39,424 nucleotides of DNA from positions 1 through 39,424 of the IMG/VR virus record IMGVR_UViG_3300003323_000468. One strand, 5' to 3'. A program made the translations under genes and the position numbers. A model generated the notes under the pieces. The model was given only the letters and a program-made list of their open reading frames with translations, was not told the DNA's origin and made no database searches. The DNA is from a virus. The first letter of the stretch is position 1, and every line of letters begins with the position of its first letter. Shown here piece after piece: positions 1 through 39,424 of the stretch.

Positions 1-24
1 AGGTCGATCGTGTCGCCGATCTCG
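1..24. repeat. 24-bp terminal direct repeat (copy at 39401-39424)
   Basis: Bases 1-24 are identical to the last 24 bases of the window, and a minus-strand reading frame continues across the joint. This is the overlap left when a circular or circularly permuted assembly is opened. It is too short to be a typical terminal redundancy. Confidence 0.9.
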
Positions 25-2387
25 AGGGCGATCATCGCGAGGGTCAGCGCGTTGCTGCTGAGGATCTCCGCGCGATGCAGGCCTACGACAAGGTTCGGAT
101 AGCGCGCCTCATCCCACGAGCCGGTGAGCATCAGCCAACCGGCGACGTTGGGCAGCTGGCTTTCGTTGGCGACGTTGCGTGAGACCGCGGTGATGTAGTG
201 GCCGACGCCGGCCGGAGGGTCGCTGACCGAGGTCGAGCCGTCGGTGTTACTGCTGCGGGCCGATCCGCCCGAGGGGCGCGAGACGGTCACGTCGTTGGTG
301 AACGCCTGATCGTCTTCGGTGGGCTGCGGGACCTGAGCGAGGTGGGACTGGGCGTACGACAGGGTTACGTCGTTGCGCGAGTACAGCGAGCCACGGGTGC
401 GGTAGAGGAGGCTGAGCGAATCGCGGCACTCGCCAAGCATCCCGCCGTCGGTGTCCGTGCAGTCGTACACGTTCGCCATGAAAGTGTCGATCAGCTGGTA
501 GCCCATCAACTCGCTGTCGTTCTGGATACCCCAAATCTCGATGGGCTCGTTCTCCTCGAGCGACAGGCGGGTCAGCCGCGCTGCCGCGGTCTCGCCGAGC
601 CACGCGTTCGAAGCGTTGCGGAAAGCGCCGTTGGTCAGGTCGAAGTTGCCCGTCGACATGAACAGGTGCGCGTACTTCGCCGTCGTGAACACGGTGTCGG
701 TAGCCGTGAAGAACGCGCCGGTCGGAACACCGGTGGTGGCCGAGGTGATGGCGATCGGGCCGATGCCGACGCCGGTAGAGGCACCGAGCGCATCCCACCG
801 CACCGAGTAGTTGACGTTACCGCCGGACTGCTGCAGCAACAGGTTGACGCCGACCCAACCGGATGCGGGATTGATGCCGGTCACGCTGACGTTCGCGCCG
901 CCCAGATTGGTGCCATCGCCGGCGAGGAAGTCGAAGACCCACTGCGTAGCGTTCAGCGAAACGTTGATCGTCTTGAAGGTGCCGGACGTGTACAACCGCG
1001 CCATGATCTTCTGCGTCGTCGGCAGTGCGGATAGGTTGACGTAGAAGACGAACGAGGCGGTTCCGGTCGAGGTGGCTTTCGCGGCCGTGAAGCGCATGAC
1101 CGAGGTGGCGTCGGAGAACTGCACGCAGGCCGCCGCGCCCGGTAGCCCGGTCGCGAGCGCGTTCGTGCTGACTGCGGTAAAGGTGCCGGCCCGGCCACCG
1201 GGTACGAGCGAGCTCAGCGAGGTGGCGTCGGGGCCGTCCTCGAGTGACCAGTACCCGTTGGGGTTGTACTGGTTGAAGTTGCGCACCATGGGCGACTGCA
1301 GCGGCGACGGGCCCTGTGTCAACCGGCGCATGATGCCGCTCGCGGTCACGGGGACGGTGACGTTATTGCCGGTCGGGTCCCACGTCTGCGGAAGACTGGA
1401 CAGTTCACCGGTGAAGCGGATGCGGTCGGTCGTGATGCGTGCGGTTCCCTCGACGACCCAGGTGTTCGGCGAGGTCAGACCATCCGACCAGAAAATGTCA
1501 CCGGGCGTTCGGCTCGTAGCGTCCATGTCCGCGACCAGCGTGCCGGCGATCCCGTTGTACATCTGGAAGCGGAAGAAGCGACCACCGTACGCGGGGATGT
1601 CGGAGAAGAAGACGACGTGCCCGTCACCGCCACCGGCGAGGATTAGATCGGCCGAACTGGCGAAGATCGACGTAGTGCCGGACTGCGTGACCGCCGAGCC
1701 GAGCTGTGTGAAGGTGCCGGTGACCGAGCTGCCGGTGTAGAAGGTGACGGTGTTGCCGCTCGCACCGTTGTTCGCCTTGAGCGTCACACGGACGGTCAGC
1801 CGGCCGCTCGTCGGCGGGATGGGGATACTCGAGGCCGCAGTGAGCTGACCGCTCGTCGTGCCGGCCGGATACCAGCGGAAGCGAAGCGTACCGTCACCGA
1901 GCATGTAGAAAACCCAGCTCAGGTTACCGGAACTGGCGCCCTTGCTGGCGATGGTCATGCCCTGCACGCCGCTGAACTGTGAGAATCCTGTGTGCCAGCT
2001 GTACGGCTGGATGTCGCAGCGGATGTCGATATCGCCGGTGATGTCGAGGCTCGCCTTGTCGGCGGTGCGGATGTCACTGGCGAGTGAGGCCTGATCGGAA
2101 TAGACGACCTTCGCATAGTTGTCGCCGGCGCCGGCCGTAACGCGTACGCGCGTGTTGCGGGGGAGCAGCCCGAAATAGGGGCTGTTCGGGTTGCGGTTGG
2201 ACAGCACGCCGTCGGTGTTCTCGAGGGTCATCTGGGCGGTCTGAGCCGTGGTGCGTGTCTGCTCGTCGACTCGGCCGCGGGTGATGGTGACCTTCTGTGC
2301 CGCCCGGGCGCGGGGCGTAACGTCTGTCCATGTGTTGTTGATCTGCAGTTCTACCTTCGGCCCGCTGCCGGTGCCGTACAGGCTCAT
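1..2387 (-). CDS. Minor tail protein with lectin-like beta domains (5' part; continues at 39424-38977)
   Basis: This is the first 795 codons of a gene whose 3' part lies at the other end of the window. Joined across the 24-bp overlap it encodes 936 residues. The ATG at 2387 overlaps the tape-measure stop as ATGA, so the two are translationally coupled. The N-terminal ~110 residues resemble the tail-tip proteins that follow the tape measure in many actinophages. Two long beta-rich stretches follow, rich in S, T, G and aromatic residues, reminiscent of concanavalin-like or LamG jelly rolls. A distal-tail or host-recognition role is inferred from position and composition; I see no enzymatic motif. 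No start or stop is missing once the ends are joined. Confidence 0.8.
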   Translation of the reverse strand, partial: MSLYGTGSGPKVELQINNTWTDVTPRARAAQKVTITRGRVDEQTRTTAQTAQMTLENTDGVLSNRNPNSPYFGLLPRNTRVRVTAGAGDNYAKVVYSDQASLASDIRTADKASLDITGDIDIRCDIQPYSWHTGFSQFSGVQGMTIASKGASSGNLSWVFYMLGDGTLRFRWYPAGTTSGQLTAASSIPIPPTSGRLTVRVTLKANNGASGNTVTFYTGSSVTGTFTQLGSAVTQSGTTSIFASSADLILAGGGDGHVVFFSDIPAYGGRFFRFQMYNGIAGTLVADMDATSRTPGDIFWSDGLTSPNTWVVEGTARITTDRIRFTGELSSLPQTWDPTGNNVTVPVTASGIMRRLTQGPSPLQSPMVRNFNQYNPNGYWSLEDGPDATSLSSLVPGGRAGTFTAVSTNALATGLPGAAACVQFSDATSVMRFTAAKATSTGTASFVFYVNLSALPTTQKIMARLYTSGTFKTINVSLNATQWVFDFLAGDGTNLGGANVSVTGINPASGWVGVNLLLQQSGGNVNYSVRWDALGASTGVGIGPIAITSATTGVPTGAFFTATDTVFTTAKYAHLFMSTGNFDLTNGAFRNASNAWLGETAAARLTRLSLEENEPIEIWGIQNDSELMGYQLIDTFMANVYDCTDTDGGMLGECRDSLSLLYRTRGSLYSRNDVTLSYAQSHLAQVPQPTEDDQAFTNDVTVSRPSGGSARSSNTDGSTSVSDPPAGVGHYITAVSRNVANESQLPNVAGWLMLTGSWDEARYPNLVVGLHRAEILSSNALTLAMIALEIGDTID

Positions 2388-4045
2388 GAGGACGCTCCGA
2401 AGAACTGGGCGACGGGCAGACCGGACGCGCGTACCTCGGCCCGCAGAGTCTGTACAAGGGCTGCGGCGAGTCCGGTCAGGCCGCTCTTGTCGAAGCCGAC
2501 GACCACCGATGCCGAGCCGCCACCGCCCGCCATGCGCATACTGTCGGGGTTGGAGTAGACGCGACTGCCGACCGGCGCATCGAGCAGTTCGGGCCCATGC
2601 TCGCCGACCCAGGTCAGACCGCTCGGTGTGGCGCCGGAGGCCGAGCCGCCGATGATGCCGCCCGCGGCCTTGCCGAGGATGCGGCCGATGTTCTGCAGCG
2701 TGGCGCCGGCGTTGGTGCCGACGGTGCGAATGTAAAGCGTGAACGTCTTCGAATCCGGCACCTTGTTGAGCTCGCGCACGACGTGGTTCGCAAAGTCGTC
2801 CATCTTCGCTTTGGCACTGTCGAGCTTGCTGCGGATGCCGGGCACCCATCCGAAGGCGCCTATGAACGCATCGAGCAGCAGCTCGGCCGCCTTGGTGCCG
2901 TAAAGGACAAGGCTGGTCAGAATGTCGCGGATGGTCTTGTACGCGCCGAACGAGACGGTGACCAGCACGCCGAGAAAACGGAGCAGCAACTGGATGCCGT
3001 CGAGCAGCCCGTTGAAGAACTGGGCGGTCTCCTTCGGGTGACTGCTGATGTTGTCGATTAGGCGCGCGATGGCGTCGCCGATGCCGGGCAGATTCTCCGC
3101 CAGGGTGTTGATGATGGGCGCGCTCCTGTCGATGGCGCGGCCGATCGACGGAAGTACGTTCTGTAGGAAGCCGATCACGCCGCTGGACAAGTTCTCTGCG
3201 ACCGGGGCTAGATCGGCCTTGATCGTGTCAAGCATCGGCTGCAGCGGCTTGAACGCGTCGGGCAGCCGGGCGAGGAAGTCGAGCACCGGTCCGCGGAACA
3301 CGTCACCGAAGCCGGCGAACGCGGTCGAGATGTTCTTCTTCAGGTCGGCGATGGCGGACGAGACGGTCGGATCCTTGATCGCCGAAGCGATGCCGGCAGC
3401 GATCGTCCCGCCGCCGAACGCTGTGCCGAGGGCGGTCGCCAGGGTAGGCCCGACGAGGCCGAACGCGGCGACGATGGCGGTTGCGATACCGCCGCCCTTG
3501 AGCGTGGTCGAGATGACATCGCCGGAGAAGACGGACTGGAAACCGGTCTTCAGGCTGTCGCCGAACTGATCGCCGGCCTTGCTGAACAGCTGCTTTGCCT
3601 GCCCGAGGAAACTGTCGTCGTCGATGCCGAGGCGCGCCTTGAAACGGTCGAAGAAGCCGTGCAGCTTGGCGCCGAACGACTGCTCGTCAACGTCGACATC
3701 GACTTTGATCTTCTCGTGCGCACTCGAGTTGTGCTCGGACACGAAGCGGCCGAGCTCGTCGTGCAGCCGGCCGTTCACGTCGCGAGTGAACGACTCGCTG
3801 ACCGACACCTTGATGCGCTCGGTGACATGCTCGGAGATCGTCCGCCCGAGGGCGTCACCGATCGGGCCGCCGGCCTGCGGGAGCGTCGGATCGTCCTTGA
3901 TCACCTTGATCTTCTCGGTGATCCGGTCGGTGATCGTCTCGCCGGCCGCGTCGCCGGCGAGCGACGCATCACGGCGAAGAGCTTCGAAGACATCCTTCGT
4001 CTCGTTCTTCGCCTTGACGACGATGATGATCTCGTTCTGTGCCAT
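2384..4045 (-). CDS. Tail tape measure protein (short)
   Basis: A 553-residue protein that would set tail length and help DNA entry. Its place right after the frameshifted chaperone pair identifies it. The N-terminal ~130 residues are charged and helical, with repeated 'ERIKV/EKIKV' segments. The middle has Ala/Gly-rich hydrophobic helices (about residues 180-240 and 350-400). The C-terminal part has a Gly-rich stretch followed by a VGEHGPELL motif typical of tape-measure C-termini. At roughly 1.5 A per residue it predicts a tail near 80 nm. The ATG at 4045 has a strong GGGAGGTGAC ribosome site. The stop overlaps the next tail gene. Confidence 0.9.
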   Translation of the reverse strand: MAQNEIIIVVKAKNETKDVFEALRRDASLAGDAAGETITDRITEKIKVIKDDPTLPQAGGPIGDALGRTISEHVTERIKVSVSESFTRDVNGRLHDELGRFVSEHNSSAHEKIKVDVDVDEQSFGAKLHGFFDRFKARLGIDDDSFLGQAKQLFSKAGDQFGDSLKTGFQSVFSGDVISTTLKGGGIATAIVAAFGLVGPTLATALGTAFGGGTIAAGIASAIKDPTVSSAIADLKKNISTAFAGFGDVFRGPVLDFLARLPDAFKPLQPMLDTIKADLAPVAENLSSGVIGFLQNVLPSIGRAIDRSAPIINTLAENLPGIGDAIARLIDNISSHPKETAQFFNGLLDGIQLLLRFLGVLVTVSFGAYKTIRDILTSLVLYGTKAAELLLDAFIGAFGWVPGIRSKLDSAKAKMDDFANHVVRELNKVPDSKTFTLYIRTVGTNAGATLQNIGRILGKAAGGIIGGSASGATPSGLTWVGEHGPELLDAPVGSRVYSNPDSMRMAGGGGSASVVVGFDKSGLTGLAAALVQTLRAEVRASGLPVAQFFGASS

Positions 4046-4054
4046 GTCACCTCC

Positions 4055-4620
4055 CTAGAACATCGAGTGATCAAATCCGTCGTCGGGCGCCTGCTGCGGC
4101 GGATTGCCGCGGGCACTGATAGCGAGCATCTGCAACAGGGTCGCGTCCTCATCGAGTAACTGACTGGGCAGGCAGTGGAACCGCTCGCACAGCCCGAGGA
4201 TCAGGTTCACCTTGCTCAGCTCGGCGGGCTCGTGGACAACGGTTCCATCGGGAGCTGTACCTCCGGGGACGGCTCGCCAGAGGTCGAGTCTTTTCCCAGG
4301 CTCGGCTCGATCGCGGTCATGGCGTCGACCCACGACAGGATCAGGTACACCGCGTCGGGGAAGTCGAGCGACAACAGTCCGTTACGCGTCGGCGGGATAG
4401 CCCCGTCGTCGTCCTCGATGTTCCACGATTCGAGCTTGTCGCAGAACCGATCGATCAGGTCGGAGATCTCTTTCAGGCCACCGCCCTTGCGAGCCGCGTC
4501 GGTCTGCTCTTGCAGCTCGAGGATGGCGCGCATGGATGTTGACCTGATCTTGACCTCGATCCCCTCCCAGTCAGGATCTTCGAACCTGAGCACGAGCAGC
4601 TTGCGCCCGATCTTCGGCAT
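4055..4620 (-). CDS. Tail assembly chaperone GT fusion, made by -1 frameshift
   Basis: The upstream frame (4620 to 4216) and a second frame ending at 4055 are joined by a slippery heptamer G GGA AAA at 4297-4291 (minus strand), the same type as lambda's G-T site. Slipping -1 after Lys110 gives AGA CTC GAC and adds 78 residues, for a 188-residue fusion. The extension is rich in Leu and acidic residues and ends with the TAG at 4057. In siphophages the G and GT products coat the tape measure before tube assembly. Frame, heptamer and position immediately before the tape measure all agree. The slip frequency cannot be told from sequence. Confidence 0.85.
4216..4620 (-). CDS. Tail assembly chaperone G (unshifted product)
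   Basis: A 134-residue protein from the ATG at 4620, ending at the in-frame TGA if no frameshift occurs. It begins MPKIGRKLLVLRFEDPDWEG and has a helical middle rich in Glu, Asp and Arg, as expected for the gpG-like chaperone. The C-terminal 24 residues beyond the slippery site are Pro/Ser-rich and look like low-constraint readout. It normally greatly outnumbers the fused form in this family. Confidence 0.85.
   Translation of the reverse strand: MPKIGRKLLVLRFEDPDWEGIEVKIRSTSMRAILELQEQTDAARKGGGLKEISDLIDRFCDKLESWNIEDDDGAIPPTRNGLLSLDFPDAVYLILSWVDAMTAIEPSLGKDSTSGEPSPEVQLPMEPLSTSPPS
4291..4297 (-). promoter_or_regulatory. Programmed -1 ribosomal frameshift site GGGAAAA
   Basis: Read on the minus strand in the G frame as CTG GGA AAA GAC. 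The heptamer fits X XXY YYZ. The -1 frame opens straight into the T extension without a stop until 4055. Confidence 0.85.
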
Positions 4621-4637
4621 GTCCCCACGTCTCCTAG

Positions 4638-5111
4638 CTACCCGCGATGAATACGGGCGTGTTCTGCCCGGCTGACCGCTTGAAGGTTGGCCGGATCATC
4701 ATTGTCTTTCGAAAAGTCGATGTGATGAATGACGTACCCGGCCGGAATCGGGCCGTTTGCCGATTCCCAGTTGATACGGGCTCGCCACCGCCACTTTCCG
4801 TCGGGGCACTTGACAGAGACTCTGCCCAGCTTATTGGTGCGCTCCGCTCCCACCGGAGAAGCAAACGGATGAGGCTTATCTCGCATATACCCAGCAAGAT
4901 CAAAAGTTCGACCTTGTGCAGCGTGACGCTTCTTTGCTTCGCTGTTCTTTCTGCGACGTTCATCCGAATGTTTCACTCCCCTCAGTTTCCGACGGATCGC
5001 CTCTCTGCCCTCTAGGCCGGGAGGATTTGTGCTGCATGGATAACACCTGCGACGGCGCCCTGTACGCTCCTGATTACAAATAGGACATACAAAAGTGACA
5101 AACTCATCCAT
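4638..5111 (-). CDS. HNH homing-type endonuclease (free-standing)
   Basis: A 157-residue protein with an N-terminal zinc-knuckle pattern (CPIC then CYPC, residues 9-27), an Arg/Lys-rich linker, and a C-terminal HNH signature: IHHIDFSKDNDDPANL followed by H in AEHARIHRG. It sits between the tail-tube gene and the chaperone gene, where related phages normally have nothing. The region is visibly less GC-rich than its neighbours, so it looks like a mobile intruder. Such enzymes cut uninserted alleles and spread by repair. No intron is evident because both flanking genes are intact. The ATG at 5111 is preceded by a poor ribosome site. Confidence 0.88.
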   Translation of the reverse strand: MDEFVTFVCPICNQERTGRRRRCYPCSTNPPGLEGREAIRRKLRGVKHSDERRRKNSEAKKRHAAQGRTFDLAGYMRDKPHPFASPVGAERTNKLGRVSVKCPDGKWRWRARINWESANGPIPAGYVIHHIDFSKDNDDPANLQAVSRAEHARIHRG

Positions 5112-5137
5112 GCGCCTAATCTAGCACCAGGTAGGAA

Positions 5138-5551
5138 TCAACTCCAAGTGGGGACCGTCCCATCCGCCAGCACGCCGGGCACCGTCGACTGCAGCGAGCC
5201 GTCCTGGCCGCGGTTGATCTGGTAATCGGTGTAGAGCACCTCGTTCGTAAGGGTTTGCCCCGAGATGTTGAGGGCCGTCGTACGCGCCACCGAGGTGCTC
5301 GGGACGGTCTTGAAGACCGCGTGGAAGCGGTTCGTGGCGTCGTTGAACGCCGGCGCGTTCAGCGTGATGCTGAAGTCCGCGAGCAACAGCAGCCGCTCGA
5401 TGGCACTCTTGTCGACGCCGGTCACGTCCTGCACTGCGCGGGGCGTGGCGAACTGAAAATTGCCCACGTCGTTGATGACGCCGGACTGCGGCGTGCCCGA
5501 CGAGTCGTCGATGGTCAACGTACTGATAGGAATTCCGGACTCCTTGGCCAC
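5138..5551 (-). CDS. Major tail tube protein
   Basis: A 137-residue protein with a GTG start at 5551. The sequence VQDVTGVDKSAIERLLLLAD followed by a beta-rich region with FNDATN and a VLADGTVPTW ending is the pattern I associate with small major tail proteins of actinobacterial siphophages. It would polymerise into the tail tube. It shares a core with the larger protein at 5992-6723 (VTG-[VI]-DK-x-A-x-ER, then FNDA-x-N). Only 4 nt separate it from the upstream gene. Confidence 0.8.
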   Translation of the reverse strand: MAKESGIPISTLTIDDSSGTPQSGVINDVGNFQFATPRAVQDVTGVDKSAIERLLLLADFSITLNAPAFNDATNRFHAVFKTVPSTSVARTTALNISGQTLTNEVLYTDYQINRGQDGSLQSTVPGVLADGTVPTWS

Positions 5552-5555
5552 GGCC

Positions 5556-5990
5556 CTACCCTCTCTCTACTCGATCTTTAAGTGCGACCTGATTCTCGCC
5601 GAAGCGGTTGACCCACTCCTGCAGATTGACCACCTTGACGGGCGTAGTCGCCGCCCGCCAGTCCCCGCCGCGCAGGCTCGCGATCGGCGGGCGCTGCAGC
5701 TGCAGGCGGTGCTCGCCGGAACGGAAGCAGGGCTGCCCGGGCGGGAAGGTGAACTCGGCCATGCCGCCGTCAGCGGGCGCCTCGGTGAAGTGCCGACCGT
5801 GTTGCTTCGCCCTGATGTAGTCCGCCTGCGGGCTGGCCGTCGGCACAATCGTCTTCCAGCCGTTACGCCACGGCTGGCACTCGACTTCCTCGCACGTGGC
5901 CTTGCGCCAGTGCGTGTCCTTCGGCATGGTCAGCGAATACGTCGTGTACGCGCCGACCGGCATGTTGGGCTTGATACGGAAGATGGCCAT
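5556..5990 (-). CDS. Conserved tail-region protein of unknown function
   Basis: A 144-residue protein starting at ATG 5990 and ending in TAG at 5558. It has a His/Trp/Cys-bearing middle (HWRKATCEEVECQPW, residues about 27-41) and a short Ser/Pro segment. I recognise the type from actinophage tail operons but know no function. Its position between the two tail-tube-like genes suggests a tail role. Confidence 0.7.
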   Translation of the reverse strand: MAIFRIKPNMPVGAYTTYSLTMPKDTHWRKATCEEVECQPWRNGWKTIVPTASPQADYIRAKQHGRHFTEAPADGGMAEFTFPPGQPCFRSGEHRLQLQRPPIASLRGGDWRAATTPVKVVNLQEWVNRFGENQVALKDRVERG

Positions 5991-5991
5991 G

Positions 5992-6723
5992 TCAGAAGGC
6001 CGTCGCAGTCAGGTTGCGCATGAAGGTCACCTGGAAGACGGCGTTGGTGAACGTCCCCGTGGTGACCGCCCGGACATAACGCCGGACGGTGCCGGTGAAG
6101 GCGAGCCGCTGCGCGCCGCGGGCGGTGGCAGCAACGAACGCGGCACCGGACAGATCGGTGAATGTCGCGTTGTCGGCTGAGTCCTGCAACTTCACGGTCA
6201 CGCTCGTACCGGTGATCGAGACGAACTGTAGGTAGGCCTGCCCGCCGAAGGCCGTCGAGGTGGAGCCGTAGTCGAGCGCTGTTCCATTGGTGGCGGTCGT
6301 GTCGGTGCGGTAGCCGGCCGTGAGCTGCTCGCCCCACTCGAGGCCGTACGCGTTGCCCTGGCACGATGTGGTGAAGCTGAGCGCGCCGTTCTGCTCGCGG
6401 TTCGGGTCATAGTTGACCTGCTTGCAGACCAGGCACGCAGCCGCCGCGCCGATCGCCCGGCCGCGGCCATAGGTCGCGATGCGGTCACCGGTCGGCCGCG
6501 CGGAGAGCACCGGAAAGGCCTGATTCGCCGCGTCGTTGAACCACGAGGTGAACTCGATGGCGCCGTCACGCTCGCCGCCGACACGCTCCGGCGCGTACTT
6601 ATCGATACCGGTCACCTCGAGCGCCGCCGGGCCGCCGTGAATGTTGCCGAGGCTGCCGATGTCGCCGGACAGGTCGTACCCGTCAACAGCGAACAGGTCG
6701 CCCATACCGCCCTGTTTTGCCAC
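5992..6723 (-). CDS. Tail tube-like protein, larger paralogue
   Basis: A 243-residue protein from GTG 6723 with a TAGGAGA ribosome site. Residues ~10-30 read GDLFAVDGYDLSGDIGSLG. The core VTGIDKYAPERVGGERDGAIEF then FNDAANQAFPV matches the small major tail protein at 5138-5551. The C-terminal ~100 residues form an added beta-rich domain (LQFVSITGT, TVKLQDSADN, RRYVRAVTTG) of a kind seen on tail-tube decoration domains. It could be a tail-tube protein with an external domain or a tail-completion protein. Confidence 0.72.
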   Translation of the reverse strand: MAKQGGMGDLFAVDGYDLSGDIGSLGNIHGGPAALEVTGIDKYAPERVGGERDGAIEFTSWFNDAANQAFPVLSARPTGDRIATYGRGRAIGAAAACLVCKQVNYDPNREQNGALSFTTSCQGNAYGLEWGEQLTAGYRTDTTATNGTALDYGSTSTAFGGQAYLQFVSITGTSVTVKLQDSADNATFTDLSGAAFVAATARGAQRLAFTGTVRRYVRAVTTGTFTNAVFQVTFMRNLTATAF

Positions 6724-6733
6724 GTCCGGTCTC

Positions 6734-7204
6734 CTATCTGGCCTGCGGGAATGCGTCTTCGATGATCATTGGGACGGTGATCGTCATGACTCGGAAGATC
6801 TTGCGATCGATCGTGATGTAGCCCGCCTCGCCGGCGAGCGGCTCACCGTCGCTGCCGAGCAGGTCGAGGTACTCCACCGCGCCATTGAGGGTCAAGCCGG
6901 CCGACAGCGCCTGCATGACGAGCCACGTCGCGTTGGTGAGCTGCGGGTCTAACATGTCCTGCGGCTCGTACAGCATGTCCTGATAGATACGAATCGAGCA
7001 CTCGAAGCGCACCGAGGTGGCGGTCAGCCCGGAACGCTGAGCGGCCGGCCGCATCGACTGAACCCAGATCGCCGCGCCGATGCCGTTCAGCTGGCCGGCG
7101 CTCTTCGGCTCGGCCTGATTCACGAAGTCGAAGCAACCCAGGCCGAGCAGCACCGAGGACAGCGCCTCGATCAGCTGCTGAGGGAGCGTCTCCGGGTTGC
7201 TCAT
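6734..7204 (-). CDS. Tail terminator / minor tail protein
   Basis: A 156-residue protein; ATG 7204 overlaps the upstream stop (ATGA). It has an N-terminal helix (LPQQLIEALSSVLLGLGCF) and an alternating strand/helix body with VRFECSIRIYQD and a C-terminal ITIDRKIFRVMTITVPMII strand. Size and position (after the HK97 gp10-like protein, before tail-tube genes) match tail terminator proteins, which cap the tube at the connector. Assignment is by position. Confidence 0.6.
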   Translation of the reverse strand: MSNPETLPQQLIEALSSVLLGLGCFDFVNQAEPKSAGQLNGIGAAIWVQSMRPAAQRSGLTATSVRFECSIRIYQDMLYEPQDMLDPQLTNATWLVMQALSAGLTLNGAVEYLDLLGSDGEPLAGEAGYITIDRKIFRVMTITVPMIIEDAFPQAR

Positions 7205-7596
7205 TGGATCGTCCGCACGGCGCGCTCGATGATCGGGCGGGCGATGAACATTGCGTCACCGCGCAACATCGTCTGATAGGTGCGCCGCCACATGAAGTAG
7301 CCCTTAAATCGGGTCGTGCGGTTGCGCGAACCGGTGCCTTCGAGCCAGTGGCCGTAGATGATCCCGGAATCGGTGACGACGTGGTAGTCCTCGCGCGCTT
7401 CCTGGCGCACGTTGGTCAGCCACTTACCGGGCACGTCGTACGTCTTCTTCTCGTATTTGAACGAGGACTGCCCGAGCGCGCGGACACGGCGGCGGACCTG
7501 CTTTGTCAACTCGAGCTCGGCTTCGCGACAGGCGCGGTCGATGACCGTCGAACCGACCGCAGTGAAGATCGGCCCCCGGAAGATCAGCTCGGCCAT
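7201..7596 (-). CDS. HK97 gp10-like head-tail joining protein
   Basis: A 131-residue protein. The ATG at 7596 is chosen because it lies directly after the upstream stop (TGA 7600-7598) and the frame upstream of it is only a shadow of the connector gene. It has a basic helical N-terminal half (ELELTKQVRRRVRAL) and a YGHWLEGTGSRNRTTRFKGY segment resembling the 'GT...F' region of gp10-family proteins. It would sit at the connector-tail interface. Confidence 0.65.
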   Translation of the reverse strand: MAELIFRGPIFTAVGSTVIDRACREAELELTKQVRRRVRALGQSSFKYEKKTYDVPGKWLTNVRQEAREDYHVVTDSGIIYGHWLEGTGSRNRTTRFKGYFMWRRTYQTMLRGDAMFIARPIIERAVRTIQ

Positions 7597-7597
7597 G

Positions 7598-8638
7598 TCA
7601 GACCGCCCGCCCGCGGGCCTTGCGGCCGTACGCGGCATAGGCCTGCGCGGCGATGGCGGCCACACCGGCGCCGGAGTTGTCGCGCTGCGTGTCACCGGCG
7701 CCGAGCGTGCGCGCGTACGCGCCGAGCGCCTGACTGACGTTGTTGATCGCGAGCGCGAGGTTGTACTCACGGATCAGGCTCGGTGCCCGCAGCGCGTAGA
7801 TGACCGCGGCCGAGTTGTGCGAGGCGGCCGTGGTGCCGGTGACGGCTCGCAGAACGGTGGCAGTGCGCGGCGCGTAGATCGTGGTACCGGTGGTATGCGC
7901 GGCGAGGGTGGACGCGTTGACCGCCCGGTCTACCGTGACGGAGTTGCCGGCGATGGTCTCGATGAACATACGCTCGCCGTCGATCAGGATCAGCTCGCCC
8001 TGATTGAGCAGCGCGCCGTTGCTGACGATGAACGTTCCGGCCGACTTGCTCGATGCCAGATCGGCGGAGAGCGTGACCGTGGTGCTCGCGAAGGCCTTGT
8101 CGCTGACGAGTAGACGCTCGGTGTCGACGAGGATGAGGCTGCCGATGCCGACCTGCGACGAGTCGGCGAGCGTCAGCGTGGCGGCCGAGTTGGTGATCGA
8201 GGCGCCGAGCGTGGTCACGGCGGTCTTGTTCACCGGGTAGTTGTACTCACCGGTGATCGAGATGGCCGCCTGCGGCGTGTCGACGGACTGCCAGAACACG
8301 TCCCCGGCGTAGCTCGCCTCGAGCCATCCGTACGGGGGGCCGGACTTCGGCCGGGCGAAGAAGTCGGCGCCGGAGGTCATCGCGTCGCCGCCCGAGAGCA
8401 CCTGCGTCGGCGCGGCGGCCAGCTCGTTCTCATACAGCCACAGGTTGTCACCGTCAGGCTGGTCGAACAGGACGGTCTTCGTCTCGGGGTAGAACTTGCG
8501 ATGCAGCTCGCGCTCAAGGGTGCGCGCGCCCGCCATCACGGCGTCATCGACACGCTGATTGAGCCGGGGCGTGTCGGCAATGTTGAGGGCCCGCTGCACG
8601 CTCTCTCGGGCGCAGTAGGCAATTTCGGTGATCGCCAT
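7598..8638 (-). CDS. Head-tail connector / adaptor protein
   Basis: About 346 residues. I chose ATG 8638 over the in-frame GTG at 8644 because the weak GAAAG site is better spaced. The first ~80 residues are helical (ESVQRALNIADTPRLNQRVDDAVMAG), as in gp6/gp15-type adaptors. Residues ~130-270 contain two related beta segments (ITNSAATLTLADSSQVGIGS and LNQGELILIDGERMF), and the end is helical again. This is larger than classic adaptors, so extra domains are inserted. Confidence 0.65.
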   Translation of the reverse strand: MAITEIAYCARESVQRALNIADTPRLNQRVDDAVMAGARTLERELHRKFYPETKTVLFDQPDGDNLWLYENELAAAPTQVLSGGDAMTSGADFFARPKSGPPYGWLEASYAGDVFWQSVDTPQAAISITGEYNYPVNKTAVTTLGASITNSAATLTLADSSQVGIGSLILVDTERLLVSDKAFASTTVTLSADLASSKSAGTFIVSNGALLNQGELILIDGERMFIETIAGNSVTVDRAVNASTLAAHTTGTTIYAPRTATVLRAVTGTTAASHNSAAVIYALRAPSLIREYNLALAINNVSQALGAYARTLGAGDTQRDNSGAGVAAIAAQAYAAYGRKARGRAV

Positions 8639-8700
8639 CGTCACTGCTTTCGGGAGCGTACGCGGTCAGGGAAGCGTGTTCAGTTGTCGTGCTGCTCAGA

Positions 8701-8889
8701 TCATCGCACAGGTTCGGCCCGGCCGAGCTGATCCGGTTGCCACCCGTCATACCTGCAGTACAGCGTGCCGTCCTTCGAGCGGGTGAGCGGCTCGCCGTCG
8801 TTCGGGCAGGCGACCCAGCCGCGCGCCTCGTCCTCGTCACGGATGGTGCGCGCTGCGTCGAGGATGCCGACCAGCTGATACCAGCTCAT
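8701..8889 (-). CDS. Small conserved protein with zinc-ribbon-like motif
   Basis: A 62-residue protein from ATG 8889 with a GAGAGGAGC ribosome site. It starts MSWYQLVGILDAARTIRDED and carries VACPNDGEPL and LYCRYDG, a degenerate two-knuckle pattern. Short proteins of this kind are common in the head-tail regions of actinophages. The function is unknown. Confidence 0.65.
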   Translation of the reverse strand: MSWYQLVGILDAARTIRDEDEARGWVACPNDGEPLTRSKDGTLYCRYDGWQPDQLGRAEPVR

Positions 8890-8955
8890 GGCTGCTCCTC
8901 TCATCCGGTGCGGGAGCGGGCCGGCGTGGGGTACGGCCCGCTCCCTGCTCGGAGG

Positions 8956-9366
8956 TTACTTCTTCTGCGAGTCGGTGCCCTCGCCGTGCTTCGCGGCCGA
9001 CGGGGGAGTCACCTTCTTCGGCGAGCCGGCGGCCGGCTCGCCCTGCTTCTCGTCGCCGAGCTTCAGGGCAGACAGGTCGTCGCGGCGCTGACGGGGACCG
9101 CGGCCGGCCTGGCGCCGGTCGCCGCTCTCGTCGGTGTCGTCGCGCTCCTCGTCGTCCTCATCACCGGTCAGTTCGGTGATGGGGCCGGCGACCCCCGGTG
9201 CGGGAGTCTCTTCGAACTCCTCGACCGGCTTGGACTCGTAACCCTCGGCGTGCTCACCGTTGAGGTCGCGAGTCGGGTCCACGTTGAACTGCTCACCGAC
9301 CGCGTTGGTGACCTCGCCCTGGTGACCGTCGTACGACGGCACACCCGCGCTGTTGATCTTCGGCAT
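8956..9366 (-). CDS. Acidic, low-complexity head-region protein
   Basis: A 136-residue protein from ATG 9366 with an AGGAGGAACC site. The N-terminal part reads PKINSAGVPSYDGHQGEVTN, followed by a long Glu/Asp stretch (about residues 43-85) and a Lys/Pro/Ser tail ending in QKK. No fold is recognisable. Similar disordered proteins occur between capsid decoration and connector genes in other actinophages. Confidence 0.65.
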   Translation of the reverse strand: MPKINSAGVPSYDGHQGEVTNAVGEQFNVDPTRDLNGEHAEGYESKPVEEFEETPAPGVAGPITELTGDEDDEERDDTDESGDRRQAGRGPRQRRDDLSALKLGDEKQGEPAAGSPKKVTPPSAAKHGEGTDSQKK

Positions 9367-9410
9367 TGGTTCCTCCTGTATCGGGGAAGTGACTCAGGTG
9401 GAGTAATGCC

Positions 9411-9863
9411 CTAGGCGGCGACGACGTACGCGCCAGAGTCGAGCGGAACGTAGGTCACGTACCACTTCATGGCGCCGGTGTTGGTCGCGTCGGTGATGGC
9501 ACGGATCGCACCGGCGCCGAGCGTGAACGCCGGGCAGCGCGCGCCGTAGTTGTCGATCGTCGCGGCCGAGCCCAGAGTCGGGATGGCGTAGATCGAGCCG
9601 ACAGCCTTCGACGTGACGAGCACGTTCGCGCAGATGTCGGTGTTGCCGGTCGAGGCCGTGTTCGACACGTTGATCTTGAGGTTGGTCGCCGTGCCGGACA
9701 TGACGGTCGTGACCACGCCGAAGAACGACGTGACCAGCACCTGACCGTTCACGACGTTGAACAGCGTACCGGTGGTCGTGGCCGGGATGACCGCGGCGGC
9801 GCGGACGGACAGAACGCCGTGGGTGTTCTGCAGTAGCGCCTTGCCCTGTACCTGGGTAGCCAT
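9411..9863 (-). CDS. Beta-rich capsid-associated protein
   Basis: A 150-residue protein from ATG 9863. It is almost entirely short Ala/Thr/Val strands and has no charged helix. It lies two genes below the major capsid gene, so a decoration or minor head role is likely. No catalytic motif is seen. It resembles the protein encoded just upstream at 9876-10313 in composition but not clearly in sequence. Confidence 0.55.
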   Translation of the reverse strand: MATQVQGKALLQNTHGVLSVRAAAVIPATTTGTLFNVVNGQVLVTSFFGVVTTVMSGTATNLKINVSNTASTGNTDICANVLVTSKAVGSIYAIPTLGSAATIDNYGARCPAFTLGAGAIRAITDATNTGAMKWYVTYVPLDSGAYVVAA

Positions 9864-9875
9864 GTGTCAACCGCC

Positions 9876-10313
9876 CTACGCCCGCACGTCGCGGAGGTTC
9901 TCCGGCTTGCGCTGAACGTCGAGGTCCGCGAGGACGTAGACGAACGAGCCCGTACCGTGCGAAGCGGACACGTAGTTGAAGCCGTCGGACAGCGAACCCT
10001 GCGACACGTAGACCGCGAGCAGACCACCCGTCGCCGCCGTCACGCCACCGGTGCCGGTGACCGTGGCCGGCGTCTGCCGCGTCCACACACCGTTGTTCTG
10101 CGTCCACCACGGGAAGACGGCGCCGGCGCCGCCAGCGTTCTGCGTGGTACCGCCGGAGGCGGCGTTGGACTCGTTGATCGTGACGGCACCGGAAGTCGCG
10201 CCGATCAGCACGAACAGCACGCCGGAGCAGTCACGCATGGACACACGCACAGCCGAGGTGGTCGCCGAGGTGGCGACGTTCAGCGTGCGGCCGAGCGGGT
10301 TGATAGAGCTCAA
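9876..10313 (-). CDS. Beta-rich structural protein (decoration candidate)
   Basis: A 145-residue protein starting with TTG at 10313, supported by a GAGAGGGG ribosome site about 7 nt upstream. It is Gly/Ala/Ser/Thr-rich with a central FPWWTQNNGVWTRQ aromatic patch. Its position directly after the capsid cluster suggests a head decoration protein. The function is unproven. Confidence 0.55.
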   Translation of the reverse strand: MSSINPLGRTLNVATSATTSAVRVSMRDCSGVLFVLIGATSGAVTINESNAASGGTTQNAGGAGAVFPWWTQNNGVWTRQTPATVTGTGGVTAATGGLLAVYVSQGSLSDGFNYVSASHGTGSFVYVLADLDVQRKPENLRDVRA

Positions 10314-10355
10314 CTGATTTCCCCTCTCAAGGGTGACCGGGGCGTTACTGCCGGT

Positions 10356-10565
10356 CTAGAGGTTCTGCGAGATGTACCTGATGTTCGACCATGGGAAGAA
10401 CACCCGGGCCGTTCCGTACGTGCCGTCGCTCGCAGTGTCGGCGTACACGCCCCGGTCAGTGAAGTCGACGTTCCCCGACACGGATGCGTTCGTTCCGGCG
10501 ACTGGAACGATGAGCAGCGCGTCGACGCCTTCCTCAAAGCCAAGCTCTGTGAAGTTGATAGCCAT
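10356..10565 (-). CDS. Small protein next to the capsid gene
   Basis: A 69-residue protein from ATG 10565, beginning MAINFTELGFEEGVDALLIV and ending in a beta/aromatic segment (TARVFFPWSNIRYISQNL). It is likely a minor head component. Its start codon lies in the 3' arm of a perfect 10-bp inverted repeat (10563-10595), which may limit its expression relative to the capsid protein. Confidence 0.6.
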   Translation of the reverse strand: MAINFTELGFEEGVDALLIVPVAGTNASVSGNVDFTDRGVYADTASDGTYGTARVFFPWSNIRYISQNL

Positions 10566-10595
10566 GCCCGCAACCCTAGACGAGCTGCGGGCATG
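10563..10595 (-). promoter_or_regulatory. Inverted repeat enclosing a start codon, between capsid gene and next gene
   Basis: CATGCCCGCA (10563-10572) and TGCGGGCATG (10586-10595) are perfect reverse complements with a 13-nt loop. In the minus-strand mRNA the hairpin follows the capsid stop (10608-10606) and hides the ATG of the next gene. No U-tract follows, so it is more likely a translational or stability element than a terminator. Confidence 0.6.
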
Positions 10596-10605
10596 ACATC
10601 AGGCG

Positions 10606-11985
10606 TTACGGGCGAGCGGCGAGCGCGACGTACGGGCTCAGGGTCGGTCCCGAGTTGCGCGGGGTGATCGCCGACTGCAGCCAGGGCCGGCCGTCCACCC
10701 GCTCGATGAACCGGTAGGCGGTAATGTCCTGACCGAACTTGTACTCGGTGCTCGTGGCCGACTGCATGGCCATCCGGTCGCCGATGAGGTACTGACCGAA
10801 ATCGACGAAGTTCACGTCGCCCGACAGGCCCAGGTTGCCGACCTTCTCCGACACGATGACCGGGCGGCCGAGCAGGCTCATGACCGGCGAGACGGAGCCG
10901 TTGCCGGCCGCCATGCCGACCAGCGAACCACCGGTGCCGACCGATAGCGCCGTGGTGAGCAGCTGCGGCAGGGTGGCCGGAGAGACGACCCACACCGCGC
11001 TGTTCAGGCTCGACGGCAGCATGCGCGCGTACATGCCGACGATGTTCTCCCACACGATGCTCGCGCCGTTCGGCGAAGCCACGCCGTCCTGACCGCCCTG
11101 CGCAGCCTGGATCACGATGGCGTTGTTCTGCTGGTTGAACACGCCGAGCGGCTCGCCGGCGCCGGAACCGAACATGAACGCGATGTCCTCGAACCACGCG
11201 ATCGCCGCGGGGAACATGGTGTCGATGAGAGTCTCGACACTGATCGCCGAGTCCTCGCGCAGCTCGTTCGGGACCTCGGTGTAGGCGGTGAGCTTCTTCG
11301 CCTCGAGGGTGATCCGGCCGAACGCGGGCTGCGACTGCACGAGCGCCGCGCCCTCCTCCGTCCAGTAGCCGACGACACCGCCGTAGACCGAGCTGGCGTT
11401 GCTGGTCACGTCCACGGTCGGCATCGAGATGCGCAGCGACTGCATGGGGATGACGCGGGCCCGCGGCCGGACTACGGCGGACTCGAGCGCCAGCTCCATG
11501 AGCGTCGCCCGGAATTCCTCGGGGATGAGGAAGCCGCCCGAACCGGGGTCGGTCGAGCTCATCGCGTTCTTGAGCTTCTTCTGCAGCGCGCCGATGCGCT
11601 CGGTGCGCGGGTCGGCGTCCGGGTGCGTGGTCTCGAGGTAGTCCCAGAACGACTCGAATTCGCCGTTCAGCTTGTAGCCGGCGGCGAGGTCGGGGCGCTT
11701 GGTGCCGGCCTGGCGCTGCGCGCGCACGTCGGCGGCGGTCGCCCGCTTGCCGTTCGCCTTGCGCAGCTCGACGAGATTCTCCCGGGCGAACGAGGCGAGC
11801 GCGGCCTGAATCTGCTCGTCGACCTGGGCGGCCACGTCCTTGTCGGCCTTGTGGAACTCCTTCGCGTAGTTCGTCATGAACTCCGGGAACGAGCCTTCGT
11901 CAATCAAGGTCTTCAGGGTGCCCTTGTTGGTGAGGGCTTCTTGCAGCCCCTCGGCCGTGTTGGGCACGGCCAGTTTGGTAGGCAT
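10606..11985 (-). CDS. Major capsid protein, HK97 fold
   Basis: A 459-residue protein. Residues 1 to ~130 form a charged helical delta-like domain (ENLVELRKANGKR). The HK97-family hallmark MSSTDPGSGGFLIPEEF then opens the mature domain, followed by the E-loop and P-domain pattern (TVDVTSNASSVYGG, WTEEGAALVQSQPAFG, LTAYTEVPNELREDSA). The protease gene directly upstream fits proteolytic removal of the delta domain. The ATG at 11985 has an AGGAAGG ribosome site. Among the head genes this call is the clearest. Confidence 0.92.
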   Translation of the reverse strand: MPTKLAVPNTAEGLQEALTNKGTLKTLIDEGSFPEFMTNYAKEFHKADKDVAAQVDEQIQAALASFARENLVELRKANGKRATAADVRAQRQAGTKRPDLAAGYKLNGEFESFWDYLETTHPDADPRTERIGALQKKLKNAMSSTDPGSGGFLIPEEFRATLMELALESAVVRPRARVIPMQSLRISMPTVDVTSNASSVYGGVVGYWTEEGAALVQSQPAFGRITLEAKKLTAYTEVPNELREDSAISVETLIDTMFPAAIAWFEDIAFMFGSGAGEPLGVFNQQNNAIVIQAAQGGQDGVASPNGASIVWENIVGMYARMLPSSLNSAVWVVSPATLPQLLTTALSVGTGGSLVGMAAGNGSVSPVMSLLGRPVIVSEKVGNLGLSGDVNFVDFGQYLIGDRMAMQSATSTEYKFGQDITAYRFIERVDGRPWLQSAITPRNSGPTLSPYVALAARP

Positions 11986-11998
11986 CTACCGGTCCTTC

Positions 11999-12952
11999 CT
12001 ATCTGGCCGCGTGGCCGTTGGTGAACTGGAACATCTGCATCGCGAACGCGAAGTCCTCGTCCGAGATGGCGTCTTCAGTGACGGGCGTCTCTGTCGTTCC
12101 GGTCTCGCCGGTCTCGAAAGCCTCGTCGATCTCTTCCTGACTCAGCTCGTCTACGTCCGTTTCGAGCGGATCATCATCCCACGCGTCCTCGTCGTCCTCG
12201 GCAGGGTGATTAGAGATGAACTCGCGGGCGGTCTGCGGGAGCACGTTCTGCCAGACCTTCAGCCGGTCGGCGATCGCCGCGTCCTCGTCGAAGTCATCGG
12301 GCACCGCGGTCAGCTCGTCGACCAAGCCCGCGTCGAGCGCTTCCTGACCCGTGTACCACGTGCCGTCCTCGCGGTTGGCGTCCATGAGGTCGCGCCAGTG
12401 TTGCGGGTCCTCGCCGGCGCGCTCGGCGTACATGTCGGCGATGTTGTCGCTCACCTTGTCGAGCAGCTCGGCCGCCTCGCGGTGCGTGCCGGCGTTGCCG
12501 TAGGTGGCGGTCATCGCCCCGTGGATCATGACGAAGGCGTTGCGTGCACTGACGATGCGGTCGCCGGCCAGCATGATGAACGACGCAGCAGACGCGGCGA
12601 GACCGTCAACGTAAACCGTGACGGTCCCCGGGTGCCGGGCAAGTAGCGAGTGGATCGCCACACCGTCAAATACGTCCCCACCCGGAGAGTTGAGGCGAAC
12701 GTTGATCGGGCCCGGTCCCGCATCGCGCAACGCGGCGGCCACGTCGTTCGCACCGATCCCCTCATCGAACCACCCTCCCCCGCCGATGCGGCCGTAGATC
12801 ATCAGCTCGGCGGCGCTGTCGGCGGAGACGCGCTTCGTCATCGACAGGCCGCGGTGAGAGCGCTCTCCGGCCTGATGACCGGGCGCCCTGTTCAGGGCGA
12901 AATCAACGGCCGGCTGCAGCCGCGCGATGATGTCTCGCTGGCGCTTATTCAT
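11999..12952 (-). CDS. ClpP-like prohead maturation protease with acidic C-terminal tail
   Basis: A 317-residue protein starting at ATG 12952, overlapping the portal stop by 8 bp. Residues ~85-150 show the ClpP/S14 pattern: NSPGGDVFDG, the serine elbow GLAASAAS (Ser121) and the MIHGAM histidine (His144). The body is followed by an extension (about 230-317) dominated by Asp and Glu. Such acidic tails in head operons can work as a scaffold, and no separate scaffold gene is visible. Cleavage of the capsid delta domain is the expected role. Confidence 0.87.
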   Translation of the reverse strand: MNKRQRDIIARLQPAVDFALNRAPGHQAGERSHRGLSMTKRVSADSAAELMIYGRIGGGGWFDEGIGANDVAAALRDAGPGPINVRLNSPGGDVFDGVAIHSLLARHPGTVTVYVDGLAASAASFIMLAGDRIVSARNAFVMIHGAMTATYGNAGTHREAAELLDKVSDNIADMYAERAGEDPQHWRDLMDANREDGTWYTGQEALDAGLVDELTAVPDDFDEDAAIADRLKVWQNVLPQTAREFISNHPAEDDEDAWDDDPLETDVDELSQEEIDEAFETGETGTTETPVTEDAISDEDFAFAMQMFQFTNGHAAR

Positions 12953-14516
12953 CGCGCTGACTCCTTCGCTTGACGACTCGGCAGCGGCAGTGGTTGCCGT
13001 ACTGAGCACCGACGCAGTTCACATAGCCCTTGCCGGGCGGGTAGTCCTTATAGGCCGCTGTGCGGTTACGGTACAACGTACCTATCTTCTTGCGGCAGGG
13101 ATCGCAGCAGTTCGCGTCCGGGTGGCCGCGCGACACCCACCGCATGGCGTTGTCGAACTCGCGCTCATCCGCCTCGTCCGCCTCGCGGCCCCGCACCTCG
13201 ATGTGCGCTTTACGCAGCGCCGCGAGCTGATCCTCGGGAACGGTGTCGTCCTCCTCACCCGGATCGAGCGCGGGCGCAGGTGGCTGCGTGGTACTCGGCA
13301 CCTTGATGATGCTCGGTGCCGGCTTCTCGTAGCCGATGTCCGGCCAGTCGAGCAGTTCGAGCACCGCGTCGACATCGAAGCCGGCAGCGGCGAGCTGCGT
13401 CAGCACGCCCGACTTGGCGACCAGCTCGGCGACGTTCGCCTCGCTGTTCTGTGGAACGGGGTCGTCGAAGTCGAGCTCGAGATTGCCCTGTGGATCAAAG
13501 TAGGGCAGCAATTGTGAGTTGAGCATTGACCGCCAGTGCACGAGCCGCGGGCGCGTCATCCAGCGCGCGAACAGGTATTCGCCGGCTTCGGCGTTGGCGC
13601 GGTTCACGTCCTCGACGATGCCGATAATGCTCTTCGGCATGCCGAAGGCGGCGAGCGTCTTGTCGCGGCCGAGCGTCTCGAACTCTGCGAGCTGCAAGTC
13701 TTTCAAACTGAAAGAATTCTGCACCCACTGCATGTTCTCGAGGATGGCGACGCGGTGCGCCTTGCTGACGCCCTTGTGCTGCTCGTTCCACCGCGCGGAC
13801 ACCTCTTCAAATTCGGTGTCGTCCATGCGGTGATCGGCGATGATCATGCCGCCGGGCTGCGCCGAGTTGTTGAAGAACTGTGCCTGCCACTCCTTCGTGA
13901 AACGCTGCGCGTCAAGATCACGCAGCAGCGACTGTACGGCGCCCTGACCGCGGTAGGGGTCGGTCGGGTCAGGGTCGACCATCCGCAGCAGCTCGCCGGT
14001 TTCGAGAGGGATCTTCTCGCCGTCGCCGGGCGCGGCGTAGATCCAGCCGGCGAGGAAGGCGTACGGGTCCGGGACCGGCGTGATGCGGTCGGGACGCAGC
14101 ACCCACATGTCCAAGGGGTACTTCACGCCGGGCACGAAGCCGAGCACGATCGAGGTCTCGCCGACGAGCTCCCAGTGCTGCTGACCGCGGGCCATGATCT
14201 CGGCGAAGGACTGGAACTGATTCGGCTTGGCGAGCAGGTCGAGCAGCGGATGCTTGGTGATCTCCGTACGATCCTGGTCGCTGCCCGTACGTGATTTGAC
14301 GTACAGGTGCCACTTCGTCTCGCTGACCGCCTGCGTCAGCCGCGCGACGATCGGGCGCACAACGGGATCGTTGGCGTACATCTCGAGGAACGAGAGCATC
14401 GAGCCGGCGAGCGCGTACGTGCCCAGCGAGCCGGCGCGCTTGCGGCTGGTGAGCGGGACCGGCGAGTCGTTGCGCGGTCGCATGAGCGCGCTGACCGGCG
14501 CCGTCCAGCGGCTCAC
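12945..14516 (-). CDS. Portal protein with Cys-rich MuF-like C-terminus
   Basis: A 523-residue portal. The GTG start at 14516 overlaps the upstream stop (GTGA). The body shows portal features: MYANDPVVRPIVARLTQAVS near residue 46, a WVLRPDRITPVPDP core and PKSIIGIVEDVNRANAEAGE, as in HK97/SPP1-type portals. The last ~55 residues hold six cysteines (470, 471, 474, 501, 510, 512) and end NHCRCRVVKR. This resembles the metal-binding end of phage Mu F-type minor head proteins, which are usually separate. It probably forms the dodecameric DNA gate. Confidence 0.88.
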   Translation of the reverse strand: MSRWTAPVSALMRPRNDSPVPLTSRKRAGSLGTYALAGSMLSFLEMYANDPVVRPIVARLTQAVSETKWHLYVKSRTGSDQDRTEITKHPLLDLLAKPNQFQSFAEIMARGQQHWELVGETSIVLGFVPGVKYPLDMWVLRPDRITPVPDPYAFLAGWIYAAPGDGEKIPLETGELLRMVDPDPTDPYRGQGAVQSLLRDLDAQRFTKEWQAQFFNNSAQPGGMIIADHRMDDTEFEEVSARWNEQHKGVSKAHRVAILENMQWVQNSFSLKDLQLAEFETLGRDKTLAAFGMPKSIIGIVEDVNRANAEAGEYLFARWMTRPRLVHWRSMLNSQLLPYFDPQGNLELDFDDPVPQNSEANVAELVAKSGVLTQLAAAGFDVDAVLELLDWPDIGYEKPAPSIIKVPSTTQPPAPALDPGEEDDTVPEDQLAALRKAHIEVRGREADEADEREFDNAMRWVSRGHPDANCCDPCRKKIGTLYRNRTAAYKDYPPGKGYVNCVGAQYGNHCRCRVVKRRSQRDE

Positions 14517-14689
14517 TCGATCACGCGCCGTCGGTCCATGATGTTCATGACCGTGCGCATACTCGGCGGGACCTCGACGTTCTGCAGTCGCTTGTCCTCG
14601 AGATCGGCGCCGCTGCCGCCCGGCGTGGTGTCCTCGGCCGGCTCGTTCTTCGGGGGCTGCGGCGTGAGAGCGCTCTCAGGCTCGGTCAT
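14513..14689 (-). CDS. Small hydrophilic protein before portal
   Basis: A 58-residue protein. ATG 14689 overlaps the upstream stop by ATGA and its own stop overlaps the portal start. The N-terminal half is Pro/Glu/Gly-rich and disordered, and the C-terminal half (LQNVEVPPSMRTVMNIMDRR) is basic and helical. The function is unknown. Confidence 0.6.
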   Translation of the reverse strand: MTEPESALTPQPPKNEPAEDTTPGGSGADLEDKRLQNVEVPPSMRTVMNIMDRRRVIE

Positions 14690-14907
14690 CTGCGCACCCC
14701 GTTCGGTCCGGCCCTGCTGTCGTCGTCGGTGACCCACGCCAGGAACGCCAGGCCCGCCGCCCCGAGGATGCCGACGGTTATCCAGCCGGCCGGCAGGCAG
14801 ATCAGGAACATGCCCGTTCCCACTCCGCCTGTCAGGACCACGAGCGCCAGGATCATCAGCAGTGGCGTACGCAGCGCCGCGAGACGGTCCCACCTGACAG
14901 CTCCCAC
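14686..14907 (-). CDS. Two-helix membrane protein, first gene of the late operon
   Basis: A 73-residue protein from GTG 14907. Two hydrophobic segments (about 15-34 and 36-58) are separated by CLPAGW. The start lies 7 nt from a TATCAT -10 box, so it is probably leaderless. It could affect the membrane before lysis, but it is far from the lysis genes, so I assign no function. Confidence 0.6.
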   Translation of the reverse strand: MGAVRWDRLAALRTPLLMILALVVLTGGVGTGMFLICLPAGWITVGILGAAGLAFLAWVTDDDSRAGPNGVRR

Positions 14908-14914
14908 GAGCGCG

Positions 14915-14920
14915 ATGATA
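14915..14920 (-). promoter_or_regulatory. -10 box of candidate late promoter
   Basis: On the minus strand CCTGC-TATCAT precedes the GTG at 14907 by 7 nt. CCTGCTA is the right half of the genome-wide operator palindrome. The -35 is weak. This would drive the whole head-tail-lysis operon. Confidence 0.5.
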
Positions 14921-14969
14921 GCAGGACAATGGGCATATAGAGCAGAACCCAGTGTGAGGAGTGGCGATC

Positions 14970-15161
14970 ATGGTCTCATCGCGAGGCGGGAAATACGGCT
15001 TCGTCTACCAGTCGCGGCAAAAGGTCTACCGCGCGCTGCGCCGGCAGGGCATGACGAAGCAGGCCGCGGCGCGCATCGCCAACGGTGGCCGCTTCCACCC
15101 GCAGCGCAGCCGCATGAGCAAGAAGGCGGCGCGCACACGCAGGATGCGGGGCGGGCACTGA
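14970..15161 (+). CDS. Small basic protein with 'ALRRQGMTKQAAARIAN' motif
   Basis: A 63-residue, strongly basic protein on the opposite strand to the late operon. ATG 14970 has a GAGGAG site 8 nt upstream (an in-frame GTG at 14961 is too close to it). The YRALRRQGMTKQAAARIANGG segment matches a short motif found in many small actinobacterial and phage proteins of unknown function, often near regulatory or DNA-binding genes. Nucleic-acid binding is a guess from charge. Confidence 0.65.
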   Translation: MVSSRGGKYGFVYQSRQKVYRALRRQGMTKQAAARIANGGRFHPQRSRMSKKAARTRRMRGGH

Positions 15162-15231
15162 AATTGAAACGTGTCAAAAACCGTATGTCGGGAACGTCCT
15201 AAAAAATCTTGAAATTTCTACCCTCCCCGGC

Positions 15232-15261
15232 TTGGCAAACCTAGCAGGTTCCTGCTATGAT
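15232..15261 (+). promoter_or_regulatory. Promoter TTGGCA-18-TATGAT with operator palindrome in the spacer
   Basis: -35 TTGGCA (15232-15237), 18-bp spacer, extended -10 TGC-TATGAT (15256-15261). CTAGCAGGTTCCTGCTA fills the spacer at 15241-15257 and its right end forms the -10. A leader with a GAGGGAG site leads to the gene at 15295. Confidence 0.75.
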
Positions 15262-15294
15262 TTAGGTACAAGGGAACGAGAGAGGGAGACAGAA

Positions 15295-15447
15295 ATGCTG
15301 AAGCCGATCGGGATCAAGGTCATCACGGAGAACGGCGAGCGGATCGTCAAGGTCAAGAAGAGCGCCACGGCCGACCAGGTAGGCACCACGTGCTACCACC
15401 TGATGCGGGACCCGATGGTCAAGATGGCCAGCCCGGTCTACGCCTGA
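15295..15447 (+). CDS. Small protein with its own promoter and terminator
   Basis: A 50-residue protein from ATG 15295 (ribosome site GAGGGAG, 6 nt). It is beta/basic at the start (LKPIGIKVITENGERIVKVKK) and has no recognised domain. It is a monocistronic unit between an operator-bearing promoter and a GC-rich hairpin terminator, on the strand opposite its neighbours. That arrangement suits an early regulator or host-takeover peptide, which is inference. Confidence 0.65.
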   Translation: MLKPIGIKVITENGERIVKVKKSATADQVGTTCYHLMRDPMVKMASPVYA

Positions 15448-15455
15448 GAGAGCAG

Positions 15456-15481
15456 GGGCCCCGGCAGGGGCCCTTCTTTCT
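15456..15481 (+). terminator. Rho-independent terminator
   Basis: GGGCCCC (15456-15462), loop GGCA, GGGGCCC (15467-15473), followed by TTCTTTCT. It ends the 15295-15447 unit. Confidence 0.75.
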
Positions 15482-15516
15482 GCCCTCGTTTTGCTTGTAT
15501 AGACAAGTAAAAAAAG

Positions 15517-15627
15517 TCAGCCCCGGACCGGGCAGCGGTCGCGCAGGTACGCCCGCCACTCGTCGGTCGTCATCGCTGAGAAGATCAACGGCGGCAGCGC
15601 CGCGAGCGGGCACCACGCACACGTCAC
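15517..15627 (-). CDS. Tiny Cys/Trp-rich protein
   Basis: A 36-residue product from GTG 15627, whose GTGA overlaps the stop of the upstream gene. The sequence has a CAWC pair and a DEWRAYLRDRC segment. The longer frame upstream overlaps another gene, so the coupled GTG is preferred. The function is unknown. Confidence 0.4.
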   Translation of the reverse strand: MTCAWCPLAALPPLIFSAMTTDEWRAYLRDRCPVRG

Positions 15628-15818
15628 CGTTGCGCAGTACCCGCCGGGCGCTTCACCAAACAGCGCGCCTTGTCCGACAACGGCGGCAGACGCCTGATCA
15701 AGCGAGCGGTGTTTCGGTAACGCCACTCGGCCGCATGGTCATCGTTAACGCACGCGCCTCGAGCAGCTGCCATCCATGTGTCGACAGTCGAGTAGTTCGG
15801 CCTGCACTTAAATGACAT
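15624..15818 (-). CDS. Small hypothetical protein
   Basis: A 64-residue product from ATG 15818, overlapping the previous stop by 11 nt. It has an N-terminal YSTVDTWMAAARGAC stretch and a basic C-terminus. It belongs to a chain of tightly overlapping small genes (16546 down to 15517). I recognise no family. Confidence 0.45.
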   Translation of the reverse strand: MSFKCRPNYSTVDTWMAAARGACVNDDHAAEWRYRNTARLIRRLPPLSDKARCLVKRPAGTAQR

Positions 15819-15915
15819 GAACCGTCGCCCATCCGATCAGCCCCCACAACACAAGCGCGGGCAGGATGAGCGCGGGGATGTCCCATAGGCTGCGCAAGCC
15901 GAGGTAGGGCAACAT
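15808..15915 (-). CDS. 35-residue membrane peptide
   Basis: ATG 15915 overlaps the upstream stop as TGATG. The product is one hydrophobic helix (PALILPALVLWGLIGWATVH) after a short LPYLGLRSLWD lead. Coupling supports it being real. The function is unknown. Confidence 0.5.
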   Translation of the reverse strand: MLPYLGLRSLWDIPALILPALVLWGLIGWATVHVI

Positions 15916-16289
15916 CAGGCCTCCCGCTCAGAATCAGGCATCGGCAAGCCCAGCTCGCGAGCCTGTCGGCGCAACTGCTCGAGCTCGGCGCGCTCGGCGA
16001 ACTCCTGCTCGACCGCCGTACGCATCAGGCCCTTGTCGGTGATCGGGCGATAAGCAGCGCGAGCCGGCATGCTCAGCGGCCAGAACGCGGCCGTACCGAA
16101 CCCTGCTACCAGCGAGCCGGGCCGGTCTTCGGCGATGGACTTGGCTACGCCTTCCGCCCCGTAGTACGTGTTCGGATATTTACGCAGATTGTTCCTGATC
16201 GAGAGGTCGAGAAAACGCAGACTGAGACGCCAACCGTAGACAACCCAGACTGCCACGTACGCAACGATGATCACTAACGCGAGCAGCAT
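15915..16289 (-). CDS. Single-span membrane protein
   Basis: A 124-residue protein. ATG 16289 (TGATG with the upstream stop) is preferred over GTG 16292 for spacing to GGGAGG. One N-terminal membrane helix (about 1-20) is followed by a cytoplasmic basic/amphipathic region and a coiled, Glu/Arg-rich end (residues ~90-120). The function is unknown. Confidence 0.55.
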   Translation of the reverse strand: MLLALVIIVAYVAVWVVYGWRLSLRFLDLSIRNNLRKYPNTYYGAEGVAKSIAEDRPGSLVAGFGTAAFWPLSMPARAAYRPITDKGLMRTAVEQEFAERAELEQLRRQARELGLPMPDSEREA

Positions 16290-16546
16290 CACGCCTCCCG
16301 CACAACGGTCATGTAGCCAGTCTCGCCGTTGATCTCGACGGTACGGACGCCGGGCATGCGCATCAGAGCGGCGCGCGCGTCGATCGCGGCCGAGGTGCGG
16401 GGCGGGTAGGTGATCGAGGTGATCATGAGCGACTTGCCAGCGCTCAGGTCGTACGACTCGCGCGTGTCAGCAGTGACCAGCACGCCGGGCATCAGCCGGC
16501 GGACGCGGCTGGCGGCCTGCGAGGTGGCCTTCGTCTTCGTGAGCAT
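16289..16546 (-). CDS. Hypothetical protein, leaderless first gene of a small operon
   Basis: An 85-residue protein from ATG 16546, 6 nt after a TATGCT -10 box. It has a basic N-terminus and a mixed alpha/beta body (RESYDLSAGKSLMITSITYP, RTVEINGETGYMTVV). It heads the chain of small genes down to 15517. I recognise no family. Confidence 0.6.
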   Translation of the reverse strand: MLTKTKATSQAASRVRRLMPGVLVTADTRESYDLSAGKSLMITSITYPPRTSAAIDARAALMRMPGVRTVEINGETGYMTVVREA

Positions 16547-16552
16547 GCGTCA

Positions 16553-16572
16553 AGCATAGCAGGAACCTGCTA
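16553..16572 (-). promoter_or_regulatory. Leaderless promoter with perfect operator palindrome
   Basis: -10 TATGCT on the minus strand (16558-16553) overlaps TAGCAGGAACCTGCTA (16557-16572), a palindrome of 7-bp arms around AA. Exactly 6 nt separate the -10 from ATG 16546. The -35 is poor (GTCAGA-like). Confidence 0.7.
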
Positions 16573-16614
16573 GGTCTGACGCCCCGAAGAGTTAAATTAA
16601 GAGTCGAAAAAAGG

Positions 16615-16773
16615 TCACTCGCGACGAGACCACGGCGCGGTGATCGGCAACCCCCACCCGAACGCGAAGTGCAACGCGAGAAACGCCAGGCCGAACAGCA
16701 GCATGTTCAGCGAGCCAAGCCCCACCCCGAACGCAGCGAGAAACCAGATGATGGCGGCGATGAGAGCGAACAT
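16615..16773 (-). CDS. 52-residue membrane protein
   Basis: ATG 16773 has a GAGGG site and lies 18 nt below the upstream stop. Two hydrophobic helices (about 2-19 and 22-38) end in a short PWSRRE tail. It is followed by a small hairpin (CTCGTCGCGAG) and six Ts on the minus strand. The function is unknown. Confidence 0.5.
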   Translation of the reverse strand: MFALIAAIIWFLAAFGVGLGSLNMLLFGLAFLALHFAFGWGLPITAPWSRRE

Positions 16774-16791
16774 GCCGCCCTCATACCCAGT

Positions 16792-17079
16792 TCACCAGGC
16801 CGTGACGCGCGCGTTCCCCGTCGGCGAGCCGGCCCAGATACCGGAGATGACACCGCCGTAGCCGCTCGACGGGTCGAGGGCCCACGACGCGCCGGCCGCG
16901 ATCTGGACGGTGTAGGCGCTCGTCGAGGCGGTGCCGGCGAACGCGACGTAGAGGATCGTCGAGCCGTCGTTGTAGATGATCACGCCACGGCGGGAGTTGG
17001 TGGCAGTCAGCAGCACGGCGCTCGAGGCGCTGGCAGCCGGCGAGGTGAGAGTGGCGGTCTGCGCCTGAGAGGTGGCCAT
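16792..17079 (-). CDS. Small beta-rich protein, possibly a capsid or tail accessory
   Basis: A 95-residue protein. I chose ATG 17079 because the upstream extension is structured leader rather than coding-like, and because a TATGCT -10 box lies exactly 6 nt before it. The product is Ala/Ser/Thr-rich and beta-like: RRGVIIYNDGSTILYVAF, then a Gly-rich end. Small beta-sandwich proteins of this style occur near phage head genes. The role is unknown. Confidence 0.6.
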   Translation of the reverse strand: MATSQAQTATLTSPAASASSAVLLTATNSRRGVIIYNDGSTILYVAFAGTASTSAYTVQIAAGASWALDPSSGYGGVISGIWAGSPTGNARVTAW

Positions 17080-17085
17080 GCGGCC

Positions 17086-17091
17086 AGCATA
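17086..17091 (-). promoter_or_regulatory. -10 box TATGCT for the gene at 17079
   Basis: TATGCT with 6 nt to ATG 17079. No operator palindrome and only a weak -35 are seen. Confidence 0.45.
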
Positions 17092-17094
17092 AAC

Positions 17095-17179
17095 GAGACG
17101 AGGGCCCGTACACACCCGAAGCGCGTGCGGGCCCCGCCTACGAAGATCTTGCGATCCCTCGTCTCCGTCCGCCAGCATA
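17095..17179 (-). ncRNA. Structured leader below a half-operator promoter
   Basis: A second TATGCT (17179-17174) with half site CCTGCTA starts a possible ~90-nt leader. Its very 5' end GAGACGAGGG (17165-17156 as read) pairs perfectly with CCCTCGTCTC near 17104-17095. Nested inside, GGGCCCG/CGGGCCC (17102-17108, 17127-17133) also pair. It may be an RNA regulator or attenuator. Confidence 0.4.
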
Positions 17180-17315
17180 GCAGGTATCATCGAGAGGCTG
17201 ATGCTCGGGCCACAGGGTGGTCCTCCGTCGCAGGGCGGCAGCCTCCCGCCGCGCACGGGAGCCGATTCACCGAGTGTGAGCTCGGTTTAGCGGGACAAGG
17301 GCGTAAGCCGGGCAG

Positions 17316-18671
17316 CTATCCCACGAAGCGCACGCGCGCTTTCGGCTGCAGATCGATGAACGCGCCGGCGTAGCGCGCCGTGTCGCACCCGTCGTCGAGG
17401 TCCTTGTGCGGCTGATCTTTCACCTTGCCTGAGATCACCTGCTGCTCCCAGACGTAGCCGGGAATCTCCTCGACCACGCTCGTCGGCTGTTTGCGCGTGA
17501 CGAGCTCAGGATCAGGCTGCCACAGCGGTGGCGCATCAGGGCGGTCGGGCGTGGTCATGCCGTGCACGATGCCGTCGCGCATGAACGTGATGCGTGGCCG
17601 GCCGTTCGCGCCGATGCGGAAGCGAGCGGCGAGCGCCTGCAATCCCTCGCTGACGTTCTTGTTCGCCGGCCGCGTCACCTTACCGAGGTGCCGTTCGAAG
17701 GTGGCACGGTCCTCCGCGTCGTGATCGCACAGGATGACGTACGGCGGCCGCTCGCCGCGGGTCAGCTGCTTGATGTCGCGAGCATGGTCCTCGACGAGTC
17801 GCTGTGTGCGGTGGATCTGACGCACGAGCACCATCTCGCCGTCCGGCTTTACCGCCCAGTCCTGCCAGACGAACGGATGCACGTAACCGAAGTCGACCGC
17901 CCAGATGCGCCGCCAGTCGGCCGGCACCTCGTATCGATCGACGACATGCACAGCGGGATCGAAGTGCTCGAAGATCACGCCCTCGGCCGCAGCCCAGATG
18001 CCCTTGCGCAGCCGCAGGTGACGCACGCCAGTCAGCGAGTCGAGAATGCCCATGTACTCCACGCCGGCCGCGGTCATGGTGCCGTCGCGGTTAAAGAAGC
18101 GCGGGTTATCCTCGTGCCGCGAGTGCAGCATGACCATGCGGCCCTGATCGCATTCGATCTTGATCGGGTGCGTGGGCTGCTGCGGGTTGCAGTCGAGAAA
18201 CAATTGATGGAACGAAAGACGACCATTTCGCAATCGAGAAGTAAGTTTATCGACCGCTTCCAGCGAAACTTCATTTGCCTCGATTATATAAATCCAGTCG
18301 TATTCAGTCGACATCACCTTATCCGGCTTGTCCATCCCGCCGAGCGCGATCGACGACCCGTTGCTGTACAGGAACGCCGGCGGCTTGCTGATCGAGCCGC
18401 CGAAAAACTTGACCGTACCGTCCTGCAGCGCCTCGGCCGCCACGTCATTCTGATAGGTCTGCACACCGGACGCCGTAAGGCTGACCAGGGTCTGGCGAAC
18501 AACCAAACACTTGACACCCGGCGTACGCAGGCACAGCTGATGAGCCTTCTCGAGCAGCACGCGCGTCTTACCGGTGCCAGCCGGGCCCGCGAGAACTACC
18601 TTCAAAGCCTTGGTCTTCAGCGCTTCGAGGTTTGCGCCACGCGCCTCGAACGTATGAACCAGTTCAGGCAT
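17316..18671 (-). CDS. terL: Terminase large subunit
   Basis: A 451-residue packaging motor. Walker A is GPAGTGKT (29-36). Walker B and the catalytic carboxylate are in WIYIIE (126-131), followed by LFLDCNP as coupling motif. The nuclease domain begins with WAVDFGYVHPF, whose Asp binds metal, and has LCDHDAED and DDGCDTARYAG as further acidic motifs. The start (ATG 18671) overlaps the upstream endonuclease stop by 8 bp. A 120-bp stretch (18191-18310, residues 121-161) spanning Walker B is only about 42% GC by hand count, far below the surroundings. Confidence 0.92.
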   Translation of the reverse strand: MPELVHTFEARGANLEALKTKALKVVLAGPAGTGKTRVLLEKAHQLCLRTPGVKCLVVRQTLVSLTASGVQTYQNDVAAEALQDGTVKFFGGSISKPPAFLYSNGSSIALGGMDKPDKVMSTEYDWIYIIEANEVSLEAVDKLTSRLRNGRLSFHQLFLDCNPQQPTHPIKIECDQGRMVMLHSRHEDNPRFFNRDGTMTAAGVEYMGILDSLTGVRHLRLRKGIWAAAEGVIFEHFDPAVHVVDRYEVPADWRRIWAVDFGYVHPFVWQDWAVKPDGEMVLVRQIHRTQRLVEDHARDIKQLTRGERPPYVILCDHDAEDRATFERHLGKVTRPANKNVSEGLQALAARFRIGANGRPRITFMRDGIVHGMTTPDRPDAPPLWQPDPELVTRKQPTSVVEEIPGYVWEQQVISGKVKDQPHKDLDDGCDTARYAGAFIDLQPKARVRFVG

Positions 18672-19200
18672 GCTTCACCAGATAATCAGCAGCGATCAGA
18701 AGAAGACGAGGGGAATCCCTGAATGCGCCCAAGGCGTTATTGCAGGAAGCACAAAGCAGCCCCCGCACACATTTACCACAAGTCCGGTCCGAGGGCGGAA
18801 CAGCACAGCAACCATGATCATGATCAACGGCTAGCTGACGTCCCGTGGCACACTGCTCACCGCAGATCGCGCAACCGCCGCCTTGGCTCGCAAGGATTTC
18901 GTCATACCGCTCTAGCGTGAGCCCGTACCGACGCAAGCGGTGCTGATCCGAGGCGCACTGAAGACACCGGTAACTGAGCCCGTCAGAACTACGCGCATAC
19001 GGTCCGAAGTTGCTAACCGGAAGCCAGTGCTTGCCCTTCCGGCAGTACTTGCGACCCTGATCATCACGATCGGTCTGCTTCATGTAGATCTTGACGGGCC
19101 GCAGCTCCTGCCCGCGATCCCGCTGCTCGCCGTGTGGCTCACATAAGCCTCGAGAGTGGACGGGACGATCACACGGCGGGAAGGCGCATACAGATCGCAT
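18664..19200 (-). CDS. Endonuclease VII-like HNH nuclease
   Basis: A 178-residue protein. I chose ATG 19200, which lies 6 nt below a TATGAT -10 box. It has an N-terminal zinc knuckle (CAFPPC...CEPH), a second CxxC pair (YRCLQC) and a C-terminal core CAICGE...AVDHDHGCC...CVRGLLCASCNNALG, matching the recombination endonuclease VII family. It may resolve branched DNA before packaging or act as a homing nuclease. It sits directly before terL, overlaps it, and is less GC-rich than nearby genes. Confidence 0.85.
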   Translation of the reverse strand: MRSVCAFPPCDRPVHSRGLCEPHGEQRDRGQELRPVKIYMKQTDRDDQGRKYCRKGKHWLPVSNFGPYARSSDGLSYRCLQCASDQHRLRRYGLTLERYDEILASQGGGCAICGEQCATGRQLAVDHDHGCCAVPPSDRTCGKCVRGLLCASCNNALGAFRDSPRLLLIAADYLVKHA

Positions 19201-19206
19201 CAACAA

Positions 19207-19212
19207 ATCATA
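19207..19212 (-). promoter_or_regulatory. Extended -10 (TGC-TATGAT) of leaderless terL operon promoter
   Basis: The minus strand reads TGC-TATGAT, then 6 nt, then ATG 19200. There is no clear -35; the extended -10 may compensate. It includes half of the operator (TGCTA). Confidence 0.55.
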
Positions 19213-19240
19213 GCATGAAAATGATGCGATCCCCAGTTCG

Positions 19241-19426
19241 TCAGCCGTACGCCTCGATCGCGCCGACGATGAACACGACCACGCCGAACAGGAACGCGAG
19301 CACGATCGGGGCGGCGGCGAGCGCGAGCAGCCACAAGATGATCTTCGCCAGCACGTTGCCGGCGCTGCGCGCTCGAGGCGCGGGCACGTAGTACACGACC
19401 GGCGCGCGACCGCGGTCAGGAGTCAT
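19241..19426 (-). CDS. Small membrane protein
   Basis: A 61-residue protein from ATG 19426, which overlaps the upstream stop by ATGA. A basic, Pro-rich N-terminus is followed by a ~35-residue hydrophobic region that could form two short helices. The function is unknown. Confidence 0.55.
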   Translation of the reverse strand: MTPDRGRAPVVYYVPAPRARSAGNVLAKIILWLLALAAAPIVLAFLFGVVVFIVGAIEAYG

Positions 19427-19611
19427 CGCTGCATGTCCTCACGGATGGCCTGACCGGCTTGATCACCCTGGGCACGATGCATGTCGACGCGCGGACATTC
19501 CGTCCACCCGTAGAACGTCTCGCCGCACCAAAGCGCATGGTCAAAAATGGCGGCGTGCTCCTGAAAGAAGCCGACGCGCACGAACGCTTCAAGCGGATCA
19601 GGTGAGGTCAT
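19423..19611 (-). CDS. Small hypothetical protein after terS
   Basis: A 62-residue protein from ATG 19611, overlapping terS by 14 bp. It has aromatic and His/Cys residues (FFQEHAAIFDHALWCGETFYGW). It is co-transcribed with terS. I recognise no family. Confidence 0.55.
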   Translation of the reverse strand: MTSPDPLEAFVRVGFFQEHAAIFDHALWCGETFYGWTECPRVDMHRAQGDQAGQAIREDMQR

Positions 19612-20077
19612 CGTCGGTCACATTCACGATGCGATAGGTGGTCGTCGTGTCCATCGTGCCGGTGAGCTGCACGCGCGTGGGGAGCTGGCCGAGCTCTTCG
19701 GCCGCCTGCTTGAGCGCCTGCATCTGCGCGCGCACGTCGATCTCAGTGATCATGTTGCCCTCGTCATCGTACGCCACACGACCGGCGTTGGTCACCTTCG
19801 GTGCAGGTACACCCGCCTTCTCGACGATCTCCTGAAGCAATGCCAGGCGATGCGCCTTGTCGGCGATCAGCAAGCCGGCGAACTGATCGTCCGCATCCTT
19901 GGCGACAGCCGCGATCTCGTCGGCGTGCTTCTTCGCGAACTGCGAGATAGCAGCCTGCGTCACGTTGTAACGCTTCGCGATCTCCGTGTACGTCACGTCG
20001 GGCATCTTGAGTGCCAGCTCGCGGATGAGCTTCCGGCGAACGAGTCCGCCCAGCTTGCCGCTGTCGGGGCGTGGCAT
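19598..20077 (-). CDS. terS: Terminase small subunit (candidate)
   Basis: A 159-residue protein from ATG 20077 with a GGAGAGGAG ribosome site. Residues ~15-50 form a helix-turn-helix (TYTEIAKRYNVTQAAISQFAKKHADEIAA). A helical middle and a short C-terminal strand region (TTYRIVNVTDDD) follow, the expected design for a DNA-recognition small terminase whose C-terminus meets the large subunit. It lies close upstream of terL, though separated by three small genes. It could instead be another HTH protein. Confidence 0.7.
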   Translation of the reverse strand: MPRPDSGKLGGLVRRKLIRELALKMPDVTYTEIAKRYNVTQAAISQFAKKHADEIAAVAKDADDQFAGLLIADKAHRLALLQEIVEKAGVPAPKVTNAGRVAYDDEGNMITEIDVRAQMQALKQAAEELGQLPTRVQLTGTMDTTTTYRIVNVTDDDLT

Positions 20078-20109
20078 AACCGGACTCCTCTCCGCATAAC
20101 AAGGCTCAA

Positions 20110-20131
20110 AACCTAGCAGTTACCTAGCATA
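20110..20131 (-). promoter_or_regulatory. terS promoter region with repeated operator half-sites
   Basis: On the minus strand TATGCTAGGTAACTGCTAGGTT carries two direct GCTAGG half-sites. The likely -10 is TAGGTT (20115-20110). Unlike most sites it is followed by a ~32-nt leader with a strong ribosome site. Confidence 0.55.
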
Positions 20132-20143
20132 CACAGCGTACGC

Positions 20144-20180
20144 AAAAGCGCCACAGCCCACGGGGGGAGGCTGCGGCGCT
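20144..20180 (-). terminator. Rho-independent terminator
   Basis: A 12-bp stem (AGCGCCACAGCC at 20147-20158 with GGCTGCGGCGCT at 20169-20180, one wobble), followed on the minus strand by TTTTGCG. It ends the operon whose last gene is at 20197. Confidence 0.8.
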
Positions 20181-20196
20181 TCGCTATCGAAGGGGG

Positions 20197-20583
20197 TCAG
20201 TTTCGCAGCGTAGCGAACGTGTACGTCTCGTCAAGCCCCACCGGCACCGGGCACACGGCCCGACCCGTACGCGTGTGCACAAGCTCGCCGATACCGTCCG
20301 GCCCTGCCGAACCCCACTTCACGGCATACCCGCACCGCGCACAGTCCCCGACCGCCTCGGTAGCGTCGCCCGGGCGCCCATCGGGCACCGTCATAACGAC
20401 CGTCTCGGCCGGCGACTGCTTCTCTGCCGCCCGCGGCCAAACCGCCTCATGCGCGAGGCGCTGGTAGTGCTCGGTACGCAGCTCGCGCGCGAAGTCCAGC
20501 CAGAACCGGGCAGCCTCAAAATCGGGAGCCTCGCCCGTGGCGTACGCCTCGGCATATTCCATCGCCCGGTGTGCGGTGATCAC
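20197..20583 (-). CDS. Hypothetical protein with a CxxC pair
   Basis: 128 residues. I chose GTG 20583 because its GTGA overlaps the upstream lipoprotein stop. A longer reading from GTG 20610 is possible. The N-terminal half is helical (EAYATGEAPDFEAARFWLDF). The C-terminal half has CARCGY and one more Cys, a possible half zinc ribbon. Last gene before the terminator. The function is unknown. Confidence 0.5.
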   Translation of the reverse strand: MITAHRAMEYAEAYATGEAPDFEAARFWLDFARELRTEHYQRLAHEAVWPRAAEKQSPAETVVMTVPDGRPGDATEAVGDCARCGYAVKWGSAGPDGIGELVHTRTGRAVCPVPVGLDETYTFATLRN

Positions 20584-20759
20584 TGCCAGCCACCCTTCGG
20601 TGCCAGGCACTGCCCCGAGTGCGGGCCGGTCTTCTGATAAACGCCGTGCCGTTTGTCGCAGTCGTGCTTCGCCTTCTGTGTCGCGCTGTTATCGCAGCCA
20701 CCCGCGGTCAACGCGAACAGCGCGACGGCAGCGGCGATGATCCCCACGATCTTCTTCAC
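20580..20759 (-). CDS. Small secreted or lipoprotein-like protein
   Basis: A 59-residue product from GTG 20759 with a perfect GGAGG 8 nt upstream. It begins KKIVGIIAAAVALFALTAGGC, a basic start plus hydrophobic signal and a Cys at position 22 in a loose lipobox (the -3 residue is Ala). Two more Cys (34, 51) could form a disulfide. Surface lipoproteins in phages can block superinfection, but nothing here shows that. Confidence 0.55.
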   Translation of the reverse strand: MKKIVGIIAAAVALFALTAGGCDNSATQKAKHDCDKRHGVYQKTGPHSGQCLAPKGGWQ

Positions 20760-20762
20760 GCC

Positions 20763-21287
20763 TTACCTCCGGATCAGTTCTTCGAGATTGGTCAAGCTGA
20801 TCTTGACCGGTCCCCGCGACCGGTCGGACGGATTCCAGACATACGCAATGTCCACGCCCCAGCTCCTACCGGGTGGCCGCTCCCACGTCGCGACGAACGC
20901 AATCGTGGGCCGGTAACCCTTGACGGCGCAACCCTCGACGCCGGCGCCGGACTTCCAGTAATACGGCTGCACGTCCATGCCGCAGCGTACGGCGAGCCTG
21001 CCAAGTCCGACCGCCTGTCTGCCCTGGTAACCGGCAAACTCGTGCGCCCCCCGCGGCGGGCGGGCGCACACGACCGGCGGTTCGACGATCACCGGAACGT
21101 ACGGCCGGCGCGCTTCCTCGATCGCACGCATCCGGGCGGCCACGTCCCGCGCGAGGATCTCCGGCCACAGCGCACCGTCGATCGGGTCACGGTCGACCCA
21201 CTTTCCGGTCTTCAGTCCCGGGCAGCGCCGCGCCACGTCGTGATACTCGAGCAGGTACCCGCACCGCGCGCAGTGATCCTCACGCAT
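20763..21287 (-). CDS. Hypothetical protein with N-terminal zinc finger
   Basis: A 174-residue protein from ATG 21287, overlapping the gene before it by 8 bp. CARCGYLLEYHDVARRCPG near the N-terminus could bind zinc (C2HC-like). The middle is helical and the C-terminal ~60 residues are beta-rich. No family recognised. Confidence 0.55.
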   Translation of the reverse strand: MREDHCARCGYLLEYHDVARRCPGLKTGKWVDRDPIDGALWPEILARDVAARMRAIEEARRPYVPVIVEPPVVCARPPRGAHEFAGYQGRQAVGLGRLAVRCGMDVQPYYWKSGAGVEGCAVKGYRPTIAFVATWERPPGRSWGVDIAYVWNPSDRSRGPVKISLTNLEELIRR

Positions 21288-21444
21288 GGCGGCCACGCAT
21301 CACGATCTCACGGGTGGACGTGAACGCCCACCACCACCGACCGGCATCGCGATAGGCGTACACACGCTGGCGCCGACCAGAACGACCAGCCTCATGAACC
21401 GCCTCGTCCAGCACATACCGCCAGTACTGTTCCGCCTCGGTCAT
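21280..21444 (-). CDS. Small Trp-rich protein
   Basis: A 54-residue product from ATG 21444 with a central VYAYRDAGRWWWAFTSTRE segment. A 7-codon frame (GTG 21467 to TGA 21444) links it to the preceding gene through GTGA and TGATG overlaps. The function is unknown. Confidence 0.45.
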   Translation of the reverse strand: MTEAEQYWRYVLDEAVHEAGRSGRRQRVYAYRDAGRWWWAFTSTREIVMRGRHA

Positions 21445-21463
21445 CAGAAACGCACCTTCATGA

Positions 21464-21670
21464 TCACTCCTCCGGAGTGCGGAAGTCGACGGGTGAGCGG
21501 CGCACGCTGTGGTCGACGATCAGACCGGCCCACGGGTCGATCTCGATGTCAACGCGCGCGCTGTTGTGCGCTCCCGAAGTGGGGCCGCTTGCAGTGACAC
21601 CGCCCGACTCGTCGACATCGATAAGGGCGGCCACCTTGCATCCGTTCCAGATTCGGATCGTCTTAATCAT
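21464..21670 (-). CDS. Small beta-rich protein, leaderless first gene
   Basis: A 68-residue protein from ATG 21670, 6 nt below a TAGGAT -10 box. Its strands include MIKTIRIWNG, VAALIDV and ARVDIEIDPWAG. It is the first gene of the unit running to the terminator at 20144. I recognise no family. Confidence 0.55.
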   Translation of the reverse strand: MIKTIRIWNGCKVAALIDVDESGGVTASGPTSGAHNSARVDIEIDPWAGLIVDHSVRRSPVDFRTPEE

Positions 21671-21676
21671 GCCCTA

Positions 21677-21705
21677 ATCCTAGCAGGTTCCTGCTAGGAA
21701 TCCAA
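21677..21705 (-). promoter_or_regulatory. Promoter TTGGAT-17-TAGGAT containing a 20-bp perfect palindrome
   Basis: CCTAGCAGGTTCCTGCTAGG (21679-21698) is a perfect palindrome of 9-bp arms around TT. On the minus strand the -35 is TTGGAT (21705-21700), the spacer 17 bp and the -10 TAGGAT (21682-21677), 6 nt from ATG 21670. It overlaps the stop codon of the helicase gene. This is the best operator copy in the genome. Confidence 0.8.
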
Positions 21706-23304
21706 CAGTCGGACAGCACGCTGCATGGCCTTCTCGTCGGCGATCTCGCCCTTGGTCTTGCTCGACCCCCACGCCCGCATCGACCGCCAGGCGGCATTGC
21801 GGTCGGCCTGCCACATCGGGCGTTCGGCGATGTACGCCTCGCCGGCCCGCATCGCCTCATCGATGCGCAGGTGCTCACTGATCAGCCCCTCGCCGTGCAC
21901 CTCGGACGCCCAGCGCAGCTGCCAGATGTCACGCACATCGACGGCCGGCATGAGGTAGACCACGCCGTCGGGCACAGGCACGAACCACGCGCCCTCAGGT
22001 GTGCGCATCCAGCTCGTCGAGCTCTCGCCGAACAGATCGAACAGCTCATGGTCGAGCCCGTCGCCGTCCTCGTACTCCACGGGCAGCGGCTCGGCCGCCT
22101 CATCCTCGTCGCGCTCGGCGAGCTCGTCTTCCTCGTACTCGAGCAGGTCTTCATCGACGCCCTCATCGAGCGGTGCGCCGGCGAGGCTGACCAGGGTGGC
22201 CAGGGTGTGGCGCTTCGCGACGCCGGACGGGTCGAGGATGATGCAGTCGCGCTTGAGCGGAAAAGCGCAGGGCTGCACGGGGCACTCGCAGTCCGCGGGA
22301 TCGTGCAGCCGCAACCCGCGACCGACCATCTGCTGATACAGGGTGCCGCTCGAGGTCATCTTGAGGATTACGCATTCGGTCGCCGGCAGATCGGTGCCCT
22401 CGGTGAACAGACCGACGTTGCACAGCCCCGTGACCTCGCCGCGGCGGTAGGCGGCGATCAGCTCGGCGCGCTGCTTCTTCGGAGTCTTGTCACTGAGGTG
22501 CTCGAAGCGGAAGCCGGCGTCACGGAACGCACCCGCCACCTCGTGCGAGATGGCGACGGTGGGCATGAACGCGATCGTCTGCCGGCCCTTGGCATGCTCC
22601 ATCCACGCCTCGACAAGCTTCGCCGGCGCCATGGCCGCGTGCATCGCCGCGCCGAGCTGGCCCTGATTGAGCTCGCCGGCGACCTTCTTCACGCCGTCGA
22701 GGTCGAGATCGCGGATACGCACCCGGATGCCGCGGGGGCGTACAAGCCACCCGCGCTTGATCAGGTCGATCAGGCCGATGCGCGGCTCGGCGACCGCCTC
22801 GATGGTGTCGCCGAGCGAAAGTCCGTCGGAGCGGTCGAGAGTCGCGGTCACGCCGAGCAGCTTCGGCCCGCCCGGGCGGAAGCAGCCGGCCGCGCGCAGC
22901 ACGGTCTGATAGGACGCGGCGGCGACGTGGTGTGTCTCGTCGACCACGACGAGTCCCCATCGCCGCGCCTCGATCAGCTTCAGTGCTCCCGGACGGGAGC
23001 AGGTCTGCACGCTGCCGACAACGATGTCAGACCGCCACTGCTTGAGCGGGCCCTGCATACGGCCGATCTGCGCGCCGGGGTTGGCGCGCTGCAGCTTCTC
23101 GATCGCCTGGTCGATCAGCTCGGTGCGATGAGCGATGACGAGCGTCGGCTTACCCTCGGCGTGCGCCTGACCGGCCAGCACGCTGAACAGCCACGTCTTG
23201 CCGCCCCCCGTCGCCATGACTGCGGCGGCACGCTGATGACCGGCGCGCCACACATCGTGAACGCCGGCCAAAAGCTCCTGTTGGTAGTCGCGAAGCACCG
23301 TCAC
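21694..23304 (-). CDS. DEAD/DEAH-type SF2 helicase
   Basis: A 536-residue helicase from GTG 23304 (GTGA with the upstream stop). Walker A is ATGGGKT (31-37), motif II is DETH (122-125), motif III TAT (153-155) and motif VI QMVGRGLR (325-332). The order and spacing are those of type III restriction/UvrB-like phage helicases. A Cys cluster (339, 341, 346, 354) after motif VI may bind metal. The C-terminal 150 residues begin with a very acidic stretch and are otherwise unassigned. It probably unwinds DNA or RNA during replication or recombination. Confidence 0.88.
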   Translation of the reverse strand: MTVLRDYQQELLAGVHDVWRAGHQRAAAVMATGGGKTWLFSVLAGQAHAEGKPTLVIAHRTELIDQAIEKLQRANPGAQIGRMQGPLKQWRSDIVVGSVQTCSRPGALKLIEARRWGLVVVDETHHVAAASYQTVLRAAGCFRPGGPKLLGVTATLDRSDGLSLGDTIEAVAEPRIGLIDLIKRGWLVRPRGIRVRIRDLDLDGVKKVAGELNQGQLGAAMHAAMAPAKLVEAWMEHAKGRQTIAFMPTVAISHEVAGAFRDAGFRFEHLSDKTPKKQRAELIAAYRRGEVTGLCNVGLFTEGTDLPATECVILKMTSSGTLYQQMVGRGLRLHDPADCECPVQPCAFPLKRDCIILDPSGVAKRHTLATLVSLAGAPLDEGVDEDLLEYEEDELAERDEDEAAEPLPVEYEDGDGLDHELFDLFGESSTSWMRTPEGAWFVPVPDGVVYLMPAVDVRDIWQLRWASEVHGEGLISEHLRIDEAMRAGEAYIAERPMWQADRNAAWRSMRAWGSSKTKGEIADEKAMQRAVRLLDS

Positions 23305-23534
23305 TGCTTCCGGTCAATGATCGGGAACATGTTCTCATCGATATGTGGACACGGCGTGCGCGTCAGGACAAGCATCAGTTCCCACGACGGTGAATAGATG
23401 ATCTTGTCAACACCTCGGACAGGGCAATACCCAACCCAGACATTTTGGTTGACGATCTTCAAGATGCGGTGCCTGTGCCGATCGACAAGAAATGAGATCC
23501 CCCGGCCAGGCTGCCATACCTCCGCGATCGCCAC
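23301..23534 (-). CDS. Hypothetical protein upstream of helicase
   Basis: A 77-residue protein from GTG 23534, directly after the previous stop. It is mixed alpha/beta with many aromatics and hydrophobics (RILKIVNQNVWVGYCPV, SWELMLVL). It is coupled to the helicase by GTGA. The function is unknown. Confidence 0.5.
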   Translation of the reverse strand: MAIAEVWQPGRGISFLVDRHRHRILKIVNQNVWVGYCPVRGVDKIIYSPSWELMLVLTRTPCPHIDENMFPIIDRKQ

Positions 23535-23888
23535 TCAGATCACATCGCCCGAGTAGTCGCGGTGCGGACCCCCGTGGCCGGCCGCCATCATGCATTCGGT
23601 ATCGGCGGCGTACGGGCACAGGTGCGTCATGGTGCGGCTGTGCGACTCCCTCGGGACGATCGCCAGGCTGACGCCATGCGCCCGCAGATAGGTGTCCATG
23701 GTGGGGGCAAGGGTCGGAGTCTTGACTCCCGCCTCCCACGCGTACCACTGATTGTTGATCGCGTGCTGACCCCGGAACGGGTCGATCTGCTGCGCGATGT
23801 GCACCACGCCGCGCCGCGTCCTGCCCTCGCTCTCACGCAGAGCACGAACAACGAGCGGCAGCGCACCCGCCTTCTCGACCGGGATCAC
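23535..23888 (-). CDS. Small XRE-like helix-turn-helix protein
   Basis: A 117-residue protein from GTG 23888 (GTGA). Residues ~8-80 resemble an XRE domain: VVRALRESEGRTRRGVVHIA, a WYAWEAGVKTPTL recognition region, then a TYLRAHGVSLAIV helix. A His/Cys-rich tail follows. It is one candidate for the protein that binds the repeated palindrome, but the match to XRE is modest. Confidence 0.5.
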   Translation of the reverse strand: MIPVEKAGALPLVVRALRESEGRTRRGVVHIAQQIDPFRGQHAINNQWYAWEAGVKTPTLAPTMDTYLRAHGVSLAIVPRESHSRTMTHLCPYAADTECMMAAGHGGPHRDYSGDVI

Positions 23889-24112
23889 GGCTTGACCTCG
23901 CAGACGTGCAGTTCGCCGACCGCCGTGCCCGCACCGCAGTCCGGGCAGGCGTACGTCTCGGCACCGGCCACATAATCGGCACTATGATGCACTTCCTCCG
24001 GAGGCGTGACCTTCCAGCCGGCCGCCCGCAGCTTGGCCGCCATCGTCTCTTGCCCCCGACGGCGCACGACCGCCGTAGCGGCGGCCGTGTTGGGGTTCTT
24101 CGGAGCGGGCAT
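23885..24112 (-). CDS. Small basic protein with zinc-ribbon end
   Basis: 75 residues from ATG 24112 (TGATG with the small gene before it). The N-terminal half is basic and Ala-rich; the C-terminal part has CPDCGAG and one more Cys (HVCEV). Co-transcribed with the XRE-like protein and helicase. The function is unknown. Confidence 0.55.
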   Translation of the reverse strand: MPAPKNPNTAAATAVVRRRGQETMAAKLRAAGWKVTPPEEVHHSADYVAGAETYACPDCGAGTAVGELHVCEVKP

Positions 24113-24225
24113 CAGGACCACCCGCAAATCGAGCTGCGGTTAGGCCCGTGCGGCCCATTGCAAACACCGAGGAATCGGTGCGGCTGAATGTCAATGATCA
24201 GGTTGAGGTGTCGTGCGTCGATCAT
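24112..24225 (-). CDS. 37-residue leader-proximal peptide
   Basis: ATG 24225 has a GGGGAG site 6 nt upstream, and the TGA overlaps the next start as TGATG. The peptide starts MIDARHLNLIIDIQPHRFLG. Ribosome site and coupling support it, but its composition is weak evidence and it may only be a translational leader. Confidence 0.4.
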   Translation of the reverse strand: MIDARHLNLIIDIQPHRFLGVCNGPHGPNRSSICGWS

Positions 24226-24426
24226 GAGCGCTCCCCGGTCGAATGTTGGGTGCCCGTCTTTCCGGGCTGTCAGCTTGGCTTGAAACGAACGGGGAAGCTT
24301 GGCTCCTATTGGCTCACCATCGGCAGGCTACTCATACCCGAAGGTAGGTTTCGCTTTTCGGTTTCCCAACGTTCTGGGGATTCCCTAGATCCCGGTGTTC
24401 CCGTTTCTTGCCTTGCATAGAAGACG
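24226..24426 (-). ncRNA. ~190-nt untranslated leader, AT-richer than its surroundings
   Basis: It lies between a consensus promoter and the ATG at 24225. Nothing coding is visible on the minus strand. A GGGAT/ATCCC hairpin with a 7-nt loop is the clearest fold (about 24370-24390). Confidence 0.35.
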
Positions 24427-24452
24427 CTACACGCTACCGTCTTCCGTGTCAA
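24424..24452 (-). promoter_or_regulatory. Promoter TTGACA-17-TAGCGT without operator
   Basis: TTGACA at 24452-24447 and TAGCGT at 24429-24424 on the minus strand, with a 17-bp spacer. It drives the helicase operon with a long leader. It lies in the 3' end of the next gene and lacks the palindrome. Confidence 0.6.
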
Positions 24453-24657
24453 GGGGTGCACCATAATGACTCTTATGCACCTCACACCCACTCTGGCCTG
24501 ACGCAGTGTCGCAGGTGCACTCGACCTTTTCGGCCATCGCCTCGCCGACCGCCAGTACTCCCGCAGTGATCATGTGCGCGATATCGCCACCGCTCACACG
24601 GCCGGCCTTGCGTACGGCGGCCGCCACCTTGTCCCACGCTTGCTGTGTAGGTTTCAT
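24427..24657 (-). CDS. Small helical protein with a CxC motif
   Basis: A 76-residue protein from ATG 24657. The body is helical (QAWDKVAAAVRKAG, ITAGVLAVGEAMAEKV), followed by ECTCDTASGQSGCEVH, a possible metal site. It is leaderless, behind an operator-type promoter. The function is unknown. Confidence 0.55.
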   Translation of the reverse strand: MKPTQQAWDKVAAAVRKAGRVSGGDIAHMITAGVLAVGEAMAEKVECTCDTASGQSGCEVHKSHYGAPLDTEDGSV

Positions 24658-24663
24658 ACCCTG

Positions 24664-24686
24664 AGTCTAGCAGGAAGCTAGCAGGT
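24664..24686 (-). promoter_or_regulatory. Leaderless promoter with operator half-sites
   Basis: -10 TAGACT on the minus strand (24669-24664) lies 6 nt from ATG 24657. Upstream CCTGCTAG occurs twice as direct repeats in 20 bp, also readable as a shortened palindrome. -35 CTGACG (18-bp spacer). Confidence 0.65.
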
Positions 24687-24689
24687 TCG

Positions 24690-24875
24690 TCAGTCTTCCG
24701 GGGGTAGGATCCACCCGTTCTTGCTCCCCGGAAGCTTCGGTGGGCCGGCGACGAGACGGTTGCCGGGATTGGTCGCGGGCGCCGTGTCACAGTGCAGGCA
24801 GATCCGCACGATACGGAACGCCTCCCACCCGGGCAGGACCGCCCACGGACGCCGGCACCACTTGCAATCGCTCAT
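24690..24875 (-). CDS. Small zinc-ribbon protein
   Basis: 61 residues from ATG 24875, ATGA with the upstream gene. Two pairs, CKWC and CLHC (residues ~4-7 and 28-31), form a classic four-Cys ribbon; the tail is Pro-rich. Probably nucleic-acid or protein binding. Confidence 0.6.
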   Translation of the reverse strand: MSDCKWCRRPWAVLPGWEAFRIVRICLHCDTAPATNPGNRLVAGPPKLPGSKNGWILPPED

Positions 24876-25525
24876 GACCGCCCCGGCCAGAACCACTGCG
24901 CAGGGGTGCCCTGCCGCTCGAGCAGTGCCATCGCGAGAGCGCCCGGCGTCACGCACTGATGCGGCGTACCGGGCGGCATGACCTGCTTGCCGGTCAGCGC
25001 CCACGCCTGATCCGCCAGCACGGAGCAGATGGCCTCGGCGGGAAGGCTGACGAACCCGTTCGTGCCGTTCTGGGCATGCGTGCCGTTGCCCTCGAACGGG
25101 ATCGGCTCACAGCGCCGATCAATCCATGCCTCAAGCCGCGGAGTCTTCCACCCGAACCGCCACGCCGCGAGGGCCGCGTACGAGGCGAAGCTGTACGGCG
25201 TACCGATCATCGCGCGGGCGATGGCTGCCGCGTCCGCGGCCTGACCGGGGTAGTCCTCGGGCAGCCGGCAGTACGCGTACTCCGGCGTCCATCGGTCATT
25301 GATCAGTGCCTGACGTGCACCACGCGGCATCGCTTCGACCGCATACACGTCAGGCTGAGGGCCGCCATCGTTACCGACCACCACGAACACATGACGGATG
25401 TCGAGCCGGCCGATATGGAAGCCCTCGCCGAGCATGAGCTGGCCGACGTTGACGAGCGCGCCGGCCGCGCCGTGGATCGGGCCGAAGCCGATGTCGCCGG
25501 GGCGGAGGTCAGCGAGGCTGCTCAC
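24872..25525 (-). CDS. Permuted papain-fold (YiiX/NlpC-like) cysteine hydrolase
   Basis: A 217-residue protein from GTG 25525 (GTGA). LRPGDIGFGPI near the start, RHVFVVVG with His45, an acidic residue at Glu64 (YAVEAM), then a helical region ending in AICSVLADQAW with Cys167. A His first and Cys later is the order of the permuted NlpC/P60 or YiiX-like families. These cleave peptidoglycan peptides or amides. No signal peptide is seen, and it sits in the early region away from the lysis genes, so a role inside the cell is possible. Confidence 0.65.
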   Translation of the reverse strand: MSSLADLRPGDIGFGPIHGAAGALVNVGQLMLGEGFHIGRLDIRHVFVVVGNDGGPQPDVYAVEAMPRGARQALINDRWTPEYAYCRLPEDYPGQAADAAAIARAMIGTPYSFASYAALAAWRFGWKTPRLEAWIDRRCEPIPFEGNGTHAQNGTNGFVSLPAEAICSVLADQAWALTGKQVMPPGTPHQCVTPGALAMALLERQGTPAQWFWPGRS

Positions 25526-25752
25526 TTCAACAGCTCCCGCACCTTGCCGGCGGCGGCGCGCCAGATGGCGGCATACGCCGTGTCTGGGTGGGCATCGGCG
25601 GTTGCATCAAAGTGCGCCGCCAGCGCGTGCACACGCCCCGCCTCGGCCGCCTCGACGCGGGCCGGCAGGCCGCGATGGAAAACGCGCACGTCGGAGTCGA
25701 TCGGGGCGGTCGTCTCGACCCAGTGGTAACCCTGATCGACGAAGCTATCCAC
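25522..25752 (-). CDS. Hypothetical helical protein
   Basis: 76 residues from GTG 25752, overlapping the upstream gene by 8 bp. An N-terminal aromatic part precedes an Ala-rich helical C-terminus (RVHALAAHFDATADAHPD). I recognise no family. Confidence 0.5.
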   Translation of the reverse strand: MDSFVDQGYHWVETTAPIDSDVRVFHRGLPARVEAAEAGRVHALAAHFDATADAHPDTAYAAIWRAAAGKVRELLK

Positions 25753-25984
25753 GGTCGTCCGCCCTCACGTACAGGGCACGGCTACCGGGCGGGACGGGAC
25801 CGGTGACCTCGTTCGGTTCGAGGTCCCACCACAGCAGGTTGCCGTTGAAGATGTACGCGCCGTACGTCCGGTCGTCGAGACGCTCCTGTGTCAGATGGGT
25901 CATGTCGACAGGGACGGGCGCGACGTTCGCCTCGGCCGCCGCGTCGGCGATCAGTCTGTCGAGCTTGCCGGGAGTGGTCGTCAT
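25745..25984 (-). CDS. Hypothetical protein
   Basis: 79 residues from ATG 25984 (ATGA). A helical start is followed by an aromatic beta region (YGAYIFNGNLLWWDLEP). The function is unknown. Confidence 0.5.
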   Translation of the reverse strand: MTTTPGKLDRLIADAAAEANVAPVPVDMTHLTQERLDDRTYGAYIFNGNLLWWDLEPNEVTGPVPPGSRALYVRADDRG

Positions 25985-26145
25985 CGGTGCGGTCCATTCG
26001 CCGGAGGGTTCGGGGTCGGGGAAACGTGCTGCGGCTCGGGCGTGGTGCTCGCATGCGCCACCGGGAGCACGAAGAGCAGCAGCCCCGCCACCGCGGTCAG
26101 CACCACGGCGACCAGGGCCACTCTCATGTTCTGTCGGTACGTCAT
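25981..26145 (-). CDS. Small membrane-anchored or exported protein
   Basis: A 54-residue product from ATG 26145. A basic N-terminus (TYRQNMR) and one hydrophobic segment (VALVAVVLTAVAGLLLFVLP) lead to an AHA site and a Pro/Thr-rich tail. It could be exported or anchored. First gene of a leaderless operon that continues through the cysteine hydrolase. Confidence 0.55.
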   Translation of the reverse strand: MTYRQNMRVALVAVVLTAVAGLLLFVLPVAHASTTPEPQHVSPTPNPPANGPHR

Positions 26146-26151
26146 GCAGTC

Positions 26152-26172
26152 AGACTAGCAGCTTCCTGCTAG
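26152..26172 (-). promoter_or_regulatory. Leaderless promoter with operator palindrome
   Basis: CTAGCAGCTTCCTGCTAG (26155-26172). The -10 TAGTCT on the minus strand (26157-26152) is 6 nt from ATG 26145; -35 TAGCCA with an 18-bp spacer. Confidence 0.75.
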
Positions 26173-26178
26173 GTCTGG

Positions 26179-26586
26179 CTAGCGACTCGTGTTGATGCTG
26201 ATCGAGCCGAGCCGGTCGTTCCAGCCGCTCGGCATGGACGCGGCCGGCCCGGGCGGCTCCTGCGTGAAGCTCGTGCCGCTGCACGAATTGTTGTCGAAGA
26301 AGTGCACGTAATAGCCGGCGACGGCGAAGTTCATGTCGTACGAACTGACCGAGTTGTCGAAGGTACCGCCGACGGCGAATTTCCAGCAGTGCCCAGGCGC
26401 CTGATAGATCGTGCCCGAGTCGTACTGCGTGAACGACCCGCCGTAGAGGCTATTCGTCCAAATGCACATCTGGGCGGGTCCGCACTGCGAGAGCGAGGCC
26501 TGCGCCGGCGCGGTCGCCGTGATGACCGCTCCGGCGGCGAAGAAGGAGACGAGGACCGCGAGCGCGGCCAGGAATCGGTTTCTCAT
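26179..26586 (-). CDS. Secreted peptidase-inhibitor I36 / crystallin-like protein
   Basis: A 135-residue protein from ATG 26586. Residues 1-30 are a signal peptide ending in AQA. The mature part has four cysteines and repeated aromatic/Gly motifs (CIWTNSLYGGSFTQYDSG, NDRLGSISI) typical of the beta/gamma-crystallin-like I36 family, whose known Streptomyces members inhibit metalloproteases. In a phage this is a cargo gene, and it may be expressed from a carrier cell. The start is leaderless. It ends next to the operator of the following operon. Confidence 0.75.
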   Translation of the reverse strand: MRNRFLAALAVLVSFFAAGAVITATAPAQASLSQCGPAQMCIWTNSLYGGSFTQYDSGTIYQAPGHCWKFAVGGTFDNSVSSYDMNFAVAGYYVHFFDNNSCSGTSFTQEPPGPAASMPSGWNDRLGSISINTSR

Positions 26587-26592
26587 GGCATG

Positions 26593-26604
26593 AACCTAGC
26601 AGGT
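26593..26604 (-). promoter_or_regulatory. Leaderless promoter with operator half-site
   Basis: -10 TAGGTT (26598-26593, minus strand), 6 nt from ATG 26586. CCTGCTAGG is present but the left arm is missing; it abuts the iteron array. The -35 is weak. Confidence 0.55.
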
Positions 26605-26612
26605 TTCGCCCA

Positions 26613-26929
26613 CTGTCCGCCTGTCCCGCTGCTGTCCCGCTGCTGTCCCGCTGCTGTCCCGCTCAGAGGTAAATCAGTGGGACAGGGTATGAGCTGCGGA
26701 AACAGGTACCTGTCCCGCCTGTCCCACTGATTCCGGCCCTATGTGGTCACGGATGAAGCCCCTCAAAAAAACAAGCCCTTCCCGGACCCCTTATTTTTTC
26801 CTCTTCGATTCTTCTTATCTGAATCTCAAGTTCAGCGGGACAGCGGGACAAACATGCTGTGACCTGCGAAAATCAGTGGGACAGTCAGCGGGACAGCAGC
26901 GGGACAGCAGCGGGACAGCAGCGGGACAG
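26613..26929. other. Candidate replication origin: inverted arrays of 11-bp iterons around an AT-rich core
   Basis: Left array: CTGTCCCGCT at 26621, 26632, 26643 and 26654, spaced exactly 11 bp. Right array in inverse orientation: AGCGGGACAG at 26887, 26898, 26909 and 26920, again 11 bp apart. Further copies or variants lie at 26613, 26676 (inverted), 26710, 26719, 26834, 26842 and 26875. AATCAGTGGGACAG occurs at 26672 and 26871, and its exact inverse is at 26719-26732. Between the arrays, about 26760-26830 is A/T-rich with runs of A and T, a likely unwinding element. The primase-helicase gene is next door, so an initiator-binding origin is the simplest reading. No gene is visible in 26587-27010. 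Confidence 0.7.
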
Positions 26930-26949
26930 CTAGGTCTCGAAAACGAACC

Positions 26950-26987
26950 CAGCCCCGCGGCGGTCCTTACGGGCCGTGGCAGGGCTG
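26950..26987 (-). terminator. Hairpin after the primase-helicase gene
   Basis: CAGCCC (26950-26955) pairs with GGGCTG (26982-26987), and CGGC/GCCG pair inside (26958-26961, 26973-26976). It lies just beyond the stop of the gene at 27011. There is no strong T-tract, so it is terminator-like only. Confidence 0.4.
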
Positions 26988-27010
26988 AGTAATCGTTAAG
27001 GTGATTTGTC

Positions 27011-29062
27011 CTACGTGGGAGGTACCTGTCCATACGGGTGAAGTGTCCGCACCCAGAGCGACGCGCCCGATTCGTCCACTTGCGGCACGATGCCGTATAC
27101 GTACCGCGCCCGCACTCCGCCGAGCCGCTCCCGCTTGATCGTCAGACCGGCCGAAATGAGCCCGGCGCTGAACTTGTCCCGGGCAAGGGGATGCTCGATG
27201 CCGGCCTGACGTGCCCACGCCGTGTAGACCGGATGCAGCTCGTCGAGCGGGACGGGAACGGTCTCGGTGTCGGGGAAGGCACACAGGTCGTCGAGGAAGC
27301 CCTGTACGGGGGACTGCTGCCGGCGAATCTCCGCCGTCAGTTCCTCGCTCGTCTGTGGGACCGTGAAGCGCCCGTTCGCGTTGAGCCGTTCGAGGCCAGC
27401 CAAGGCCCAGTTGAGGATGCCGGGCAACTCCTCGAGCAGCTTCGTCTTGACCGCGGGGATCTCGCGCCCGTAGAAGCTGCCGGGGAATTGAATGTTGATC
27501 AGCCGGCCGGCGAGAGCGCCGGAAGCGTCGGTGAACTTCGGCATGTCGTTGCCCATGATCATGAAGCGCACGCCGAGCTTGCCGTGCCACACGTCGCGGT
27601 TCTTGCGGTTCACGTCACGCGCGTCGTTGCCGCTGATCTTCTTGACGATCTCGACCGCCTCGGCGATGTCGCGAAAACTCCACGAGATGTCCGAGAAGGT
27701 GGCCAGGGTCTTGCCGAGCAGCGGCGCCTCACCGAACGTCCCGACGAGACTGGGCATGCTCGGGGCCGCGCAGTTCTCCGGCCCGACGAGCGCGTCGAGC
27801 ACGGTCGAGATGGTGCCCTTGCCAGAGCGGCGCCGGCCGACCAGGTTCGCGATCTTCTCGAGGTCGGTCCGGCCGCTGACGATGTAACCGAACCACTCCT
27901 GTAGGAACGTCTGCGCGTCGAGTGGCAGCACGTCGTTGAGGAACCACTGCCACGTCGGCGCCGTGGCGGACGGGTCGAAGTCGAACGGCAGCGATTGTAG
28001 GTTGAACCGTTCCGGCGTGTGCGGCAGCAACTGACGCGCGTTCACGTCGTACACGCCGTTGCGGCAGGCCACCTGCGCCGGACTGTCGTCCGACTCGGCC
28101 GCCGAGTCGCGATAGAGCACGCCGCGCGACAGGGCGTGACTAAGGCTGCCGATCTTCGTCTCGGTCGGCCGCCACGGCGACAGGCCTTTGTCGTCGGCCA
28201 GCTCGTACAGCGCGCCCTCGGTCTGGCGGTACAGCCAGTTGTCGACCGCCTCGGGGGCCCAGGGGCGGTAGCGCGTGCCGTCGTGCAGGTAGAAGTCCCC
28301 GCGCCACCACCGCGCCGGCCGCTCGAGCCGCGGGGTCAGGCTGCGCGCGACCGCTATCGGGTCGTGCGGGGGCGGCAAGAGCAGTCCGTTCTCACTCGCC
28401 GAGGATACGGCCGATTCGTGCCGCTCGTGCCGCGCCTTGAGCGCCGCCTCCTCGGCGGCCTGCTTGCGTTCGCGCTCGTCGGCCTTGAGCAGCTCGGTGA
28501 ATTCGGTCAGGCCGAGGTCAGTTAGGCCGCTCTTGCGGCTGAGCGCGTCACGGGCGGCGCCCTGCTGCGCTTTGTCCCACGCGGCTATCTCCGGGATCAG
28601 GCGCCGCACCGCATCGGCGCGCTGCTCTTTTGGGAGGCTCCCGACGTGCGCCACCATCTCGTCGAGCCGCGCCCGGGTGACCGCCGCAGCCTGATCGCGC
28701 TCCTCTTGCCGGCGCTGCTCGACGAGCTCGAAGAAGCCGGCCGGCATCTCGACGACGGTCGCGAGGTCGTGCTCGCAGTACTGCTGCGGCATGGTGTTCT
28801 TCGCCGCGGCGAGCTCGATCGCGCCGACGAGCAACCGGTGCCATTCGCCGGACGCGATCCGATCGGGGCCGACCGCCTCGGCGAAGACACGTGATATGTC
28901 CTCAACCGCCTGGCGCGCGCCGTAATGACCCTCGCCGCCGAGCGCGACCAGCGCCCGCACCGCGTCACGGGCGGTCTCGTGCCGACTGGCCGCCTCGGTA
29001 CGCAGCGTATCCACAGCCTGTGTCCACACGTTGTGGACGGGCGGGCACCACTGCCGCGTCAT
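27011..29062 (-). CDS. D5-like primase-helicase (SF3 helicase domain)
   Basis: A 683-residue protein from ATG 29062 (ATGA with the prim-pol gene). Residues 1-230 are helical and charged. About 255-400 is a D5_N-like domain (WLYRQTEGALYELAD, ACRNGVYDVNARQLLPHTPE). The SF3 helicase follows with Walker A GRRRSGKGT (~409-417), FSDISW as the B motif and a GNDMP segment for motif C. A winged-helix-like C-terminus ends the protein. With the prim-pol this makes a primase-helicase pair for origin melting. The iteron origin directly follows the gene. Confidence 0.88.
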   Translation of the reverse strand: MTRQWCPPVHNVWTQAVDTLRTEAASRHETARDAVRALVALGGEGHYGARQAVEDISRVFAEAVGPDRIASGEWHRLLVGAIELAAAKNTMPQQYCEHDLATVVEMPAGFFELVEQRRQEERDQAAAVTRARLDEMVAHVGSLPKEQRADAVRRLIPEIAAWDKAQQGAARDALSRKSGLTDLGLTEFTELLKADERERKQAAEEAALKARHERHESAVSSASENGLLLPPPHDPIAVARSLTPRLERPARWWRGDFYLHDGTRYRPWAPEAVDNWLYRQTEGALYELADDKGLSPWRPTETKIGSLSHALSRGVLYRDSAAESDDSPAQVACRNGVYDVNARQLLPHTPERFNLQSLPFDFDPSATAPTWQWFLNDVLPLDAQTFLQEWFGYIVSGRTDLEKIANLVGRRRSGKGTISTVLDALVGPENCAAPSMPSLVGTFGEAPLLGKTLATFSDISWSFRDIAEAVEIVKKISGNDARDVNRKNRDVWHGKLGVRFMIMGNDMPKFTDASGALAGRLINIQFPGSFYGREIPAVKTKLLEELPGILNWALAGLERLNANGRFTVPQTSEELTAEIRRQQSPVQGFLDDLCAFPDTETVPVPLDELHPVYTAWARQAGIEHPLARDKFSAGLISAGLTIKRERLGGVRARYVYGIVPQVDESGASLWVRTLHPYGQVPPT

Positions 29063-29760
29063 CGCAGGCCGTCCCACCACTGCGCGTACTGCTCGCTGCC
29101 GAGGGTCGCCTTGTCTACGCGCTCGTACGGCAGCGCGAGTCCCTCGATCCAGCGCACGGGGAGCGCGGGCAGATCTTGCGGGCGCGGTTCAACGGTGTCC
29201 AACTGACCCGATCGGGGGACAAGAAGATGTTCGCGCAAAGTTGAAGGATTCTCGTGTCTCCACCGGTACTCGGCGCCGGCCGCCTCAGGATTGATGCTCG
29301 GCCAGACGACGGCATAGCGGTGACCAGGCTGGATGATCTCGATGAACTTGCCCGCCTCGCCCGGCCAGTTGATGACGCCGGCGCGCTCGTGCGGGATGCG
29401 GTAGAAGCGGATGCCGGACGGGGCCGGCCGCGCGCTGCTGACCCAGGTGGGCGGGAGCGGGCCGAACTTCGCCTCGAGCTGCGCGAGGGTGTCGGCGCCG
29501 GTCTTGTCGCGGTAGTGGTCCACGTCGAGGCCGATGACGCCGGGTGGCATGCGCAGACCGATATTGCGATCGCCGTGCGTCTCGGTCCACGCGTGCACGT
29601 CGCCGGCCGAGGGGTACGGCGCGCTGTGACCGGTCCATCCGCTCGGGGGCGGGAACTTCTGCGCCGGGCCGTTGCCGAGCGGGAGCGGGTACCAGCCCGC
29701 CTCGCGGTAGATGTGGGCAGCTCGCGCGTACGGGCCACTGTATGTAGTATCGGGAGTCAA
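29059..29760 (-). CDS. Bifunctional primase/polymerase (prim-pol)
   Basis: About 233 residues from TTG 29760, with AAGGAAGGAG 7 nt upstream. A GTG at 29811 would add 17 residues but lies at the base of a stable hairpin. GLDVDH carries the metal-binding DxD (Asp79, Asp81). SSARPAPSGIRFYRIP and IEIIQPGHRYAVVWPSINP are the conserved strands of prim-pol domains. The helicase partner is encoded separately by the next gene. It probably makes primers, and may extend them. Confidence 0.85.
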   Translation of the reverse strand: MTPDTTYSGPYARAAHIYREAGWYPLPLGNGPAQKFPPPSGWTGHSAPYPSAGDVHAWTETHGDRNIGLRMPPGVIGLDVDHYRDKTGADTLAQLEAKFGPLPPTWVSSARPAPSGIRFYRIPHERAGVINWPGEAGKFIEIIQPGHRYAVVWPSINPEAAGAEYRWRHENPSTLREHLLVPRSGQLDTVEPRPQDLPALPVRWIEGLALPYERVDKATLGSEQYAQWWDGLR

Positions 29761-29813
29761 GTTCGACTCCTTCCTTCTCGGTTGGGACTCGGGCGTCTCT
29801 CCCAGAGACACAG

Positions 29814-29837
29814 CGGCGCGCCGGTGACGGCGCGCCG
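29814..29837. promoter_or_regulatory. Perfect 10-bp hairpin built from GGCGCGCC
   Basis: CGGCGCGCCG (29814-29823), loop GTGA, CGGCGCGCCG (29828-29837). On the plus strand it is followed by TTTGTT. On the minus strand it lies between the RHH-like gene and the prim-pol start, so it could be an attenuator or RNA processing site. Confidence 0.55.
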
Positions 29838-29891
29838 TTTGTTCTGTACGGGGTCTGAACTCTAACTCTGCCGAGGGTGGATGACTATCGG

Positions 29892-30182
29892 TCAGCCGTA
29901 CGGCTGCGCCTTCTTCGCGGCGAGAGCCTCGCGGCCCTTGCTGAGCATCCGGGCGTACAGGTTCGGCGCCTCGGTCTTGACGCGGGTGAGCTGCTCCTCG
30001 AGCAGTTGCCGGATGGCTTCACCCTCACGCGGGCGCACGCCGGGGCCGGCCGCCTCGGCGTTGATGACGGCCAAGCCGAGAGCGGCGGCGCGGGTGGGCT
30101 CGTCGAGCAGGACGTGCAGGGACTGGGAGTAGCGTGGCGCGGCCGGCGTGGTGGCGGCGCGCGTGGTCGCGTCGTTGGTCAT
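29892..30182 (-). CDS. Ribbon-helix-helix-like protein (regulator candidate)
   Basis: A 96-residue protein from ATG 30182. LHVLLDEPTRAAALGLAVIN followed by REGEAIRQLLEEQLTRV resembles a ribbon-helix-helix DNA-binding domain. Its start is 6 nt from a -10 in the operator-rich divergent region, so it could repress its own promoter and the plus-strand operon. RHH assignment is tentative. Confidence 0.5.
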   Translation of the reverse strand: MTNDATTRAATTPAAPRYSQSLHVLLDEPTRAAALGLAVINAEAAGPGVRPREGEAIRQLLEEQLTRVKTEAPNLYARMLSKGREALAAKKAQPYG

Positions 30183-30221
30183 GGGCCCAGGCTAGCAGAC
30201 CTAGCAGGAACATGCTAGGCT
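30183..30221. promoter_or_regulatory. Divergent leaderless promoters sharing an operator cluster
   Basis: Minus: -10 TAGCCT (30194-30189), 6 nt from ATG 30182. Plus: -10 TAGGCT (30216-30221), 7 nt from ATG 30229. Between lie CTAGCAG and CCTAGCAGGAACATGCTAGG (one arm base changed). Only 46 bp separate the two start codons. Confidence 0.7.
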
Positions 30222-30228
30222 GTGCGGC

Positions 30229-30282
30229 ATGGGAGAGATGACCAACTACCTGCGCCGCTACCTCTACCGGGGGCGGCACTGA
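30229..30282 (+). CDS. 17-residue leader peptide
   Basis: ATG 30229 is 7 nt after the plus-strand -10, and its TGA overlaps the next ATG. The product is MGEMTNYLRRYLYRGRH, Tyr/Arg-rich. It may serve only to load ribosomes for the operon. Confidence 0.4.
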   Translation: MGEMTNYLRRYLYRGRH

Positions 30283-30518
30283 TGAAGATGCACCATGAAG
30301 GTCTGACGTTCCGCGGGTTGACGGGCGGCGGTTCGGCCGCCATCAAGGACGACGGCAGCTACGTCGAGATCGTGCTGGTCGATGCCGACGGCGACGTTCA
30401 GTCGTTCGATCTCAACGGCTTCGGCGCATACATCGAGGAGCTCACGTCCATCAAGCAGCAAGCCGATGCTGTTGATCGCTTCAACAGGGCTGAGCGCGAG
30501 GGGAGAGAAGACCGATGA
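30282..30518 (+). CDS. Small hypothetical protein
   Basis: 78 residues from ATG 30282 (TGATG). It starts beta-rich (HEGLTFRGLTGGGSAAIKDD, VEIVLVDADG) and ends helical and acidic (YIEELTSIKQQADAVDRFNR). No family is recognised. It is part of the early plus-strand chain. Confidence 0.55.
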   Translation: MKMHHEGLTFRGLTGGGSAAIKDDGSYVEIVLVDADGDVQSFDLNGFGAYIEELTSIKQQADAVDRFNRAEREGREDR

Positions 30519-30595
30519 GCTGGACACTGTTCGTGCAACTCGCGTTCCTGATCCTGATCTCCGGCGTCGCGGTCGCCATCGCGAGGGGGCACTGA
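30515..30595 (+). CDS. 26-residue membrane peptide
   Basis: ATG 30515 overlaps the previous stop (ATGA) and its stop overlaps the next start (TGATG). One hydrophobic helix: LFVQLAFLILISGVAVAIA. The function is unknown. Confidence 0.45.
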   Translation: MSWTLFVQLAFLILISGVAVAIARGH

Positions 30596-30762
30596 TGGCC
30601 AAGCAGCCGAAGAAGCCGCCGAAGCACGTCGAGGCGCTCATCAAGAAGCACACCGACGCGCAGGTCGATAGGGCGGTCGCGCGCTGGGTCCGGGGCATCC
30701 GTGACGTGATCTGCCGTAACAACGACCAGCACGGCGGCGGCACGAGGGGATCACGCCGGTGA
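30595..30762 (+). CDS. Small basic protein
   Basis: 55 residues, Lys/Arg-rich at both ends (KQPKKPPKHVEALIKKH, then GGGTRGSRR). It may bind nucleic acid by charge. The start and stop overlap the neighbouring genes by one base. Confidence 0.5.
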   Translation: MAKQPKKPPKHVEALIKKHTDAQVDRAVARWVRGIRDVICRNNDQHGGGTRGSRR

Positions 30763-31025
30763 TGGACACCTACGAGACGGTGCACGCCGGCGATGTGGTG
30801 CTCGGCCACGACGGGCAGGAATGGGGCGTCAAGTCGATCGTGCGCGAGCCGACGTTCTCGGTCACGCTGACGCGGTTCGGGCAGGAGATTATGGGCTATC
30901 CGCTGCCGAACACGCCGGTGACGGTGCTGTCGCGGGCCGACACCATCGAGGAAGCCCGAGCGTTTGCCGCACTGCAAGCATCGTTCGGTGACGTGTCACT
31001 GATCGGAGAGACATGGATCCTATAG
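30762..31025 (+). CDS. Small beta-rich protein
   Basis: 87 residues from ATG 30762 (TGATG). AGDVVLGHDGQEWGVKSIV looks like an SH3-like or beta-barrel strand set, with a helical end. No family recognised. Confidence 0.55.
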   Translation: MDTYETVHAGDVVLGHDGQEWGVKSIVREPTFSVTLTRFGQEIMGYPLPNTPVTVLSRADTIEEARAFAALQASFGDVSLIGETWIL

Positions 31026-31225
31026 CGGACCGGCGTCAGCGAGCGCGCGAGGCCTATTACGACGAGCCGGAATTCAGTATCCGGCACCTTGACGCGGCGA
31101 TCGAGGTCGCCACTCAGGTAAAGATCACCGACGACATCTGGAAGTCGGTCGGGTTGCCGGAACTGGCAGCGCGTGCCGTTTGCGAGGCCGCATTCCGTGC
31201 GGCGGGATTCGAGGTCATTGAATGA
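31013..31225 (+). CDS. Small hypothetical protein
   Basis: 70 residues from ATG 31013, overlapping the preceding gene by 13 bp. Helical throughout, with LPELAARAVCEAAFRAAGFEV at the end. The function is unknown. Confidence 0.55.
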   Translation: MDPIADRRQRAREAYYDEPEFSIRHLDAAIEVATQVKITDDIWKSVGLPELAARAVCEAAFRAAGFEVIE

Positions 31226-31419
31226 GGGTTTTGATTACCGGCTCTCGTCATACGACTGAAGCGCAAAACGCGTTCATCATGCGCACTGTTGCCGCTGCGA
31301 CCGCCGGAGCGCGGGATCGGCAAGAGGAAGTGACCATCATTGACGGAGATTGTCCGTACGGCGGTGCTGACACTGCGTGTCGGCCGTGGATCCACTATCC
31401 ACTGGAAGGAAACGCCTGA
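31222..31419 (+). CDS. Truncated SLOG/DUF2493-like protein
   Basis: 65 residues from ATG 31222 (ATGA). MRVLITGSRH and VTIIDGDCPYGGAD are the nucleotide-binding signature of the SLOG/DUF2493 family, whose members are usually about twice as long. After GGAD the sequence stops at TGA, immediately followed by the Cas4-like start. It may be a degraded or minimal form. Confidence 0.6.
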   Translation: MRVLITGSRHTTEAQNAFIMRTVAAATAGARDRQEEVTIIDGDCPYGGADTACRPWIHYPLEGNA

Positions 31420-32834
31420 TGGCGAACAGCGCGGGGACCATGCCCAACACCGGCCGATGGGGCTGGTACAAAGATCATGAGGGGCGCGAGTGGCAGCGCG
31501 TGTCGACGCTCATCAAGAAGGTCGACACGAACCGCGACGCGCTCGAGGCGTGGAAGAAGCGTCAGGTGCTGCTCGGGGCGGCGAAGCGCGATGACATCGT
31601 GCTCGGCGTCAAGGCGCTCGGCGACCCGCCTCCGATCGTCGGGTGGAACGACGCGACGAAGAAGCGGCTGAATCAGTGGGCCGAGGACTGCATGGCCGCG
31701 GCGGGCAGTTCGGCCGGCGCCACCGCGGGGACCGCCATGCACGACCTGACCGAGCGCGTCGACCGCGGCGAGGACATTGAGAAGGTCGCAGCCGGACTGC
31801 CCGGCAAGGCCGCCGCCGACCTGCGCGCGTATGCGAAGCTGCGCGAGCTGAACGGCTGGAAGTCCGTCGAGATCGAGCGCACAGTGGTCTGCGACGAGCT
31901 CGACGTTGCCGGCTCGTTTGACCGGGTGGATTACATCCCCGGCCTATGGCAACTACTTGGCCCCGATACGTGTCAGCACGGTCACAACCACACGGTAGGC
32001 GAGGCGTTGCCCGTCATCGTCGATGTGAAGACCGAAGGCAACCCGCTGCTGAACGGGCTGCACATCGGTCCGCAGCTCGCTATCTACTCGCGCGCCAAGC
32101 GCATGTGGCTGCCCGAGGGGCCGACCGCCACCATGCAAACGCAGTACGGCCCGACACAGATCACCGGTCGCTACGTCGATGCGCCGTGCGTGCGGCAGGA
32201 CGTGGGCGTGATCGTGCACGTGCGCGACGGCAAGGCGGTCCCGTACTTCGTCGATCTGACCGCGGGGTGGGAAGCAGCGCAGGCGGCAGTTCGGCAGCGC
32301 GACCGCGAGAAAGCGGCGAAGAAGTGGTTCGCGCCGGTCCCGAATATCGTCGAGCCGAAGCCGGCCGAGGTACTCACCGAGGTGGCCGTGGCCGGCCAGT
32401 ACGCCTCGCCCGACCGCCCCGCGTCGGCGCCCGGCTCGCTCGCCACGGCGATGCTCGACGCGTCGAAGGTGACCGCGACCGCGCTCGGTCCCGCGCCGAT
32501 ACCCGGAGAGGTCGTCGACTTCAACGTCAGCCGCGATGCGACCGGCAACGTTACGGAACAGGTCGCGACACGCGGACCCGATGGACTCGTGCGGTGGTCG
32601 CAAACCGGCGGTACAGATGGGCCGGTCGCCCGTCTGCTGCAGTTGATCCGCCAGGCTCCCGATGTCGAGGCGCTGGCCGAGCTGTGGCGCTCGTGGGATG
32701 AGCACGGCAACGCATGGGACGGCGAGATCGCCGCCGCGGGGGACGCTCGCCGGCGCGTGATCGAGTGCCCGCAGCGGGCGCTGCATACGGCCGGGAGCTG
32801 CGCGTGCGGGTGGTCGGAAGGAATGCCGGCGTAG
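31419..32834 (+). CDS. Cas4/RecB-like PD-(D/E)XK exonuclease
   Basis: 471 residues from ATG 31419 (TGATG). The nuclease motifs are in order: His108 in GTAMHD, Asp168 in GSFDRVD, the D-x-K pair in IVDVKTE (202-204), and QLAIY (219-223), as in RecB/Cas4 nucleases. The C-terminal 230 residues end with HTAGSCACGW; the Cys-containing iron-sulfur cluster of classic Cas4 is not evident. No CRISPR array is nearby. With the RusA resolvase downstream it suggests phage recombination. Confidence 0.82.
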   Translation: MANSAGTMPNTGRWGWYKDHEGREWQRVSTLIKKVDTNRDALEAWKKRQVLLGAAKRDDIVLGVKALGDPPPIVGWNDATKKRLNQWAEDCMAAAGSSAGATAGTAMHDLTERVDRGEDIEKVAAGLPGKAAADLRAYAKLRELNGWKSVEIERTVVCDELDVAGSFDRVDYIPGLWQLLGPDTCQHGHNHTVGEALPVIVDVKTEGNPLLNGLHIGPQLAIYSRAKRMWLPEGPTATMQTQYGPTQITGRYVDAPCVRQDVGVIVHVRDGKAVPYFVDLTAGWEAAQAAVRQRDREKAAKKWFAPVPNIVEPKPAEVLTEVAVAGQYASPDRPASAPGSLATAMLDASKVTATALGPAPIPGEVVDFNVSRDATGNVTEQVATRGPDGLVRWSQTGGTDGPVARLLQLIRQAPDVEALAELWRSWDEHGNAWDGEIAAAGDARRRVIECPQRALHTAGSCACGWSEGMPA

Positions 32835-32837
32835 GGC

Positions 32838-32865
32838 TTGACACCTAGCAGGAAGCTGCTAGGCT
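32838..32865 (+). promoter_or_regulatory. Consensus promoter TTGACA-16-TAGGCT with operator palindrome
   Basis: -35 TTGACA (32838-32843) is perfect. CCTAGCAGGAAGCTGCTAGG fills the spacer, and the -10 is TAGGCT (32860-32865). Its transcript begins with noncoding sequence rather than a start codon. Confidence 0.8.
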
Positions 32866-33060
32866 TGAGCTATCGCAAGGGGATGGGGCACTACCGGAAC
32901 GGCATCGGCAAGACTCATCCCGCGTAGAGGATGGACAGATCGGCGAGGTTGCGGCATTCGATCCGTATGACGGATCGACACCGGGTACCGGATCTCAGAT
33001 TCTCGACAGAACGCAAGAGCTCCCCCGCTATCAGCGGAATGTCGGTGGCGGGGGACGCAC

Positions 33061-33124
33061 GGGCTGATCGGACGGCCGGAGCTGACGAGTTACCGGTGTA
33101 CAGGTTCGATTCCTGTACGGCCCA
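33061..33124 (+). other. tRNA-like element with acceptor and T-arm but no clear anticodon arm
   Basis: GGGCTG (33061-33066) pairs with CGGCCC (33118-33123). A canonical T-arm, ACAGG-TTCGATT-CCTGT, spans 33100-33116. At 64 nt it is ~10 nt short, and I cannot fold a normal D-arm plus anticodon arm. Confidence 0.45.
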
Positions 33125-33130
33125 CGGTTT

Positions 33131-33193
33131 GATCGCACGAGCAGACGGACAGCACGGGCGCCAACCCGGAAGTGCGTGGAAGTCGCTGCGATC
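33131..33193 (+). other. 63-nt element closed by a perfect 7-bp stem
   Basis: GATCGCA (33131-33137) pairs with TGCGATC (33187-33193). Inside is GCAC...GTGC around GGG...CCC. tRNA-sized, but with no T-loop consensus. Confidence 0.35.
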
Positions 33194-33217
33194 TGGGTCG
33201 GACTATGGCGGTCCGGC

Positions 33218-33310
33218 GGCGCGGTAGCTCAGTGGGAGAGCGGAGAAACGTGAAGCCCTGGATGGGGATAAGCGGAGTATCAGGTCCCGGGTTCGAATCC
33301 CGGTCGCGCA
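33218..33310 (+). tRNA. tRNA-like gene, anticodon not resolvable
   Basis: A canonical D-arm (TAGCTCAGTGGGAGAGC at 33225-33241) and T-arm (CCGGG-TTCGAAT-CCCGG, 33287-33303). GCGCGG pairs with TCGCGC as acceptor. The 45-nt middle is about 22 nt too long; a GATA/TATC hairpin is the best anticodon-stem candidate. Degenerate or atypical tRNA. Confidence 0.35.
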
Positions 33311-33490
33311 CGGAACTGGGAGTCAAACAAGGTACCCGGAAGCAATATTGGTCACCTTGGATCACCTTGTAAGGACGCTCAGTAAAGCCGGTTTTTTTGT
33401 CACCGGGTGCTCCTTTCTCCGGTTGGCGTACCTGCTCCCAGTCCCACGTAATCAGCAACCCGTATCCGTATCTCGCAGTCAGGAATCCGC

Positions 33491-34201
33491 ATGACGAACC
33501 CGTTCCTCCCCGCACAGCCGCAGCAGCAGCCCGCCCAGCCGGCCGCTCCCGTCAATCCGTTCGGCGCTCCGGCGCCGGCCGCCCCTCAGCCGCAGCCGTT
33601 CAGCTTCCCGATGCAGCCGCAGCAGGCCGCTCCGGCACCGGCTGCGACTCAGGCCGCGCCGCCCGCGCTCGACATGGGCCGACTGGCGAGCGCGCCGGCG
33701 CCCGTCGTCGGCGAGGGCACCGGTGCCCGGCTGAAGGACATGTTCGGCCGCCTCGTACTCGTCTTCCCGCTGTCGCTGCAGCGCGTGCCTCGTAACCCGC
33801 AGTTCATCACGCAGGAACAGCGCGCATCGGGCAACGTCGAACAGGATCGGCTGACCGCGACCGTGGTCGTGCTCGACGACGGTCAGGGCGGGCAGTCGCC
33901 GATCGCATTCGGCGGCGACCCGTACTCACTGCCGCCGAAGCCGCACACCGAGTCGGCGCCGCTGCCCTACGTCCGCAAGGGCATGTGGATCAACCAGAGT
34001 CGCCTCATTTCGCAGCTGCGCGACTCGCTGCCGGCCGCGCCGGGGCAGGCTCCCGGCATGATCGCCGGGCGGGTCACGAAGGCGGGCCCCAACCAGAACG
34101 ACCCGTGGTACCTGATCGGGGCGAACGAGCAGGAAGTCACGCTCGTCCGGCAGTACCTCGAGGCCGTGCAGGCGGGGCACTTCCCGCACCCGCTCGCGTG
34201 A
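33491..34201 (+). CDS. Proline-rich protein in the recombination cassette, function unknown
   Basis: 236 residues from ATG 33491 (ribosome site CAGGA). Residues 1-75 are Pro/Ala/Gln low complexity. The rest is a compact beta-rich domain starting GTGARLKDMFGRLVLVFPLS, with DRLTATVVVLDDGQGG and GRVTKAGPNQNDPWYLIGAN. It sits between a RecB-like nuclease and a RusA resolvase, so a single-strand-binding or annealing role is possible, but I see no known motif. Confidence 0.65.
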   Translation: MTNPFLPAQPQQQPAQPAAPVNPFGAPAPAAPQPQPFSFPMQPQQAAPAPAATQAAPPALDMGRLASAPAPVVGEGTGARLKDMFGRLVLVFPLSLQRVPRNPQFITQEQRASGNVEQDRLTATVVVLDDGQGGQSPIAFGGDPYSLPPKPHTESAPLPYVRKGMWINQSRLISQLRDSLPAAPGQAPGMIAGRVTKAGPNQNDPWYLIGANEQEVTLVRQYLEAVQAGHFPHPLA

Positions 34202-34356
34202 ACTGGAAAGAGCCCGCCGGAATAGCTCTGATCATTCTTGGTGTCTGGGCAATAGCCGGACGGACGCCATTAAGTGATGAATTCTGGGCCCCCTTCGGCG
34301 GGCTCTTTATCGGAATGGGACTTCGACTAATAGTTACCGTCAAAGAGCGGAAGTAA
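34198..34356 (+). CDS. 52-residue membrane protein
   Basis: GTG 34198 overlaps the previous stop (GTGA), and its stop overlaps the RusA start. Two hydrophobic stretches (GIALIILGVWAIAG, FGGLFIGMGLRLIVTV). Base use is clearly AT-richer than the flanking genes. The function is unknown. Confidence 0.55.
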   Translation: MNWKEPAGIALIILGVWAIAGRTPLSDEFWAPFGGLFIGMGLRLIVTVKERK

Positions 34357-34790
34357 TGAAGCTGTTCATCGAAGTGCACGGGCGCCCCGCCCCTCAAGGG
34401 TCGAAGAAGACCGGAGGGGCGGGGCAGCTCCTCGAGGACTCGGCATATCTGCCGGCGTGGCGCACCGCGGTCAAGGTGGGCGCGTACAAGGCCTACCGCG
34501 CGGCCGGCATCCACCACACCACGCTGCCAGTCTTTCCGGAACGCGTGCCGGTTGTGATCGAGCGGTGCACGTTCCTGATGCACCCGGCACAGAACCCGAT
34601 CGGGAAGCCGGACATTGACAAGCTGCTCCGTTCGACGCTCGACGCGCTCGGCGGGGGCCGCTACCGTACGGCGCGACTGTACGACGACGACGCACAGATC
34701 GTCATGATCAAAGAACTCAGCAAACAGCGCCCGACCGGCGATCAGCGCCCGGGCGCGCTCATCATCATCAGCAACGAGCTCAGGGAGTAA
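34356..34790 (+). CDS. RusA-like Holliday junction resolvase
   Basis: 144 residues from ATG 34356. RPAPQGSKK at the N-terminus, GKPDIDKLLRSTLDAL with the metal-binding Asp pair (KPDIDK), then YDDDAQIVMI with further acidic residues: the RusA family pattern. It resolves four-way junctions formed during phage replication or recombination, which fits the Cas4/RecB-like nuclease upstream. Confidence 0.88.
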   Translation: MKLFIEVHGRPAPQGSKKTGGAGQLLEDSAYLPAWRTAVKVGAYKAYRAAGIHHTTLPVFPERVPVVIERCTFLMHPAQNPIGKPDIDKLLRSTLDALGGGRYRTARLYDDDAQIVMIKELSKQRPTGDQRPGALIIISNELRE

Positions 34791-34792
34791 GC

Positions 34793-35221
34793 GTGGGGAA
34801 ACAGTACGTGGTAACGGTGACGGCGTTCGAAACGGACGGCGCCACCGAGCACGAAGAGATGACGGTCATCGAGCTCCGCGCGCCGGTCGAGATGCTGCGG
34901 CAGTTCGCGCCGGCCGCTGTTGCTGCGGCGCTCGGCGCCACGGAACAGGAAAAGGCCGAGCAGCCGCGTATCGGTATCGTTGATCCGCAACCACGGGATG
35001 AGGGCAACTACGGGTCCGGTCAGCCGAAACGCCGGCGCCGGACGAAGGCTGAGATGGAGGCCGCCCGGGCGGGCACGGCGAAGGAGGTCGAGCAGGCCGA
35101 GGGCGCCGAGCGAGCTCAGCAGTACGAGGCGAATGTCGCGTCAATGCCGAATAGCGAGGCGGTCACCACGAGTGATCCGGGCAAGGCCGAACCTCAGCCG
35201 GCGTACAACCCATTCGGATAG
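34793..35221 (+). CDS. Acidic/basic mosaic protein after RusA
   Basis: 142 residues from GTG 34793. Residues 1-50 are a small beta/helix domain (QYVVTVTAFETDG). Residues ~75-90 carry a basic KRRRRTKAEMEAAR run, followed by an acidic, disordered tail. Last gene before the bidirectional terminator. The function is unknown. Confidence 0.6.
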   Translation: MGKQYVVTVTAFETDGATEHEEMTVIELRAPVEMLRQFAPAAVAAALGATEQEKAEQPRIGIVDPQPRDEGNYGSGQPKRRRRTKAEMEAARAGTAKEVEQAEGAERAQQYEANVASMPNSEAVTTSDPGKAEPQPAYNPFG

Positions 35222-35237
35222 GGAAATCTGCAAGTTG

Positions 35238-35266
35238 CAGGCCGCGGGCTCGAAACCCGCGGCCTG
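35238..35266. terminator. Bidirectional terminator between converging operons
   Basis: Perfect 11-bp stem CAGGCCGCGGG (35238-35248) and CCCGCGGCCTG (35256-35266), loop CTCGAAA. It stops both the early plus-strand operon and the late minus-strand operon. The T-tracts are weak, so the stem does most of the work. Confidence 0.8.
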
Positions 35267-35278
35267 TCCACGTCCGCG

Positions 35279-36151
35279 TCAGACTCCCAGCTCGGTCAGA
35301 ACGGAACGAACCGCCGAAGCCACCTCAGCGCCGCTCGGGCCATCCGGAACAGGAGTGGGGGCCGGTGCGGGCTCGGGAAACGGGTTGGACTGGCCGGTCA
35401 ACTGGCTGAAGTCCTCCCCCAATCCGTAAAGGTCTACGCCGGGCAGGAACGAGCCGGCCGCGCCCACCATCTCCTCGGTGAGCACCACCCATGCCTCATC
35501 GGCGTACTTCGCCAGGAACGCCCAGGACATCTCCTGCTCGGCGCCCCACGTCTTGACGTTCAGGTACTTCTCGTCGTACCCGGTGGCGAGAACGTAATGG
35601 CCGCCCTCGATCTGGGCGTTCTGGCGCTGCACGTCCCACGGCTGGCCCGCGTTGAACTGATCCATCGCGTACGCCGGAAAGTTGAAGCCGATACCGACGC
35701 CGCCGAACGCCCAGATCGCCTGCTTGAGCGCCTTGACGTCGGTCAAGCGGATCGAGGCGAACAGGACGATCTTGTGGCCCTCAAGACCTGTCTTGCGCCA
35801 CCACGTCATCGCATCCTGCGTGTACGTGCCCTCATCGGTGTTCTCGTCGCCGGGCGTGTATCCCGTGATCGCCGAGTAGGCGGCGATGATCTGATCGTCG
35901 CTGAACAGCACCTCGGTACCGGACGAGACGCGCGTGTACTGGCCGACTTGGTGACCAAGACCCGCTTCCACGCAGTCGCCGAGGTGGTCGTTAGCGTACA
36001 TCGGGTACTGGCCGGCGCCGTTGTCGACCTCTGCGGGCGGGTCGGGAAGCTGGCCGAGGGTGGGCGTGAGCTTCAGGTGCGGCCGCCCAGGCTGCGCGGG
36101 GAGCTTGCCGAGCTTTCCGCCCGGGCGGGGACGAGAGATCGGCTGCGTCAT
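35279..36151 (-). CDS. C39-like papain-fold hydrolase, second lysin candidate
   Basis: 290 residues from ATG 36151 (ATGA with the holin-like gene). After a Pro-rich N-terminal segment, Cys60 lies in HLGDCVEAG, His185 in EGGHYVLATGYD, and NVKTWGAEQ supplies the third position. This is the Cys-His-Asn/Asp layout of C39-type peptidases and of actinophage LysA peptidase domains. With the GH25 protein it gives peptide plus glycan cleavage of peptidoglycan. Last gene of the late operon. Confidence 0.75.
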   Translation of the reverse strand: MTQPISRPRPGGKLGKLPAQPGRPHLKLTPTLGQLPDPPAEVDNGAGQYPMYANDHLGDCVEAGLGHQVGQYTRVSSGTEVLFSDDQIIAAYSAITGYTPGDENTDEGTYTQDAMTWWRKTGLEGHKIVLFASIRLTDVKALKQAIWAFGGVGIGFNFPAYAMDQFNAGQPWDVQRQNAQIEGGHYVLATGYDEKYLNVKTWGAEQEMSWAFLAKYADEAWVVLTEEMVGAAGSFLPGVDLYGLGEDFSQLTGQSNPFPEPAPAPTPVPDGPSGAEVASAVRSVLTELGV

Positions 36152-36381
36152 CGGTTCTTCTTCAGATACGACGTGAGCAGGCCGATGCCGAGTCCGACCG
36201 CCGACACGCCGACCATGCCGAGGTACCCGCCCCAGTGGGACGTGTCGAGGTTGGTGAGCGCCGCGAGCAGTCCCGTGGCGCCGGCCGTGACAAGCCACTG
36301 CGTGATGTTGCCGGCCTTGCTCTCCGGAGCGAGACTGTGCGAGCCGTCGTTGTTCGGGCCCGCCGTGTTGGGGTTAGGCAT
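36148..36381 (-). CDS. Holin candidate with two membrane helices
   Basis: 77 residues from ATG 36381. A polar N-terminus, two helices (ITQWLVTAGATGLLAALTN; GYLGMVGVSAVGLGIGLLTSYL) and a KKNR end. Size, topology and position between lysins fit a holin. Confidence 0.65.
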   Translation of the reverse strand: MPNPNTAGPNNDGSHSLAPESKAGNITQWLVTAGATGLLAALTNLDTSHWGGYLGMVGVSAVGLGIGLLTSYLKKNR

Positions 36382-36413
36382 ACTTGCAGGATACGACGGT
36401 TTCCTATGACCTA

Positions 36414-36719
36414 TCAGGTGTGGCAGACCTTGCGCCGCGCGGCGGCGATGTTCTTCGCGAATTCCCGCCCCGCCTCGGTAGCAGGTGGGGCGGTATTTTT
36501 ATACCCGTCGTCGATCGGGGCGAAGACCGAGCACAGCGCCTCGTCGGTCTGCTGCTGCGCCTGTTCGCGGGCGGTGCGCTCACGGTCGATCGAGCGCTCG
36601 TTGACGCGCAGAGCGATGGTCAGGACGGCGATCGACGCCATGATCGGCATGAGAACGACGACGACCCACGAATACCACGAGGGCAGTCCGTGGGTCGTCA
36701 TCCAGCGGCGAAGTGGCAT
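36414..36719 (-). CDS. Single-span membrane protein with periplasmic-type coiled end
   Basis: 101 residues from ATG 36719 (TGATG). One membrane helix (SWVVVVLMPIMASIAVLTIAL) followed by a coiled, Arg/Glu/Gln-rich segment (ERSIDRERTAREQAQQQTDE). A holin regulator or spanin-like accessory is possible. Confidence 0.55.
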   Translation of the reverse strand: MPLRRWMTTHGLPSWYSWVVVVLMPIMASIAVLTIALRVNERSIDRERTAREQAQQQTDEALCSVFAPIDDGYKNTAPPATEAGREFAKNIAAARRKVCHT

Positions 36720-37021
36720 CAGGCATCAGCCCCCGACGTGATGGACGATGGCGGCGAAGGCGGCGAGTCCGGCGAGGGAGCCTCCGGCTGCGAGCCGGCC
36801 GTACCAGTGCCACCGCCAAACTTGAAGGCCAAGATCTGGCCGACGCCGGGCACGCCCAACATCGCCCCCGCCAGCCACAGCAGCGGTTCGCTGACCTGGG
36901 CCGGTGGGGCGAATCCAATCCCTGCTTGCTTGAAGATCACTACCCACGGCAAGGTGAACGCTGCCAAATCGATCAGCACGCGCGGCCACCCCGGCGGCCC
37001 CTGCTGTTGCCGTGTGCTCAC
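36719..37021 (-). CDS. Membrane protein of the lysis cassette
   Basis: 100 residues from GTG 37021; the other frame here is less hydrophobic and is rejected. Two membrane segments (LIDLAAFTLPWVVIF, LLWLAGAMLGVPGVGQILAF) and a Pro/Ser-rich tail. Another holin-type candidate. Confidence 0.55.
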   Translation of the reverse strand: MSTRQQQGPPGWPRVLIDLAAFTLPWVVIFKQAGIGFAPPAQVSEPLLWLAGAMLGVPGVGQILAFKFGGGTGTAGSQPEAPSPDSPPSPPSSITSGADA

Positions 37022-37114
37022 TCATGATCCACCGATCTAGGCTTCTCTAGGATGTCGCGTCGTCCGCCACAAACTACCCGACGAGAGCCCATCGGAACGG
37101 GTATGCCTCTGATC

Positions 37115-38191
37115 TTACTGGCCGGAGGAGTGCGCAGCTGCGATGAGATCGATGAGCGCCTGAGCGGTCTGCTTGGCTTCGTCCTCAGGCAACGCTGCGG
37201 CGACCGCCTGCGCAATGGCCGAAGGACTCAGGCCGGCGAGCACTGCGGCAGCGATGGCGTTCTCGTCCACGTCCTTGCCGGCCGCCTGCGCGGCGTAGGT
37301 GCGCGTGGCGACCCCTGCGTCGTAGATGTTCTGTAGGAAGCTGACAGCCGCCCACTGCGGGTTGTTCTTCACCGAATCGGCACCGGCACCCTTTGGCGCG
37401 GGGAGCACGCCGTCGGTGTTGAACAGCGCACCGACGAACGCCCTGCGCAGGGCTTGATTGTTGTTCAGGCCGTCGATCAGGTCGGAGATCTCCATGTCGT
37501 TGCTCTCCCATCCCGGCGCGAGCAGCGCCGTCAGTTCCTTCAGCGTGCCGCGGAAGGCGTTCGCGTCACAGGTGGTCTGCCCGGCGATCGTCGCCGAGCT
37601 CGTGAACTGCCAGATCAGTGGGACCTGACCGGAGTACTTACCCCATCCGCTGCCGGCTGCGAGCGCCCGGGCGTAGAGCATGCTCGCCGTGCCAGTCTGA
37701 TAGCTCAGCGAGTAGCGCGCGTTCCACAGCGGGTAGGGCAGTCCGGTCAGGCTGTCGCCGTAGTCGCCCTTGCTGGCGTAGACGATCGGCATGAGCTTCG
37801 GCGCCTTCGCCCGCAAGCGGTCGCAGAAGGCCTTGATGTGCGTCTTGTTCGGCTTCTTCTTCCCGGACGAGTCGCCCCATGACTCGCAGTCGGCTTGCAG
37901 GATGAACGGGGCATTGCGCCACGTCGGGCACTGGTCGTCGAGCCGGGCGAGGAACGCGTCGGCATCGGTCGTGGGGTTGCCGTGCAGGTCGGGGCGAACG
38001 ACCCAGTACCCGCCGACGAGCAGGTGGTCGCGGTAGTCGCGAACGTTGTCCCACGAGTCGTCGGCCTCGGCATCGTTCGCGTCCCCGCCGAGCTTGTGCG
38101 TGTAGAACGAGAAACCCTCGGAGATCATGCGCGAGGCGTTCGGCGGGTTGTCGTAATGGCTTGCGTCCCACCCGTAGATCAGATCACTCAT
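37115..38191 (-). CDS. GH25 endolysin (lysozyme)
   Basis: 358 residues from ATG 38191 (ATGA). Residues 1-230 form a GH25 domain: GWDASHYD with Asp9, the DCE pair (Asp101, Glu103) in LQADCESWG, and IWQFTSSATIAGQTTCDANAF at the end of the barrel. About 235-358 is an Ala-rich linker and helical tail with no recognised binding repeat. It would hydrolyse the glycan strands. It lacks a signal peptide, as usual for holin-dependent lysins. Confidence 0.9.
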   Translation of the reverse strand: MSDLIYGWDASHYDNPPNASRMISEGFSFYTHKLGGDANDAEADDSWDNVRDYRDHLLVGGYWVVRPDLHGNPTTDADAFLARLDDQCPTWRNAPFILQADCESWGDSSGKKKPNKTHIKAFCDRLRAKAPKLMPIVYASKGDYGDSLTGLPYPLWNARYSLSYQTGTASMLYARALAAGSGWGKYSGQVPLIWQFTSSATIAGQTTCDANAFRGTLKELTALLAPGWESNDMEISDLIDGLNNNQALRRAFVGALFNTDGVLPAPKGAGADSVKNNPQWAAVSFLQNIYDAGVATRTYAAQAAGKDVDENAIAAAVLAGLSPSAIAQAVAAALPEDEAKQTAQALIDLIAAAHSSGQ

Positions 38192-38454
38192 GAGTTACTC
38201 ACACTGCTCAGCGGAACAAAGTTCTTCTGAAAATAGTCGTTTTGGACAATGTTGAACGCATACGGTTCGATCCAATCTCCCGTATTCAGTTCGACGACTC
38301 CCGCCAAATCGAACGTGTTGATCGAGAGAACATTTCCCACTTCGGTATACACGAACGACCTGGGATAGGCGCCACTGGCCTCAAGCGCTGATTTGATGGC
38401 GGCGAGATTGCTACCGTCATACTGAATAAAATCTCTGACCGATACGAATTTCAT
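38188..38454 (-). CDS. Small protein between tail fibre and lysin
   Basis: 88 residues from ATG 38454 (GTGGGGGAAC site). Mixed alpha/beta: SVRDFIQYDGSNLAAIKSAL, then SFVYTEVGNVLSINTF. It is AT-richer than its surroundings, so perhaps a recent arrival. Position suggests a tail-tip role. Unknown. Confidence 0.55.
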   Translation of the reverse strand: MKFVSVRDFIQYDGSNLAAIKSALEASGAYPRSFVYTEVGNVLSINTFDLAGVVELNTGDWIEPYAFNIVQNDYFQKNFVPLSSVSNS

Positions 38455-38465
38455 GTTCCCCCACT

Positions 38466-38975
38466 TCAGCTAGGCCGTACCCAGATAGCAGTCAGTGAAC
38501 TGGTCACGTACGAGTTGACTCCAGTTCCGAGCGTACCCGTACCACCGACCGCCCCGTACAGCTCCACGTAATCGGTCGAAAGGGTAGCCTGCACAAGAAC
38601 TGTCGGAGTAGACACACCGTCAAACGATCCAGTTGACTTGACGACACCGGCAAAAGATCCGATGACCTGCGAGCCGTTCTTCCCGATAACGCTGCGATAA
38701 CGGGTGATGGAACCGTTACTGAGAGGCGTGAAGATGCCGTTTATCTGCCACCACCCGAGTTTTCCGCCGATAACGATACGTGACGTGTTGGTGCTTTCCG
38801 AGTGGAATCCGTCGGTATCGACCACTGTACTGCCGGTCGTGAAAGTCACCGCTGTGAGAGCATCGGCGGTCCATCCGGTTTGCGCGGTGGTCTGAACGAC
38901 CATGCAAGACGGTGGCTCGAGCTGGCTGTTGAGCAGATCGGCAGTGATTCGCTGGCCGGTCAGGAACAGGGCCAT
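38466..38975 (-). CDS. Tail fibre-like / minor tail protein
   Basis: 169 residues from ATG 38975. It opens MALFLTGQRITADLLNSQLE, a start I know from short actinophage tail proteins, and continues as a beta-rich, C1q-like domain (KLGWWQINGIF, YVELYGAVGGTGT). It is likely exposed and could bind the host. It follows the large minor tail gene within 1 bp. Confidence 0.65.
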   Translation of the reverse strand: MALFLTGQRITADLLNSQLEPPSCMVVQTTAQTGWTADALTAVTFTTGSTVVDTDGFHSESTNTSRIVIGGKLGWWQINGIFTPLSNGSITRYRSVIGKNGSQVIGSFAGVVKSTGSFDGVSTPTVLVQATLSTDYVELYGAVGGTGTLGTGVNSYVTSSLTAIWVRPS

Positions 38976-38976
38976 G

Positions 38977-39424
38977 TCATCTCCCTATGTAGAACGGGAC
39001 CGCGAGCCTGACCAGCTCACCGGACGAGTGGGTCTTGACGATGCCGTTGACGCTACGGGTGACCGTGGCGGTCTGCGGCGATGATGTGCCGGTGATGGCC
39101 GTGACGGTCATGACCTCGCCGGTGATCTTGATGTTGAACGGGAACTCGGCCGGGTAGGTCGCACTGTCCACCCACCGCACGCTGCCAGCCGGCGTGACGA
39201 GGCTGAGCGAGGTGGCCGTGGTGGTCAGCGAGCCGCCGAGACTGTGCGTGGTCCCGTCCGCCCTGACTGGCAGATAGGTCGAGCCGGCCACGGCGACGTT
39301 GGCGTACGGGGCGGCCGGTGTGCAGTTCGCCGTCCACGTCCACGTGAACTTGTCGAGCGTCTCGGTGTAACCCTGTAGCAGCTCGTACACGTCATCAGGG
39401 AGGTCGATCGTGTCGCCGATCTCG
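38977..39424 (-). CDS. Minor tail protein, 3' part of the gene that starts at 2387
   Basis: The last ~140 codons of the 936-residue minor tail protein. The frame at 39424 continues without interruption into base 24 of the window, in the frame of the ATG at 2387. The internal ATG at 39390 is not a true start. This piece holds a beta-rich region (THSLGGSLTTTATSL, FNIKITGEVMTVTAI) that ends at FYIGR. Confidence 0.85.
   Translation of the reverse strand, partial: EIGDTIDLPDDVYELLQGYTETLDKFTWTWTANCTPAAPYANVAVAGSTYLPVRADGTTHSLGGSLTTTATSLSLVTPAGSVRWVDSATYPAEFPFNIKITGEVMTVTAITGTSSPQTATVTRSVNGIVKTHSSGELVRLAVPFYIGR
39401..39424. repeat. 24-bp terminal direct repeat (copy at 1-24)
   Basis: The second copy of the overlap at the window ends. 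See 1-24. Confidence 0.9.

Follow-up and report, generated by a model that had tools for sequence, protein, structure and literature searches.

Inverted iterons flank an AT-rich core beside a D5-like helicase gene

The window, that is the whole stretch of DNA analysed, is an IMG/VR virus record of 39,424 bp with a 24-bp direct repeat at its termini, consistent with a circular molecule. An iteron search of the whole genome found one array only. It lies between the stop codon of a D5-like helicase gene and the start of a gene for a small secreted protein, both on the same strand. The locus contains the following features.

26621-26664, minus strand: left outer iteron block, four head-to-tail copies of CAGCGGGACAG, period 11
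26675-26685, plus strand: one variant iteron, CAGTGGGACAG, oriented towards the left block and within a 15-bp inverted pair
26690-26702, plus strand: left constant box, TGAGCTGCGGAAA
26711-26729, minus strand: left inner iteron pair, TGTCCCGC at 26711 and TGTCCCAC at 26720 (plus-strand letters), 9 bp apart
26730-26832, no strand: AT-rich core, containing A7 and T6 runs and proposed to unwind
26833-26851, plus strand: right inner iteron pair GCGGGACA, copies at 26835 and 26843, 8 bp apart
26860-26872, plus strand: right constant box, TGACCTGCGAAAA
26874-26929, plus strand: right outer iteron block, five copies (one CAGTGGGACAG, four CAGCGGGACAG), period 11-12
27011-29065, minus strand: D5-like SF3 helicase (D5_N, DUF5906), proposed initiator, stop codon 81 bp from the array
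27080-27298, minus strand: helicase residues 590-662, the C-terminal winged-helix region proposed to read the iterons
29059-29811, minus strand: archaeo-eukaryotic Prim-Pol (PF09250), encoded separately, its stop codon overlapping the start codon of the helicase gene (ATGA)

With at most one mismatch allowed, 13 iterons were found in the whole window, all at 26621-26929 (309 bp), compared with 1.72 expected and a maximum of 6 in 100 shuffles. The exact 11-mer occurs eight times genome-wide, always within the array. The left run (26621-26663) consists of 3.9 copies of CTGTCCCGCTG with period 11 and 100% identity, and a degenerate fifth copy of this block, CTGTCCGCC, stands at 26613. The right run (26886-26929) consists of four copies of CAGCGGGACAG, with a CAGTGGGACAG copy ahead at 26874. 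The arms, 26621-26663 and 26887-26929, are 43 nt each and 100% complementary with 223 nt between them, confirming an earlier note on this DNA that described two runs of four 11-bp repeats facing each other some 220 bp apart. The 15-bp inverted pair it reported (26672-26686 against 26718-26732) is exact, with 100% complementarity, and the A- and T-runs it saw in the middle are the A7 and T6 runs of the core, where AT content (roughly at 26740-26835) is 0.53-0.57 against 0.35 genome-wide. Both halves run from outer iterons spaced 11-12 bp, through a constant box and an inner pair spaced 8-9 bp, to the AT-rich core in the middle. The proposed 11-bp spacing holds for the outer runs only and fails for the inner copies, which form the closer pairs. 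Further single and variant copies are present between the runs as described, but a two-copy box that is not an iteron had been missed. DnaA-like boxes were absent at the array.

The array was also correctly placed next to the primase-helicase and prim-pol genes, the latter lying directly upstream of the helicase. Prim-Pol and helicase overlap as ATGA in the window (29059-29080) and are a single fused protein in the close relatives L009-L012. On the other side of the origin region, 26179-26586 (minus strand) encodes a small secreted peptidase-inhibitor I36/crystallin-like protein; in locus L022 a similar-looking secreted protein, at about 8110, starts at the same place relative to the origin. 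The rest of the genome carries siphophage-like structural genes, endonuclease VII, a RusA-like resolvase, an exonuclease and a DEAD/ResIII helicase.

We checked cumulative GC skew over the circular unit, as the earlier note had suggested. After detrending, the skew was low on a plateau from 25 kb, lowest at 29.2 kb and highest near 12 kb; its amplitude exceeded that of 500-bp block permutations (p = 0.0002). The minimum and plateau agree with an origin near 27 kb but are no proof of one: the maximum does not lie opposite the array on the circle, and fourfold sites give a weak signal.

The array is retained in relatives but its word changes

The seven closest helicase relatives found (45-70% identity) lie in viral contigs and two Micromonospora genomes. 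According to the earlier note, an origin would be refuted if close relatives had the replication genes but no array. All seven have an inverted array 3' of the helicase. It had also proposed searching relatives for the same 11-mer; each of the seven arrays is spelled with a different word from that of the window (CCGGGACA; ACCGGGACA with ACCGGGCC; ACCGGGCA; AACCGGGC; GACCCGGGCA; ACCCTGGCA). Two circular plasmids, from Streptomyces virginiae (CCCTGAACA) and Pseudonocardia broussonetiae (CAGGCGGGGCC), also carry an array. The S. virginiae iteron (L036:6520-6800) and the type 1 iteron of phage P4, GGTGAACA, have TGAACA in common.

Helicase loci were collected by a profile search (67 contigs) and whole-genome searches. 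A location scan, blind to words and gene position, then covered up to 8 kb around each of 74 non-redundant helicases. An inverted 8-mer array was found in 59 of the 74 loci. In 49 of these 59 the best array was centred between -100 and +1000 bp from the helicase stop, where 9.6 were expected. In shuffled sequence an array appeared in 8 of 222 tries and in none of the other 214. A mirrored array had been thought unusual for an actinophage; it is instead the common layout of this replicon type. At five loci (L043, L050, L054, L058 and L060) the array falls within the helicase coding sequence, at its 3' end and some 250 bp short of the stop codon; these may be likened to the lambda origin, which lies inside gene O.

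By exact 8-mers, 15 of the 74 loci had no array, including those of Streptomyces phages Yara, Dryad and Wentworth; most of the 15 are remote relatives, at no more than about 35% identity, or offer little flanking sequence. In the same scan no mirrored array was found 3' of the D5 helicase gene in proteobacterial phages (Alteromonas, Shewanella, Proteus, Klebsiella and Vibrio) or in a Bradyrhizobium plasmid. The layout is therefore mainly actinobacterial, as far as tested. Seven other, unrelated phages with an exact match to the 22-mer CAGCGGGACAGCAGCGGGACAG were set aside, as there the word lies inside a lambda-O-like initiator gene, which is another replicon type. In L013-L019 (e.g. L019:4656-4810 and L016:3554-3705) the iterons within the lambda-O-like gene encode the peptide RDSSGTAAGQQRD. 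The occurrence of CAGCGGGACAGCAGCGGGACAG in two replicon types reflects either convergence or a shared word.

Partition, operator and recombination sites can be short-repeat arrays in intergenic DNA, and the array might thus be a partition centromere, an operator array or a cluster of site-specific recombination arms and not an origin. We consider this extremely improbable. The scanned proteins of the window included no integrase, ParA/B or other partition protein, and the attachment and partition readings were rejected on this ground. The gene downstream of the array varies among loci while the array is retained, and none of these functions would explain the AT-rich core or the coupling to the helicase. 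The origin that the earlier note called probable stands as the best-supported reading, with the array kept in all of the closest relatives; activity itself we infer.

Iteron orientation and inner pairs are shared, long complementarity is not

Geometry was compared in 35 loci with a clear centre, each set in helicase orientation. Words left of the centre were on the minus strand in 180 of 217 cases and words right of it on the plus strand in 147 of 174. Spacing between the two innermost copies was 8-10 bp in 53 of 70 half-origins (9 bp being commonest), and outer copies were mostly 11-12 bp apart. Between the innermost copies of the two halves the median gap was 91 bp. In the core, mean AT content was 0.55-0.59, up from about 0.33. 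In L009, L010, L012, L026 and L027 a further short conserved stretch, resembling GAGCACGATAGGGAA, stands ahead of the first right iteron, to the right of the AT core; it is not clear in the window.

These data bear on whether recognition depends chiefly on the structure of a long cruciform or stem-loop, as proposed for the Sulfolobus plasmid pRN1 and by the authors of the work on the Streptomyces plasmid pWTY27. Such a reading fits the 43-nt perfect arms of the window, the 100-nt stem-loop that pRN1 requires 3' of its AEP-SF3-winged-helix gene and the 105-bp inverted repeat protected by pWTY27 RepA. However, iteron orientation and inner pairs are conserved and long complementarity is not, because the longest complementary arms vary from 14 to 55 nt among loci and iteron spacing often differs between halves. 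A long stem-loop was accordingly rejected as the conserved feature, and recognition by structure is very unlikely.

A constant box separates outer and inner iterons

Between the outer and inner iterons lies a box with the consensus TCTGA[CG]C[TA]GCGGAAAC, or in extended form TCTGA[CG]C[TA]GC[GA][GA]AAAC. Unlike the iterons, it is the same across lineages. The words GCAGGTCA/TGACCTGC were present in 25 of 55 origin regions, against 1.1 expected and a shuffled maximum of 11 for any word (all 8-mers). With at most one mismatch, the 8-bp core was found at 58-105 bp from the centre, on the left in 34 of 35 loci and on the right in 27 of 35, usually mirrored; these counts are descriptive, since the distance window was picked after the extended box had been seen. 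The window genome has only two full matches, 26690-26702 and 26860-26872, and these are in the same orientation.

The constant box is the newest element of the layout. Tentatively, and at somewhat less than even odds, recognition may occur at two levels, with the winged helix reading iterons that differ by lineage and a second, conserved factor reading the invariant box and positioning two hexamers. This factor could be an actinobacterial host protein or an invariant part of the helicase or Prim-Pol. If the box is read in this way, it would be, to our knowledge, the first such element described in the origin of an SF3-helicase replicon.

Iteron similarity covaries with the helicase winged helix

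One layout with a different word in each lineage allows the DNA-reading part of the helicase to be located. We rank-correlated iteron similarity with protein similarity by helicase segment in 32 loci. The winged-helix segment (590-662) gave r = 0.52, and a partial r of 0.43 once the other segments were removed (p = 0.001). The putative recognition helix and wing (residues 622-660) gave r = 0.57 and a partial r of 0.50 (p = 0.001). Partial r for D5_N, both halves of the ATPase domain and the linker ranged only from -0.17 to 0.08. Among pairs below 50% identity the winged-helix partial r was 0.35. Shared ancestry can inflate such covariation, and the ATPase control and the subset below 50% identity reduce this effect but do not remove it. 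As iteron similarity tracks the winged-helix segment alone among the segments, this segment is pointed to as the iteron reader.

An AlphaFold model built from window and locus sequences (pLDDT 87.5) arranges the C-terminal helices and two strands as a winged helix (H586-594, H607-620, H629-638, E642-648 and E651-657). The closest solved structure is the SaPI5 primase-helicase (7ola/7om0, Z about 30; best match 29.9), with the 7om0 alignment reaching residue 676; poxvirus and ASFV D5-type helicases are also near. Covariation, fold and precedent lead us to infer that origin binding is done by the helicase itself. The earlier note had found the initiator not obvious, with the primase-helicase among its candidates; covariation now points to the C-terminal winged helix of the helicase.

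The array could also be an origin whose initiator is another phage or host protein, such as a small DNA-binding neighbour, with the helicase loaded secondarily. Many iteron origins use a separate Rep, another protein may read the constant box, and the small protein encoded at 19598-20077 has weak DNA-binding and sigma-r4-like matches. Nevertheless, iteron identity follows the helicase winged helix specifically, and neighbours vary among loci while helicase and array stay together, the two plasmids included. We regard a separate initiator as quite improbable. It is highly likely that the array is the double-stranded replication origin of the phage and is recognised by its own D5/SF3 helicase.

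Comparison with known origins

The closest known system is the Streptomyces theta plasmid pWTY27, which has a prim-pol (repB) and a 522-aa RepA; a non-coding region of 300 bp with iterons follows immediately 3' of repA (PMC3583192). This region contains five copies of GTGGGAAC and five near-complement copies, and is essential for replication (PMC3583192). Gel shift and footprint assays showed RepA binding to it, and replication is bidirectional; the authors described RepA as hypothetical and the site as a possible stem-loop (PMC3583192). By its published description, pWTY27 matches the window in gene order and in the placement of its inverted 8-bp repeats 3' of rep, with the difference that it is a plasmid and the window a phage. 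RepA may be homologous to the D5 family, and the S. virginiae plasmid, with its 523-aa D5 helicase, is likely a pWTY27 relative.

In SaPI Rep and SCCmec Cch2, the C-terminal domain binds iterons directly 3' of its own gene and two hexamers are proposed (PMC7581432). Both resemble the window in combining a D5-type helicase with iterons directly 3' (PMC7581432), and SaPI5 is also the best structural match. They differ in belonging to Firmicute elements, and Cch2 has three 5-nt direct iterons that are not mirrored; the passages on these origins mention no constant box (PMC7581432).

Like the window, phage P4 has an AT-rich region next to its iterons, which are 8 bp long (GGTGAACA) and spaced 9-11 bp. 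Its crr lies immediately 3' of the alpha gene, and alpha binds the ori and crr repeats through a winged helix. In P4, however, ori and crr are separate and the repeats are not mirror-ordered, whereas the window has one array; the P4 primase is of the TOPRIM type and fused to the helicase, whereas that of the window is an AEP Prim-Pol (PF09250) encoded separately. The pRN1 protein joins AEP, SF3 and winged-helix parts, and an essential origin lies just 3' of its gene (PMC4234260). That origin is a 100-nt stem-loop without iterons, which the window has.

The window shows three features of a self-loading SF3/D5 origin: an array 3' of the gene, an AT-rich core, and a D5_N/SF3 core with a C-terminal winged helix. 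The array is thus probably a self-loading D5-helicase origin, new in its strict mirror geometry and invariant box.

A proposed mechanism and its implications

In line with the covariation observed, the C-terminal winged helices of several helicase subunits would bind the iterons in each half. Judging by the symmetry and by SaPI Rep and Cch2, the mirrored halves would place two opposite-facing hexamers on either side of the AT-rich core. ATP hydrolysis would then melt the core, and both rings would load and travel outward. Prim-Pol would prime, and replication of the circular genome would be bidirectional. The constant box would act as a second, lineage-independent element between outer and inner iterons, and this unexplained box hints at a missing factor.

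A single phage array has thus opened onto a family of some 50 natural origins in which the geometry is fixed and the words change. Covariation across this family allows the DNA-reading part of a D5 helicase to be located. Both the recognition code of D5/SF3 initiators and the placement of two opposed rings become testable by winged-helix and iteron swaps, and the family offers compact origins for actinobacterial laboratory vectors.
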